Shown piece after piece: positions 1 to 64,000 of a stretch of DNA of 64,000 bases. The translations under genes were made by a program, and so were the position numbers. Location: NCBI GenBank assembly GCA_945897185.1, contig CAMDFC010000004.1:1-64000 (forward strand), written 5' to 3'. Positions within the stretch are counted from its first letter, which is position 1; each line of letters opens with the position of its first letter. The DNA comes from Chitinophaga pinensis (GTDB lineage Bacteria > Bacteroidota > Bacteroidia > Chitinophagales > Chitinophagaceae). The notes beneath the pieces are model-generated. The model was not told the origin of the DNA and searched no databases. It saw only the letters and a list, made by a program, of their open reading frames with translations.

Positions 1-951
1 GGAAATTCAGACAATATGAAAGTTGGTCAGTGGGTTTTAGCAGTAGGATATCCGCTCAATTTGGAAACCACAGTAACAGCTGGTATTGTAAGTGCTAAGG
101 CTAGAACATTGGGTTTAAATCAGCGCAAGAGCAACAGTCCAATTGAATCATTCATTCAGACCGATGCAGCGGTAAACCAAGGAAATTCGGGTGGAGCACT
201 TATCAATACCAACGGTGAATTGGTGGGTATTGTATCTGCCATTGCCTCTCCTACTGGAGCCTATGCTGGCTACTCCTATGCAATTCCAGTAAATATTGTG
301 AAAAAGATCATTAATGATTTACTCCAATATGGAACAGTACAACGCGCTTTTTTGGGCATCAGCTATCTTCCAGAAAATGCTCCAGAAACTGAAAAAGCCA
401 AGCTCAATTATAAAGAGGGACAAGGTGTATTGGTGATGGATGTTGCGAAGGATGGAGCAATGTCTGCTTCCGGAATTCAGACGGGTGATTATATCACAAA
501 AATAAATGGAGTGAAGATTTCCAATGGAAGTGAAATGGTTGAACAAATAGCAGGTTATAAACCAGGCGATAAAATAGCTGTGAACTATAACAGAAATGGA
601 AAAGAATCGACCACCAGTATTACTTTAAAAAATAAATCTGGAAGCTATGACATTGTAAAAAACACCATGTCTGACAAACTAGGGGCAACCCTTCAAACAC
701 TTGATGCAAAAAAAGCAAAAGAATACGGTGTTAAAGGTGGTGTAATTATTTCGAAAATCAGCAGTGGCTTGATAGATGAACAAACAAGGATGCGCGACGG
801 ATTTGTGGTGCTCAAAGTAAATGGCACAGAAGTGAAATCTTTGGAAGAGCTTATGGCTGCAATTTCAAAATCATCAAAAAGAATTCTACTTGAGGGCATT
901 TACCCAGGGTACGAAGGGGTCTATCAATACCCAATTGAAGCAACAGAATAA
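1..951 (+). CDS. HtrA/DegP-family trypsin-like serine protease with PDZ domains, 5'-truncated by window edge
   Basis: Frame is open from base 1 (GNSDNMKVGQWVLAVGYPLNLETTVTAGIVSA); catalytic-Ser motif QTDAAVNQGNSGGALIN; PDZ-like segments follow. Confidence 0.93.
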   Translation, partial: GNSDNMKVGQWVLAVGYPLNLETTVTAGIVSAKARTLGLNQRKSNSPIESFIQTDAAVNQGNSGGALINTNGELVGIVSAIASPTGAYAGYSYAIPVNIVKKIINDLLQYGTVQRAFLGISYLPENAPETEKAKLNYKEGQGVLVMDVAKDGAMSASGIQTGDYITKINGVKISNGSEMVEQIAGYKPGDKIAVNYNRNGKESTTSITLKNKSGSYDIVKNTMSDKLGATLQTLDAKKAKEYGVKGGVIISKISSGLIDEQTRMRDGFVVLKVNGTEVKSLEELMAAISKSSKRILLEGIYPGYEGVYQYPIEATE

Positions 952-972
952 ATAATATCAATAAAACATTTA

Positions 973-1000
973 CTAAAAGCAGACCATCGTGTCTGCTTTT
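973..1000. terminator. Bidirectional intrinsic terminator between convergent genes
   Basis: AAAAGCAGAC (975-984) / GTCTGCTTTT (991-1000) inverted repeat with flanking A/T tracts. Confidence 0.75.
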
Positions 1001-2291
1001 ATTTTATCCAACCTTGAAAAGACCATGGTGGTAGATCCACGTAAATGTGAGTACCCCCAAATTCCTTTGTCACATTTGTAAACAAGTCTGTAAATAGTCC
1101 ATTTGTATCTTTAATGCCCACCTCAACATGAGTTAAAGTATACTGAGAAAAATTAATAATCACAACTGCTGTGCTGTCCCCATTTTTCCGCATGAAACTT
1201 AACACATGGTGATCTACACTGTTGTTCAATAAAATACAGTTGTCTGGATGCTGAGAAACACGAAAAGCAGGGTTCCCTTTTCTTAATTCAAGGATTGTTT
1301 TATAAAATTCATGTAAATCTGGTTTTGGTTTCCAGTCTATATAATCCTTATCAAAGAATGCCAGCCGTTTGTGATTTGGTAACTCTTGGCCGCTATAAAT
1401 CAATGGGAGTCCTTTCCAAGTGGCTGAAAAAAAAGCAAGGGGTAACGCCATCTCTCCATACTTTTCGTATTCAGTTCCATTCCAGCTGTTCTCATCATGA
1501 TTGCTTGTAAACCAAGCTGGACAAGCAGTATTTGGGACTGTTTCATTGTATTGCGACAAAACATATTTGAGGTGATGGATATGTTGAGCGCCTTCTTCTT
1601 TCCATTGTTTCGCGGCATTCATCCATCGCCAGGTGTATGCAGAATCAAAGGCCATCATGTAATCAGGATTGTCTAGCGGATCCAATTCAGCCAGCCAAAA
1701 AAGATCTTTGTTCTCGGTTAGGGCCAAGCGCGCTTGAATCCAAAAATCAACTGGCGTTAACATGGCCATATCACAACGAAAACCGTCTATATTGAAATTG
1801 TTTATCCAATAGCGCATAGACTCTATCATTGCTATTCTCATTGAGTGATTGGAATAATCTAGATCGATTACATCATCCCATCCATGTTCATCATAAAATT
1901 CGCTCTGTTCATTTTTTTTATAAAATTCAGCATGACTAGTTGTCCATTCATGATCACAGCCCGTATGGTTAGCTACCCAATCTACAATTATCTTAAATCC
2001 GAGTAGGTGCGCTTCATCCACCAGCGTAAGAAAATCTTGTTTAGTACCATATTCGGAGTTTATTTCCGTATAACTGGAACAGGCATAATAACTACCCATG
2101 CTACCCTTCCGATTCTTTCTACTTATGGGAGTGAGGGGCATAAACCACAGAATGTCAATTCCCATATCCTTTAGTCTTGGCAGATGTTTTATGAATGCAT
2201 TGATGTTGCCTTCTTGGGTATATTGTCTGAGATTGACTTCATAAATATTAGCGTTAAAGATCCAATCCACAGGAACAAATTCAGATTTCAT
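999..2291 (-). CDS. Alpha-amylase family glycoside hydrolase (GH13-like)
   Basis: IFNANIYEVNLRQYTQEGN, GIDILWFMPLTPIS, VDWVANHTGCDH, IDGFRCDMA, TSNHDENSW motifs. Confidence 0.92.
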   Translation of the reverse strand: MKSEFVPVDWIFNANIYEVNLRQYTQEGNINAFIKHLPRLKDMGIDILWFMPLTPISRKNRKGSMGSYYACSSYTEINSEYGTKQDFLTLVDEAHLLGFKIIVDWVANHTGCDHEWTTSHAEFYKKNEQSEFYDEHGWDDVIDLDYSNHSMRIAMIESMRYWINNFNIDGFRCDMAMLTPVDFWIQARLALTENKDLFWLAELDPLDNPDYMMAFDSAYTWRWMNAAKQWKEEGAQHIHHLKYVLSQYNETVPNTACPAWFTSNHDENSWNGTEYEKYGEMALPLAFFSATWKGLPLIYSGQELPNHKRLAFFDKDYIDWKPKPDLHEFYKTILELRKGNPAFRVSQHPDNCILLNNSVDHHVLSFMRKNGDSTAVVIINFSQYTLTHVEVGIKDTNGLFTDLFTNVTKEFGGTHIYVDLPPWSFQGWIK

Positions 2292-2360
2292 GTTGGAAAG
2301 TTAAGAAATCAACTTCAACGATACTAATGAATACCAGATAGGATTGTTTTAATCTTTACT

Positions 2361-2368
2361 TAACTTTG
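2361..2368 (+). promoter_or_regulatory. Candidate Bacteroidota -7 box (TAACTTTG) for ispH
   Basis: Exact TAnnTTTG match 11 nt upstream of the ispH ATG; -33 element not convincing. Confidence 0.5.
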
Positions 2369-2378
2369 TACTTATAGT

Positions 2379-3605
2379 ATGAAGCAGTTTACAATACCCA
2401 TTCGATACAGAAGTCCATTAATTGCTGCCATTAAGCAGAAAAGAAAGGCAGCGGATAAATTAAAAAAGGACTTTACCCCCACTCTGTTAGACATGGGGCC
2501 AGTAAGGTTTTTTCTTGCCAGACATTTCGGGTTTTGCTATGGAGTTGAAAATGCAATTGAAATTGCTTTCCAGACTGTAGAAAACAATCCAGGCAAACAA
2601 ATTTTTTTATTGAGTGAAATGATTCACAATCCGTTTGTGAATGAAGACCTCATCAACAGCGGGGTTCAGTTTCTTATGGACACCAAAGGAAATAACCTAA
2701 TACCATTTGAAAGCTTAACTTCTGAAGACATAGTTATTATTCCTGCATTTGGTACAACCATAGAAATAGAAAATAGACTAAAAAATATTGGAATACAAAT
2801 TGAACAGTACAACACCACTTGTCCTTTTGTAGAAAAAGTTTGGAACAGAGCAGAACAGATCTCTGAAAAAGGCTATAGCATTGTAGTGCATGGAAAACCA
2901 ACACACGAGGAAACCAGAGCTACTTTTTCGCACAGTGATGTTCATACGCCTACAATAGTGATCAACGATATGGCTGAAGCCATTGTATTGGGTGAGTTTA
3001 TTCTCGAAAAGCGAAACAGTATTGATTTTACATCTTTGTTTGGTGACAGGTGTAGTAAAGGTTTTGATGTAGGGAAAGACCTTGTCCGTTTTGGCGTAGT
3101 AAATCAAACCACCATGTTGGCTACAGACACACAAGCCATAGCAGATTACCTCAAACAAATTGTAATTGAAAAATATAAACTGGATGATGCTAGCGTAGGA
3201 TTACATTTTGCGGATACCAGGGACACGCTTTGTTATGCTACAAACGATAATCAAACTGCTGTAAAAAGTTTGTTGACTATTAATGCAGATTTGGCCATTG
3301 TGATTGGGGGAAGAAACAGCAGCAACAGTTCACATTTGGTAGAGCTTTGTGAAGCGCATATGCCAACTTATTTCATAGAATCTTCTTCAGACCTCTTGTC
3401 TAATAGAGAATTGAAAGCGTATAATTGGAGAACACATGAAGAGTATTTTAAAACGGATTTCTTACCAAACAAATTGGTAGTGGATATTCTAATTACCAGC
3501 GGCGCTTCTTGTCCGGATGCCATAGTCCAAGATACCATCGAAAAATTAAGCAGCTTTTTTACAAACTCAAAAACCATAGACGACATCAGCAAAGATTGGG
3601 TTTAA
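2379..3605 (+). CDS. ispH: 4-hydroxy-3-methylbut-2-enyl diphosphate reductase (long form)
   Basis: FGFCYGVENAIEIA, LLSEMIHNPFVNEDL, TTCPFVEKVW, HGKPTHEETRATFSHS, IVIGGRNSSNSSHLVELC motifs. Confidence 0.93.
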   Translation: MKQFTIPIRYRSPLIAAIKQKRKAADKLKKDFTPTLLDMGPVRFFLARHFGFCYGVENAIEIAFQTVENNPGKQIFLLSEMIHNPFVNEDLINSGVQFLMDTKGNNLIPFESLTSEDIVIIPAFGTTIEIENRLKNIGIQIEQYNTTCPFVEKVWNRAEQISEKGYSIVVHGKPTHEETRATFSHSDVHTPTIVINDMAEAIVLGEFILEKRNSIDFTSLFGDRCSKGFDVGKDLVRFGVVNQTTMLATDTQAIADYLKQIVIEKYKLDDASVGLHFADTRDTLCYATNDNQTAVKSLLTINADLAIVIGGRNSSNSSHLVELCEAHMPTYFIESSSDLLSNRELKAYNWRTHEEYFKTDFLPNKLVVDILITSGASCPDAIVQDTIEKLSSFFTNSKTIDDISKDWV

Positions 3606-4286
3606 TCAATCCTTGATTTTTTCATTAGCCCAATCCAAGGCCATTTTCAATTGTTCTGAAGGAGTAAGATGGCTATTGTCTAGTACAAGAGCATCTCCAG
3701 GCTTTCTCAGTGGAGATATAGCCCTAGTAGAATCAGCATGATCTCTAGATGCCAAGTTATCTCTAACCTCTTCTATAGAAATTTTTGGATATTTTATCTT
3801 CAATTCCTTCCATCTTCTTTCCACCCTAACGGCAATGTCTGCGGTCATAAATATTTTTAATTCAGCATCAGGAAAAACTGCGGTTCCAATATCTCTGCCA
3901 TCCATAACAATCCCCTTTTCAGACCCTATTAACTGTTGCTGGGCTACTGCAAAGTTTCGAACTTTACCTAAGGCAGCCACCTCGCTTACTTTTTCAGCAA
4001 CAGGCATTTCTCTAATAAAAGACTCTACGTTTTCATTGTTGAGCCAGATTTCATTATTTCCGTTACCCTCGTTCAATTTAAATGACAAATGAACCTGAGC
4101 AAGTGCTAATAAGATGGCTTGTTCATCGGTATAATCAACCTGATTACGGATAAAAAATAGTGTAATGGCTCTGTACATGGCCCCAGAATCAATAAAGATG
4201 TAGCTGAGCTTTTTTGCAAGTTGTCTTGCCATGGTGCTTTTACCACAAGAGGACCATCCATCGACTGTTATGACAATTTTTTTCAT
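3606..4286 (-). CDS. cmk: (d)CMP kinase
   Basis: ITVDGWSSCGKSTMARQLAKKL; IDSGAMYRAIT; MDGRDIGTAVFPDAELKIFMTA. Confidence 0.95.
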   Translation of the reverse strand: MKKIVITVDGWSSCGKSTMARQLAKKLSYIFIDSGAMYRAITLFFIRNQVDYTDEQAILLALAQVHLSFKLNEGNGNNEIWLNNENVESFIREMPVAEKVSEVAALGKVRNFAVAQQQLIGSEKGIVMDGRDIGTAVFPDAELKIFMTADIAVRVERRWKELKIKYPKISIEEVRDNLASRDHADSTRAISPLRKPGDALVLDNSHLTPSEQLKMALDWANEKIKD

Positions 4287-4318
4287 GCCTTAATTAAGAA
4301 ATACAAAAATGCGGCTTA

Positions 4319-4348
4319 TTGACTGAATCACAAAATATCTACCTTTAC
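4319..4348 (+). promoter_or_regulatory. Candidate Bacteroidota promoter (TTG-N18-TACCTTTA) for the Gfo/Idh gene
   Basis: TTG at 4319-4321, 18-nt spacer, TACCTTTA from 4340; ATG 4355 follows closely. Confidence 0.45.
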
Positions 4349-4354
4349 AAGACT

Positions 4355-5323
4355 ATGTTGAAATTAGGCATCTTTGGCGTAGGCCATCTTGGTAAGTTCC
4401 ACATCAGCAATTGGCAGACCATTGCAAATGTATCTATTGTAGGTTTTTACGACCCCAATGATACAAATGCGGAGGAAGCAATTAAAAAATTTGGAATAAA
4501 AAGATTTGACGACATGCCTTCCTTATTGGATGCTGTAGATGCAGTTGACATTATTACTCCTACCCAATTTCATTTTCCAGTCTGTGAAGCTGCGTTGAGA
4601 AAAAGTAAACACGTATTTGTTGAAAAGCCATTGGCAAATAACATGGATGAAGCAAGACAACTTATTAAGTTGGTTGGGGAAGCGAAAGTTAAATTTCAAG
4701 TTGGACACGTAGAGCGATTTAATCCTGCTTTCCAAGCTTTGAAAAACAAAGAATTAAACCCCATGTTCATTGAAGTACACAGACTCGCCCAGTTCAATCC
4801 AAGAGGAACTGAAGTGAGTGTAATTTTAGATTTAATGATCCACGATATTGATATTATACTTCATTTAGTAAAGAGTCAGGTTAAAAACATTTCTGCAAGC
4901 GGTGTAGCGGTAATGACAGATACGCCAGATATAGCAAATGTTAGAATTGAGTTTTACAATGGCTGCGTTGCCAACCTTACTTCGTCTAGAATATCAATGA
5001 AAAAAATGAGGAAGATCCGGCTCTTTCAAAAAGATGCCTATATCGGAATTGATTTTCTAGAAAAGAAAACTGAAATCATCAAACTGAAAACGGAAGAAGA
5101 TGAAGATCTGTTTAGCTTTGACATAGAGACTCCGAATGGTTTAAAAACAATTGCAGTTGAAAATCCGGAGGTAGGTGAGCAAAATGCAATTAAAGCGGAA
5201 CTTACTGCATTTAGAGATGCTGTAATTAATGATACCCCAACGGTTGTTTCTGAACATGATGGATTTATAGCCATGGAAGTAGCACACCAAATTTTAGAAA
5301 AAATCGGAAGACAAAGGGGCTAA
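4355..5323 (+). CDS. Gfo/Idh/MocA family oxidoreductase
   Basis: Rossmann motif LGIFGVGHLGKFH; HVFVEKPLA; GHVERFNPA; ORF track start at TTG 4319 replaced by ATG 4355. Confidence 0.9.
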   Translation: MLKLGIFGVGHLGKFHISNWQTIANVSIVGFYDPNDTNAEEAIKKFGIKRFDDMPSLLDAVDAVDIITPTQFHFPVCEAALRKSKHVFVEKPLANNMDEARQLIKLVGEAKVKFQVGHVERFNPAFQALKNKELNPMFIEVHRLAQFNPRGTEVSVILDLMIHDIDIILHLVKSQVKNISASGVAVMTDTPDIANVRIEFYNGCVANLTSSRISMKKMRKIRLFQKDAYIGIDFLEKKTEIIKLKTEEDEDLFSFDIETPNGLKTIAVENPEVGEQNAIKAELTAFRDAVINDTPTVVSEHDGFIAMEVAHQILEKIGRQRG

Positions 5324-5344
5324 GAAAAATAAATTACTGCCGTT

Positions 5345-6022
5345 TTATTTTCTATTGATTTTCCACGCTGCGAAATCAAGGTCTTCCGAATAGGTGATTT
5401 TAATATTCGATTCTTCACCGGCTATCAAACCAACTGTATGCCCACCTGCCTCTACCACTGAGGCTTCATCAGTAAATAATGGTGAATACGGTGCTTGGAA
5501 AGCAGCCAAAAGTAATTTACTGGTAAACGTTTGTGGGGTTTGAACCACGTATAAATTCTCGCGATCTACAACGGAAGATTCCTTTCCATTTTTAGATACC
5601 CTCCTCATGCTGTCTCTTACTGGGACCACAGGAATAGCAGAACCTTTGATTGATGCCATCTCGCTACAAGCTTGAATTAACTTTTGGGAAACAAGACACC
5701 TTACCGCATCATGTACAAAAATTAGATCCGCATCGGCAACTAGAAATAGTCCATTTTTCACAGAATCAAAGCGTGTTTCACCACCACACGCAAGATCAAT
5801 TTCAAATGGGTAATGTTGTTCAGCAATTAGTTCACGCGCATAGTCTAGGTATGCTTCAGGAAGAACAACAACAAATTTAATATCGGGAAATGCAGACTTA
5901 AATGCCTCTACCGAATGTAATAGAATTGCCTTACCATTCAGTAACAAAAATTGTTTAGGAAGGACTGTCCCCATTCTTGTACCCGATCCACCTGCAACAA
6001 TCAGAGCTACCCTCTTCATCAA
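5345..6022 (-). CDS. ispD: 2-C-methyl-D-erythritol 4-phosphate cytidylyltransferase
   Basis: ALIVAGGSGTRMGTVLPKQFLLLNGKAIL; FVHDAVRCLVS; VVQTPQTF; FTDEASVVEAGG. Confidence 0.94.
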   Translation of the reverse strand: MMKRVALIVAGGSGTRMGTVLPKQFLLLNGKAILLHSVEAFKSAFPDIKFVVVLPEAYLDYARELIAEQHYPFEIDLACGGETRFDSVKNGLFLVADADLIFVHDAVRCLVSQKLIQACSEMASIKGSAIPVVPVRDSMRRVSKNGKESSVVDRENLYVVQTPQTFTSKLLLAAFQAPYSPLFTDEASVVEAGGHTVGLIAGEESNIKITYSEDLDFAAWKINRK

Positions 6023-7444
6023 TCAATTGCTTTTATTTCTCACCGCTATAAAATATAAAGGAACACCCAACAAAGTAATTATCAATCCAGGCCAGGTATA
6101 TTCTGGCTTAAACATAACCAAGAGAATACAAAAGCTGAGTCCCATTAACACATAAATAAACGGAAGAAAGGGGTATCCAAATGCTTTATATGGCCTTTCA
6201 ATATCTGGGCGTTTTTTTCTAAGAATAAAGATTCCAATAATGGTTAATACATAGAAAATAACAACAACAAAAGATACCATGTCTAATAATTCACCATACC
6301 TACCACTCAAACACAACAGAGAGGCAACTACAGCCTGGCTCCACAAAGCCCACTGTGGAACTGCATTTCCGTTTAACTTGGCAGCCTGCTTAAAAAATAA
6401 ACCATCTTGGGCCATGGTATAATAAACCCTGGCACCTGCCATAACAAGACCATTTATACAACCAAAGGTGGACACCATAATCAATACAGCAATAATAGAC
6501 CTTCCAGCTGAACCAAAAATTACGCTAGCTGCAGCAACTGCCAATCTATCTTCTTCCGGTTTAGCAATTTGATTTAGGGGTAACACATTTAAGTACATCA
6601 AGTTGGCCGACACATAAATAATGGTGACCAACAATGTTCCTAGAAAAAGACTCAGACCGATGTTTCGCTTCGGGTTTTTAATTTCCCCAGCAATAAAAGT
6701 TACGTTATTCCAAGCGTCACTGCTGAAGATGGAACCAACCATAGATGCTGCAATCGCACCCAACAGGGTAATACCCCCAATGGATTCCCAAGTGATACTG
6801 CCGTCTTCATTCAAAAGCGCTTTTTGAGCGATCATGCCAGATTCCCAGTTTGCAGACCAATAACTGGTATCTACAAAAAGAAAACCACATAAAATAAGTC
6901 CAAATAAAGCAAGCAACTTCGAAACCGTAAAAGTTGTTTGAATCAATTTCCCTTCCTTTACGCCTCTGGTATTAACGTATGTGAGTAAAACCACAATAGC
7001 TATCGCAATTAGCTGAGCAGGATAAATTTTTATCGAGCCAATCTGGATCAGTATATTTTGGTCCTGCATATTTAAAGCCGGGAAAAAATAGCCTGCAAAT
7101 TTAGCAAAAGCAACACCTACGGCAGCAATCGTTCCAGTTTGGATAACCGAGAAGAAGCTCCATCCATACAAAAATCCTACTAGAGGGTTATAGGCTTCCT
7201 TAAGATATACATACTGACCTCCAGCCTTGGGATACATTGCACTCAATTCACCATAACTCAACGCAGCACTGATGGTCATAAACCCTGTAATCAACCAAAC
7301 CGCTATCAGCCAACCCGCACTTCCCACATTTCTTGTTATATCTGCACCCACAATAAATATTCCAGAACCAATCATCGATCCAGCAACAAGCATGGTTGCA
7401 TCTAAAAGACCTAGGCTCGGTTTGAAGCCGTTTTGCTCTGACAT
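6023..7444 (-). CDS. Amino acid permease (APC superfamily)
   Basis: LGLLDATMLVAGSMIGSGIFIVGADI; about 12 hydrophobic segments; YPKAGGQYVYLKEAYNPLVGFLYGW. Confidence 0.92.
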   Translation of the reverse strand: MSEQNGFKPSLGLLDATMLVAGSMIGSGIFIVGADITRNVGSAGWLIAVWLITGFMTISAALSYGELSAMYPKAGGQYVYLKEAYNPLVGFLYGWSFFSVIQTGTIAAVGVAFAKFAGYFFPALNMQDQNILIQIGSIKIYPAQLIAIAIVVLLTYVNTRGVKEGKLIQTTFTVSKLLALFGLILCGFLFVDTSYWSANWESGMIAQKALLNEDGSITWESIGGITLLGAIAASMVGSIFSSDAWNNVTFIAGEIKNPKRNIGLSLFLGTLLVTIIYVSANLMYLNVLPLNQIAKPEEDRLAVAAASVIFGSAGRSIIAVLIMVSTFGCINGLVMAGARVYYTMAQDGLFFKQAAKLNGNAVPQWALWSQAVVASLLCLSGRYGELLDMVSFVVVIFYVLTIIGIFILRKKRPDIERPYKAFGYPFLPFIYVLMGLSFCILLVMFKPEYTWPGLIITLLGVPLYFIAVRNKSN

Positions 7445-7459
7445 AAGTTGAGTTTTGAT

Positions 7460-7491
7460 TAAATAAAATCCCGGTAGTATATACCGGGATT
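7460..7491 (-). terminator. Intrinsic terminator downstream of the OmpH-like gene and just upstream of the permease
   Basis: AATCCCGGTA (7467-7476) / TACCGGGATT (7482-7491) 10-bp stem, T-rich on minus strand. Confidence 0.75.
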
Positions 7492-7514
7492 AAGTTAAGG
7501 AATTCGTTGGTTAT

Positions 7515-8111
7515 TTATTTATTCTTTTTGGTTTTATTATACTCCGCATTCAAACCCTCAACAACTTCATTGGTAATGTTATTTGCACTGTCTTTGTAAA
7601 ACAGCACATTCAATCCTGATGAATAAGAGAAAATGTAACTATACCCTTGCTTTTTATTGTATGCCATGAGGAAATCATCGATGGACTTCTTCAATCCCTC
7701 CATGGTCTGCATACCGTCTTGAGCAATATTGGTCTCGAGTATTCTTTTTTGTTCTTCTAAATTCTGCATCTTGCTCTGGTAAGCGCGCTGGAAGTTTTCA
7801 TATTCGGCCTGAGTAATGGACTCCCCTCTTTTAGCAAAAGCAATTCTCTCGTTTTCTATACGCTGAAAAGCATTGTTTAAATCACGATCTGCATCGCCTT
7901 TTTTCTTTTCGAACAGATCCATTTTTTCTTTATATAGCAAATATTTTTCTTGTACACTATCTAAGTCTACATAAGCCAACTTGACTGTACTTGAAACATT
8001 AGATTTTACAGAAGAATTGTTACCTGTAGTATTAGCTGGACCTTTCAACTGTAAAAACAGTAAGACAGCAATACCAAGTGCAAGAACAGCATTGATTAGT
8101 TTTTGATTCAT
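7515..8111 (-). CDS. OmpH/Skp-family periplasmic chaperone-like protein
   Basis: N-terminal hydrophobic segment; KLAYVDLDSVQEKY then long charged coiled coil; C-terminal YSYIFSYSSGLNVLFYKDSANNIT. Confidence 0.88.
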   Translation of the reverse strand: MNQKLINAVLALGIAVLLFLQLKGPANTTGNNSSVKSNVSSTVKLAYVDLDSVQEKYLLYKEKMDLFEKKKGDADRDLNNAFQRIENERIAFAKRGESITQAEYENFQRAYQSKMQNLEEQKRILETNIAQDGMQTMEGLKKSIDDFLMAYNKKQGYSYIFSYSSGLNVLFYKDSANNITNEVVEGLNAEYNKTKKNK

Positions 8112-8132
8112 TGATGATGATTAAGGGTAAAT

Positions 8133-8159
8133 AAAAAAAGGGAGCATTTCTGCTCCCTT
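8133..8159 (-). terminator. Intrinsic terminator downstream of rpoC
   Basis: AAGGGAGCA (8138-8146) / TGCTCCCTT (8151-8159), U-tract on minus strand. Confidence 0.85.
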
Positions 8160-8163
8160 GGGA

Positions 8164-11100
8164 TTATTCTTCTTCGTCGAAGCTCATCACTTCGCGCGTG
8201 GTTTGTAACAATTCGTATTCTTCTTTGCTACCAACAATCAAGTTCTCGTAGTCTCTCAAACCTGTACCTGCAGGAATGTGATGACCCGTAATAACATTCT
8301 CTTTTAATCCGAGCATGTCATCCGCTTTACCTTGGATTGCAGCAGAAGAAAGCACTTTGGTTGTTTCCTGGAACGATGCAGCTGAAATCCAACTTTGTGT
8401 TCCAAGAGAGGCCTTTGTTATACCCAATAGGACTGGGCAAGAGGTGGCAGCATGTGCATCTCTGAATTCAACAATCTTTCTGTCATTTCTGCGAAGGATT
8501 GAGTTTTCTTCCCTGATTTCACGAAGACTAGCGATTTGTCCCGCTTTCAACACTTCAGAATCACCTGCATCTACAACAACTTTCTTGTCATAAATCCAAT
8601 CATTCTCAATGTTAAAGTCGAAACGATCTTCAAGATCTCCTTCAAGGAATTTAGTATCGCCTGGATCTACTATCTCCACTTTTCTCATCATCTGACGCAC
8701 TATCACTTCAATGTGCTTGTCATTGATTCTTACACCTTGCAAGCGATAAACCTCTTGAATTTCATTCACCACATATTCTTGAACGGCAAAAGGACCTTTG
8801 ATTGATAGGATATCTCCAGGAGCTATCTGACCATCAGACATTGGTGTACCTGCTTTTACGAAATCACCATCTTGAACGAGGATTTGACGTGTTAAAGTAA
8901 CAAGGTATTTCTTGATAATACCATCTTTTGCTTCAACTGTAATCTCTCTGTTACCACGTTTGATAGCACCGAAACTTACAACACCATCTATTTCAGAAAC
9001 AACTGCAGGGTTTCCTGGATTTCTTGCTTCAAATAGTTCAGTTACACGTGGAAGACCACCAGTGATATCTCTCAACTTGCCTAAAATTCTAGGAATTTTT
9101 ACAAGTACTTGACCTGCGGTTACTGCATCACCTTCTTCAATAATAATGTGTGATCCAACTGGTAGGTTGTATGATTTTTCTTCTTTCCCTTTAATCATTA
9201 GGGAAGGAATTCTGGTTTTATCTTTTGATTCAATCACCACTTTCTCTCTGTGACCAGTTTGTTCATCAGCCTCTTCACGATAAGTAACACCATCAATTAC
9301 ATTTTCAAATCCAATCTGACCGGCAATCTCAGCAACAACTACGTTGTTGAATGGATCCCATGTGCAGATGGTATCTCCTTTTGCAACTTTAGTACCTTCT
9401 GCAACTGATAAAGTAGATCCGTAAGGCACGTTATTGGTAATCATCACACGATCATTCTTCAAATCCATGATACGCATCTCGGCAGTACGTCCAATTACAA
9501 CCTGCACATCTTTTCCATCATTGTTCTTGGCTTTAACAGTCCTAAGTCCGTCAAACTGAACAACACCTTCAAACTTAGCCACCAATTGAGATTCAACTGA
9601 AGCAGATCCTGCAACACCACCTACGTGGAAAGTACGGAGTGTTAGCTGTGTACCCGGCTCTCCGATAGATTGTGCAGCTATGATACCAACGGCATCTCCT
9701 CGCTGAGCAATATTTCCAGAGGCGAGATTCAATCCATAACACTTCACACAACATCCACGCTTGCTTTCGCAGGTAAGTACAGATCTTATTTCAATAAATT
9801 CAATTCCAGAATCCTCTATTTTTCTAGCGATGTCTTCATCAATATGTTCGCCTGCACCTACAATCAATTGATCGGAGATTAGATCGTAGACATTATGTAG
9901 GGAAGTTCTTCCCAAAATTCTATCATACAATGGTTCAACTATGTCCTCATTGTCTTTCAACGCACTAGTTGCAATTCCTCTAAGGGTACCACAATCTTCT
10001 TCAGAAATGATTACATCTTGAGCAACGTCTACTAAACGTCTAGTTAGGTAACCAGCATCAGCAGTTTTCAAGGCAGTATCGGCAAGACCTTTACGGGCAC
10101 CGTGCGTAGAAATGAAGTAGTCCAATACACTCAACCCATCTTTAAAATTAGAAAGGATTGGGTTTTCAATAATCTCAGAACCGCTTGATCCACTCTTTCT
10201 TGGCTTAGCCATTAATCCACGAAGACCAGCCAACTGCTTTACCTGTTGCTTGGAACCCCTTGCACCTGAGTCAAGCATCATAAATACAGAGTTGAAACCC
10301 TGCTTATCTGCTGCCATTGCTTGAATCAACGCTTCTGTAATTTTTGTATCTACCCTAGACCAGATATCAATGATCTGATTGTAACGCTCGTTGTTGGTAA
10401 TTAACCCCATGTTGTAATTTTCCCATACCTCTTTTACCTCACCAGAAGCATTGTCAATCATTTCTTCTTTTAATACAGGAAGTTCAAGATCCTGGATGTT
10501 AAAGGAAAGACCGCCCCTGAACGCCATGCGGAAACCAAGTTCCTTAATTGCATCCAAAAATTTAGCCGTTGTTGGAATATTGGTGATCTTGATAATCTGA
10601 CCAATGATTTCTCTCAAACTCTTTTTGGTTAGTAGAGCATTAACGAAACCTACTTTCGCCGGGACTGCTTGGTTAAAGAGAACACGACCGACTGTAGTTT
10701 CGAGAAGCTTGCTTTCCAAAACTCCATCATCATTCCTCATTTTCACCTTTACTTTTATAAAGGCATGAAGATCAACTTTGCCTTCATTGTAGGCTATAAT
10801 TACTTCATCAGCACTATAAAATCTCATACCCTCTCCTTTCACAACATCATTGCCGATGTTACGCTTGCCTTTGGTCATATAATATAGACCAAGTACCATG
10901 TCTTGAGAAGGAAGGGTTATTGGCGTACCGTTTTGCGGGTTGAGGATGTTGTGCGATGCCAACATCAACAACTGTGCTTCCAATACTGCAGCGTGACTCA
11001 ATGGAACGTGGACAGCCATTTGATCACCATCGAAATCCGCGTTAAAGGAAGAACAAACCAACGGATGCAATTGAATGGCTTTACCTTCTACCAATTTAGG

Positions 11101-12456
11101 CTGGAAAGCCTGAATAGACAAACGGTGCAAGGTTGGGGCACGGTTAAGCATAACAGGATGCCCTTTCAAAATATTTTCAAGGATATCCCAAACAATGGCC
11201 TCCTTGCGGTCAACCAACTTACGGGCAGATTTAACTGTCTTTACAATACCCCTTTCAATTAATTTTCTAATGATAAATGGCTTGAACAATTCAGCAGCCA
11301 TGTCTTTGGGAAGTCCGCACTCATGAAGCTTTAACTCTGGACCAACCACAATTACAGAACGACCAGAATAGTCGACACGCTTACCCAATAGGTTCTGACG
11401 GAAACGACCTTGCTTTCCTTTCAATACATCACTGAGCGACTTCAACGCTCTTCCACCTTCTGCTTTTACAGCATTTGATTTACGGCTGTTGTCGAACAAT
11501 GAATCTATTGCTTCCTGCAACATCCTCTTCTCGTTTCTCAAGATTACTTCAGGAGCCTTGATTTCAAGAAGACGCTTCAGACGATTATTTCTAATGATTA
11601 CCCTGCGGTAAAGGTCATTCAAATCCGATGAAGCAAACCTTCCACCATCCAATGGAACCAATGGTCTCAATTCTGGTGGAATTACAGGAATGTATTGCAT
11701 AACCATCCATTCGGGACGGTTATTGATTCTTGTATTCGCATCACGGAATGATTCAACAATGCTCAAACGCTTAAGTGCATCCGCTTTACGCTGCTGAGAT
11801 GTTTCAGTAGCAGCAGAATTTCTAAGTGAAAAACTCAATGAATCTAAATCAACCCTGAGCAATAGTTCATATACAGCTTCAGCACCCATTTTGGCAATGA
11901 ACTTGTTCGGATCTTCGTCTGGCAGGTACTGATTTTCTTTTGGAAGGGTATCTAGTAAATCAAGGTACTCTTCTTCAGTGAGCAAATCACCTTGCTTTTT
12001 CCCTTTCTCTTCAACCACACCCGACTGAATAACTACAAAGCGTTCATAATAAATGATGCTTTCTAGTTTTTTAGAACTGATGCCCAACAAATAACCAATC
12101 TTGTTAGGCAAACTTTTAAAATACCAAATATGAACCACTGGCACCACCAATTTGATGTGGCCCATTCTTTCTCTTCTTACCTTCTTCTCGGTAACCTCTA
12201 CTCCACATCTATCACATACGATACCCTTGTAACGTATTCTTTTGTACTTTCCACAAGCACATTCGTAATCTTTAACCGGACCGAAAATCTTTTCACAGAA
12301 CAATCCATCCCTTTCAGGTTTGTAGGTTCTGTAGTTGATGGTCTCGGGTTTCAGCACCTCGCCATAGGATCTATCAAGGATAGAATCTGGAGAGGCAAGG
12401 CTGATAGTGATCTTTGAAAAAGCTGTTCTCGGACGATTGTCTTTTTTGATAGCCAT
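8164..12456 (-). CDS. rpoC: DNA-directed RNA polymerase subunit beta'
   Basis: 1430 aa; [16 protein letters not shown] active-site motif; zinc-finger cysteines [24 protein letters not shown]. Confidence 0.99.
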
Positions 12457-12664
12457 AATAAGTTATCGGTTTTTACAATTTTCTACCGCCGTAATTGCCT
12501 AATTGTCTGACTGTTGAAGTCAAATACACATTATTGAAAATCAATAACTTATGTAAAAACAAATTTGGGGAAATACGAGCATGCCTAAATTTAAGGATGG
12601 CGAAGGTAGGAAAAATGCCTGAATTTACAATAAAATTCTTGGGTTGGTGAGCAGTAAATTTAGA

Positions 12665-14218
12665 TCAAGATAAATGACGCATTCGCTCTTCATAATGCTT
12701 CGCAATTACTTCCTGGACAGGCACTGCTTTGATCTTGCTTTCCAACCAGGAGAGTACATCGAGGTACATAAAAGATCTACTCTCTGTTGCGCTTCCTTCC
12801 AACTTTTTTAATTTTTCATATAGCGCCGTGAAAGCAAGGTTAAGCTCCTTTTTATTCATTGAAAATGAGCTTCTTATGAAAGAAAATATTTCATTTTCTA
12901 CTGTACTTAAGTTTTTTAGTTTGGCCATAAAACGGTAAACGGACCTCACCTGACTTTCCAAAATCATATCATTGCCTAATTCATAATGAGATATGAGGTG
13001 GAGCAGCCTAGCATAGCATTGAATGTCTGCTCTCAAATCTGCCTTCCAATGAATTATTTTATTCAGGTAATTGGTGGCTTGGTCGAAGTTACTACAGCCA
13101 AAATATAGGCAGGCAATTTTGTAATAAAAAACAAGTGTTCTGTGCTTATCCAACTGTAATTCAAATTCGGATAAATTGTGTTCAATTTCAGGCACTAAGT
13201 TTAATCCCTTGGAAAAACTTCCTTGCAAGAAGTGTTGGTTTATTTTAGCAAGATACAAGTAGACAAATCCTTGTACCCTGATGTTGATGTTGGCCTTACC
13301 CTCTTTTGAATGGTAAAACACTTCAAACCGCTCAATCTCTTGAGCAAACTTTTTATCATTTCGCAGCATAAAATGCGCATTGAGCAAATTGTGCATTCCT
13401 TTGATAAAATGCTGAGGCTCTATTTTTACCATTTGAGGTTCTTTATCAAATAAATCTACCCAACGCTGACAATTTTTATAATACGAAAGAAAATCTTGAA
13501 GGATAAATCCTATCCAAGCCTGACTTTGGTAGAGATATAAGCGTTCATAAAACCCATTAAATTCATGAGCCCCTGGGGGAAAATTGGCATGAAAAAAAGA
13601 CTTCACCGCTTCTATGTCAGCTTCATCCCGAACATGTCCATTTTTTATATACCATCCATAAAGTTGAAGGGCCAGGTTACTCAACTTCCCTACGATGGTC
13701 AACCTCGTATTTAATTCTTCAACTTCATTGGCCAATTCTTCTGCACGGTGTTCGAAGCTTCTAGTTATGTGCAAGGTTTCAATTTTCTTTTCAAAGAAAA
13801 GTGCCTGTACCCAAAACGTGATTTGATTGTAGGTTTTTGCCTGTTCTTTAGTTTTGTGTAGCAACTTCAAACTCTGGTGGTAGAGTCCTTTGTCGTATAA
13901 AATTCTTGCATGTTCTAATTGTTCGTGTAAATGAATTTCGACTGCCTGATCATTTTTGAGCATACGAAGACTACCTAAAATTTGCTTATACAAGTGTGCC
14001 TTCAAATTTGAAAGTTGTTGCTTTTGGATAGATGGATTCTTTCTTAACAATGTCTCTTCATCGTAGGAGTCCATTTTCTCTAAAGCTGCAAATAGCTGTG
14101 TAATTTTAAGGTCTTCAGAAGCTGCATTTCTGCTCACATACAACTTAAAGCTGCGCTTCTCCCCCTTTTCGAGGGTTTTAATCAACTGAAACAATTCATC
14201 TGCAGACCTGTTGGGCAT
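12665..14218 (-). CDS. Hypothetical helical-repeat (TPR-like) protein
   Basis: 517-aa ORF, predominantly helical charged sequence with no recognised catalytic motif. Confidence 0.7.
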   Translation of the reverse strand: MPNRSADELFQLIKTLEKGEKRSFKLYVSRNAASEDLKITQLFAALEKMDSYDEETLLRKNPSIQKQQLSNLKAHLYKQILGSLRMLKNDQAVEIHLHEQLEHARILYDKGLYHQSLKLLHKTKEQAKTYNQITFWVQALFFEKKIETLHITRSFEHRAEELANEVEELNTRLTIVGKLSNLALQLYGWYIKNGHVRDEADIEAVKSFFHANFPPGAHEFNGFYERLYLYQSQAWIGFILQDFLSYYKNCQRWVDLFDKEPQMVKIEPQHFIKGMHNLLNAHFMLRNDKKFAQEIERFEVFYHSKEGKANINIRVQGFVYLYLAKINQHFLQGSFSKGLNLVPEIEHNLSEFELQLDKHRTLVFYYKIACLYFGCSNFDQATNYLNKIIHWKADLRADIQCYARLLHLISHYELGNDMILESQVRSVYRFMAKLKNLSTVENEIFSFIRSSFSMNKKELNLAFTALYEKLKKLEGSATESRSFMYLDVLSWLESKIKAVPVQEVIAKHYEERMRHLS

Positions 14219-14342
14219 CGTATTATTCTTTCATTGAAAACCGCTATGGCATTGAATTTCATTTGTTTTTTGAGCGGTTACAAAGCGTAAATTACAAACC
14301 ATTTTGGGTAAAACCGAAAATATGAATGAACTAAATTGTTAT

Positions 14343-15509
14343 ATGTCTGAAAACAGAATTTACATTTTTGATACCACATTAAGAGATGGAGAACAGGTTC
14401 CGGGCTGTAAATTAAACACAAAAGAAAAGGTAGAATTGGCCCTAGCACTGGAAGAATTAGGTGTAGATATCATCGAAGCGGGTTTTCCTGTTTCTAGTCC
14501 AGGTGATTTTGAATCTGTTGTAGCCATTTCAAAAATAATCAAAAACGCAACGGTATGCGGACTTACCCGTGCAGTAGAAAAAGATATAGAAGTAGCAGGC
14601 GCTGCCTTGAAACATGCAAAAAGAGGTAGAATTCACACCGGAATTGGCACTTCTGATTCACACATCAAAAGCAAATTCAATAGCAATAGAGAGGATATCC
14701 TCAAACGAGCCGTCCAGGCAGTAAAATGGGCAAGAAAATATACTGATGATGTTGAATTTTACGCAGAAGATGCAGGCAGGACAGACAATGAATATTTAGC
14801 AAGGGTAATAGAGGCTGTAATTGCAGCTGGAGCAACCACGGTAAATATACCAGACACTACCGGCTATTGCCTTCCTACGCAATACGGAGATAAGATTGCT
14901 TATTTAATGAACCATGTTCAAAATATTGATCGTGCAATTGTCTCTTGCCACTGCCACAATGATTTGGGATTGGCAACAGCAAATTCAATATATGGCGCCA
15001 TTAATGGGGCAAGACAAATTGAGTGCACCATCAACGGGCTAGGAGAACGTGCGGGAAACACCTCACTTGAGGAAGTAGTGATGGTACTGAAACAACATAG
15101 TCACCTTGGTCTATTCACAAATATTGATGCAACCAAGTTGAATCCTATAAGTCATCTTGTATCAGACACCATGCGCATGCCCGTACAACCTAACAAAGCG
15201 ATTGTTGGCGCGAATGCATTTTCACATTCCTCAGGCATTCATCAAGATGGTTTTTTAAAAAACTCCGAGACTTACGAAATTATTCGTCCGGAAGAAGTAG
15301 GTGCTGCAACATCCAAAATTGTACTTACTGCAAGAAGTGGAAGATCTGCATTAGCATTTAGATTTAAAAATCTCGGGTTTGAACTCGATAAAAATGACAT
15401 TGATTCACTTTACCAACAATTCTTAAAATTGGCAGATGTATTAAAAGAAGTTGAAGACGAAAATTTAATACTGCTTGCTACTGAATTTCTGAAACAAAAA
15501 GCAGCCTAA
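14343..15509 (+). CDS. leuA: 2-isopropylmalate synthase (short form lacking the C-terminal allosteric domain)
   Basis: [65 protein letters not shown] 14343 preferred over TTG 14304. Confidence 0.93.
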
Positions 15510-15613
15510 TGATTGTCAATTTATATACAGCTGCTTTGCCTATAGATGGAATTGAAGCAGAACCTACATTCTTGAACCAATACAAGTTTCCTGTGCTAAA
15601 ATCCAAAATTTAA
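15509..15613 (+). CDS. Possible 34-aa small ORF between leuA and ilvD ([34 protein letters not shown])
   Basis: ATG overlaps the leuA stop codon by 1 nt (TAATG); below the ORF-track cutoff. Confidence 0.3.
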   Translation: MIVNLYTAALPIDGIEAEPTFLNQYKFPVLKSKI

Positions 15614-15631
15614 AAATACAAAATACCCAAA

Positions 15632-17308
15632 ATGGAATTAAATAAATACAGCAAAACGATTACACAAGATGATACACAACCAGCAGCACAGGCCATGTTT
15701 TATGGCATTGGCTTAACGGACGAAGATATGGCAAAAGCACAGGTTGGTGTTGCAAGCATGGGATGGGATGGAAACACCTGCAACATGCACTTAAATGAAT
15801 TGGCTGCTATCATCAAAAAAAGCATCTGGGAGCAAAATTTAGTGGGTTTAATATTTAATACAATAGGCGTAAGCGATGGCATGTCTAATGGAACAGATGG
15901 CATGCGCTATTCGTTGGTGAGTAGAGACATCATTGCAGACTCAATTGAAGCTGTATGTGGTGCGCAATATTATGATGGACTAATTACGGTGCCGGGTTGC
16001 GACAAAAACATGCCGGGATCAATCATGGCAATGGGTAGACTCAATAGGCCTTCAATTATGGTTTATGGAGGTACGATTGCACCTGGTCGTTATAAGGGCG
16101 AGGACCTGAACATTGTTTCTGCTTTTGAGGCATTGGGACAAAAAATTGCAGGTACCTTAAACGAGGCGGATTTCAAAGGAATCGTAAAACATTCTTGTCC
16201 TGGTGCAGGCGCTTGCGGTGGAATGTTTACGGCCAATACCATGGCGTCAGCCATTGAAGCATTAGGGATGAGCCTCCCCTTCTCTTCTTCAAATCCTGCG
16301 CTGAGTGAAGACAAGAAAAAAGAATGCATTGATGCTGGTGTTGCAATTAAATTACTGTTGGAAAAAGACATCAAGCCTTCAGACATAATGACCAAAGAAG
16401 CATTTGAAAATGCGGTTACAATAATTATGGCACTAGGAGGTTCTACCAATGCTGTGCTTCACATGATTGCGATGGCACATAGTGTGGGACTCACTTTAAC
16501 CCAAGATGATATTCAATTCATAAGTAATAAAGTTCCTGTAATAGCAGATTTTAAACCTTCCGGCAAATACCTGATGGAAGACTTACACAATATTGGCGGA
16601 GTTCCATTGGTGATGAAATATTTATTACAAAAAGGATTTATTCACGGGCATTGCCTTACTGTTACAGGCAAGACTGTTGAAGAAAACCTTTCATCGGTAA
16701 AAGAAATTGAATTTGAAAAACAGCAAATCATTAAACCAATTGAAAATCCAATAAAAGCAACGGGACATCTGCAGATAATGTATGGCAATATTGCACAGGG
16801 AGGAAGTGTTGCAAAAATCAGTGGAAAAGAAGGTCTAAGATTCGTAGGTCCGGCTAGAGTATTCAATGGAGAAAAAGAATTAATGAACAGCATAAGCAGT
16901 GGTCTCGTTCAAAAAGGAGATGTAGTTGTAATCCGCTCAGTAGGTCCGAGAGGAGCTCCCGGCATGCCAGAAATGCTAAAACCCACATCGGCAATAATAG
17001 GAGCTGGACTGGGAAAAGATGTTGCACTAATTACAGATGGCAGATTCAGTGGCGGAACACATGGATTCGTAGTTGGTCATATTACACCAGAAGCTTTTGA
17101 CGGAGGCAACTTGGCCATTATTGAGGATGGAGATACAATAGAAATTGATGCTGTAAAAAACACAATTAATGTACTCCTAGAAGAATCAATTATTAATCAA
17201 AGAAGGTCTAACTGGAAGCAGCCTCCTTTGTCTGTCTCAAAAGGAATTTTATACAAATATGCGAAGTACGTTACAACTGCAGCTGAGGGTTGTATCACTG
17301 ATAAATAA
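15632..17308 (+). CDS. ilvD: Dihydroxy-acid dehydratase
   Basis: [59 protein letters not shown]. Confidence 0.97.
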
Positions 17309-17314
17309 ATAACC

Positions 17315-19051
17315 ATGCAAACAGAAAACGCAATCATGCCAGAACTTGATTTGAAATCACCTATAGAAATCACCGGAAGTGAAGCCGTAATGAAAGCACT
17401 TGTTGCAGAAGATGTTGAAATAATTTTTGGATATCCAGGAGGTGCAATCATGCCAATTTATGATGCACTATACAACTATAGAGATCAGTTAGAACACATT
17501 CTCGTAAGACACGAGCAAGGAGGAGTACATGCAGCACAAGGATATGCCAGAACATCTGGGAAAATAGGCACTGTTTTCGCAACTAGCGGACCAGGTGCTA
17601 CAAACCTTGTAACAGGTTTGGCAGATGCATTAATTGATTCAACACCCTTGGTATGTATAACTGGACAAGTGTTTGCACACTTGCTTGGCACAGATGCATT
17701 CCAAGAAATTGATGTGATTAATATCACAACACCCGTTACCAAATGGAATTATCAAATTACCGATGCACATGAAATTCCTGCAATTTTGGCAAAGGCATAT
17801 TACATTGCTGGTAGCGGAAGACCTGGTCCGGTCTTGATTGACATTACCAAAAATGCACAAGTTCAAAAATTTGATTTTACGGGTTATAACAGATGTAATC
17901 ACATTAGAAGTTATAGACCAAAACCAATTGTAAGAAAGGAATATGTTGTATCAGCTGCTGATATGATAAATAATGCTGTGAGACCACTCGTAATCTTTGG
18001 ACAGGGTGTTATTTTAGGAAGAGCAGAAAAAGAATTCACCTCATTCATTGAAAAAGCCGGATTACCAGCTGCATGGACCATCTTGGGATTGAGTGCCTTA
18101 CCAACAGAACACCCATTAAATGTGGGCATGTTGGGCATGCATGGAAACTACGGACCAAATGTATTAACCAATGAATGTGACGTTCTGATTGCAGTGGGTA
18201 TGCGATTTGATGACCGAGTGACTGGCAGGTTAGACAGGTATGCAAAACAAGCAAAAGTGATTCACTTGGATATAGACCCCGCGGAAATTGACAAAAATGT
18301 AAAAGCAGATATTCCCGTTTGGGGAGACTGTAAAGAAACCTTACCGTTAATTACAGAACTTTTAAAAAAGAATAGCCACACCAGCTGGGTAAACAAGTTC
18401 AACGAATGCATGGACAAAGAGATAGAAGTGGTTATTCAAGATGAGTTGAATCCATCAACTCCAATCCTAACCATGGGGGAAGTTATAAAGGAATTGAATC
18501 TACTCACCAATGGTGAGGCAGTGATTGTAACAGATGTAGGACAACACCAAATGGTTGCTTGCAGATACGCAAAGTTTAATAAAAGCAACAGCAGTATAAC
18601 ATCAGGTGGACTGGGTACTATGGGGTTTGCTTTACCAGCTGCCATTGGAGCTAAATATGGCGCAAAAGACAGAACGGTTATTGCAGTGATTGGAGACGGA
18701 GGCGTACAGATGACGATTCAAGAATTAGGCACAATCATGCAAAATAACATCAATGTTAAAATCATGATTTTGAATAACCAGTTTTTAGGCATGGTTAGAC
18801 AATGGCAAGAACTTTTTCTTGAAAGACGTTACTCTTTTGTGGATATAGAAAGTCCAGATTACGTAACCGTAGCCAAAGGTTACAGAATAGAAGGTAACAG
18901 TGTTACAGAAAGATCAGCTTTAAGAGAGGCAATAAAAAAAATGCTAGATCATGATGGCGCCTATCTTTTAGAAGTAATGGTTGGAAAAGAAAATAATGTC
19001 TTCCCAATGGTTCCACAAGGTTCCGGTGTTGGGGAAATTAGATTAAAATAA
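17315..19051 (+). CDS. ilvB: Acetolactate synthase large subunit
   Basis: ThDP enzyme: IFGYPGGAIMPIYDALY; RHEQGGVHAAQGYAR; TSGPGATNLVTG; NNQFLGMVRQWQELF. Confidence 0.97.
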   Translation: MQTENAIMPELDLKSPIEITGSEAVMKALVAEDVEIIFGYPGGAIMPIYDALYNYRDQLEHILVRHEQGGVHAAQGYARTSGKIGTVFATSGPGATNLVTGLADALIDSTPLVCITGQVFAHLLGTDAFQEIDVINITTPVTKWNYQITDAHEIPAILAKAYYIAGSGRPGPVLIDITKNAQVQKFDFTGYNRCNHIRSYRPKPIVRKEYVVSAADMINNAVRPLVIFGQGVILGRAEKEFTSFIEKAGLPAAWTILGLSALPTEHPLNVGMLGMHGNYGPNVLTNECDVLIAVGMRFDDRVTGRLDRYAKQAKVIHLDIDPAEIDKNVKADIPVWGDCKETLPLITELLKKNSHTSWVNKFNECMDKEIEVVIQDELNPSTPILTMGEVIKELNLLTNGEAVIVTDVGQHQMVACRYAKFNKSNSSITSGGLGTMGFALPAAIGAKYGAKDRTVIAVIGDGGVQMTIQELGTIMQNNINVKIMILNNQFLGMVRQWQELFLERRYSFVDIESPDYVTVAKGYRIEGNSVTERSALREAIKKMLDHDGAYLLEVMVGKENNVFPMVPQGSGVGEIRLK

Positions 19052-19056
19052 AAAAT

Positions 19057-19644
19057 ATGAAACAAGAATATACCCTCAACATTTATACTGAAAATCAAGT
19101 TGGTCTCTTGACCAGAATAGCCATCATGTTTTCTAGAAGAAAAATCAATATTGAAAGCCTAAATACATCTCCTTCGGAAATAGAAAGTATACATCGGTTT
19201 AACATTGTAATTAATGAAACCGAAGAAACAGTTAAGAAAATTATTCGCCAAATTGAGAAGCAGGTAGATGTTTTGAAAGCTTATTTTAACACCAATGAAA
19301 ATATTATTTGGCAAGAGCTTGCCCTTTATAAAGTGCCGACAGACATCATTACTGAAAAAGTAGAAGTTGAGCGTTTACTTAGAACTTATGGTGCGCGGGT
19401 AGTTTCCATTACGAAGGATTTTACCATATTTGAAACAACTGGACAAAGAGAGGAAACACAAAGACTGGTAAAGGTTTTGGAGCCCTACGGACTTATTGAA
19501 TTTGTAAGAAGTGCTCGCGTTGCAATTATTAAAGACAGCAAAGGGTTTCATGAAAAACTGAAGGAGTTTGAAGCTTTAGAACACAAAGAGCCTATAATTA
19601 AAGATCCCATTTCAGAGGAGGAAGCCAATTCTAAAATCGTATAA
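19057..19644 (+). CDS. ilvN: Acetolactate synthase small (regulatory) subunit
   Basis: ACT-domain start YTLNIYTENQVGLLTRIAIMFSRRKINIESL; directly follows ilvB. Confidence 0.94.
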   Translation: MKQEYTLNIYTENQVGLLTRIAIMFSRRKINIESLNTSPSEIESIHRFNIVINETEETVKKIIRQIEKQVDVLKAYFNTNENIIWQELALYKVPTDIITEKVEVERLLRTYGARVVSITKDFTIFETTGQREETQRLVKVLEPYGLIEFVRSARVAIIKDSKGFHEKLKEFEALEHKEPIIKDPISEEEANSKIV

Positions 19645-19681
19645 CAACTAAACATACAATCAAAACAACTAAACAAAGGTT

Positions 19682-20734
19682 ATGGCAAAATTGAATTTTG
19701 GAGGAACGGAAGAAAATGTAGTTACCCGGGAAGAATTTCCACTTTCAAAAGCACAGCAAGTGCTAAAGGATGAAGTAGTAGCTGTAATTGGATATGGTAT
19801 ACAAGGACCTGGACAAGCATTGAATCAAAAAGAAAACGGCATCAATGTAATCGTTGGTCAGCGAAAGAATTCTAAAACATGGTATAAAGCCATTGCAGAT
19901 GGCTTTGTACCCGGTGAAACACTTTTTGAAATAGAAGAGGCGCTACAGAGAGGCACCATTATCTGTTACTTACTCAGTGATGCTGCTCAAATTGCCATGT
20001 GGCCCACTGTAAAAAAACACCTTACGCCAGGTAAGGCCCTTTACTTTTCTCACGGATTTGGAATTACCTATAACCAGCAAACGGGAATTAATCCACCAGC
20101 CGATGTTGACGTATTTCTGGTAGCACCAAAAGGTTCTGGAACTTCATTGAGAAGAATGTTTTTGCAAGGAAGAGGACTAAACTCTAGTTACGCCATATTT
20201 CAGGATGCCACAGGCAGAGCGAAAGAAAGAGTAATTGCCTTAGGAATTGCCATTGGAAGTGGTTATTTGTTTGAAACAAATTTTAGAAAAGAGGTGTTTA
20301 GTGATTTAACTGGAGAGAGAGGTACTTTAATGGGTGCTATCCAAGGTATATTTGCAGCCCAATATCAGGTATTGCGAGAAAGAGGCCATTCGCCTTCAGA
20401 AGCGTTCAATGAAACAGTGGAGGAGTTAACGCAATCCCTGATGCCATTGGTTGCTGAAAACGGTATGGATTGGATGTATGCCAACTGCTCAACAACGGCT
20501 CAAAGAGGTGCGCTAGACTGGTGGAAGAAATTCAAAGACGCTACCCTACCTGTTTTCAATGAGTTGTATGATAGCGTTGCCGCTGGCAATGAGAGTCAGA
20601 GAAGTATTGATAGCAACTCTCAACCAGACTACCGTGAAAAATTGGAGGTAGAGTTAAAAGAACTCAGAGAAAGTGAAATGTGGCAAGCTGGAAAGACTGT
20701 CCGCAGTTTAAGACCCGAGAACCAAAGCAAATAA
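19682..20734 (+). CDS. ilvC: Ketol-acid reductoisomerase
   Basis: VAVIGYGIQGPGQALNQKENG; FSHGFGITY; VAPKGSGTSLRRMF; KEVFSDLTGERGTLMG. Confidence 0.97.
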   Translation: MAKLNFGGTEENVVTREEFPLSKAQQVLKDEVVAVIGYGIQGPGQALNQKENGINVIVGQRKNSKTWYKAIADGFVPGETLFEIEEALQRGTIICYLLSDAAQIAMWPTVKKHLTPGKALYFSHGFGITYNQQTGINPPADVDVFLVAPKGSGTSLRRMFLQGRGLNSSYAIFQDATGRAKERVIALGIAIGSGYLFETNFRKEVFSDLTGERGTLMGAIQGIFAAQYQVLRERGHSPSEAFNETVEELTQSLMPLVAENGMDWMYANCSTTAQRGALDWWKKFKDATLPVFNELYDSVAAGNESQRSIDSNSQPDYREKLEVELKELRESEMWQAGKTVRSLRPENQSK

Positions 20735-20760
20735 AGTAATTCTAACAACTTATACCAACC

Positions 20761-20789
20761 AGAGCAGCAATTATTTACTGCTCTTTTTT
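20761..20789 (+). terminator. Intrinsic terminator after ilvC
   Basis: AGAGCAG (20761-20767) / CTGCTCT (20778-20784) followed by T-tract. Confidence 0.8.
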
Positions 20790-20814
20790 ATACTACTAAA
20801 TAGAACAGCTATAC

Positions 20815-20822
20815 TATATTTG
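20815..20822 (+). promoter_or_regulatory. Candidate Bacteroidota -7 box (TATATTTG) for sucC
   Basis: Exact TAnnTTTG, 17 nt upstream of the sucC ATG. Confidence 0.5.
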
Positions 20823-20838
20823 CGTAAATTTTACTTAG

Positions 20839-22050
20839 ATGAACCTGCACGAATACCAAGCGAAAGAATTGCTAAAAAAATACAATGTTCTTGTACAAGA
20901 AGGTGTTGCATGCAGCACCGTTGAAGAAGCATTGACTGCTTATGAACAAATCAAGGAAAAATCAGGAAGCAGATTTGCGGTTGTAAAAGCCCAGATCCAC
21001 GCAGGTGGTCGCGGTAAAGGAACTGTAAAAGAGACAGGTATTAATGGCGTCAAAGTGGGTAAAAGCACTGAAGATATCAAGGAATTTGCAGAAAAAATCT
21101 TGGGAGGTACTTTGGTAACGATTCAAACAGGAGATGCCGGAAAATTGGTGAGTAAAATTCTTGTAGCACAAGACATGTATTATGATGGCCCAACTGAAAG
21201 AAAAGAATTTTATTTGTCAATTTTATTAGACAGGGCAAAGGGCCAAAATGTTGTAATGTACAGCACAGAAGGCGGCATGAATATCGAAGATGTAGCACAT
21301 AATACGCCTGAGAAAATTCACAGAGAGTTGGTTCACCCATCAGATGGCTTGCTCCCCTTTCAGGCAAGAAAAATTGCTTTTAATCTTGGTTTAAGTGGCG
21401 ACGCTTTTAAAAACATGGTAAAATTTGTTACCCATATTTACAATGCCTATGTTGGACTTGATTGCTCCATGTTAGAAATCAATCCTTTGTTTAAAGCTGC
21501 AGACAATAAAATCATTGCAGTAGATTGTAAAATGAATTTGGACGAAAATGCATTGAGTAGACATCCGGATTTGGCAGCTATGCGCGACCTCTCCGAAGAG
21601 GATCCTACTGAAGTTGAAGCTGGAAAATTCAACCTGAATTTTGTTAAACTAGATGGCAATGTAGGTTGTATGGTTAATGGAGCTGGACTTGCTATGGCCA
21701 CTATGGATATGATCAAATTAAGTGGTGGTGAGCCAGCTAACTTCCTGGATGTAGGTGGAACTGCGAATGCACAGACTGTTGAAGCAGGTTTCAAAATCAT
21801 CATGCAAGACCCAAATGTGAAAGCTATTTTAATCAATATTTTTGGTGGAATTGTACGGTGCGACAGGGTTGCTTCTGGTGTAATTGAAGCATACAAAAAT
21901 TTAGGCAACATCAACATTCCGATTATCGTCCGCTTGCAAGGAACAAACGCAGTGGAGGCTAAAAAATTAATTGATGAGAGTGGTTTAAAAGTTCAAAGTG
22001 CAATACTTTTAAGCGAGGCTGCAGATTTGGTAAAAAAAGCCGTAGCTTAA
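20839..22050 (+). CDS. sucC: ADP-forming succinyl-CoA ligase subunit beta
   Basis: MNLHEYQAKELLKKYNVLV; KAQIHAGGRGKGTVK; NIFGGIVRCDRVASGV. Confidence 0.97.
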   Translation: MNLHEYQAKELLKKYNVLVQEGVACSTVEEALTAYEQIKEKSGSRFAVVKAQIHAGGRGKGTVKETGINGVKVGKSTEDIKEFAEKILGGTLVTIQTGDAGKLVSKILVAQDMYYDGPTERKEFYLSILLDRAKGQNVVMYSTEGGMNIEDVAHNTPEKIHRELVHPSDGLLPFQARKIAFNLGLSGDAFKNMVKFVTHIYNAYVGLDCSMLEINPLFKAADNKIIAVDCKMNLDENALSRHPDLAAMRDLSEEDPTEVEAGKFNLNFVKLDGNVGCMVNGAGLAMATMDMIKLSGGEPANFLDVGGTANAQTVEAGFKIIMQDPNVKAILINIFGGIVRCDRVASGVIEAYKNLGNINIPIIVRLQGTNAVEAKKLIDESGLKVQSAILLSEAADLVKKAVA

Positions 22051-22062
22051 AAAGAAAAAAAA

Positions 22063-24240
22063 TTGTTGCTTAATTATTTTAGATCCATTTTTACACTTCT
22101 CCTTTTACTGCCTTTGGCTGTTTTAGCGCAAAGGAAAAACCTTGATTTTAGATACCATATCAAGAAGGCAACAGGAATCGTACATGTTGATGGTGAAATT
22201 GATGCTTCGTGGAAGGATTGTGAAACAGCATCAAATTTCAATATGGTAACGCCTATGGATACCAGCAAAGCTTTGGTGAGAACTGAGGTAAAAATGACCT
22301 ATGATAATCATCATCTTTACATCATTGCCATTTGCTACACAAAAGATGATCAATCTTTCATGGTTGAATCTTTAAAAAGAGATTTTAATTTTGGGAAGAA
22401 TGATAATTTCCTGTTGTTCATGGATCCATTTGATGACCAAATCAATGGTTTCACCTTTGGCTCAAATGCTGCAGGTGCTCAGTGGGACGGATTGCTCTTC
22501 GATGGAGGAAAAGCAGATTTGAATTGGGATAATAAATGGACCTCTCATGTGAAGGGTTACAATGACAAATGGATTTGGGAAGCATCAATACCTTTCAAAA
22601 CAATTAGATACAAAAACGGTATCACTACTTGGGGAATCAATTTTAGTAGATTAGACATCTCGGAAGCAGAAAAATCAAGTTGGGCTCCTGTTCCCCGTCA
22701 ATTTCCAACCGCATCACTGGCTTATACTGGTCAATTGATCTGGGATCAACCCCCTCCCAAAGCTGGAACTAATATCTCAATTATACCTTATGTACTTGGA
22801 GGATTATCAAAAAACTTTCAGTCAGGCAGTCCTACCTCCTATAAAAAAGAAATAGGATTAGAGGCAAAGGTTTCAGTTACCTCATCTCTGAATCTCGACT
22901 TGACCGTAAATCCAGATTTCTCTCAAGTAGAAGTAGACCGACAAGTTACCAATCTAGATCGCTTTGAACTTTTCTTCCCTGAGCGCAGACAATTTTTTCT
23001 TGAAAATGGCGACCAAGTGAACAACTTCGGTTACAACAACATAAGACCGTTTTTTTCTCGGAGAATTGGATTAAATGCTCCCATACAATTTGGTGCAAGA
23101 CTAAGTGGGAAGCTCAATAAAGAATGGCGAATGGGTTTTTTGAACATGCAAACGGACCGTGTACTTAACACAAAAACAGCAGCTCAAAATTACACTGTAT
23201 TTGCTTTGCAAAGAAGGGTATTCGCACGATCAAATATTGGCCTTATTTTTGTGAATAGAACCCAAGTTCTTCGTCCAGATGAAAAAGATGTCAGTTATTT
23301 TACAAATCCTTACAATAGAAATATAGGATTAGAATACAATCTTGCATCAGCAAATAACCATTGGACAGGTAAAGCGATTTTACTAAAGTCATTTTCAAAA
23401 CAGACCTCAAGTGAAGATTGGGTGCATGCAGCCAATTTACAATATTCAACAAAAAAATGGCTGGTATCTTGGCAACAGGAATATGTAGGTACAAATTTTA
23501 CTGCTGATGTGGGTTTTGTTCCGCGTAAAGATTATTTCAGACTAGCGCCAGGAATAACCCGATTTTTCTTTGTCAAAAATCCCAAAATTGCTTCCCATTC
23601 TTTAAAATTAGAGTCGTTTAATTTTTATGATAAAAATTTCTCGTTCACAGAAAACACCACATACTTGGCCTATACCCTATCCTTTAGAAATCAGTCGACT
23701 TTCACACAATGGATATCACGTGACTATGTACAATTGTTACAACCTTTCGATCCTACAAATTTTGGAAAAGACACATTAGGAAGAGGAACAAAACACCAAT
23801 GGAATGCGATTGGCACATCATTCAATTCAAAACCACAGCAGTTATTTACCTATAGTTTATCTACCCGCTTTGGTGGTTATTATAACAATGGAAGAAGGAG
23901 TTTTGTCAGTGCAGAAATTGGTTATCGTTACCAGCCTTTTGTAAGCCTATCTATGGCAGCAAGTGTAAATCAAATTTCTCTTCCTAGTCCCTGGAACAAG
24001 ACTACATTTTGGCTTGTTGGTCCAAGACTTGATATAACTTTTACAAATACGCTTTTCTTCACCACGTTCATGCAATACAACAACCAGCAGAACAACATCA
24101 ATATCAATTCAAGACTACAATGGAGGTATAAGCCTGCATCTGATCTCTTTATTGTTTACACAGACAATTACTTTCCTGCCCCGTTTAATGTAAAAAACAG
24201 GGCTATTGTAGTAAAGTTCAACTATTGGTGGAATCTCTAA
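22063..24240 (+). CDS. DUF5916-like / CBM9-type outer-membrane-associated protein
   Basis: Signal-peptide-like N-terminus; VDGEIDASWKDCETASNF; RRQFFLENGDQVNNFGY; C-terminal beta-barrel-like sequence. Confidence 0.82.
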   Translation: MLLNYFRSIFTLLLLLPLAVLAQRKNLDFRYHIKKATGIVHVDGEIDASWKDCETASNFNMVTPMDTSKALVRTEVKMTYDNHHLYIIAICYTKDDQSFMVESLKRDFNFGKNDNFLLFMDPFDDQINGFTFGSNAAGAQWDGLLFDGGKADLNWDNKWTSHVKGYNDKWIWEASIPFKTIRYKNGITTWGINFSRLDISEAEKSSWAPVPRQFPTASLAYTGQLIWDQPPPKAGTNISIIPYVLGGLSKNFQSGSPTSYKKEIGLEAKVSVTSSLNLDLTVNPDFSQVEVDRQVTNLDRFELFFPERRQFFLENGDQVNNFGYNNIRPFFSRRIGLNAPIQFGARLSGKLNKEWRMGFLNMQTDRVLNTKTAAQNYTVFALQRRVFARSNIGLIFVNRTQVLRPDEKDVSYFTNPYNRNIGLEYNLASANNHWTGKAILLKSFSKQTSSEDWVHAANLQYSTKKWLVSWQQEYVGTNFTADVGFVPRKDYFRLAPGITRFFFVKNPKIASHSLKLESFNFYDKNFSFTENTTYLAYTLSFRNQSTFTQWISRDYVQLLQPFDPTNFGKDTLGRGTKHQWNAIGTSFNSKPQQLFTYSLSTRFGGYYNNGRRSFVSAEIGYRYQPFVSLSMAASVNQISLPSPWNKTTFWLVGPRLDITFTNTLFFTTFMQYNNQQNNININSRLQWRYKPASDLFIVYTDNYFPAPFNVKNRAIVVKFNYWWNL

Positions 24241-24249
24241 TCTTAAGAT

Positions 24250-24900
24250 TTACATTTTCTTCGCATCTTCAATAAACTTGGCCAATCCGATGTCTGTTAA
24301 TGGATGTTTGAGTAACCCCAAAATAGAATCAAGTGGACAAGTACAAATATCTGCACCCGCTTCAGCGGAGCGGACAATATGCAATGGATTTCTTATTGAA
24401 GCGGCTAAAATTTCAGTCTCGAACCCCTGCACAGAAAAAATATGTGCAATTTGAGAAATCAACTCAATTCCATCCCAACTGCTATCATCAATTCTACCAA
24501 TAAAAGGAGAAACATAGGCTGCTCCAGCTTTTGCTGCAAGTATAGCCTGACCCGCTGAGAAAACCAGGGTACAATTTGTTCTGATCCCATGATCAGTGAA
24601 CCATTTAATGGCTTTAATTCCGTCTTTAATCATGGGTACTTTAACAACAATATTCGGATGTATTTCAGCCAAGGCTTTACCTTCTTTAATCATGGACTCA
24701 TAATCAGTTGAAAGTACTTCAGCACTTACATCACCATCCACGATAGCACAGATGTCTGCATAATGTTTTAGGATGTTTTCGTTTCCTTTGATGCCTTCTT
24801 TTGCCATCAAGGTTGGGTTAGTTGTAACTCCATCTAGAATGCCAAGATCTGCTGCTTCTTTGATGTCTGAGAGATTTGCTGTATCAATAAAAAACTTCAT
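24250..24900 (-). CDS. Transaldolase / fructose-6-phosphate aldolase family
   Basis: MKFFIDTANLSDIKEAADLGILDGVTTNPTLMAKEG; VVKVPMIKDG; YVSPFIGRIDD. Confidence 0.94.
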   Translation of the reverse strand: MKFFIDTANLSDIKEAADLGILDGVTTNPTLMAKEGIKGNENILKHYADICAIVDGDVSAEVLSTDYESMIKEGKALAEIHPNIVVKVPMIKDGIKAIKWFTDHGIRTNCTLVFSAGQAILAAKAGAAYVSPFIGRIDDSSWDGIELISQIAHIFSVQGFETEILAASIRNPLHIVRSAEAGADICTCPLDSILGLLKHPLTDIGLAKFIEDAKKM

Positions 24901-24970
24901 AGCGAATAATTTGTAGCAGCAAGGTAATTAAAAGCGCAAAAAAGAAATTACCGAATTATTCACAAAAAAA

Positions 24971-25066
24971 TGGCAGGTTGATTACATCGCACCGCTCAAC
25001 CGTCTACCCTTGCTACCTTCCGGTCCTGGGGGAGTTCAACAGGAGCTGGTCGTGCAAGACCTGCCA
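24971..25066 (-). ncRNA. ffs: Signal recognition particle RNA, small bacterial type (4.5S-like)
   Basis: Minus strand has the conserved apical domain CCCCCAGGACCGGAAGGTAGCAAGGGTA, complementary ends TGGCAGG/CCTGCCA, then T7. Confidence 0.95.
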
Positions 25067-25069
25067 ATG

Positions 25070-25077
25070 CAAAGATA
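25070..25077 (-). promoter_or_regulatory. Candidate -7 box (TATCTTTG) for the SRP RNA gene
   Basis: Exact TAnnTTTG a few nt upstream of the RNA 5' end; -33 element weak. Confidence 0.55.
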
Positions 25078-25084
25078 TAAAATT

Positions 25085-26371
25085 TTAGCGAAGGGAAGAA
25101 TTGAATTGACTGCTTATTTGACGGACAGCAACGAGCTCATCGTATCTTCCTCCTAATGGTCTGTAATAAATCAAAATCAAATATTGATTTTCTGTTTCCC
25201 ATGCATTTTCCTCAGTTAGCAAACTGTTGTATTCTTCCTTGGTACCTGAATATTTTTTTAAACTGTATTGGTAATCATAGTAACCTTGTTTTAAGAACAT
25301 AGCTGTCTCATAAACCCCTAATGCCGAATTGAATTCCATTATTGCATCAGGATCTTTCCCATAGTTAGATAATTCTCCCATGATCACCAAATCAGCATTG
25401 GGATAAGGCATCCCATTTGGGGGCCTAAAACTAAAATGAACATTGGCATAATCTGCGTTCCAAAATGGATTTATATTTTCAATTGTTTCATTAATATAGA
25501 ACCCGTTAAGGTCACGGTAAAAAAAATACTGCCGAGCCAAACGGGGAAGGTCTTCCTTTACATATAACTCAAAGCCAGTATTTGAATTTTCTTGACGTTT
25601 TATCCGATCACCTAGTAAGCGAAAACTTCTCAAATTTAACCAACGGAATTCTTTTCCAGCAGGCATTGTCATCTCGTCTTCATTGCTGTACTGTAAGATA
25701 TCTTGTCTAATAAAAGTTGGCATGCTGAGCTCCAATGCATTATCCCAACGAAAATTTTGTAGCACTTTAATCTTAATTTGTTGCTGTGGGTAACGAATAT
25801 CAATATTTCGTTTATCCAATTGTAATTGGAGCCTATGATGATTCAAAAACAGTTGTTGGTTACTGGGTTGAATTATTTGAGCTGACATGGACAATTTAGG
25901 CTCTACTACAAAAAACCGTTTAGTAAAAACCAAATTACTCGTATCCCCATTTAAAAAAACCTTGAGCAAATAGTTTCCCGCTTTTGTAGGCTGAAGATTG
26001 CGATCAGGGAAATTGACTTGGTAATGCGTGTATTTCGTGAGTGAGATGGCAGAGTTTCGGTAAGTAGAAATGCGAACTTGGGTGTAGCCCTTTGCATAAT
26101 CAAAATAGCTCATTTGAGCTGGTTTCCAATCTGCATTGCAAAGGGTAAAAGTGTAAAAATAGTTTTTAACGCCAGCATCCATATCATCAAAATGCAGCTC
26201 CAATAGATCAGCAGAATTTAAAGTAATTATCGGATAAGCGATAGGGTCTCCAAATTTTGTAAGTTTTACCGACTTAATATTCGGCTTCATCATTGCATCT
26301 GGCTCGCGTTGAGTCATTCCAACATAATGGATGGCAAAAGATACCAAAAAGAGAAATAGCTGCTTATTCAT
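25085..26371 (-). CDS. DUF5103 / type IX secretion system plug protein
   Basis: N-terminal signal peptide; NIKSVKLTKFGDPIAYPIITLNSADLLELHFDDMD; YFYRDLNGFYI; architecture of the DUF5103 family. Confidence 0.85.
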   Translation of the reverse strand: MNKQLFLFLVSFAIHYVGMTQREPDAMMKPNIKSVKLTKFGDPIAYPIITLNSADLLELHFDDMDAGVKNYFYTFTLCNADWKPAQMSYFDYAKGYTQVRISTYRNSAISLTKYTHYQVNFPDRNLQPTKAGNYLLKVFLNGDTSNLVFTKRFFVVEPKLSMSAQIIQPSNQQLFLNHHRLQLQLDKRNIDIRYPQQQIKIKVLQNFRWDNALELSMPTFIRQDILQYSNEDEMTMPAGKEFRWLNLRSFRLLGDRIKRQENSNTGFELYVKEDLPRLARQYFFYRDLNGFYINETIENINPFWNADYANVHFSFRPPNGMPYPNADLVIMGELSNYGKDPDAIMEFNSALGVYETAMFLKQGYYDYQYSLKKYSGTKEEYNSLLTEENAWETENQYLILIYYRPLGGRYDELVAVRQISSQFNSSLR

Positions 26372-26436
26372 CAGAAATATTGATTCTCGAAATTAATCAA
26401 TAATTGATTTGTATTTTTACAAAACAAGCTTCCAAT

Positions 26437-27669
26437 TTGAATTTGCCATTTTTCATAGCAAAAAGACTGATCAGTGGAGATAAAAAAGCGTTTTCCACTT
26501 TTATTCTGAGACTTTCAGTATTGGCAACAACCATTAGTGTTGCTGCCATGATTGTAGCACTATCCTTTATTAATGGCTTTCAGCAATTGATAGCCGAAAA
26601 GATTTTCAATTTCTGGGGACATATGAGGGTACAACATTTCGAGCCTGTAAGGTCAACCATTTCGGAAGAATCACCCATTTATAAAATTGATTCAGTAGAA
26701 AAAAAAATTAGCCGATTTGAAAATATTTCATCAATAGCTCCCTTCATAACGAAGTCGGCCATCATCAAATCAAATGAAACCATAGAAGGAATTCTGGTAA
26801 AGGGAGTGGATAAGAACTACCCGTTCGAAAAAATAAACCAGTTCTTGGTAAAGGGAAAATGGCCTTCTTTTCAAGACAGTTCAGTTTCAAATGAAATTGT
26901 TCTATCCAAATATACAGCCGATCAACTTAATATAGACTTGGGTCAATCTGTGTTGATCTACTTCATTCAAGAAAATGGAGAAATTCCTAAGACAAGAAAA
27001 CTAAAAGTAGTTGGTATTTACAAAACTGGAATTGACGTATATGATAAAGTATACGCTATTGGCGACCTCCGTTTAATTCAGCGGTTAAATGAATGGGATA
27101 AGAGCCAAATTGGCGGATATGAAATTGATCTTTCTGATCCTGGAAAGATGGAAAAAACAGCGTTGGATTTATACAATCAATTACCAACAGGTTGGAATGC
27201 CATCACCTTGAAAGAGCTCTCCCCTGAGATATTTGATTGGCTACAACTGCAAAACACAAATAAATATATTCTTGTTGTAGTGATGGTAATTATTGCCGCT
27301 ATCAACCTTATCACTTGTTTAATTATCTTGATTTTAGAAAGAACAAAGATGATTGCATTGCTTAAGGCAATTGGCGCCAAAGAAAATTCAATACAGCAAA
27401 TTTTCTTGTTTTACGGCACATGGATTGCTATGCGGGGGATTGGACTGGGTGTTTTAATGGGTTTGGGAATTTGTTATTTACAGAAGTACACTAAGTTTAT
27501 AAAACTCAATGAAGAGGCCTACTATGTTGATTCAGCACCAGTTGTAATTGATTATACGCAGGTACTTTGGGTGGTATTGTCAACACTGTTAATTTCAATC
27601 ATAACGCTTTCGTTACCAACAATTGTAAGCCGAAAGCTCAATCCATCAAAAGCACTTCAATTCAGGTAG
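26437..27669 (+). CDS. FtsX/LolC-E-like ABC transporter permease
   Basis: NLPFFIAKRLISGDKKAFSTFILRLSVLATTISVAAMIVALSFINGF; ALLKAIGAKENSIQQIFLF; in-frame TTG 26437 preferred over TTG 26404. Confidence 0.85.
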   Translation: MNLPFFIAKRLISGDKKAFSTFILRLSVLATTISVAAMIVALSFINGFQQLIAEKIFNFWGHMRVQHFEPVRSTISEESPIYKIDSVEKKISRFENISSIAPFITKSAIIKSNETIEGILVKGVDKNYPFEKINQFLVKGKWPSFQDSSVSNEIVLSKYTADQLNIDLGQSVLIYFIQENGEIPKTRKLKVVGIYKTGIDVYDKVYAIGDLRLIQRLNEWDKSQIGGYEIDLSDPGKMEKTALDLYNQLPTGWNAITLKELSPEIFDWLQLQNTNKYILVVVMVIIAAINLITCLIILILERTKMIALLKAIGAKENSIQQIFLFYGTWIAMRGIGLGVLMGLGICYLQKYTKFIKLNEEAYYVDSAPVVIDYTQVLWVVLSTLLISIITLSLPTIVSRKLNPSKALQFR

Positions 27670-27670
27670 C

Positions 27671-28411
27671 TTACTTTAGAAATGTAGATAAAATAATCCC
27701 TGAAGCAATTGCTGCATTTAACGATTCTGCTTGTCCCAATTTTGGAATTGTAATTTTTTTATTGGCAAAAGCCAATACCTCTTTAGAAATACCGTTTGAC
27801 TCATTGCCGATCAAAACCAATGATGGCTTTTTAAGTTCAATGTCATGAATAGACTTTCCGTTCAAAACAGCAGCATAAATCGGAATATGCTGAACCGTAG
27901 ACAAAAATGCGGGTAAGCTTGTGTATATAACTTCAACATGCAGTATACTTCCCATGGCAGACTGAATGACTTTGGGGTTATAGATGTCCACTGTATCAAG
28001 CGAGCAAACAATTTGATTAATACCAAACCAATCACAGGTTCTGATGATGGTACCTAAATTGCCAGGGTCTTGAATTTGATCTAAAACAAGTGTTAGCGCA
28101 TTGTCTGTTTTGTATTCATTTTGAAGTCTTGGAAACTTTACCAATGCCAACACTTCATTTGGTGTTTTATGCTGTGAAATTTTGGCCAGCTCACGCTCTT
28201 CTAAGACAATTGTCAGTTCATTTACTACCGGGTTTGGTAATTGGCGTTGAACCCAATTTTTTGTAGCAAATACCCGGTCAATATTGTCGGATGCACTCGA
28301 GATTAGTTCTTCCACCATTTTAATACCTTCAACGATGAAAAGACGCTCTTCATCCCTAAATTTTTTATGGGCTAAACTTTGAATATATTTGATATCAGAT
28401 TTAGAAATCAA
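27671..28411 (-). CDS. TrmH/SpoU-family RNA 2'-O-methyltransferase
   Basis: LVLDQIQDPGNLGTIIRTCDWFGI; LVLIGNESNGIS; ITIPKLGQAESLNAAIASGI. Confidence 0.95.
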   Translation of the reverse strand: MISKSDIKYIQSLAHKKFRDEERLFIVEGIKMVEELISSASDNIDRVFATKNWVQRQLPNPVVNELTIVLEERELAKISQHKTPNEVLALVKFPRLQNEYKTDNALTLVLDQIQDPGNLGTIIRTCDWFGINQIVCSLDTVDIYNPKVIQSAMGSILHVEVIYTSLPAFLSTVQHIPIYAAVLNGKSIHDIELKKPSLVLIGNESNGISKEVLAFANKKITIPKLGQAESLNAAIASGIILSTFLK

Positions 28412-28437
28412 GGCTTTATCATTTAAAGTTTTTACTA

Positions 28438-30831
28438 TTGTTCAGGACTGTCAAATATTTTTTTTACACTTTCCTCTTACTCAGCTTAGCAATAACCTCG
28501 TGTACGGTTGTAAGAAAATACCCCAAAGACACTCCATTCCATTTCGAAAATAACATAAATATAATTGGGGAGATCAACAAAGAGGAAAAGTCTATTCTCA
28601 AAACAAGGCTTTTTTCCCAGATTGAAGATAGTGTCCAAATCAGAACAGCATCAAAAATACCTTGGCCCTCATTTCCCTGGATTATTCCCTCTACTGTTAT
28701 GGAAAATCCAACAGTTTATAATGCCAAACCCATTTCCCAGACTATGCTTAACATGAAAAACATGTTAAGCAGCATGGGTTACAGAAAAAGTAATATCTCA
28801 TTTGATACCACCTTAAAAATCAAGAAAAATCAACAAAGAATTGGAGTCCGCTTTAATGTCATTATTGGTCCTCAATACAAAATTGATACCGTAATTTATG
28901 CTTTCCAGGATAGCTTATTGCAGCGCATTGTTTTAGGGTCAGCTGTAGCGTCTACCCTAAAAACAAAAACCCCGTTTAGCTATGAAATAATTGACCAAGA
29001 AATTAGCAGAATTACTGATCTATATCAAAACAATGGTTACTACAAAATTTTAAAAGAAGACATCATTGCAGAAATTGATACAATCAATATTGCTCTTTTG
29101 AATGGAGAAAGCAATCCATTTGAATATTCATCAACACTGTCGATGGCATCAACTAAACTGGATCAACCATCTGTAAAACTATATTTCCGTTTAAGGTCAA
29201 ACAGAGACAGTACTCATACACAACAATATACCATAGGTAAAATAAGTATCTATCCAGATGTTAAAGCAGAGGATAGAGATACCCTACTCCCCCAATCAAT
29301 TCAAGATACAAGCAGGATCAAAATTTATTCATTTTACAATACATTTAATAAACAATTTATTAGAGATAATGTACAGCTTACCCCAGGAAGCATGTTCAAG
29401 CGAGAAGATTACAACAAAACCTTGAATAACTTTAATAAACTAGGCACTTGGCAAAGTATAAATATGGTTGCTGATGCAAATAATCAAGAAAAAAAGATTG
29501 ATTATGTTTTGAAACTTCAGCCTTCAAAGAAGCAATATTTTAGTATCGACTTAGAAGGAAGTAGTATTTTAAACACCTCACAACTTGTTCAAGTTGGAAG
29601 TGGGCGTGTTGGAATAGCAAATAATTTTACACTTAGAAATAGAAATATTGGGAAAAGAGGTATTCAACTTGAAAATAGTCTTAGGACAGGAGTAGAATTT
29701 AATAATTTCAAAAAAATACTATCAGGAGAAATTGCTTTAACCAATAGGCTTACTTTTCCAAGAATGGTAGCACCATTTAGTGATAAATTTAAATCCCGTT
29801 TTCAACAAGCCAAAACAGTAATTTCTGCGGATGTTTCCTATATAGATCGTTTTAGATTTTTTAGATTAAAAACATTTAACACCTTTATAGGGTATGAATG
29901 GAAGCCCAATCCAAGCACTTCTTGGCAGTTCAAACCCTTGAACTTAGAGTTTACCCAATTTAGTCCTGATAGCCTTTTTATAGAGTCTATAAGGAATTTC
30001 CCCTTACTGTTGTACACCTACAACAATGGATTGATTATTGGTATGAATGCCGTGTTTAATAAAAACCTAACGCCCAATAATTCTAAGCATGTCAGTCTCC
30101 TTAAAGTGTATGCAGAAGAGAGTGGTCTACTTGCAGGGGCTTTGTTTTACGAACAAACAAGGAACGGCAAGTATTTGAGTAACCTTTACCGATTTTTCAA
30201 ATTAGACGTTGAATTCAAACATATTGTTGCCAATAAAAAAAGCAGCTTACACATGCGTGCATTTATAGGCGCAGGCTTGGCTTTGTCTACAGCATCGCGA
30301 AGAGGACAGGTGACCCTCCCCTTTTTCAAAAGCTACATGGCAGGTGGCCCAAATAGCATGCGAGGTTGGCCAATACGAAAACTAGGAATTGGATCGAACA
30401 TCTTCTACGATACTGTTGCCAATGGAACTTTCAATGACAAATATGCAGACATGCAATTGGAAGGAAACCTTGAATACAGGTTCAATTTATTCCAGTTCTA
30501 TGGATTTTGGATGAGGGGAGCCGTATTTACAGATATAGGAAACATATGGTTCAGGAATGATTTGGACGGATCACTAAAAAATGCAGGATTCAGGTTAGAT
30601 AGACTTGGAAAAGACATTGCAGTAGCCAGTGGATTCGGTGCGCGAGTGGACTTCAACTATTTTTTATTACGCTTTGATTTGGGCTTCCCCGTAAAAGACC
30701 CTAGGTATAGTCCAACCAATATTGGCAACAGCAATATTGAGCGGTTTTACTCTCAAAGAGAGGGAGGTTGGTTTGTTGATAACCACTGGAACAAACCGGT
30801 ATTTCAATTTGCTATTGGTTATCCTTTCTAA
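28438..30831 (+). CDS. BamA/TamA-family outer membrane protein (TamL-like)
   Basis: Lipoprotein-like N-terminus (SLAITSCTVV), POTRA-like region, C-terminal barrel with YMAGGPNSMRGWPIRKLG; TTG start. Confidence 0.88.
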   Translation: MFRTVKYFFYTFLLLSLAITSCTVVRKYPKDTPFHFENNINIIGEINKEEKSILKTRLFSQIEDSVQIRTASKIPWPSFPWIIPSTVMENPTVYNAKPISQTMLNMKNMLSSMGYRKSNISFDTTLKIKKNQQRIGVRFNVIIGPQYKIDTVIYAFQDSLLQRIVLGSAVASTLKTKTPFSYEIIDQEISRITDLYQNNGYYKILKEDIIAEIDTINIALLNGESNPFEYSSTLSMASTKLDQPSVKLYFRLRSNRDSTHTQQYTIGKISIYPDVKAEDRDTLLPQSIQDTSRIKIYSFYNTFNKQFIRDNVQLTPGSMFKREDYNKTLNNFNKLGTWQSINMVADANNQEKKIDYVLKLQPSKKQYFSIDLEGSSILNTSQLVQVGSGRVGIANNFTLRNRNIGKRGIQLENSLRTGVEFNNFKKILSGEIALTNRLTFPRMVAPFSDKFKSRFQQAKTVISADVSYIDRFRFFRLKTFNTFIGYEWKPNPSTSWQFKPLNLEFTQFSPDSLFIESIRNFPLLLYTYNNGLIIGMNAVFNKNLTPNNSKHVSLLKVYAEESGLLAGALFYEQTRNGKYLSNLYRFFKLDVEFKHIVANKKSSLHMRAFIGAGLALSTASRRGQVTLPFFKSYMAGGPNSMRGWPIRKLGIGSNIFYDTVANGTFNDKYADMQLEGNLEYRFNLFQFYGFWMRGAVFTDIGNIWFRNDLDGSLKNAGFRLDRLGKDIAVASGFGARVDFNYFLLRFDLGFPVKDPRYSPTNIGNSNIERFYSQREGGWFVDNHWNKPVFQFAIGYPF

Positions 30832-31338
30832 TTATTTGATGGAGAAAACTGCTTTTTCTAATTTCTCTACCATTGCATAGGTAGCTGGACAATATTCAAT
30901 ATTTTGTTTGTGTACATGAATATAATCAACCATTTTTTTCTTTGCCAGGTGTGGAAAGCCACTACAATCAGTTGGCCTAATTTCATATATTTTACACATG
31001 TTTGTTTTGAAATCTAAAAACTGACAAGGATTGATTTTATTGGTCCAGTCTTGGTTTTTGTCTTTCACCAACCACTGATCTTTAAACTCTTTAGGCGTTT
31101 GTCCCAAGTGCGATGAAATTCTCTTGATATCCTGAACTGTAAAGGTGGGTGTCATCACTTTACAACAGTTGGCACAAGAAAGACAATTCACTTCTTTCCA
31201 AACTTCTTTGTCAATCTTTTCAGCAAGCTGATCTAGGTGAGGGGGTGCCTTTTTCTCAACTTTAGACAACACCAATCTCAGCCTTCTTTTGTTCTTTTCT
31301 ACTTTTCTTTTAAAATTGCGCAGGTTGATACTATCCAT
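30832..31338 (-). CDS. YkgJ-family cysteine cluster protein
   Basis: NCLSCANCCKVMTPTFT ... NPCQFLDFKTNMCKIYEIRPTDCSGFPH. Confidence 0.9.
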   Translation of the reverse strand: MDSINLRNFKRKVEKNKRRLRLVLSKVEKKAPPHLDQLAEKIDKEVWKEVNCLSCANCCKVMTPTFTVQDIKRISSHLGQTPKEFKDQWLVKDKNQDWTNKINPCQFLDFKTNMCKIYEIRPTDCSGFPHLAKKKMVDYIHVHKQNIEYCPATYAMVEKLEKAVFSIK

Positions 31339-31431
31339 TTAAATCAATAATAACTTGAATAATCAGTAATTTGAGTTACGAATTTAAAGCAATATCTCGT
31401 TCTTATCCGAATAGATAGAAAATAAACATAC

Positions 31432-32337
31432 ATGTGGGAATCTTACAAGAAAGGCTTTCTAATTCACCTCGAACTGGAAAAATCTCTTTCTCCCAATACA
31501 ATTGAGGCCTATTCACTGGACCTGGGAAAACTTATCCAGTTTATCGAAATCATGCAAAAGAAAGTTGGCCCAAATGAATTAAAGTTGGCCGACCTCCAAG
31601 CCTATGTCAAGTGGATTGCTGAGCTTGGCATGAGTGAACGTTCTCAGTCCAGAATCATTTCAGGCATAAAGGCATTCTATAAATATTGCTTACAAGAAGA
31701 AATCGTCAGACAAGATCCAACAGAGCTCTTGTCTGCTCCAAAGTTAAAAAAAGCACTTCCCGACACGCTAACCTTCGAAGAAATCGAAGCCCTAATTGCC
31801 AAAATTGACCAAAGTAAACCTGAGGGGGTTCGAAACAAGTCGATGATGGAAACTTTGTACAGCTGCGGACTCCGTGTTACTGAATTGATCAACTTAAGGA
31901 GATCGCATTTGTACCTAGACATCGGCTTTGTACGTGTAATTGGCAAAGGAGATAAGGAAAGATTGATTCCAATAGGCTCGGATGCCATCAAACACCTTCA
32001 AATCTATTTACAAGAAATAAGGACCAAACAAGTAGAAAAAAAGGGAAACGAGGATGTCGTATTTCTGAACAGACGAGGCAGTAAGCTATCCCGAATTATG
32101 GTTTTTTACATCATCAAAGATTTAGCCATTAAAGCAGAAATCAAAAAAACCATCTCCCCACATACCTTCCGCCATTCATTTGCCACCCATCTGGTAGAAG
32201 GTGGTGCAGATTTGAGAGCAGTCCAGGAAATGTTGGGGCATGAAAGCATCACTACAACAGAAATCTATACACATCTGGATAGAAATTTTTTAAGAGATAC
32301 GCTAAACAGATTCCATCCAGGATTCAAAAACAAATAA
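31432..32337 (+). CDS. xerD: Tyrosine recombinase XerD/XerC-type
   Basis: LYSCGLRVTELINL; HTFRHSFATHLVEGGADLRAVQEMLGHESITTTEIYTHLD. Confidence 0.95.
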   Translation: MWESYKKGFLIHLELEKSLSPNTIEAYSLDLGKLIQFIEIMQKKVGPNELKLADLQAYVKWIAELGMSERSQSRIISGIKAFYKYCLQEEIVRQDPTELLSAPKLKKALPDTLTFEEIEALIAKIDQSKPEGVRNKSMMETLYSCGLRVTELINLRRSHLYLDIGFVRVIGKGDKERLIPIGSDAIKHLQIYLQEIRTKQVEKKGNEDVVFLNRRGSKLSRIMVFYIIKDLAIKAEIKKTISPHTFRHSFATHLVEGGADLRAVQEMLGHESITTTEIYTHLDRNFLRDTLNRFHPGFKNK

Positions 32338-32355
32338 CTTCGCAGTTCGAAACTA

Positions 32356-32673
32356 TTGTATATGAATACTACAACATTGGGTCTTTTAAGGAAAGTTGGC
32401 ATTGCAGAGGGTATTTCTTTTTTAGTTTTGCTGCTCATAGCAATGCCTTTAAAGTACATGATGGGTATGCCTTTAGCTGTTAAATATATTGGTTCAGCTC
32501 ATGGTGCTCTATTTGTACTATACGTTGGGCTTGCTTATTATGCCAAAGAAGTCTATCAATGGCCCTTCAAAAAATTTCTTATGGCTTTCGTTGCAGCATG
32601 GTTACCATTGGGAACAATTTTCTTTGATGCCAGACTAAAAAAAGATCAGGAGTTATTATCTCGTAAACAGTAA
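32356..32673 (+). CDS. DUF3817 domain membrane protein
   Basis: GLLRKVGIAEGISFLVLLLIAMPLKYMMGMPLAVKYIGSAHGALFVLYV. Confidence 0.85.
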   Translation: MYMNTTTLGLLRKVGIAEGISFLVLLLIAMPLKYMMGMPLAVKYIGSAHGALFVLYVGLAYYAKEVYQWPFKKFLMAFVAAWLPLGTIFFDARLKKDQELLSRKQ

Positions 32674-32706
32674 TCAATTTATAAAAAGTCAACAAAAATC
32701 ACCAAA

Positions 32707-33540
32707 ATGAAAAAACTATTTCTAGGTTTAGCAGCATTAGCCTTATTTAATTTTACACAAGCACAAGGGTTAAAAACACCTTCTCCTTCTACTTCACAAA
32801 CAGTTAAGCAAGAATTTGGACTAGGAAGTATTGAACTATCCTATTCAAGGCCCAATACCAAAGGCAGAACCATCTTCGGTGATTTAGTGCCTTTTGGTGC
32901 AGTATGGCGCACTGGAGCCAATAGTGCGACAACACTAACTTTTTCCGAAGAAGTGATTATTGGAGGCAAAAATATTCCTGCCGGTAAATATGGCTTATTG
33001 ACCATCCCAGGGGCAGCTGAGTGGACCATCATTATTACTAAACAATTGGATGTTACTTCACCATCTGCATACAAACAAGAAATGGATGTAGTAAGAGTTA
33101 CCGCTCCTACTGTTGCTATGCCTTATGCAATTGAATCTTTCATGGTCTTTTTTGAAAATGTAAGTAGCAATTCTCTAGAGTTGATGATTATCTGGGGGAA
33201 AACTGCAGTGAGCCTGCCAATCAAGGTTGACATAGACAGCAAGATTATGGCTCAAATTGAGAGCTTGATGAATACAGACAACAAGCCCTATTTTAATGCT
33301 GCCATGTACTACATAGACAACAATAAAGATTTAAACAAGGCTGCAGGGTGGTTAGAAAAAGCAACTGCTCAAACGCCCAATGCCTATTGGATTTGGTACC
33401 AAAAAGCAAGATGCCTTGCACTACTTGGTAAAAAAGCAGAAGCCATGACCACTTCAATAAAATCCTTAGAATTGGCCAGAGCAGGAAAGAATCCAGATTA
33501 TGTAACACTAAATGAAAAGTTACAGTCCACTTTAAAATAG
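32707..33540 (+). CDS. DUF2911 domain-containing secreted protein
   Basis: Signal peptide; LSYSRPNTKGRTIFGDLVPFGAVWRTGANSATTLTFSEEV. Confidence 0.88.
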   Translation: MKKLFLGLAALALFNFTQAQGLKTPSPSTSQTVKQEFGLGSIELSYSRPNTKGRTIFGDLVPFGAVWRTGANSATTLTFSEEVIIGGKNIPAGKYGLLTIPGAAEWTIIITKQLDVTSPSAYKQEMDVVRVTAPTVAMPYAIESFMVFFENVSSNSLELMIIWGKTAVSLPIKVDIDSKIMAQIESLMNTDNKPYFNAAMYYIDNNKDLNKAAGWLEKATAQTPNAYWIWYQKARCLALLGKKAEAMTTSIKSLELARAGKNPDYVTLNEKLQSTLK

Positions 33541-33554
33541 TAGCCCTAAAACAT

Positions 33555-33589
33555 TAAAAATGCCCGCTATTAAATAGTGGGCATTTTTA
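33555..33589. terminator. Bidirectional intrinsic terminator
   Basis: AAAAATGCCCGCTAT / ATAGTGGGCATTTTT between convergent genes. Confidence 0.85.
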
Positions 33590-34207
33590 TTTTACAAGGT
33601 AGGTTAACCAATGATCCTCTACCTGTAAGCAGATTACCTCCAAACTAACCCCTTCCACTTTGCCAAATTGTACAGTTTGTACAGCAGAATCGAATTCTTT
33701 TTTATCCTCGATTTTTATATCCTTTGCAAAATCTACTCCACCCTTACCCCACCATTTGTATACGGTCTCTTTGATAGACCAATAAAGTGTAAGTCTTGAA
33801 ATTAAGCTTTGCTCATCTAAGCCACTGAGAGATTTAATTTCATCCGCATGTAAAAACTTATTCTTGATGCGTAAAACACGAGGAGTGATTTTTTCTATGT
33901 CTATACCCACGGGAAAATCATTACTCAGCACAACTGCTGCCATTTGAGTAGTATGAGATAAATTGAATTCGAATTGATTAGAAATTAACTCCGGCTTTCC
34001 CGCCTCCCCCAAAGAAATATGTTGAATTGGAAAATTCGGCTCCAAATATGTTATAAGAAATCTAGTAGCCAATTGCTGTAGACTACGGTCAGGATGTATT
34101 GCATTGGCTTGATAAGAAATGGTAGACGAAAAAAATGCTGCTTCTTCCTCTATTTTCCAAACCCCCAATTTAAATGAGCTCGTTTCTTTTAACAACAACA
34201 ATGACAT
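33587..34207 (-). CDS. 4'-phosphopantetheinyl transferase superfamily protein
   Basis: FNLSHTTQMAAVVLSNDFPVGIDIEKI; LYWSIKETVYKWWGKGGVDFAKDI. Confidence 0.92.
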   Translation of the reverse strand: MSLLLLKETSSFKLGVWKIEEEAAFFSSTISYQANAIHPDRSLQQLATRFLITYLEPNFPIQHISLGEAGKPELISNQFEFNLSHTTQMAAVVLSNDFPVGIDIEKITPRVLRIKNKFLHADEIKSLSGLDEQSLISRLTLYWSIKETVYKWWGKGGVDFAKDIKIEDKKEFDSAVQTVQFGKVEGVSLEVICLQVEDHWLTYLVK

Positions 34208-34317
34208 AGTGTAAAGTTACAAGTAAAGCCTATTTATTTTACCTGTTTACAGTTTGTTGAAAAAATTTGTTTCTTAACTAGCAAGCTATTCCGAATTTTG
34301 AACTGCAAAAAAAAGCT

Positions 34318-34854
34318 ATGATTTTATCAGACAAACGAATTTTAGAGGAAATAGAGAAAGGGAGTATCAAAATAACTCCTTTTGAGAAATCTTGCGTTGG
34401 TAGCAACTCTTACGACGTTCATTTGGGCAAACACTTGGCCACATACAAAAACCATATTTTAGATGCCAAAGTCCATAATGAAATTGAATATTTCGAAATC
34501 TCAGATGAGGGCTTTGTTTTATATCCCCATGTCTTTTATTTAGGAGTTACACAGGAATATACAGAAACACACGAGCACGTTCCTTTCCTTGAGGGCAAAT
34601 CATCAACCGGAAGATTGGGTATTGACATTCACGCCACTGCAGGCAAAGGAGATGTGGGTTTTTGTGGAAACTGGACATTGGAAATTTCTGTAAAGCAACC
34701 CGTCAAAATTTACCATGGCATGCCCATAGGACAACTTATCTATTTCCCCGTAGAAGGTGAAATTGAAGTAAAATACAACCAGAAATCAAACGCCAAATAC
34801 AGTGGACAGCCTGATCGACCAATTGAAAGTATGATGTGGAAGAACAAATTTTAA
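34318..34854 (+). CDS. dcd: dCTP deaminase
   Basis: MILSDKRILEEIEKGSIKITPF; NSYDVHLG; LEGKSSTGRLGIDIHATAGKGDVGFCGNWTLEI. Confidence 0.96.
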   Translation: MILSDKRILEEIEKGSIKITPFEKSCVGSNSYDVHLGKHLATYKNHILDAKVHNEIEYFEISDEGFVLYPHVFYLGVTQEYTETHEHVPFLEGKSSTGRLGIDIHATAGKGDVGFCGNWTLEISVKQPVKIYHGMPIGQLIYFPVEGEIEVKYNQKSNAKYSGQPDRPIESMMWKNKF

Positions 34855-35585
34855 ATAAGAGATTGTCTGTCAAAGAACAGGTTCTTGAATACAGAACCCT
34901 ATTGGTAGTGATGCGCTACCCAAAATTCCTGTCCTTTCTTGGGTTTCTCTCAATGGTTTTATTTCATTTCCCATTGTTCTTCAAAAAAAATATTCACTTC
35001 TATAAATTAATGGGGACGGGTAAAAATGGAAGTTTCGATATAGTTCCAGACTTGTCGCAATGGTCAATTATCCTCTTCTTCAACAAAGCTGAATTTCCAG
35101 ATCAAGAAATTCAACACTTATCCAAAGCATTATTGGGCAATTTCATCTTGAGATGGCTCAAGTTATTTAATACCAAAAACAAGTTTTTACTACTAGAGCC
35201 TTATGCAGGGCATGGCAGTTGGGATGGAAATTCGTTTGTGCAAAATAGAAAATCTGAAATGACAGTTGAGGGGAGAATCGGGGTACTTACAAGGGCATCA
35301 ATTCGACTAAATCGACTTACTGCATTTTGGAAGGCCGTACCCGCTACTTCTAAAGACATGCATAAAAACGATGGTTTTATCTACTCTATAGGTATTGGAG
35401 AAATCCCTTTGATAAAACAAGCTACCTTCAGTATATGGGAATCTGAGGCCCAGATGAAAACTTACGCCTATAAAATGAGCGCTCATCAGGAAGTAATTAA
35501 AAGAACCCGGGCAGAAAGATGGTACAGTGAGGAAATGTTTCTGCGCTTCAAAATTATAAAAACCAACCCCGAGTTTACCCCTTAA
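34836..35585 (+). CDS. Spheroidene monooxygenase (CrtA)-like protein
   Basis: GRIGVLTRASIRLNRLTAFWKAVP; GFIYSIGIGEIPLIKQATFSIWESEAQMKTYAYKMSAHQEVIKRTRAERWYSEEMFLRF resembles CrtA. Confidence 0.78.
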   Translation: MEEQILNKRLSVKEQVLEYRTLLVVMRYPKFLSFLGFLSMVLFHFPLFFKKNIHFYKLMGTGKNGSFDIVPDLSQWSIILFFNKAEFPDQEIQHLSKALLGNFILRWLKLFNTKNKFLLLEPYAGHGSWDGNSFVQNRKSEMTVEGRIGVLTRASIRLNRLTAFWKAVPATSKDMHKNDGFIYSIGIGEIPLIKQATFSIWESEAQMKTYAYKMSAHQEVIKRTRAERWYSEEMFLRFKIIKTNPEFTP

Positions 35586-35595
35586 TTATCCAATC

Positions 35596-36486
35596 ATGAA
35601 GATCTTACTAACTGGTAGCAACGGTATGTTAGGTTCTTGGATTGCTGAATATTTAAGTGCAAGTACCCATGAAACTATGGCCACGGGAAAGGGACATTTT
35701 AGGCTCGCACAGTCTTTCATTCACGAAAATTTCACCTACACTACCTTAGATATAACAGATCGAGATGCAGTAATGAAGTGCATCAAAGCATTCGCACCAG
35801 ACACCATAATTCATTCCGCTGCAATTACACAAGTAGATGATTGTGAATTAAATAAAAGATTTTGCTATAGTGTTAATGTAGATGGAACAAAAAATATTAT
35901 TGATGCTGCAAAAGAGGTAGATGCCAGAATTTGCTATCTGTCAACCGACTTTGTGTTTAGTGGTGAAGCCGGTCCTTATCAAGAAACGGATTCCGCGGTT
36001 CCAGTAAATTATTATGGGGCAACCAAGTTGCTGGCTGAAGAGCTTGTCGGAAAAAGTGGATTACATTGGTGTACCATTAGAACCATTCTTTTGTATGGAA
36101 AAGCAGATCCCTTGAAACGCTCAAACTTCGTTTATTGGATTAAAAAAAATCTTGAAGAGGGTACTAAAATTAAAGTGGTAAATGACCAAATTCGAACCCC
36201 TACCTATATTCCAGATCTTGTAAACGGAATATTTCTCTGCCTCAACAAAGAGGCACAAGGTATATTTCATATATCAGGAGCTGATGTATTAACTCCTTTT
36301 GAAATGGCATTAGCAATTGCAAACCACCTCAAATTGAACAAAGAATTGCTTGAACCTGTGGATGCATCTAGCTTTAGCCAGGCAGGCAGGAGGCCCTTAA
36401 AAACAGGTTTTATCATCGAAAAAGCCAAAAAAGAACTGGGTTATTCACCAACAGATTTTCAAAACAGCTTGAGACTGCTTTTTTGA
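35596..36486 (+). CDS. SDR-family sugar nucleotide reductase (dTDP-4-dehydrorhamnose reductase-like)
   Basis: KILLTGSNGMLGSWIAEYL; IIHSAAITQVDDCE; YYGATKLLAEELV. Confidence 0.87.
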   Translation: MKILLTGSNGMLGSWIAEYLSASTHETMATGKGHFRLAQSFIHENFTYTTLDITDRDAVMKCIKAFAPDTIIHSAAITQVDDCELNKRFCYSVNVDGTKNIIDAAKEVDARICYLSTDFVFSGEAGPYQETDSAVPVNYYGATKLLAEELVGKSGLHWCTIRTILLYGKADPLKRSNFVYWIKKNLEEGTKIKVVNDQIRTPTYIPDLVNGIFLCLNKEAQGIFHISGADVLTPFEMALAIANHLKLNKELLEPVDASSFSQAGRRPLKTGFIIEKAKKELGYSPTDFQNSLRLLF

Positions 36487-36570
36487 GGTATTGTTATTCC
36501 CTACTATAGTGTTGTGGATAAGAGTTCGCAATTCCATGCCCCAATTAACTCATAAATAACTTTAAATTAT

Positions 36571-36578
36571 TAAATTTG
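36571..36578 (+). promoter_or_regulatory. Candidate -7 box (TAAATTTG) for pfkA
   Basis: Exact TAnnTTTG, 58 nt upstream of the pfkA ATG. Confidence 0.4.
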
Positions 36579-36636
36579 CGACCAGCTAAAACCCACAACG
36601 AAAGTTTACCCTTCAAGAAACAATACCAACAACCCC

Positions 36637-37620
36637 ATGGCAAAAAAAGTAACAAAAATTGGTGTCATGACTTCAGGAGGAGATTCCCCTGGCATGAATG
36701 CCTGCATAAGAGCTGTTGTTAGAACAGGGATTTACCACAAACTTGAGGTTTTTGGCATAACAAGAGGATACTCAGGGTTAATTGATAACGACATCCACAA
36801 AATGGAGTCGAGAAGTGTTGCAAACATCATACAAAGAGGTGGTACAATTTTAAAAACTGCGAGGTGCAAAGAGTTTCTTACACCGGAAGGAAGAAAAAAA
36901 GCCTACAACAACCTCAAAAAACTGGGCATCGATGGACTTGTAATTATTGGTGGCGACGGCTCGTTCAAAGGAGCCCAAGTTTTTTCAAATGAATTCAACA
37001 TCCCTTGCATAGGAATACCGGGCACGATTGATAAGGATATTGCAGGAACCGACTTCACCATTGGTTTTGATACTGCAGTAAATACAGCCATTGAAGCCAT
37101 AGACAAAATAAGAGATACGGCCGATGCCCACGATCGTCTATTCATTGTAGAAGTTATGGGAAGGGATTCAGGCTATATTGCCCTTCACAGTGGAATTGGG
37201 ACTGGAGCTGAACATATTTTAATCCCGGAGCGAAAGACTGACATTGAAGCGATTATTACCTCCCTCCAAGAAAAAGAAAAAAGAAAAAAACTCGTAAATA
37301 TTGTTATTGTAGCCGAAGGTGATGATTATGGAGGGGGCACAGACCTGGCAAATCTGATTAAAGAGCGGATCCCAAATTTTGACATCAGAGTTGCTATTCT
37401 TGGACATATCCAGCGTGGGGGCTCACCAACATCAATAGATAGGTTGATTGCAAGTAGAATGGGTTACTCTGCTGTAGAGTGCCTCATTGAGGGCAAAACC
37501 AATTTGATGGTAGGAATCATGAACAACAAGATGCATTTCACCCCATTAGACAAAGCCGTAAAAGCAAAGCAAAAAATAAGTGACGAATGGCTGAAGATTG
37601 TAAAAATTTTAGCCACTTAA
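36637..37620 (+). CDS. pfkA: ATP-dependent 6-phosphofructokinase
   Basis: GVMTSGGDSPGMNACIRAVVR; IGGDGSFKGAQ; GIPGTIDKDIAGTDFTIGFDTA. Confidence 0.97.
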   Translation: MAKKVTKIGVMTSGGDSPGMNACIRAVVRTGIYHKLEVFGITRGYSGLIDNDIHKMESRSVANIIQRGGTILKTARCKEFLTPEGRKKAYNNLKKLGIDGLVIIGGDGSFKGAQVFSNEFNIPCIGIPGTIDKDIAGTDFTIGFDTAVNTAIEAIDKIRDTADAHDRLFIVEVMGRDSGYIALHSGIGTGAEHILIPERKTDIEAIITSLQEKEKRKKLVNIVIVAEGDDYGGGTDLANLIKERIPNFDIRVAILGHIQRGGSPTSIDRLIASRMGYSAVECLIEGKTNLMVGIMNNKMHFTPLDKAVKAKQKISDEWLKIVKILAT

Positions 37621-37627
37621 CGATATA

Positions 37628-37656
37628 AAACAGCAGTTTCATTTCTGCTTTTTTAT
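37628..37656 (+). terminator. Intrinsic terminator after pfkA
   Basis: AGCAG / CTGCT stem followed by T-tract. Confidence 0.6.
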
Positions 37657-37680
37657 TTTATTAAATTACAACCAAGACGA

Positions 37681-39171
37681 ATGAGCAAAAACATAGACAA
37701 ATACTTATATCAGCAGATGGATAATAGCGCTGGCCATGAGCATACCATTCACAGGACTAAAATAGTAGCAACTGTTGGACCAGCTTGTGATACCTCCGAA
37801 AAGTTATTACAACTCGTAAGAGCAGGTGTAAATGTATTTAGGTTGAATTTCTCACATGGCGCTCATGAAGACAAAAAAAGAATCATCGACCACATCAGAA
37901 AAATCAATATTACCGAACCCTACAACATTGCAATTTTAGGTGATCTACAAGGGCCTAAACTGAGAGTAGGAGAAATTGAAAACAATTCCTTGCTTGTTAA
38001 AGAGGGAGATATACTTACGTTCACAAACGAGAAGTTGATCGGGACAATTGAAAAAATTTATGTCTCCTACCCTAACCTTGCTGGAGATGTATTAGTAGGA
38101 AATACCATTATGATTGATGATGGAAAAATAGAAGTGGTTGTGCATGAGATAATGTCCAATAATGATGTTAAGGTAAGAGTAAAACTGGGTGGGATCATCT
38201 CCTCTAAAAAGGGACTAAACTTACCTGACACAAAAATATCATTACCGGCATTAACGGATAAGGATCTCAAAGACCTTGACTTTATCATGAAAGAACAACT
38301 CGATTGGGTTGCGCTCTCCTTTGTTAGGAGAGTTGAAGATATTATTGGCATCAAAGAAATTCTGAAAAACAACAAAAGCACTTCAAAAGTTATTGCAAAA
38401 ATAGAAATGCCTGAAGCGCTTGAAAATCTAAATGAAATTATTGCCGTTTCTCATGGGGTAATGGTGGCCAGGGGTGATTTGGGTGTTGAGGTTCCCATTG
38501 AAAGAGTTCCTCTTATCCAAAGACAAATCATCAGGGAGTGTTTAAAAAGAGGAAAGCCAGTGATTGTTGCTACTCAAATGATGGAGAGCATGATTGACAA
38601 GGTAAAACCAAACAGAAGTGAGAGTACAGATGTGGCCAATGCCGTACTAGAAGGCGCAGATGCTGTTATGTTGAGTGGTGAAACTGCCACTGGAAACCAC
38701 CCTGCATTGGTTGTTGAGACCATGCGCAAAATTATTATGGAAGCGGAAAGAACTGAATACCGCTACAATAGAGACGAAGACATCAAGCCTACTCCAAAAT
38801 CAGCTACCTATATTAGTGACGCAGTATGCTTAACAGCCTGCAGACTTGCACACAGTACAGATGCAGATGCACTTATTGGTATGACGCAAACAGGCTATAC
38901 CGGATTTGTTCTCAGCAGCTATCGACCAAAATCAAACCTGTTTGTATTCACCAAAGAGAAAAGTTTGGTTAACCAACTCAGTTTAAGCTGGGGAGTTAGG
39001 GCTTTTTTCTACGATGAAGAAGCTGGATATGATCAAATTATTGCTGATCAAATTCAAATTTTAAAAGAAAGAGGATTTATTAAAAAGGGACAAGTTGTAG
39101 TAAACACGGGGAGCACACCTGTTGAGCTTCACTTATCCACCAATACCATCAAGGTTACTGTAGTTGAATGA
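37681..39171 (+). CDS. pyk: Pyruvate kinase
   Basis: HRTKIVATVGPACDTSEKL; VFRLNFSHGAHEDK; VMVARGDLGVEVPIERVP; DAVMLSGETATGNHP. Confidence 0.97.
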   Translation: MSKNIDKYLYQQMDNSAGHEHTIHRTKIVATVGPACDTSEKLLQLVRAGVNVFRLNFSHGAHEDKKRIIDHIRKINITEPYNIAILGDLQGPKLRVGEIENNSLLVKEGDILTFTNEKLIGTIEKIYVSYPNLAGDVLVGNTIMIDDGKIEVVVHEIMSNNDVKVRVKLGGIISSKKGLNLPDTKISLPALTDKDLKDLDFIMKEQLDWVALSFVRRVEDIIGIKEILKNNKSTSKVIAKIEMPEALENLNEIIAVSHGVMVARGDLGVEVPIERVPLIQRQIIRECLKRGKPVIVATQMMESMIDKVKPNRSESTDVANAVLEGADAVMLSGETATGNHPALVVETMRKIIMEAERTEYRYNRDEDIKPTPKSATYISDAVCLTACRLAHSTDADALIGMTQTGYTGFVLSSYRPKSNLFVFTKEKSLVNQLSLSWGVRAFFYDEEAGYDQIIADQIQILKERGFIKKGQVVVNTGSTPVELHLSTNTIKVTVVE

Positions 39172-39638
39172 TCAACCCAAATGGACTAACCATATATACT
39201 GATGGAGCTGCTAGGGGGAATCCTGGCAGAGGTGGTTATGGTGCAATATTAATGTGGAAGGAAGAAGTAAAAGAAATTTCACAGGGTTACACGTATACCA
39301 CAAACAACAGAATGGAGTTGATGTCTGTAATTGCAGCACTCTCTTTACTCAAAAGGCCTAACCTCAATATCGAAATTTACTCCGATAGCAAGTATGTAGT
39401 TCAGGCTGTAATGGAGAAATGGTTAGACAAATGGATAGCCACAGATTTTAAAGGAGGGAAAAAAAACCCAGACCTATGGAGAAAGTACTATTCCCTATCT
39501 AGAGAACACCAAATTAAGTTTGTTTGGGTAAAAGGGCACGCAAGCAATCCTTATAACCAGAGGTGTGATGAACTTGCAACAAGTGCTGCAGACGGAAAAA
39601 ATCTTATTGAAGACAGTGGGTTTAAGCCTTTGACTTAA
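39168..39638 (+). CDS. rnhA: Ribonuclease HI
   Basis: LTIYTDGAARGNPGRGGYGAIL; NNRMELMSVIAAL; WVKGHASNPYNQRCDELA; ATGA overlap with pyk. Confidence 0.96.
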   Translation: MINPNGLTIYTDGAARGNPGRGGYGAILMWKEEVKEISQGYTYTTNNRMELMSVIAALSLLKRPNLNIEIYSDSKYVVQAVMEKWLDKWIATDFKGGKKNPDLWRKYYSLSREHQIKFVWVKGHASNPYNQRCDELATSAADGKNLIEDSGFKPLT

Positions 39639-40179
39639 TCAGTTTCCCTGCCATTATGTAATTCGCTCCAAATAAAAATGCACCGAACACAACAGTTGCA
39701 ACAACGCTGTTTGCATAGAAAGGAATCCCATCAATATAAGTTTGCATCAATCCACTGAAGGTCTTGGCACGCTGAAAACCTCCATTACCAATCCAGGTAA
39801 CAAAATTTGAAGCAAGAAAGAAGAGTGTAGGTGCTGCAAATGCCCCTTTGGCAATTGAACTTAACTTAGTTGGGTTAATAAAGAATCCTACTATGGTTAA
39901 GGATCCAAACAATAAATAATTTAACCACATACCTTGATAGAATCCGCTTATTTCAAAAAGACCATTGATATATAGCAATTCATATACTACGTCGGATATC
40001 AACAAAGACAATATAGGTAGCAAAAAAGAAAGTTTCTTATCCGCAAAAACAGCTCCTCCAAATATTGCCATAGCAAATTGCGGAGCGAAACCCCAAGGAC
40101 GACCAGGTATTGCCCTGTATAGCGCCGCAAGAAAAACCAACATCAAAAAAGAGCGGAATGTATATTTATTCAATTTCAT
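39622..40179 (-). CDS. DUF6580-like integral membrane protein
   Basis: Multiple TM segments; ALYRAIPGRPWGFAPQFAMAIFGGAVFADKK. Confidence 0.7.
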   Translation of the reverse strand: MKLNKYTFRSFLMLVFLAALYRAIPGRPWGFAPQFAMAIFGGAVFADKKLSFLLPILSLLISDVVYELLYINGLFEISGFYQGMWLNYLLFGSLTIVGFFINPTKLSSIAKGAFAAPTLFFLASNFVTWIGNGGFQRAKTFSGLMQTYIDGIPFYANSVVATVVFGAFLFGANYIMAGKLIKSKA

Positions 40180-40193
40180 ATCCTGAATTTAGA

Positions 40194-40201
40194 CAAAAAT
40201 A
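40194..40201 (-). promoter_or_regulatory. Candidate -7 box (TATTTTTG) for the DUF6580-like gene
   Basis: Exact TAnnTTTG 14 nt upstream of the ATG on the minus strand. Confidence 0.45.
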
Positions 40202-40268
40202 GTAATTTATGCTACTAGAAGTGTTGAATCAGTAGCAACAGTTTTCCTCATGATGTGCATAGTTTAGA

Positions 40269-41453
40269 TTAAATAGGTACCGTGGCAATAAACAGCTCTA
40301 CTTCTGTATATGCCTTTATTGTAATCTGCTCATTAGGTTCAACAAAAAAAGCGGCTACTCCTTTTGTGGATATAGACGACTCCCCCATCCATGAAGCTTC
40401 GCCTTCCATCACAAGAAAAATTGATGGACCAGCAAACTTCAACAGCTTTTGTTCCTCAGAAAAAAGCCTAATCCGGTGTAAAGAAAAATCGCTTGATGCA
40501 CTCGGATAAAACTGATCACCCACGGTATTGACAGGTATCACATTAGGTATTGTAATATCAAAAGAGGTTTGTGCCAACAACTCAGGAATATCAATGTATT
40601 TATTGGTAAGACCTGCTCTCAATACATTATCTGAATTAGACATCAACTCAATATTTTGTCCCTCTAAATACGCATGCAACAAGCCAGCACCCTGAAATAT
40701 CCCTTCCCCTTTCTTTAGGTGAAGAATATTCATGAGATAGATAGAAAAGATGCCATTGTCGTATTGCCCATCTCCTGAAAGGTTAAGTATGGCGCGAGCT
40801 GCCCAAAAATCTGGTCCGCTTTTAGGCAATTTTCCATCTTGGTATAGCGGTATAATTGTTTGTGCATGCTTCTCTAAAACAAGATTAACTTCTTGCTGAG
40901 GCAAATTCAATAAATGTCTATAAAGCCCTTTTATTCCTTCTTCTTCATACAGACTTTTGAAAGGTTTCAAAAAATCATAGGTGTCGACTGTTTGTGAAAT
41001 TTGGTTTGAAAAACCATGTAGAAGCCAAAACTCACTTAACGCAACCATCATTTCTGGCTTATGGTTATCGTCTTTATAGTTTCGATGTGGGGCATCCAAT
41101 GCAATTCCCATATGGCTTTCGCGCTCAAAACCAATCTCAGCCATTGATTTATTTGGATGCACCTGAATACTCAACATGTCTTTTACATCCAAGATTTTAA
41201 GTAAAAAAGGCAATCCTTTAAATTTACTAGCGGTAGGATTTCCAAGATGCCTAAATTTATCAGAATTAACTAAGTTCAATAATGTTGTAGTTGCATTTTC
41301 ACCTAAATGAACCATAGCCGGAGCGCCAGGATGTACCCCTAACCAATATTCAGCAAAGGGTTTATCATCCTTGTTATCTTGTCCTAAACACGCAGGCAAG
41401 AAAGTATTTCCTCCCCAGGCATAATGTTGTATTCTTCCCTCCAGTCTGTACAT
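40269..41453 (-). CDS. manA: Mannose-6-phosphate isomerase, class I
   Basis: MYRLEGRIQHYAWGG; FAEYWLGVHPGAPA; LPFLLKILDVKDMLSIQVHPNKSMAE; DNHKPEMMVAL. Confidence 0.95.
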   Translation of the reverse strand: MYRLEGRIQHYAWGGNTFLPACLGQDNKDDKPFAEYWLGVHPGAPAMVHLGENATTTLLNLVNSDKFRHLGNPTASKFKGLPFLLKILDVKDMLSIQVHPNKSMAEIGFERESHMGIALDAPHRNYKDDNHKPEMMVALSEFWLLHGFSNQISQTVDTYDFLKPFKSLYEEEGIKGLYRHLLNLPQQEVNLVLEKHAQTIIPLYQDGKLPKSGPDFWAARAILNLSGDGQYDNGIFSIYLMNILHLKKGEGIFQGAGLLHAYLEGQNIELMSNSDNVLRAGLTNKYIDIPELLAQTSFDITIPNVIPVNTVGDQFYPSASSDFSLHRIRLFSEEQKLLKFAGPSIFLVMEGEASWMGESSISTKGVAAFFVEPNEQITIKAYTEVELFIATVPI

Positions 41454-41509
41454 TTCTTAAAATTTAAATATTGCCTATTTCTATTTTCAAAGTTAATTGA
41501 TTAGTACGT

Positions 41510-41866
41510 ATGGCAAAACACAATGAAACGGGCAAATTGGGAGAATCCCTTGCTAAAAAATGGCTAGAACAACAAGATTATTTTATCAAAGAGGTGAATT
41601 GGCGCTTTGGAAAATGGGAAATAGACATTATTGCGCTTAAAGAAGAAAAACTTCATTTTATTGAGGTGAAAACCAGAAGAACGAATATTTATGGCTATCC
41701 TGAAGACTTGGTTGATAAAAACAAATTACGCTATTTTATTTCTGCTGGAACCGCCTACATTAGAAGAAACAAGGGCTTTAGGTGGATTCGATTTGACATC
41801 TTATCCATTACATTAGACGCCTTCGACAAACCAAGCTTCTTTTTAATTGAAGATGTCTACTTCTAA
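41510..41866 (+). CDS. YraN family (UPF0102) protein
   Basis: GKLGESLAKKWLEQQDYFI; WRFGKWEIDIIALKEEKLHFIEVKTRR. Confidence 0.93.
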   Translation: MAKHNETGKLGESLAKKWLEQQDYFIKEVNWRFGKWEIDIIALKEEKLHFIEVKTRRTNIYGYPEDLVDKNKLRYFISAGTAYIRRNKGFRWIRFDILSITLDAFDKPSFFLIEDVYF

Positions 41867-42949
41867 TTATTTATTTAGAAGAGATGCAAGTCTTGTTTGC
41901 AATTCCTCCCCTCTTAGATTTTTTCCAACAATGACACCGTTTGGATCAATTAAAAAATTCTGTGGTATGCTTTGGATTTTATATTGCACAGCAACAGCAT
42001 TACTCCAAAATTTTAAATCGCTCACCTGCGTCCAAGTTAATTTATCCTCCTTAACTGCTTTCAACCATGGATCTCGCGCTCTATCTAAGGAAACCCCAAA
42101 CACAGTAAAATTCTTGTCTTTGTATCTATTGAAGGCATTCACTACGTTTGGATTCTCTTGACGACATGGTCCGCACCAACTGGCCCAAAAATCAACCAAA
42201 ACATATTTTCCCCTGAAAGAGGACAACTTAACATCTTTACCATCTTGGTCTTGCTGTACAAAATCTGGCGCTTCAGTTCCAACAGATGCAAACTTTGCAT
42301 CCTCAACCAGCTTCAATGCTGATTTTCCAAAATAATTCATTTTGGCTTCTTCAGTAATTTTAGACAATCGCTGTTCCATAACAGCTGGATCGTCATTCAA
42401 CTGCATCATAACCAACAAAACAAAGGGAGCAACGGGTGAATTGTTATGCGCATTAATATACTCGTCCGTTTTTGCATTCACTTCTGAAACCACCTCACTG
42501 TAGGATTTACGAATAGCTCCATCAACATCTTTTTCGCCTGAATTTAATTTTTGTGCAAACGAAGAAAGCTTTGCAAACAAAGGATTAAAGGTTGAGTTGA
42601 ATAATGCGAAATCATCATGCGATTTTGATCCCGTAACTTTTGCATTTTGTAATACAAGCAGGTCACCTTCAATTACAATATTAGATACATCTAAAAAAAT
42701 CATTAACTTTTGCTGTGAATCTTTTATACTAAGTTGGTATAAGCCAGGCTCAGTAAGCATACCACTGGTCTCAAATTTTTCACCTGTAGACTTAAAAGTT
42801 GCCAATGTTGTTGGCGCCTGTTCCTCATTCCTTAAAATCAACTCAGTCTTGTCCTTTATCCCTTTTATTGTTCCTCTGATACTGAACTTTCCTCCTTGAG
42901 CAAAAGAGATCACGGGCAATGCCAAAAATACCAATAATAAATATTTCAT
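41867..42949 (-). CDS. TlpA-like thiol-disulfide protein with N-terminal DUF4369-like domain
   Basis: GKYVLVDFWASWCGPCRQENPNVVNAF; N-terminal FSIRGTIKGIKDKTELILRN; ATGA overlap with hisIE. Confidence 0.92.
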   Translation of the reverse strand: MKYLLLVFLALPVISFAQGGKFSIRGTIKGIKDKTELILRNEEQAPTTLATFKSTGEKFETSGMLTEPGLYQLSIKDSQQKLMIFLDVSNIVIEGDLLVLQNAKVTGSKSHDDFALFNSTFNPLFAKLSSFAQKLNSGEKDVDGAIRKSYSEVVSEVNAKTDEYINAHNNSPVAPFVLLVMMQLNDDPAVMEQRLSKITEEAKMNYFGKSALKLVEDAKFASVGTEAPDFVQQDQDGKDVKLSSFRGKYVLVDFWASWCGPCRQENPNVVNAFNRYKDKNFTVFGVSLDRARDPWLKAVKEDKLTWTQVSDLKFWSNAVAVQYKIQSIPQNFLIDPNGVIVGKNLRGEELQTRLASLLNK

Positions 42950-43545
42950 TTCTGATGTCTAGTTTTAAGTACCTCAATTACTTCGTCTAAAGTATGTCCT
43001 TTACTGTTAAGTAAAAGTAAATAATGAAATAGCAAGTCAGCTCCTTCATTAAGGAATTTATCCTTGTTGTTGTCCTTTGCTTCTATCACCAATTCCACCG
43101 CTTCTTCTCCAACTTTTTGGGCAATTTTATTAATCCCTTTTTCAAACAGTGATTTTACATAAGAATTTTCATCCCCTGCAGACTTTCTCTCTTCTATAAC
43201 TGATTCCAGATACCCAAGAAACCCTTCATGCACATTCAACTCATTCCAACAAGTATCTGAACCGGTATGGCAAACTGGACCAGTTGGTGCAGCTTTAATT
43301 AAGAGTGCATCGCCATCACAATCTAATGCATAGGAAACCAGCTTTAAAAAGTTACCGCTATCCTCTCCTTTTGTCCATAACCTAGACTTAGACCTACTGT
43401 AAAAAGTAACCTTTCCACTAGAACAGGTTTGTTCAAAAGCTTCTTTATTCATATACCCCAACATCAACACTTTGGATGTTTTACTATCCTGCACCACAGC
43501 TGGAACAAGCTTATCTAAAAACTTATCAAATGCTATATTCATCAA
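42946..43545 (-). CDS. hisI: Bifunctional phosphoribosyl-AMP cyclohydrolase / phosphoribosyl-ATP pyrophosphatase
   Basis: VPAVVQDSKTSKVLMLGYMNKEAFEQT; SRLWTKGEDSGNFL; C-terminal QKVGEEAVELVIEAK. Confidence 0.96.
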   Translation of the reverse strand: MMNIAFDKFLDKLVPAVVQDSKTSKVLMLGYMNKEAFEQTCSSGKVTFYSRSKSRLWTKGEDSGNFLKLVSYALDCDGDALLIKAAPTGPVCHTGSDTCWNELNVHEGFLGYLESVIEERKSAGDENSYVKSLFEKGINKIAQKVGEEAVELVIEAKDNNKDKFLNEGADLLFHYLLLLNSKGHTLDEVIEVLKTRHQK

Positions 43546-43557
43546 AACAAAATTAAA

Positions 43558-44316
43558 TCATTTTATTCGCACAGGAATATGCTTGTTATTTAAATAGGTC
43601 TTTAAAGCTGGAATCCGAATCTCCCCAAAATGAAAAACACTGGCGGCAAGCGCCGCGTCAGCACAACCATTTAAAACATCATAAAAGTGCTCAGGTTTAC
43701 CTCCACCACCAGAGGCTATAATGGGTACGCCAACTGAGTTTGATATTAGTGTGGTTATTTCTAATGCAAAACCCGCTTTGGTACCATCGTGGTCCATTGA
43801 AGTAAGTAAAATTTCTCCCGCACCTCTGCTTACCACTTCTTTTGCCCAATCGAGGCAAGTAAATTCAGTAGGTTTCCTACCCCCATTTGAGTAGACATAC
43901 CATTCGCCATCAACCTGTCTCTTTGCATCAATCGCTACAACAATACACTGACTTCCAAATTCCCCTGCCAATTTGTTGATTAATTCAGGTGAATTGAATG
44001 CTGCAGTATTTATTGAAACTTTATCGGCTCCACAATCCAATAAAATACGTACATCTTCCATAGATGAAATTCCACCTCCTACAGTAAATGGTATATTAAT
44101 AGTATGCGCTACTTTTTCAACAAGTGCAGAAAGTGTTTTTCTTTTTTCGTTTGTTGCAGTAATATCAAGAAAAACCAACTCATCAGCACCTTGCTCTGCA
44201 TACAAAGAAGCCAACGCTACAGGATCGCCAGCATCCCGTAAATTTACAAAATTTGTCCCTTTCACAGTTCTCCCATCCTTAATATCCAAACAAGGTATAA
44301 TTCGCTTTGCCAACAT
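43558..44316 (-). CDS. hisF: Imidazole glycerol phosphate synthase subunit HisF
   Basis: [59 protein letters not shown]. Confidence 0.97.
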
Positions 44317-44318
44317 AT

Positions 44319-45047
44319 TTACTTAGTTTGTAAATTGAAAGATGCCAATGCTTCTAAAGTAATTTTGTTTTCATAAATAGCCTTACCTACAATAGCCCCA
44401 GCGCAACCTATTTTCCTCAACTCAATTAAATCATCTATAGAAGAAACACCACCACTTGCTATTAGTTTTATTGTGGGAAATCGTTCAATAATTTCACTAT
44501 AAAGTGAAAAAGATGGTCCCATTAACTTTCCATCTTTACTGATATCTGTACAAAAAATATTCACCATCCCAAGTTGTACATAGCCTTCAATAAAATCAAA
44601 AATATCAATCTCTGTTTCCTCTAACCAACCTCCAGTCATGATTTTATTGTTTCGCACATCCGCACCCAACAAAAATTTATCCTCACCAAATTGCTTTATC
44701 CAGCGTTTAAACGTTTCTGGGTCTTTTGCCGCAATGCTACCCACGGTAACATAATCAATCCCCAATCCTAAAATTTGTTCAACTTCGGTTTCCGTTTTTA
44801 CACCTCCTCCAAAATCAATGGAAAGAGAAGTTTGTTTTGCGATTTCTTCCGAAACGTTCCAATTTACCACCTTACCCAACTTAGCACCATCAAGATCCAC
44901 CAGATGAACACGTTTGAATCCTAAAGAAGCATACATCTTGGCCATTTCAAGCGGACCAGTAGCATATTCGGTTTTGGATGCATAATCACCTTCAGTGAGT
45001 CGAACACATTTTCCTCCAATGATATCGATTGCCGGAATTATTTGCAT
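44319..45047 (-). CDS. hisA: HisA isomerase
   Basis: [45 protein letters not shown]. Confidence 0.96.
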
Positions 45048-45643
45048 CAGAATGGTATATTGATAAAGTTTTCTAAAATCTTAGACCCAACGGCAGCACT
45101 TTTCTCTGGGTGAAACTGCACTCCATAATAGTTTCTAATGTGCAAAGCAGAACTGTAGCTTCCACAATAGTTTGTTTCAGCAATGGTATGGATGCCTTTA
45201 TCTGCACGGTATCCATTCACAAAATAACAATACGCCCCTTCTTCTACACCATTGAACAGAGGCGAATTCAAACATTCAATTGTATTCCATCCAATTTGAG
45301 GAATTTTTTCTCCTGCCTGTGTGGATTTAAACTTCAGGACAGTTTCCTCAAAGAGTCCTAGACAGGTTGTGTTATTTTCTTCACTATAGGAACACATCAA
45401 TTGCATACCTAAACAAATACCCAACACAGGCTGTTTTAAATCGATAAGTAGTTTATCTAATTTTCTGTCCTGCAAATATTTCATGGCTGAACTGGCCTCA
45501 CCTACGCCTGGAAAAATTACCCGATCTGCAGAAAGAAGAACTTCATGGTCATCGGTAAGTGTAGCCATAATTCCTAAGCGCTCTAATGTAATCTGAACTG
45601 ACCTTACATTTCCTGCATTGTATTTTAATATAGCAATATTCAT
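45047..45643 (-). CDS. hisH: Imidazole glycerol phosphate synthase subunit HisH
   Basis: NIAILKYNAGNVRSV; VIFPGVGEASSAM; LGICLGMQLMCSYSEE; GVQFHPEKSA. Confidence 0.96.
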   Translation of the reverse strand: MNIAILKYNAGNVRSVQITLERLGIMATLTDDHEVLLSADRVIFPGVGEASSAMKYLQDRKLDKLLIDLKQPVLGICLGMQLMCSYSEENNTTCLGLFEETVLKFKSTQAGEKIPQIGWNTIECLNSPLFNGVEEGAYCYFVNGYRADKGIHTIAETNYCGSYSSALHIRNYYGVQFHPEKSAAVGSKILENFINIPF

Positions 45644-46419
45644 TATTCTTCATTAAGAACAGCCCTCACAAAAGCTGCAGCAACAATACCTGGGTCGTTT
45701 GCGTTGTGCAAAGCCTTTATAAAAGCAGACCCAATAATTGCTCCATTTGCATGAGGCTTCACAAAATCAAAAGAAGCTTTGTCTTTTATACCAAACCCAA
45801 CCAAAAACGGATTATTAAGTGCATAGGACTTTAACCTATCTAGGTAAGCCACAACATGATCAAAATCTTTTTCATTGCCAGTGGTAGAAGATGAAGAGAC
45901 TGCATACACAAACCCGGAGCTAAGTTCATCAAGTTTACGAACTCGGGCTTCACTGGTTTCAGGTGTCACCAAAAAAACAAAATCAAGACCGTTACGTTTT
46001 ACAATATCTCCATAAACATTTTCAAATTCATATGCGGGTAAATCTGGCAGTATTAAGCCATCAACACCTACTTGAGCAGCATGTTCACAAAATTTTTGAA
46101 ACCCATATTGCAACACTGGATTCATGTACCCCATCAGAACTACGGGCAAGGTAATTTCCTGTCTAAATGCTTTTAGTTGACTAAATAATTTCTCAATAGA
46201 CATGCCATTTTCAATTGCAACAGCGCTACTCTCCTGTATAACCGGACCATCTGCTAATGGATCGCTGTAGGGCATTCCAATTTCTATTAAATCAGCTCCC
46301 CCATTTTGAATGCCTCTCATTACCTCTAGGGTACTTTCTAATGTTGGGTATCCCGCCGTAAAATAAACATTCAAAACGCCATTGGGCTTTCTACTAAACA
46401 ACTCTTCAATTCTTCCCAT
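45643..46419 (-). CDS. trpA: Tryptophan synthase alpha subunit
   Basis: NVYFTAGYPTLESTLEVM; DLIEIGMPYSDPLADGPVIQESSAVAI. Confidence 0.97.
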   Translation of the reverse strand: MGRIEELFSRKPNGVLNVYFTAGYPTLESTLEVMRGIQNGGADLIEIGMPYSDPLADGPVIQESSAVAIENGMSIEKLFSQLKAFRQEITLPVVLMGYMNPVLQYGFQKFCEHAAQVGVDGLILPDLPAYEFENVYGDIVKRNGLDFVFLVTPETSEARVRKLDELSSGFVYAVSSSSTTGNEKDFDHVVAYLDRLKSYALNNPFLVGFGIKDKASFDFVKPHANGAIIGSAFIKALHNANDPGIVAAAFVRAVLNEE

Positions 46420-46430
46420 AACAAACTTTA

Positions 46431-47624
46431 TTAAACATCTAATGCATTCATGTAAGTGTCAAGGTCTTTGTCACCTCTACCACTCAGACAAATAACATTA
46501 ATATCATTTTTATTGAATTTAATTTGACTCAGCACCGAAAATGCATGGGCCGTTTCAAGTGCAGGAATAATACCTTCCAATTTAGAAATTTCAAATGCAG
46601 ACTGCATTGCTTCTTGGTCTGTGGCACTTAAAAAAACAGCCCTTCCTGAAGTATATAGATGGGCATGCATTGGACCAATACCTGGATAATCTAGTCCTGC
46701 TGAAATGCTATGCGGCTCCACTACTTGTCCATCTTTTGTTTGCATCACAATACTCTTGCTGCCATGTAAGATACCAGCAACACCCAATTGTGTAGTTGCA
46801 GCACTCATACCACTATTTACGCCATGACCAGCAGCTTCAACAGCCACAATTTCCACTTGTGGTTCATCTAAAAAATGATAAAATGCTCCTGCGGCATTAC
46901 TTCCCCCGCCCACGCAGGCTATAACGCGTGTAGGAAGAGAATTGCCTTCTTTTTCGAGCAATTGAGTTTTGATTTCTTCACTAATCACCGACTGAAACCT
47001 TGCCACCATATCAGGATATGGATGTGGACCTACTACTGATCCAATGATATAATGGGTATCGACAGGATGATTAATCCAATCGCGAATCGCTTCATTGGTT
47101 GCATCCTTTAAGGTTTTACTACCGCTGGTTGCAGGAATAACTTTTGCTCCAAGAATTTTCATTCTAGCAACGTTTGGTGCCTGACGTTTAATGTCTTTTT
47201 CACCCATATAAACAATACATTCTATTCCCTTTAAAGCGCACACTGTTGCTGTAGCAACACCATGTTGACCGGCTCCTGTTTCAGCAATAATTCTTTTTTT
47301 ACCCAAACGAATAGCCAATAATATCTGACCAATTGTGTTGTTTATTTTGTGAGCACCAGTATGACAGAGATCTTCTCGTTTAAGATAAATTTTTGTGTCA
47401 TGTTTGGCGCTGAGTCGCGCTGCATAAAAAAGAGGAGTTGGACGCCCAACATAATCTCTTAACAATTCATGGTATTCCTTTTGAAAGAGTGGATCTTGGT
47501 AGATACTCAGGTAAGCCTCTTTTAAAGTCTCTACATTTTGGTGTAGCATTTCAGGAATAAATGCTCCTCCAAAATCACCATAATAACCTTCAATGTCAGG
47601 AACAGAAAAACTTTTAACAGTCAT
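46431..47624 (-). CDS. trpB: Tryptophan synthase beta subunit
   Basis: KREDLCHTGAHKINNTIGQ; ETGAGQHGVATA; CVGGGSNAAGAFYHF. Confidence 0.98.
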   Translation of the reverse strand: MTVKSFSVPDIEGYYGDFGGAFIPEMLHQNVETLKEAYLSIYQDPLFQKEYHELLRDYVGRPTPLFYAARLSAKHDTKIYLKREDLCHTGAHKINNTIGQILLAIRLGKKRIIAETGAGQHGVATATVCALKGIECIVYMGEKDIKRQAPNVARMKILGAKVIPATSGSKTLKDATNEAIRDWINHPVDTHYIIGSVVGPHPYPDMVARFQSVISEEIKTQLLEKEGNSLPTRVIACVGGGSNAAGAFYHFLDEPQVEIVAVEAAGHGVNSGMSAATTQLGVAGILHGSKSIVMQTKDGQVVEPHSISAGLDYPGIGPMHAHLYTSGRAVFLSATDQEAMQSAFEISKLEGIIPALETAHAFSVLSQIKFNKNDINVICLSGRGDKDLDTYMNALDV

Positions 47625-48259
47625 GAGTTATTTTTTAAACTATCAACAAATTTTCGAATCAAACCCATATTTTTTATGCCCGGTGATACTTCAAATTTAC
47701 TATTCACATCAACTGCATAAAGGTCTTTTTGTATACTAGCAAGCTCATGTAATTCTTTACCCAATTCAGCACCAATTCCACCACTGAGAAAATAAGGTTT
47801 GCCTAATGCTTTATTACTAACCAATTTCCAATCAAATTGTTTACCCGTTCCTCCATACTTTTCGCCCATTGTGTCGAATAAAAAATAGTCAACAACATCC
47901 CTATACGGACTAACCCTTAATTCAATATCGTCTATTGTACCTACTCTAAATGCTTTTATAACCTTTACCTGTTTTGAGATTCGCTCGCAATAGGCTGGGG
48001 TTTCCTCTCCATGTAGTTGAACCATTTCAAGTCCCCAATCCGCAACTAACCGTAGTAAATCGCCTTCCTGTTCGTTAACAAAAACACCAATTTTTCTAAT
48101 GCTTATTTGCTGCGCTTTTGTTTCTGATGCTTGCATTTTATGCTTGCCTACATATCTTGGAGAATGGGGATAAAAAATCAATCCTGCATAATCAACCCCT
48201 AATAATTGGAGTTCATTTAATTGCTCAACACTTGTTATGCCACAAACCTTAATCAGCAT
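47621..48259 (-). CDS. trpF: Phosphoribosylanthranilate isomerase
   Basis: LIKVCGITSVEQL; DYAGLIFYPHSPRYV; VQLHGEETPAYCE; SGGIGAE. Confidence 0.95.
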   Translation of the reverse strand: MLIKVCGITSVEQLNELQLLGVDYAGLIFYPHSPRYVGKHKMQASETKAQQISIRKIGVFVNEQEGDLLRLVADWGLEMVQLHGEETPAYCERISKQVKVIKAFRVGTIDDIELRVSPYRDVVDYFLFDTMGEKYGGTGKQFDWKLVSNKALGKPYFLSGGIGAELGKELHELASIQKDLYAVDVNSKFEVSPGIKNMGLIRKFVDSLKNNS

Positions 48260-49044
48260 TATAATTTGATTTGATTTATGAATTCCCCCAGGGCGCTTCC
48301 AGGATCTGTGTTTTTCATGAAGTTTTCTCCTATAAGAAAAGCTTGGTATCCGTTTTCTTTGAACAAACGAACCTGAGCAGGATCATCAATTCCGCTTTCA
48401 GCTACTTTAATATATTGAGATGGAATAGCTGCAGCCATTCGTAAACTACGCTGAACATCTACGTCAAAAGTTTTTAAGCTGCGGTTATTGATTCCAACAA
48501 ATTGAACTGTATTGCAAATATGCTCAAGCTCCTCATCATCATGTAGCTCTAAAAGAACCTCCAAGCCAAGTTCATTTGCCAAATTAGAATATGAAGAAAC
48601 TTCTGCTGGAGTTAAACAGGCTGCAATAAGAAGTATCAGATCTGCACCCATTGCTTTGGCCTCATGAATTTGGTATTCATCAATTATGAAATCTTTTCGA
48701 AGAATTGGAATTGAGAGCTGTTTTCTTGCTGTAATTAGGTCTTGATCACTCCCTCCAAAAAAATCAACATCGGTAAGAATGGAAACTGCTGAAGCCCCAT
48801 TTTGTTGGTAACCCTGGGTTACTTCAACAACCTCTGCTTTTATATTTATATTACCCTTAGACGGTGACTTTCTTTTAAATTCTGCAATAATCCCCGAGCC
48901 TTCCCCATTTGATATTTTTGAGGAAAGGGAAAGCGGAGATCGCTGGTACATTTCAGCTTTTTGAAGCGCTGAAAGAGGCACAAGCTGTTTTTGGGATTCT
49001 ACCCATTCTTTTTTTCTACTAACTATTTTATCGAGTATACTCAT
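48259..49044 (-). CDS. trpC: Indole-3-glycerol phosphate synthase
   Basis: IIAEFKRKSPSKGNI; ASAVSILTDVDFFGGS; PILRKDFIIDEYQI; GINNRSLKTFDVD. Confidence 0.96.
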   Translation of the reverse strand: MSILDKIVSRKKEWVESQKQLVPLSALQKAEMYQRSPLSLSSKISNGEGSGIIAEFKRKSPSKGNINIKAEVVEVTQGYQQNGASAVSILTDVDFFGGSDQDLITARKQLSIPILRKDFIIDEYQIHEAKAMGADLILLIAACLTPAEVSSYSNLANELGLEVLLELHDDEELEHICNTVQFVGINNRSLKTFDVDVQRSLRMAAAIPSQYIKVAESGIDDPAQVRLFKENGYQAFLIGENFMKNTDPGSALGEFINQIKL

Positions 49045-49047
49045 AAC

Positions 49048-50043
49048 TTAAGCTTGAAGCGCAATTAATTTTTTATATACTCCAAATGCCTTTCCACCCA
49101 TTAAACTTTCAGTTGCATCAAAGCGTGCAGTTTCGTAATCAGTATATTTATCGGTAATAAGCAGAGCCAACGCAGCATTAGCCGTAACAACGGCATTTTG
49201 TGCTACTGTGCCTTTCCCTTTTAAAATATTCATGAAGATTTGTGCAGCAGCTTCAATGCTTTCACCACCATGTAAATCATGCTGATTAACATATTGTTTA
49301 CCCAATTGAAGTGGCGTTAAAATTGATTCCCCTGCCTTGGTAATCATTTTTACATCGGCTGTCAATGAAACCTCATCATACCCATCCAAAGAATGAATGA
49401 TTGCATACGCACGGTTTTCACCTTGCAACAAGTAATTATATATACGAGAGATTTCAAGGTTGTAAACGCCTATAAGCTGAAAAGCAGGATTTGATGGGTT
49501 AACCATTGGACCTAGGAGATTGAAGAAAGTTCTAACGCCGAGGTTTCTGCGAATTGTCGCTACTATTTTTAAAGCAGGATGAAAAACTGGTGCATGTAAG
49601 AAACACATGTTGGATTCGTCAATTTCTCTTTTAAGTGCTGCTGCATCGTTTTTAAATTTGTACCCAAGCGCTTCCATGAGGTTAGATGCCCCACTTATGG
49701 AACTTGCACCATAGGATCCATGTTTGGCAACTTGTTGACCAGTACCAGCAACAACAAAGCAAGAAAGCGTTGAAATATTAAATGTATTTTTCCCGTCACC
49801 GCCTGTCCCAACAATATCCATGACCTTTCTGTCTTCAAAATCCAATGCAACACACATCTCTAAGAGTGCCTCTCTGAAACCAATAAGCTCCTGCAGAGTG
49901 ATTGTCCGCATCAAGTAGACAGAAATGAATGTGCTCAATTCATATTCATTGTATGCCCCCTTACCTATATCCAGTAATACTTGCTTTGATTCACTTTGAG
50001 ACAAAGTCTGGTGTTCAAAAAGAAAGTTTAAAATCTTCTTCAT
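49048..50043 (-). CDS. trpD: Anthranilate phosphoribosyltransferase
   Basis: DIVGTGGDGKNTFNIST; KHGSYGASSISGASNLMEALG; VRTFFNLLGPMVNPS. Confidence 0.97.
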   Translation of the reverse strand: MKKILNFLFEHQTLSQSESKQVLLDIGKGAYNEYELSTFISVYLMRTITLQELIGFREALLEMCVALDFEDRKVMDIVGTGGDGKNTFNISTLSCFVVAGTGQQVAKHGSYGASSISGASNLMEALGYKFKNDAAALKREIDESNMCFLHAPVFHPALKIVATIRRNLGVRTFFNLLGPMVNPSNPAFQLIGVYNLEISRIYNYLLQGENRAYAIIHSLDGYDEVSLTADVKMITKAGESILTPLQLGKQYVNQHDLHGGESIEAAAQIFMNILKGKGTVAQNAVVTANAALALLITDKYTDYETARFDATESLMGGKAFGVYKKLIALQA

Positions 50044-50054
50044 ATTATCAAATA

Positions 50055-50657
50055 TTAAAAATCTTGAAAAGGATTTAACCAGTTCTCAATCATAGTCTTT
50101 CCTAAAGGCGTCAATAAACTTTCTGGATGAAATTGAACGCCTTGTACATCATAAACATGGTGTTTTAAAGACATAATCATTCCATGCTCATCCCATGAGG
50201 TTACTTCTAATTCTTTTGGAAATTGATCTCTATCTATAATCCAGCTGTGATAGCGTCCAACCTCTATTTCACTATCCAACCCCTTAAACAAATCATTTTT
50301 AAAAACAGATTTCTCCAAATCTTTCTTCAACTCAATTTTGGTAGCTACTCCATGAAAAACACGGGTGAGATTAGTTAGCCTTCCACCAAAAGCTTCTCCA
50401 ATAGCCTGATGACCCAAACAAACGCCTAAGATAGATTTCGATGCAGCATATTGTTTAATTAAAGGCAAAAGTATACCCGCTTCATTTGGTATACCTGGTC
50501 CGGGTGAGAGTATGATTTTATCAAACTCATTTACCTGATTAAGTGAAATTTCATCATTGCGAAAAACAGCTACTTTTTTCTTTATGATGTTCTCTACCAT
50601 TTGCACCAAATTATAGGTAAACGAATCGTAATTATCCAGTATTAGAATTTTACTCAC
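50055..50657 (-). CDS. trpG: Anthranilate synthase glutamine amidotransferase component
   Basis: ILILDNYDSFTYNLVQMVE; ILSPGPGIPNEAG; LGVCLGHQAIGEAFGG; GVQFHPESLLTP. Confidence 0.97.
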   Translation of the reverse strand: MSKILILDNYDSFTYNLVQMVENIIKKKVAVFRNDEISLNQVNEFDKIILSPGPGIPNEAGILLPLIKQYAASKSILGVCLGHQAIGEAFGGRLTNLTRVFHGVATKIELKKDLEKSVFKNDLFKGLDSEIEVGRYHSWIIDRDQFPKELEVTSWDEHGMIMSLKHHVYDVQGVQFHPESLLTPLGKTMIENWLNPFQDF

Positions 50658-50684
50658 TGTTTGATTATTTATCTTTTAATGATT

Positions 50685-52139
50685 TCATTTTCTATTCATT
50701 TCAGTTGCAAAACCAACTGCTTTCTTTAAAGCCCCAAGCTTATTGTTCACTTCCTGCAACTCGTTTGATGGGATACTTGAGGAAACAATACCAGCGCCTG
50801 CTTGATAAAAAAGGGTATTGGCTTTACTCAGAAAACTTCTTATTAAAATGGCTTGATTACAGGTGCCATCAAATCCGATGTAACCGATGGCACCACCATA
50901 AAATGACCTTGCTGTCTTTTCATATTTATTGATTAACTCCATCGCCTTAAATTTAGGAGCGCCACTCAAGGTGCCAGCAGGAAAGGTTTTTCCCATCAAT
51001 AAAAATGGATTTGCATTTTCGGGAACTGTACCAGTTACTTCACTTACTAGATGGATTACATGGGAATAGTATTTTACTTCTCGAAAATGAGAAACCTCTA
51101 CATTTTCACAGATTCTACTTAAATCATTTCGAGCAAGATCCACCAACATTACATGTTCTGCATTTTCTTTTGGATCTACCAACAATCTTTCTGCTTCCAA
51201 TTTGTCTGTAAGGTCATTCCCTGTTCTTTTGAAAGTACCCGCAATAGGATGTACAATCGCTTTACCGTTGGCAATGATTATTTGGCTTTCAGGAGAAGAT
51301 CCCATCAATTTATATTCACCGTAATCAAAATAGAACAAATACGGTGATGGATTAATCATTCTTAAAGCTCTATACACGTTAAACTCATCACCCTTGAATT
51401 TTTGTTCAAACCTTCTACTCAATACAATTTGAAAAACATCTCCCCTAAAACAATGCGCAATTCCTTTATCTACCATCTCCAAATATGCATTATCGTTGAG
51501 GTTAGATTGTTCAGGGCCATCCAATTCAAACGGGAACTGAGGTAAATCTCTGCTACAAATGATTTTTTCTACAGCCTTTTTATCCCCTTGAATGCCTTCA
51601 ACATGATTTTCTAATAAGAACAACTCATCTCTGAAATGATCAATGGCAATTACATATTGATAAAGTCTGTAACGCATCAGCGGAATCGCGGTTGTATCCG
51701 CATTCAAGAAACCATTACCCACATGCTGTGTATGATAGGGTTGCTCTGAAAATTTAATCGTTTCAAAAAATGGAATAGCATCATAACAAGTATAACCAAA
51801 AAGTCTTTGTGCAAATTTTATTTCTTTAGTTCCTTGTTCAACTTCGAAGCGCTGCATATAGCTCCATAACAAATCTGAAACTGCATCACTGGAAAATGAG
51901 GAACGGACTGGCAAAGATCCCGGATACTTAAACTCTACTTCTTCTTGATTTACAATTTCAATTCCTCCAATGGCGTTGATCGCAATAAATGAAAAACTAT
52001 TCTCAGTAGTATGGTGGTCAGTACTTTCTAACAGAATTGTATCACGAAACTTATCCCTTAATCTTAAATAGATGCCCACGGGAGTATAAAGGTCAGCTGC
52101 CATTTTATGTACAGAAGTGCTCAGTTGTATTTTTTTCAT
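50685..52139 (-). CDS. trpE: Anthranilate synthase component I
   Basis: FQIVLSRRFEQKFKGDEFNVYRALRMINPSPYLFYFDYGE; HPIAGTFKRTG; AGTLSGAPKFKAMELI; in operon with trpG. Confidence 0.97.
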   Translation of the reverse strand: MKKIQLSTSVHKMAADLYTPVGIYLRLRDKFRDTILLESTDHHTTENSFSFIAINAIGGIEIVNQEEVEFKYPGSLPVRSSFSSDAVSDLLWSYMQRFEVEQGTKEIKFAQRLFGYTCYDAIPFFETIKFSEQPYHTQHVGNGFLNADTTAIPLMRYRLYQYVIAIDHFRDELFLLENHVEGIQGDKKAVEKIICSRDLPQFPFELDGPEQSNLNDNAYLEMVDKGIAHCFRGDVFQIVLSRRFEQKFKGDEFNVYRALRMINPSPYLFYFDYGEYKLMGSSPESQIIIANGKAIVHPIAGTFKRTGNDLTDKLEAERLLVDPKENAEHVMLVDLARNDLSRICENVEVSHFREVKYYSHVIHLVSEVTGTVPENANPFLLMGKTFPAGTLSGAPKFKAMELINKYEKTARSFYGGAIGYIGFDGTCNQAILIRSFLSKANTLFYQAGAGIVSSSIPSNELQEVNNKLGALKKAVGFATEMNRK

Positions 52140-52152
52140 TTTCTATTGAGTT

Positions 52153-52180
52153 AAAAAAAAAGCCCCGAAATTTCGGGGCT
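52153..52180 (-). terminator. Candidate attenuator terminator upstream of trpE
   Basis: Perfect palindrome AGCCCCGAAATTTCGGGGCT (52161-52180), minus-strand U9 tract (52153-52161) ending 13 nt before the trpE ATG. Confidence 0.88.
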
Positions 52181-52215
52181 ATAACTATGCTGACAGACAA
52201 CAAGCTAGCTAGCCC
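52180..52215 (-). promoter_or_regulatory. Candidate antiterminator segment competing with the trpE-proximal terminator
   Basis: RNA GGGCUA-g-CUA-GCU pairs with AGC-a-UAG-uua-UAGCCC; the last arm continues into the terminator 5' arm (about 52175-52180). Confidence 0.65.
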
Positions 52216-52262
52216 TTTAGAGGGATAATATGCCAACCGTTATTTGTATTACTAATTTTCAT
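52209..52262 (-). CDS. Candidate Trp/His leader peptide MKISNTNNGWHIIPLKG*
   Basis: ATG 52262-52260; TGG 52235-52233; CAT 52232-52230; TAG 52211-52209; followed by antiterminator/terminator structures. Confidence 0.72.
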   Translation of the reverse strand: MKISNTNNGWHIIPLKG

Positions 52263-52293
52263 TGGCTCAAATTTCAATTATTCTTCAAACAAT

Positions 52294-52310
52294 TCCAAAA
52301 ATAATTTGGA
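52294..52310 (-). promoter_or_regulatory. Candidate promoter/operator for the trp-his leader: TATTTTTG box inside palindrome TCCAAA-N5-TTTGGA
   Basis: Minus-strand TATTTTTG at 52303-52296 matches TAnnTTTG; inverted repeat at 52294-52299 / 52305-52310. Confidence 0.4.
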
Positions 52311-52312
52311 GC

Positions 52313-52747
52313 CTATTTAACATAACGCTTAATTTCTCTGTCAGATTCTCTTTGCTTGATGGATTCACGTTTATCATGGAGCTTTTTACCCCTACCTAGA
52401 CCAATTTGAATTTTGGCATAGCCCCTTTCATTGAAAAAAATTTTAAGCGGAATTATTGTATACCCTTTGTCCTTTAACTTCTGCGCGAGCCTATTCAACT
52501 CTTTCTTCTTTAGCAAAAGTTTTCTCTCTCTTGTTGGGTTGTGGTTTGCATAGCTACCAAATGAGTAGTGGGCGATATGCAACCCCTTGATATAAAGTGC
52601 ACCTTTATCTAGTAAGCAATAGCTGTCACTAAAACTTACACTTCCATCTCTAATGGCTTTTACCTCGGTTCCAGTCAAAATCATACCTGCATCGAATTTC
52701 TCTTCAATAAAATATTCGAAAGTGGCAGATTTGTTCCTTAACTCCAT
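52313..52747 (-). CDS. smpB: SsrA-binding protein
   Basis: FEYFIEEKFDAGMILTGTEVKAIRDGSVSFSDSY; GLGRGKKLHDKRESIKQRE. Confidence 0.97.
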   Translation of the reverse strand: MELRNKSATFEYFIEEKFDAGMILTGTEVKAIRDGSVSFSDSYCLLDKGALYIKGLHIAHYSFGSYANHNPTRERKLLLKKKELNRLAQKLKDKGYTIIPLKIFFNERGYAKIQIGLGRGKKLHDKRESIKQRESDREIKRYVK

Positions 52748-52783
52748 GTTGTTTTAATAAGGCCATAAGAAAAAAAGCATGAT

Positions 52784-53701
52784 TCAGCTTGAAAGCAAGC
52801 CAAGTAACGCAGCTAATCTTTCTTTGAGCATTTTTCTATTCACAATCATATCCAAAAACCCATGTTCCAAAACAAATTCTGAAGATTGAAATCCTTCCGG
52901 AAGGTCTTTTTTGATTGTCTCCTTAATTACACGTGGACCAGCAAAGCCAATCATAGCTCCAGGTTCACCTATATTGATATCTCCTACCATTGCAAAAGAG
53001 GCAGTTGTACCTCCATATGTTGGATCTGTACAAAGTGAAATATAGGGTATGCCAGCAACAGCTAGTCTACTGATTTTTCCCAAAGTTTTTGGTAATTGCA
53101 TTAACGAAAATGCACTTTCCATCATTCTAGCGCCACCGCTTTTGCTTATAATCATAAAGGGTATCTTATGCGCCAAACAATAATCAGCAGATCTAGCAAT
53201 TTTTTCACCCATTACGCTTCCCAATGATCCACCAATAAAATTGAAATCCATGCAGCAAATCAACATCGAGTGACCTCCTATTTTACCTGTTGCTGAAGAA
53301 ATAGAATCGTTCAATCCTGTTTTTGCATAGGCTTCATCTAACCTCTTTTTGTAAGGTTTAAGGTCATTAAAACCCAGAAAATCTATCGACTTAATTTCAG
53401 TAAATAGTTCAGTATAGTCATTGTCATCAAACAGTATTTCAAAATATTCTGCACTTCCTATTCTGTGGTGGTGGTCGCATTTTGGACAAACAGATAAGTT
53501 TTCCTTCAGCTCTATGGAAGTACAGGTGTATTTGCAAACTGGGCACATGGTCCATAAACCATCGGGTACTTCTTTCTTTTCAGCTGTAGATGTGCTAATA
53601 CCCTTTTTTCTTCTCTTAAACCAGCTGTTTGAAGTAGACTCTTGCTCAGGCATTGCGCCAGACAATTGTTCGTTAAAATCTTCTTCTCTTTTTAAAGGCA
53701 T
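52784..53701 (-). CDS. accD: Acetyl-CoA carboxylase carboxyltransferase subunit beta
   Basis: Zn ribbon CPVCKYTCTSIELKENLSVCPKCDHH; SKSGGARMMESAFSLMQ; GEPGAMIGFAGPRVI. Confidence 0.96.
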   Translation of the reverse strand: MPLKREEDFNEQLSGAMPEQESTSNSWFKRRKKGISTSTAEKKEVPDGLWTMCPVCKYTCTSIELKENLSVCPKCDHHHRIGSAEYFEILFDDNDYTELFTEIKSIDFLGFNDLKPYKKRLDEAYAKTGLNDSISSATGKIGGHSMLICCMDFNFIGGSLGSVMGEKIARSADYCLAHKIPFMIISKSGGARMMESAFSLMQLPKTLGKISRLAVAGIPYISLCTDPTYGGTTASFAMVGDINIGEPGAMIGFAGPRVIKETIKKDLPEGFQSSEFVLEHGFLDMIVNRKMLKERLAALLGLLSS

Positions 53702-53725
53702 CGTTTTAGATTGATGTTACAATTG

Positions 53726-53733
53726 CAAATATA
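53726..53733 (-). promoter_or_regulatory. Candidate -7 box (TATATTTG) for accD
   Basis: Exact TAnnTTTG about 24 nt upstream of the accD ATG on minus strand. Confidence 0.45.
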
Positions 53734-53784
53734 ACTTTTCTGAAACAATCGGGTTTTTAGGGATAAATACAGCACCAATTGGCA

Positions 53785-56295
53785 TCAAAATAGTTCAGCT
53801 TGTTTTTTATTACCATCTACATCTTGCCAGATGATTTGCGTACTTTTAGTATAATCAGTAAGTTTATTCCCGATTGCTTTCCATCCCATAATCTCAACAA
53901 AATCAGCAATTTTTACCTTGGAAGTCCTGCTCTGCGCTCCCTTACCAGAGGTAATTACTGCTATTGGTTTTACTACAGTACTTACTGCTTCCAGGTAATT
54001 GCCCTCACCCTCTTTGATAAAGCTGAATTTGGTATTCATTGTTGTGGTCTCAATTTTGAAACGTTTTACGTTGAATTGTAATTTTTCTTTATCGAGGTAG
54101 ATGGCAGTCACAATTTTAAGAGGATCAAATTTTTCAATTTGCACAAGCGATTCACTATCGAATCGTTGCGTGAGCTCCAGACCCGTTAACTGGTAAGTGC
54201 CGTCTTGGTAGACAGCAAAAACTGAATCTCCTGGCTGAAAACTGCCAAGATAAGACCCTTTTTCATCTGTATTCAACCTTCCAAAGACATTATCAAACCA
54301 GAGCTCTTTTCCGCCTAAAGTGGATTTCCCTGCAACTTTCAGCTTGACATTCTTTACTGGGTATTTGGTAACCTGGTTTCCCACAGAATTTCTTCCTTTG
54401 ATATCAAGTACGGTAAAATCAAAATCCAATTGTTTGATTCGGGCACTGCAGTTGGGGCTCAAAACAACAACAACCGACTCTGCTTCTCCGTTTGCATTGG
54501 CTGTAAAATAATTTACCTTAGACTTATCACTTCCTTTCGTTAAATCATATTCTTTATCACGGGTTATGCCAGTAACATTAAATCGTTTGGCATAAGATAT
54601 GCCCGTTTCACCATCCGTATAAATCATGTTATACGTTAGCCTTTCATCAGTTTTTTGAAAAATTGCAGCGTGAATGATCTCCTTTCCAATGTATGCCTTA
54701 TCGTCTACTTTCACCACTTTCATTATGCCCCTTCGGGTGAACACGATAATATCATCCAAATCTGAACACTCTGTAATGAATTCATCTTTTTTGAGACTGG
54801 TTCCAATAAAGCCTTCTGAACGATTCATGTGTACTCTAACATTGGCAATTGCAACTTGGCGTGCCTGAATAACATCAAATGGTTTAATTTCAGTTTTTCG
54901 CTCTTTTCCTTTCCCATATTTTACCTTAAGCCCCTCAAAATAAGAAATTGCATAATCGTTCAGGTTTGCAAGGTCTAGTATCACCAATTTCATTTCTGAA
55001 TCGATGTTGCTAATCTGGATATTTAATTCATCAATATCCAACTTATAAATTCTACGGACTGGCTTTTCTGTTAATTTGATGATATCCTCTCGGGTTACTT
55101 CACGCTTAAATAATTTCTTAAAGGGGCCAAAGGCATCTTGAATGGCTTGCAAAACCCGCTCCCAATCTTCGTGTTTCTTTTCTAATTCCTTGTAAATTTT
55201 TTCTTCAAAGAAAATTCGCTCAAGGGAGGTAAAGTGCCATTTTTCCTGTAACTCAGATAGCCTAATTTCTAGCTCCTGCTTGAGTAATTCTTTGGTATTG
55301 TCTGCCGACAATCTTAATAAATCAGAAACAGTAATGAACTGCGGCTTGTGTTCCACAACTACACAAGCATTTGGCGCAATACTCACTTCACAGTCCGTAA
55401 ATGCATAAAGTGCATCAATGGTATTATCAGAAGATATACCAGCAGCCAATTCCACTAAAACCTCTACCTCAGCGGCGGTATTGTCTGTTACTTTCTTAAT
55501 TTTTATTTTACCCTGTTCATTTGCTTTTACAATAGACTCCATCAATTGGGTGGTTGTAACCCCGTATGGAACGTCTTTTATGGCAATACATTTTTTATCA
55601 ACTTCATAAATATGGGCCCTACATTTTATCCTACCACCTCTCTTTCCATCAGTATAATTAGAAACATCTATCATACCACCAGTCTGAAAATCAGGAAAAA
55701 GTTCAAATTTTTTACCTTTTAAATACTTTATTGATGCATCAATTAGTTCAATAAAATTGTGGGGTAAAATTTTTGTAGATAATCCAACTGCAATTCCTTC
55801 AGCACCTTGCGCAAGCAGCAGAGGAAATTTCACTGGCAAATGAACAGGTTCTTTCTTTCTGCTATCATAACTCAATTGCCATTGGGTGGTTTTTGCATTG
55901 AATGCAACTTCTAGTCCAAATTTACTCAACCTCGCTTCAATATACCTGGCAGCCGCAGCATCATCGCCCGTTCGAACATCACCCCAATTACCCTGGGTGT
56001 CAACCATAAGATCTTTTTGACCAAGGTTCACCAACGCATCTTGGATACTGGCATCACCATGAGGATGGTATTGCATGGTTTGACCAATAATATTGGCCGC
56101 TTTATTTAATCTTCCATCATCCATTTCTTTCATGGAATGAAGAATTCTCCTTTGTACGGGTTTTAAACCATCCGCAACATCTGGAACAGCACGCTCCAGA
56201 ATAACATAAGATGCATAGTCTAAAAACCAGTTCTTATACTGACCTGATACTCCGGTATCAGTTGCAAGCTCTATGTTGAATTTCGATTTTGCCAT
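53785..56295 (-). CDS. parC: DNA topoisomerase IV subunit A-like (type IIA topoisomerase)
   Basis: YASYVILERAVPDVADGLKPVQRRILHSM; HPHGDASIQDALVNLGQ; ARYIEARLSKFG. Confidence 0.9.
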   Translation of the reverse strand: MAKSKFNIELATDTGVSGQYKNWFLDYASYVILERAVPDVADGLKPVQRRILHSMKEMDDGRLNKAANIIGQTMQYHPHGDASIQDALVNLGQKDLMVDTQGNWGDVRTGDDAAAARYIEARLSKFGLEVAFNAKTTQWQLSYDSRKKEPVHLPVKFPLLLAQGAEGIAVGLSTKILPHNFIELIDASIKYLKGKKFELFPDFQTGGMIDVSNYTDGKRGGRIKCRAHIYEVDKKCIAIKDVPYGVTTTQLMESIVKANEQGKIKIKKVTDNTAAEVEVLVELAAGISSDNTIDALYAFTDCEVSIAPNACVVVEHKPQFITVSDLLRLSADNTKELLKQELEIRLSELQEKWHFTSLERIFFEEKIYKELEKKHEDWERVLQAIQDAFGPFKKLFKREVTREDIIKLTEKPVRRIYKLDIDELNIQISNIDSEMKLVILDLANLNDYAISYFEGLKVKYGKGKERKTEIKPFDVIQARQVAIANVRVHMNRSEGFIGTSLKKDEFITECSDLDDIIVFTRRGIMKVVKVDDKAYIGKEIIHAAIFQKTDERLTYNMIYTDGETGISYAKRFNVTGITRDKEYDLTKGSDKSKVNYFTANANGEAESVVVVLSPNCSARIKQLDFDFTVLDIKGRNSVGNQVTKYPVKNVKLKVAGKSTLGGKELWFDNVFGRLNTDEKGSYLGSFQPGDSVFAVYQDGTYQLTGLELTQRFDSESLVQIEKFDPLKIVTAIYLDKEKLQFNVKRFKIETTTMNTKFSFIKEGEGNYLEAVSTVVKPIAVITSGKGAQSRTSKVKIADFVEIMGWKAIGNKLTDYTKSTQIIWQDVDGNKKQAELF

Positions 56296-56305
56296 TTTCT
56301 ACTTT

Positions 56306-57142
56306 TTATGCCCCTGCTTCTGATACCGACTTCTTCTTTATTTCAAAGATTTTCATCCCTTTTAACTCCCCTTGCACATCCAATTGATTTGTTTTTGTCA
56401 ACTCTTTTAATCTCCAAAATACAAATGCATCACCTGTTGTCTCTTTACCTTTATTCAGGAAAGCATTTACCACTTTATTTGCTTTTTGAAAATCATTACT
56501 CACAAATTTCAATAATTCAGTATCATAGTAATTCACTTCCTTTTGTACAATCTTTTTTCCCCCTTCTAACAAGCGAATCATTTTATCGTCGTCGCATATT
56601 TTATTCCATTCATCACCATCTACTTCAAACTCACTGATGGTAATGGGTCTAGCAAGTTTTTTTGCTTTTAAAAATTCTTTGGGCTGAATTTGACTAAGCC
56701 AATCTGGGTAAAAAATACTTCCTTTTTCGTTGATAAAAGGAAGATTATTCAAATAAAGCATGTGAATTCTACCTTGAAAATCTGCAAGCTGACTAACCAG
56801 CCAATAATAACCACATACATCATGCTTGTTCTGAGCAGCCCAAATCCACAGCTCCTCTTCCGAATTGTTGATTAGGCATTCTTTGATGTTAATCAAAACA
56901 GCAGGGTCGTTCACCGTTCCATCATCTACACTGTTTTCATTATCGCTACCCTGTAAAACTGTTCTCCACCACTCCTTTCTCTTTTCCAATCCCTCTGGAG
57001 AAAAAATTCCAGTGAGCGGACCGACAGCGTAATCATCTCGAATCAACAAAACATCCCCTGCCAGGGTTTCATCAAGCTCGATGACCTTCTTTAAAATCTC
57101 TACATCGGGTTCGTTAAATACTACATGTATCATACCAATCAA
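56306..57142 (-). CDS. DUF1835 domain-containing protein
   Basis: [43 protein letters not shown] lies between parE and parC, ATGA overlap with parE. Confidence 0.85.
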
Positions 57143-59034
57143 ATTGCGTCTTCAACCGTATCCAATTCAACACGGAGGTTTGAAACTATAAAATCTTGTC
57201 TTTCTTGGGTGTTCTTTCCCATATAATATTCCAACAATTGTTGGATGTGTATTTGACTTTCAAGAATGACTGGTGTTTTACGCATATCTGCACCAATAAA
57301 TCTTTTAAACTCATCTGGCGAAATTTCTCCCAAGCCCTTGAACCTTGTTATCTCAGCCTTGGCTCCAATTTTCTTTATCGCTGACTGCTTCTCAACTTCA
57401 GAATAACAGTAAATGGTCTCCTGCTTATTTCTAACTCTAAATAAAGGTGTTTCAAGTATGTAGACATGCCCATCCCTAACTAAATCAGGAAAAAACTGCA
57501 AAAAGAAGGTCATGAGCAACAGTCTTATATGCATGCCATCAACATCTGCATCAGTAGCAATGATAATGTTGTTGTACCGCAAATCATCCATCCCATCTTC
57601 AATATTCAAAGCATGCTGCAATAAATTGAATTCTTCATTTTCGTAAACAACCTTTTTGGTGAGTCCGAAGGAATTCAAAGGTTTACCACGCAAACTGAAC
57701 ACAGATTGCGTTTCTACATCTCTTGATTTGGTTATCGATCCACTCGCTGAATCTCCTTCGGTTATAAAAATGGTGGATTGTAGTTGTTTGGCAATATATT
57801 CTTCTTTGGCCTTGGCCGGCGGCTCCTCGTTAAGGTGAATCCTACAATCTCTTAATTTCTTGTTGTGCAAATTGGCTTTCTTCGCCCTCTCATTGGCCAA
57901 TTTTTTTATGCCTGCCAACTCTTTCCTTTCCCTTTCACTCTGTTCAATTCTCTTTTTCATTGCCTCTGCTACAGCGGTATGCTTGTGCAGAAAATTATCC
58001 AACTCCCTAGAGAAAAAGTCAATCATGAAATTCTTCATGGAAGGACCTCCCTCAGCAATATATTGTGAACCCAATTTCGTTTTCGTTTGGGATTCAAAAA
58101 CTGGCTCCTGCACCCTCACTGCAACTGCAGCAACAATACTTTGCCTTATATCTGAAGTATCATAATCCTTTTTAAAAAAATCCCTAATGACTTTAACAAA
58201 AGCCTCCCTAAAGGCAATAACGTGGGTTCCACCTTGGGTGGTATACTGACCATTTACAAAGCTATAAATATCTTCCCCATATTCATTGTTGTGGGATATG
58301 GCAACTTCTATATCCTCCCCCTTTAAATGTATTACCGGATACCTAAGTTCATCTTCATTTGCATTTCTGTGAAGCAAATCAAGTAGTCCGTTTTTACTAA
58401 CAAATTTTCTCCCGTTGTAACTGATAACCAACCCCGCATTAAGATAACAATAGTTCCACAGCTGTTTATCTATGTAATCAGAAATGAAATAGAAATTTCT
58501 AAAAATAGAATGATCTGGCGTAAAGACCACTTGGGTACCATTGGGCTCTGTAGTTTTTAACTCCTTGTGGTCATGTAGCAATTCTCCTCGCTTAAATTCG
58601 GCAGATTTTTCTTTTCCATCACGAAAAGCCGTCACCTTAAAATACTCACTCAAGGCATTGACGGCCTTAGTACCTACACCGTTTAACCCAACACTTTTCT
58701 GGAAAACCTTACTGTCGTATTTAGCCCCTGTATTGATTTTACTTACTACATCTACAAGTTTACCTAAAGGAATACCCCTACCATAATCACGAATAACCAC
58801 CTCTTTGTTGTTGAGCACCAAATCAATCTGCTTACCATAACCCATCATGTGCTCATCAATACAATTGTCCATTACCTCTTTTAAAAGGACATAGATACCG
58901 TCATCATGACTGCTTCCATCACCAAGCTTTCCAATATACATGCCTGGTCTCAGGCGAATATGCTCCTTCCAGTCCAGGCTCTTTATTGAGTCTTCATTGT
59001 ATTCAAAAACCTTATTTTCTTGCTGTTTAGCCAT
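57139..59034 (-). CDS. parE: DNA topoisomerase IV subunit B-like
   Basis: [78 protein letters not shown]. Confidence 0.93.
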
Positions 59035-59089
59035 TCTTTCCCATTGATTTAGGTATAAAAAACTAAAACTTCAGATGAAGTGATGGCGC

Positions 59090-59118
59090 CAAAGATAAAT
59101 GAATGCCTCCTCGTTCAA
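59090..59118 (-). promoter_or_regulatory. Candidate promoter for parE: TTG-N18-TATCTTTG
   Basis: Minus strand TTG at 59118-59116 and TATCTTTG at 59097-59090. Confidence 0.6.
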
Positions 59119-59181
59119 AAAGGGAGGTTATCAACGCAATGTGCATAAATTGGATAAAAACCTGAAATGGCCGATGTCAAA

Positions 59182-59940
59182 TCAATTCATTCGCTTGTTT
59201 AATGAGCTGACTTGTTCCTGCAAATTACTTACCAAATTGGCCAATTGCCCAACATCCCATCGCTGCTGCTGTGCTATTTTTGTGATCACTATCTGAGCTT
59301 GCCAAATTTCTAAAACATCAGCTGCATTTACATTGTATGGCTGAAAAGAAGTGTTATCACTGGTGAGGGTTAACTTACTCTTTGTTTTTGGGTTTCGAGA
59401 AATCCGCTTGTATACAATACCTTCACTCCTACTCAATACGATACAGGCTGCGTTTTGTTTAACATCATCCAATCCGTCTATTTTTTGGCCCACAATAATT
59501 GAACCACTTGGCGTTGGCAACATACTATCTCCAATGATTTCAAATGCCCTAAACAATCCATTACCGAGCATGGGAAGCGTAAAGGTATTCAGCTCATCAA
59601 TAAATTCTTCATCGGCATAACCTGCAAGATAGCCCGCTGCTGCTTTCATAGGAACAAAATGTATGACACTGTGGTTGTCTGAACCCAGTTTTTGTTGTCT
59701 TCGTTTCGCCAAATAATCCCTCTTTGTTTCACTTAGATCTCGTCTTAATAAGTCGTCTAGACTAATTCGAAAATGATCGCTCACTATTTCTAATACATCA
59801 ATCCTCGGCTCTGCTCGCTCCTCTTCATAGGCACCCAACAAGGATCTTTTAATTTGTAACGTATTCGCAAACTCTTCTTGCGTCATTCCTTTTAATTTAC
59901 GCAAGTGCTTTAAGTTTTTGCCGGCATAGGACTGTGACAT
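59182..59940 (-). CDS. XRE-family HTH / S24 LexA-like transcriptional regulator
   Basis: NLKHLRKLKGMTQEEFANTLQIKRSLLGAYEEERAEPR; C-terminal AFEIIGDSMLPTPSGSIIVGQ and IVYKRI. Confidence 0.9.
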   Translation of the reverse strand: MSQSYAGKNLKHLRKLKGMTQEEFANTLQIKRSLLGAYEEERAEPRIDVLEIVSDHFRISLDDLLRRDLSETKRDYLAKRRQQKLGSDNHSVIHFVPMKAAAGYLAGYADEEFIDELNTFTLPMLGNGLFRAFEIIGDSMLPTPSGSIIVGQKIDGLDDVKQNAACIVLSRSEGIVYKRISRNPKTKSKLTLTSDNTSFQPYNVNAADVLEIWQAQIVITKIAQQQRWDVGQLANLVSNLQEQVSSLNKRMN

Positions 59941-59962
59941 ACTAATGAATTTGGGGCAATAT

Positions 59963-59977
59963 ACTAAATATTTTAGT
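59963..59977. promoter_or_regulatory. Palindrome ACTAAA-TAT-TTTAGT, candidate operator
   Basis: Perfect 6-bp arms in the intergenic region between the divergent XRE/S24 gene and surE. Confidence 0.4.
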
Positions 59978-60060
59978 TTTCAAGTTACTTTTTGCTAAAA
60001 ATATTTCTCCCCCCAGAGATCCCCGGCTCAAAAATTGAAATAAATGGTACTTTTAACGTC

Positions 60061-60864
60061 ATGACAGCAGTAAAAAAAAGCAGAACAAAAGATAAGAAAA
60101 CACAGCCCATCATTCTTATTACAAACGATGACAGCATTACTGCACCTGGCATTCGTTATCTTGTAGAAGCGGTAAAAGACTTGGGACGAATTGTGGTGGT
60201 AGCACCCGATAAACCACAATCTGGTATGGGACATGCCATTACCATAGGACACCCCCTGAGGTTACAGAAATCGCATATCATGGATGGCGTAGAGGCATGG
60301 ACCTGCAGCGGAACACCAGTAGATTGTGTGAAATTAGCAGTAGACAAAGTGTTACACAGAAAACCAGATATTTGTTTGAGTGGCATCAACCATGGAGCAA
60401 ACCATTCTATTAATGTGATCTATTCAGGCACCATGAGTGCTGCAATAGAGGCCTCCATTGAAAATATTCCTTCTGTGGGCTTTTCACTGATGGATTATAG
60501 TCTTGAGGCTGATTTTGCCGGTGCAAAGAAGTATGCTCGGATGATTGTTGAAAAAATGCTATCAAAAAAAGCAGATAAACATCTTTGTCTCAATGTGAAT
60601 ATTCCAAAAGGTGAAGAGAAGCTCATCAAAGGGGTAAAAGTATGTAAGCAAGCCTATGCAAAGTATGAAGAAGATTTTGAGGAGCGAAAAGACCCTTCAG
60701 GGAAAAAATATTTCTGGCTGACCGGCGAATTTTTAAATTTAGAAAAAAGTAAGGATACCGATGTATGGGCATTACAGCATAACTATGTAAGTATAGTACC
60801 TGTTCAATATGACCTCACCAACTATATGCTGAAAAAGAAAATAGAAAAAGACTATACATGGTAA
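60061..60864 (+). CDS. surE: 5'/3'-nucleotidase SurE
   Basis: PIILITNDDSITAPGIRYLVEAV; VVAPDKPQSGMGHAIT; CSGTPVDCVKLAVDKV; SGINHGANHSINVIYSGTMSAA; ATG 60061 preferred over TTG 59992. Confidence 0.95.
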   Translation: MTAVKKSRTKDKKTQPIILITNDDSITAPGIRYLVEAVKDLGRIVVVAPDKPQSGMGHAITIGHPLRLQKSHIMDGVEAWTCSGTPVDCVKLAVDKVLHRKPDICLSGINHGANHSINVIYSGTMSAAIEASIENIPSVGFSLMDYSLEADFAGAKKYARMIVEKMLSKKADKHLCLNVNIPKGEEKLIKGVKVCKQAYAKYEEDFEERKDPSGKKYFWLTGEFLNLEKSKDTDVWALQHNYVSIVPVQYDLTNYMLKKKIEKDYTW

Positions 60865-61157
60865 TTTTCAAGAAAGACAATTTTATTTTTGGTTTAGGCA
60901 TAGGCCTGATCATGCCGATCTTGAGCTTTTTTGGCTACTACTATTGGAAATTCAGTCTTTTTTCTTTCGCGCGTTTTTTATCCGCACTACAAACAAATAC
61001 GCAACTGATAACCTCTTTGAGCATTCCCTGTTTGTTTCTTAACATTGTGTTGTTTACTGTATTTATAAATGGACAAAAAGACAAGACGGCAAAAGGAATA
61101 TTTACAGTTTCAGTCACATACGCATTAGCTGCATTTCTATTCAAACTCTTGGCCTAA
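60858..61157 (+). CDS. Small hypothetical membrane protein
   Basis: 99 aa with three hydrophobic segments; start overlaps the surE stop region. Confidence 0.7.
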   Translation: MVIFKKDNFIFGLGIGLIMPILSFFGYYYWKFSLFSFARFLSALQTNTQLITSLSIPCLFLNIVLFTVFINGQKDKTAKGIFTVSVTYALAAFLFKLLA

Positions 61158-61177
61158 TTCAAGAGAAATGTAAACAA

Positions 61178-62299
61178 ATGAAATACTACATTATAGCAGG
61201 TGAAGCCTCTGGTGATCTACATGGTAGCCATTTAATTCAGGCCATCAAAACAAATGATGAAGGTTCAGACATAAGGGTATGGGGAGGTGATAAGATGGAA
61301 GCAGCAGGTGCTAAACTAATCAAACACTACCGCGATCTGGCCTTCATGGGTTTCGCTGAAGTCATCAGTAACCTTCCTACCATCATGGCGAACATGAAGT
61401 TTTGCAAAAGTGACATCACTACGTTCAACCCTGATGTTGTTATTTTTATTGATTATCCAGGCTTTAATCTTCCGATTGCAAAATTTGCTAAAGCCAAGGG
61501 GTATAAAACAGCTTACTACATTTCACCACAGATTTGGGCATGGAAAGAAAAAAGGATTCATACCATTAAACGTGATGTAGACAAAATGATGGTGATTCTT
61601 CCCTTTGAAAAAATCTTCTACGAAAAATGGAATTTTGCAGTCGATTATGTTGGACATCCACTCATTGAAATCATCGACCAATACCAACTGGGAATCAACA
61701 AAGAGGAAATCAAAAATACCTTGGGTATCAACAAAGCAAAAAAGGTTGTCGCTCTCTTACCTGGTTCGAGAAAACAAGAAATAACCAAGAAATTACCCAT
61801 CATGTTGGAAGCCAGCAAAGACTTCCCTGAAGTTCAGTTTATAGTTGGACAAGCTCCTGGTATCACTGATGAATTCATTCAGTCATTTACAAGCAAATAC
61901 CAGAATGTTACTGTACTAAAAAACAAAACTTATGACCTTCTCTCAATTGCAGACGCAGCGCTGGTCACTTCAGGTACAGCCACTTTAGAAACAGCACTAT
62001 TTAGGGTTCCCGAGATTGTCTGTTACAAAGGCTCACCCATATCTTATGCAATTGCAAAAAAACTGATCAAAGTAAAATACATTTCACTTGTCAATTTGAT
62101 CATGGATAAGCAGATTGTAAAAGAACTAATACAAGAAGAATTGACTACCAAAAATATTAAGTTGGAATTAACTGATTTGTTGTTTAATGAAGAGAGAAAA
62201 ACAACATTTCAACAAGACACCAATGACCTTTATAAATTACTAAGTGCTGGGGGCAAAGCTTCTCAAAAAGCAGCCGATTTGATCAATCAAATGTTATAA
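61178..62299 (+). CDS. lpxB: Lipid-A-disaccharide synthase
   Basis: MKYYIIAGEASGDLHGSHLIQAI; FMGFAEVISNLP; IDYPGFNLPIAKFAK; YYISPQIWAWKEKRI; LLPGSRKQEI. Confidence 0.97.
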   Translation: MKYYIIAGEASGDLHGSHLIQAIKTNDEGSDIRVWGGDKMEAAGAKLIKHYRDLAFMGFAEVISNLPTIMANMKFCKSDITTFNPDVVIFIDYPGFNLPIAKFAKAKGYKTAYYISPQIWAWKEKRIHTIKRDVDKMMVILPFEKIFYEKWNFAVDYVGHPLIEIIDQYQLGINKEEIKNTLGINKAKKVVALLPGSRKQEITKKLPIMLEASKDFPEVQFIVGQAPGITDEFIQSFTSKYQNVTVLKNKTYDLLSIADAALVTSGTATLETALFRVPEIVCYKGSPISYAIAKKLIKVKYISLVNLIMDKQIVKELIQEELTTKNIKLELTDLLFNEERKTTFQQDTNDLYKLLSAGGKASQKAADLINQML

Positions 62300-62306
62300 T
62301 TGATTT

Positions 62307-62474
62307 CTATTTTCTTAAAAAAGCTTTTACAATCATCACCACAATTGCAAATAGAAAAAGTAGTAAAGAAATTCGATTGATGCCATGCATGTATTGTACC
62401 CACTTAGAATTAGGAGTATCCGCATCTTTTTTTCTAAGATAGAGGTAGGTTGCTATTTGCTTGAGTACTCCCAT
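62307..62474 (-). CDS. Small single-TM protein, DUF6728-like (55 aa)
   Basis: Read manually: MGVLKQIATYLYLRKKDADTPNSKWVQYMHGINRISLLLFLFAIVVMIVKAFLRK*; below the ORF-track cutoff. Confidence 0.7.
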   Translation of the reverse strand: MGVLKQIATYLYLRKKDADTPNSKWVQYMHGINRISLLLFLFAIVVMIVKAFLRK

Positions 62475-62527
62475 AAATAATTAATTGTCGCGAATTTAAG
62501 TGGTTTCTTCCATTCCACCCTATTGTG

Positions 62528-63577
62528 TTAAACAGCCAACAAACTACATCCCCTGATGTCACAATTGTCTATTCTTCCCGTGATCTCAAAACTTCCATCT
62601 GCACTAAATCTTGCCAAATCGTCTGTTGCTATAAAAGCAATCGTATCCTTATTGGCCAAATCAATGATGTTGATGGCGCCTGTTCGCATTGGGAACTCGT
62701 TTCCACCCCAGATCTCAAAAGGGTCATCAACTGAACGTAACAATACTTTCATGGTAGAAGAAGTTTTGAACCAGCCGCCTCCATTGGAGTAAGCCTGCGA
62801 TTGCAATTCAGTCATTCCATACTCAGCGTGTATTTTATCTACCCCTAGATGCATACACAAATAAGCATGCAATTCGCCACGTGTAATTTCTGTTCTTCGC
62901 CCTTTCATTCCTCCCGTCTCCATCACGATGGTATGTTTCAGTTGCATCTTGTACTTTTCTGCAAAATCAAGTAAGGCGTAGGTTACGCCCAACAACAAGG
63001 TAGGCTGTGCCTTAGTTTCCAACTCCAAAAGAACTGTATGCAGTTGATCTAAATCGTGAAGAAAAAACCCAGATAAGGAATGGTTACTCAACTTGATCAA
63101 ATGATCAGCCATTGCAACCAAAGATGAGTTGCCTTTTTCAAGATAGGATGGCAAAACTGCGAGTATACAATAGCCAGAGGGATCTCCGAAAAATTCCCGA
63201 AAGTTTTGTTCTGCATTTTGCAAATAGTCATTTAAACTAAAAATACCATGCTTGCTGTTGATGGCACCTGTTGTGCCACTGCTTTCAAAAAAGACTTCCG
63301 GTTGGAAATGGCCTGTTTGAATGAAATGTGATTTAAAAAAAGAAATGGGGAGAAAAGGAAGCAGATTTAGACTGGTTATGGATTGTATGTCTATGGACAA
63401 GCATTCGAGGTATTGTTTGTAGAGCTGGTTTTGGCTTGACTGTACATGGAAAAGTTCCAAAGCCCTGTCTAAAAACAATGAATCCCCACCGAGGGTTAAA
63501 TCTTCTTTAAAATGATATGTGCTGAATAGGTTATTCAATGGATAACTGCTAAATTTGAATAGACAACAAAGGTACAT
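62528..63577 (-). CDS. LuxE/PaaK-like acyltransferase / acyl-protein synthetase family
   Basis: FFESSGTTGAINSKHGIFSL; VMETGGMKGRRTEITRGEL; IHAEYGMTELQSQAYS. Confidence 0.88.
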   Translation of the reverse strand: MYLCCLFKFSSYPLNNLFSTYHFKEDLTLGGDSLFLDRALELFHVQSSQNQLYKQYLECLSIDIQSITSLNLLPFLPISFFKSHFIQTGHFQPEVFFESSGTTGAINSKHGIFSLNDYLQNAEQNFREFFGDPSGYCILAVLPSYLEKGNSSLVAMADHLIKLSNHSLSGFFLHDLDQLHTVLLELETKAQPTLLLGVTYALLDFAEKYKMQLKHTIVMETGGMKGRRTEITRGELHAYLCMHLGVDKIHAEYGMTELQSQAYSNGGGWFKTSSTMKVLLRSVDDPFEIWGGNEFPMRTGAINIIDLANKDTIAFIATDDLARFSADGSFEITGRIDNCDIRGCSLLAV

Positions 63578-64000
63578 GACAAAGTATTACATCACTTTTC
63601 TACTTATCCTAATTCTCAGTGCCTGCGGGAAAGAAACATTCCAGTCGAGACCCCTTTTAAAAATTAAAAGCGTAAGTAGCACAAAGGTTCCAGTAGGAAG
63701 CGATTTTCAAGTAACCATGAGGCTCACCGATAAAGAAGGTGATTTTAGCGACACCCTCTGGATTATGAAATCAACCACAAAATGTGCACTCAGTGATTTT
63801 TCTGACTCAACACTTTACCGAATTCCTACAGAAACGCCAAGAGTAAAAAACTTTGACGGTGAAGTGCTTGTCTCTTTTTCTTACGCAATTGAACTACAAC
63901 CTCGTTGTGCAAGGAACGATACGGCTGTCTTCAGTTTCTGGATAAAAGACCAAGCAGGAAACATAAGCGATACTGTAAAAACCGCTCCGATCATCATCTT
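63576..64000 (+). CDS. Hypothetical lipoprotein, 3'-truncated by window edge
   Basis: Open frame MTKYYITFLLILILSACGKETFQSRPLLKIKSVSS with lipobox LSAC, open to window end. Confidence 0.75.
   Translation, partial: MTKYYITFLLILILSACGKETFQSRPLLKIKSVSSTKVPVGSDFQVTMRLTDKEGDFSDTLWIMKSTTKCALSDFSDSTLYRIPTETPRVKNFDGEVLVSFSYAIELQPRCARNDTAVFSFWIKDQAGNISDTVKTAPIII

Follow-up and report, generated by a model that had tools for sequence, protein, structure and literature searches.

A candidate transcription attenuator for tryptophan and histidine upstream of a merged trp-his operon in Chitinophaga pinensis

The trpL leader of E. coli (RF00513, Trp_leader) combines a leader peptide carrying Trp codons with a 1:2 protector, a 2:3 antiterminator and a 3:4 terminator before trpE. 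In this leader an Arg codon comes directly after the two Trp codons, and termination is relieved by Arg starvation as well. Multi-amino-acid attenuators, in which a single leader carries codons for several amino acids, are represented by thrL (Thr, Ile) and ilvGMEDA (Ile, Leu, Val); to our knowledge, attenuators reading several amino acids are known only for related pathways. In other phyla, trp genes are controlled by T-box, TRAP-like protein or riboswitch systems. In the transcriptome of Flavobacterium psychrophilum, signs of leader-peptide attenuation were reported at amino-acid operons, together with a structured 5' element at hisG (PMC9723704), a report that supports control by leader attenuation in Bacteroidota.

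Here we describe a leader of the same general layout as trpL, located before trpE in a 64,000-nt stretch of contig CAMDFC010000004.1 of Chitinophaga pinensis (the window, to which all coordinates refer). Judged from its sequence and that of its relatives, this leader is almost certainly an attenuator and very probably senses Trp. We consider it likely that it is a ribosome-mediated transcription attenuator with two regulatory amino acids, acting as an OR switch.

The leader region and the genes downstream

The features of the leader region, all on the minus strand, are listed in the order of transcription.

52296..52298, minus strand: -33 element TTG (within TTTTTGG) of a putative Bacteroidota-type promoter, from the sequence and the leaders of relatives
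52268..52275, minus strand: putative -7 element GAAATTTG, spaced 20 nt from the -33 element, its distance to the leader ATG being 5 nt
52209..52262, minus strand: leader peptide ORF of 18 codons, MKISNTNNGWHIIPLKG followed by a stop codon, from the sequence and homologous leaders in relatives
52233..52235, minus strand: candidate Trp regulatory codon UGG (TGG, 52235-52233)
52230..52232, minus strand: candidate His regulatory codon CAU (CAT, 52232-52230)
52213..52224, minus strand: predicted protector (1:2) mini-hairpin CCCU-CUAA-AGGG, from folding
52203..52215, minus strand: predicted antiterminator 5' arm GGGCUAGCUAGCU, from folding, overlapping the leader stop codon
52176..52191, minus strand: predicted antiterminator 3' arm AGCAUAGUUAUAGCCC, from folding, with AGCCC in common with the terminator
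52153..52180, minus strand: predicted intrinsic terminator AGCCCCGA-AATT-TCGGGGCU plus U tract, from the sequence, pattern scan and folding

The first-pass annotation of this DNA had read a minus-strand leader ORF with adjacent Trp and His codons, and this reading was exact. The predicted translation product carries the two residues as GWH, where most relatives have WWWH or WWH. The promoter, like the poly-His hisG leaders and the nested trp operons described below, was absent from that annotation. Among the leaders of relatives, 124 of 171 have a TTG followed after 17-23 nt (mode 20) by NAnnTTTG just before the leader ATG, against a mean of 1.5 in shuffled sequence. The distance from the NAnnTTTG box to the ATG is a few bases, with a mode of 7, and the promoter is thereby placed upstream of the attenuator. 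From the known Bacteroidota promoter consensus and the positions of the boxes, transcription would start at or just before the leader ATG. Because the -7 box ends only a few bases before that ATG (52275-52262), the leader mRNA is probably close to leaderless.

The terminator at 52180-52153 had been claimed together with its U tract, and it folds at -14.6 kcal/mol in the window. It is the sole terminator-like site in the region by pattern scan, although shuffled sequences average 1.2 such sites, so that the scan alone is not significant. The U tract ends 13 nt before the trpE ATG, a spacing given correctly by the first-pass annotation. The proposed competing antiterminator was also recovered: GGGCUAGCUAGCU pairs with AGCAUAGUUAUAGCCC at -17.4 kcal/mol, versus -14.6 kcal/mol for the terminator, and both structures use the AGCCC strand. 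The leader stop codon lies within the antiterminator 5' arm, as had been proposed. The whole leader region folds more stably than dinucleotide shuffles (z = -2.66). The proposed CCCU/AGGG protector is weak in the window. It folds at -3.3 kcal/mol, or -4.1 in an extended form, but in the window it is no better than shuffles (z = +0.48), whereas the local hairpin of relatives has a mean z of -1.27. A stem GCCAAU/GUUGGC, which appeared in the window fold as a possible mask of the start codon, was dropped since the GCCAA segment is absent in leader L003, compared by eye.

A terminator was called in 163 of 173 leaders. Among the leaders of relatives, cognate antiterminator arms pair at -13.5 kcal/mol and swapped arms at -11.6 (0/2000 permutations); for the 35 leaders of other families alone the effect is weaker and not significant (125/2000). 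The effect of ribosome position was modelled by folding only the RNA free downstream of the ribosome, which was assumed to cover 13 nt beyond the start of its A site. When the ribosome occupies the last Trp codon, the terminator arm is predicted to be captured with probability 0.70; the following codon gives 0.68, positions further along 0.57, 0.36 and 0.30, and the stop codon 0.19, while the value without a ribosome is 0.30. In the window itself, a ribosome at Trp gives 0.63, one at His 0.62 and one at the stop 0.26. This fall suggests that the codon after the Trp run would be the last position where a stalled ribosome fully favours the antiterminator.

The genes downstream, all on the minus strand, were assigned by profile matches.

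50685..52139, minus strand: trpE (TIGR00564, E = 6.6e-116, below the curated cut-off)
50055..50657, minus strand: trpG (TIGR00566, above cut-off)
49048..50043, minus strand: trpD (TIGR01245, above cut-off)
48259..49044, minus strand: trpC (NF001377, above cut-off)
47621..48259, minus strand: trpF, phosphoribosylanthranilate isomerase (NF002298, E = 6.4e-49, below cut-off)
46431..47624, minus strand: trpB (TIGR00263, above cut-off)
45643..46419, minus strand: trpA (TIGR00262, above cut-off)
45047..45643, minus strand: hisH, overlapping trpA (TIGR01855, above cut-off)
44319..45047, minus strand: hisA (TIGR00007, above cut-off)
43558..44316, minus strand: hisF (TIGR00735, above cut-off)
42946..43545, minus strand: hisIE (PF01502 and PF01503, above cut-off)

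The order trpE-G-D-C-F-B-A-hisH-A-F-IE bears out the merged operon described earlier. Every gap is at most 27 nt and several genes overlap, so that transcription from trpE to hisIE as a single unit is probable. A thioredoxin-like gene (AhpC-TSA/DUF4369, 41867-42949) overlaps the end of hisIE and may be in the same transcript. Elsewhere in the window, a Bacteroidales small SRP RNA (RF04183, 92.2 bits) was found at 24967-25073 on the minus strand.

Conservation of the leader and of its His codon

We collected 201 trpE loci, of which protein similarity yielded 80 and genomes of the family or class 100, with 20 more from another family and the window itself as the last; 18 members of family f16 lie outside this set. 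A short ATG-initiated ORF with a Trp run (WW) or GWH was found before trpE in 177 of the 194 upstream regions with enough sequence, whereas the reverse strand gave 0 and shuffled sequence 2. After removal of duplicates, 173 distinct leaders remained, all keeping a run of 1-4 Trp codons; a slight preference for His in the script that picks leaders altered 0 of these 173 choices. Leaders combining Trp codons, antiterminator and terminator before trpE occur across Chitinophagaceae and in other Bacteroidia, and the majority of those in Chitinophagaceae read WWWHTNS, written TGGTGGTGGCATACAAACTC. The reading of the leader as a ribosome-mediated attenuator, made in the first-pass annotation, is strongly supported by this conservation, and the paired arms and the promoter also speak for it. 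Degenerate leader-pattern searches gave only noise over the class, and largely noise with few true leaders over the genus.

The earlier concern over a single Trp codon holds for the window, which has one Trp and one His codon; in attenuation models a single codon is predicted to respond less sensitively than several in a row (PMC1183508). The GWH form is confined to the clade of the window (L001-L006 and L170) and relatives carry WWW or WW, so that the single Trp represents a local reduction of a WWW leader.

His directly follows the Trp run in 83 of 87 operons linked to any his gene, upstream or downstream, versus 25 of 52 unlinked operons (Fisher 1.3e-10); upstream linkage was scored only where upstream sequence was present or hisG was placed. 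A narrower count gave 80 of 83 operons with at least two downstream his genes, and 28 of 56 without downstream his genes. Models of correlated evolution on the TrpE tree gave a likelihood ratio of 22.9 (p = 1.4e-4), a value reached in 0 of 60 simulations without correlation, the highest of which was 12.4. When His was allowed within two codons, p was 4.4e-6, and an independent-pairs test pointed in the same direction with borderline median p values of 0.03-0.06. The first-pass annotation had suggested looking for loss of the His codon where his genes are absent. The predicted association is clear, but it is not all-or-none, since 25 unlinked operons keep His and 4 linked operons do not have it directly after Trp. 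Two of these 4 have His within two codons: in L063 (WWGH) and L210 (WWWQH), both with hisHAF attached, the codon after UGG-UGG has changed and a neighbouring His is kept. That leaves two real exceptions, L358 (WWWQ, four his genes; genome G543, 88% complete and 5% contaminated) and L231 (WWWQ, genome G019), where hisH is the only his gene; both speak against the dual reading. These data suggest that His sensing is probably a selected function, and the idea that one leader senses both amino acids for the attached genes is supported to that extent.

Unlinked operons have replaced His with Gln, Leu, Phe, Pro, Lys, Ser or Cys. After the Trp run, His is written CAU in 67 cases and CAC in 13. Operons with downstream his genes show 7 changes between CAU and CAC versus 2 to CAR (CAA/CAG), and the rest 4 versus 8 (Fisher 0.08), a pattern that is only suggestive. 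No overall enrichment of His elsewhere in the leader peptide was detected. His just before the Trp run (HWWWH) was seen in 18 of 83 operons with downstream his genes versus 2 of 56, counts not corrected for relatedness. As a separate observation, genome G071 (L196 and L330) carries trpEGDCF and trpBA-hisHAF about 37 kb apart on the same strand of one contig, as if split, with a leader that still reads WWWH.

trp operons inside his operons, and poly-His leaders

At least 20 relatives with enough upstream sequence have the order hisG-D-C-B, leader, trpEGDCFBA, hisH-A-F(-IE), in which the trp operon lies inside the his operon and carries its own promoter and attenuator (many Chitinophagaceae, among them L007, L018, L033, L044 and L070). 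A published survey described the trp-inside-his arrangement in Thermoflavifilum and Filimonas (PMC8305728). In the clade of the window hisGDCB has moved away: the window's genome has hisG on another contig, and hisG-D-C-B are on their own in the sister genome G054.

Leaders with at least three adjacent His codons precede hisG in 29 of 30 Bacteroidia genomes scanned (set L300-L329), with a terminator in most. The hisG leader of the window's own genome (L301, G000:C52) reads MLMTNHIHHHHNLPNG before its stop codon and is followed by a terminator. No Trp run was found in the hisG leaders listed from these 30 genomes, which suggests that cross-sensing is one-way: the trp leader would read His, and the his leaders would not read Trp.

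The nesting could explain why a trp attenuator would respond to His. An internal attenuator reading Trp alone would cut expression of hisHAFIE when Trp is plentiful, and a His codon would avoid this cut. We are inclined to think that an OR-type attenuator has been kept because the trp operon invaded the his operon, its His codon resolving the shut-off of the second half of the His pathway by excess Trp and being released from selection after the operons separate.

Alternative readings, proposed mechanism and comparison with known systems

It is unlikely that the leader senses Trp only, with CAU or CAC following the Trp run through protector-stem pairing or shared ancestry. Such an account would draw on the 25 unlinked operons that keep His and on base pairing: in the predicted 1:2 stems of his-free lineages, GUG or AUG is often the partner of CAC or CAU (GUG in L349, L350, L355, L364, L265 and L366), and in many Chitinophagaceae the third base of CAU is paired with A. 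Pairing with GUG may, on these models, be the cause of His retention in several his-free lineages. However, the usual 1:2 stem of Chitinophagaceae leaves the C and A of the codon unpaired, and when only leaders with the codon outside any predicted protector pair are counted, His is found in 56 of 57 operons with downstream his genes versus 12 of 31 without. The neighbouring His kept by L063 and L210 despite their changed codon, and the correlated evolution on the TrpE tree, also argue against sensing of Trp alone.

The position between smpB and trpE, and a pattern scan that by itself does no better than shuffles, would fit an ordinary terminator of the upstream accD-smpB transcript, with trpE transcribed from elsewhere and the leader ORF present by chance. 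This is contradicted by conservation, as the leader ORF is kept also when hisB or unrelated genes lie upstream; a conserved promoter precedes the ORF, and just 13 nt separate the U tract from trpE. We regard this reading as highly improbable. The same low standing is given to control by a T-box, a TRAP-like protein or a riboswitch, for which the occurrence of such control in other phyla speaks; against it, the conserved part centres on Trp codons within an open reading frame, no match to the Rfam T-box model reached the gathering score in the region or in any scanned relative, and no Rfam family at gathering score covers the trpE leaders (this leader and the relatives scanned). Likewise, none covers the scanned poly-His hisG leaders. 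The RF00513 model gave 29.9 bits on the window leader, below its gathering score of 41, in a permissive search with other weak matches, and no homology is claimed.

For the dual Trp/His attenuator, we infer the following course, including the start site, the coupling of translation to transcription and the response to starvation. RNA polymerase would start at the Bacteroidota-type promoter that lies just ahead of the leader ATG, followed by a ribosome that translates the leader. When charged tRNA-Trp or tRNA-His is scarce, the ribosome would stall at UGG or the adjacent CAU and disrupt the protector hairpin, leaving the antiterminator 5' arm free; the antiterminator would then take the AGCCC strand and allow read-through into trpEGDCFBA-hisHAFIE. 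When both amino acids are plentiful, the ribosome would reach the stop codon and cover the antiterminator arm, and the terminator would form 13 nt before trpE. The resulting logic would be that of an OR switch, in which either shortage turns the genes on.

Two unrelated pathways that have come to share an operon appear to be integrated by one leader, a single switch that evolution seems to have adapted to both amino acids. Its regulatory codon can be traced through repeated linkage and separation of genes, a natural experiment on regulation after operon rearrangement. The leaders add a large unlisted set of leader-peptide attenuators for Bacteroidota, a phylum in which transcription-translation coupling is little studied. 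No earlier description of a Trp/His attenuator was found in the searched open-licence literature. The poly-His hisG leaders of Bacteroidia, from the same phylum and the same genomes, share the arrangement of a leader and terminator before the first gene, but carry His codons only and control hisGDCB or the whole his operon. Unlike in trpL, the codon neighbouring the Trp codon is that for His, the operon contains the genes of the corresponding pathway, and the presence of the codon follows theirs in evolution; the leader transcript of the window would also be nearly leaderless. Whereas thrL and ilvGMEDA read amino acids of one branched pathway, the Trp and His pathways are separate and are joined here by operon fusion.
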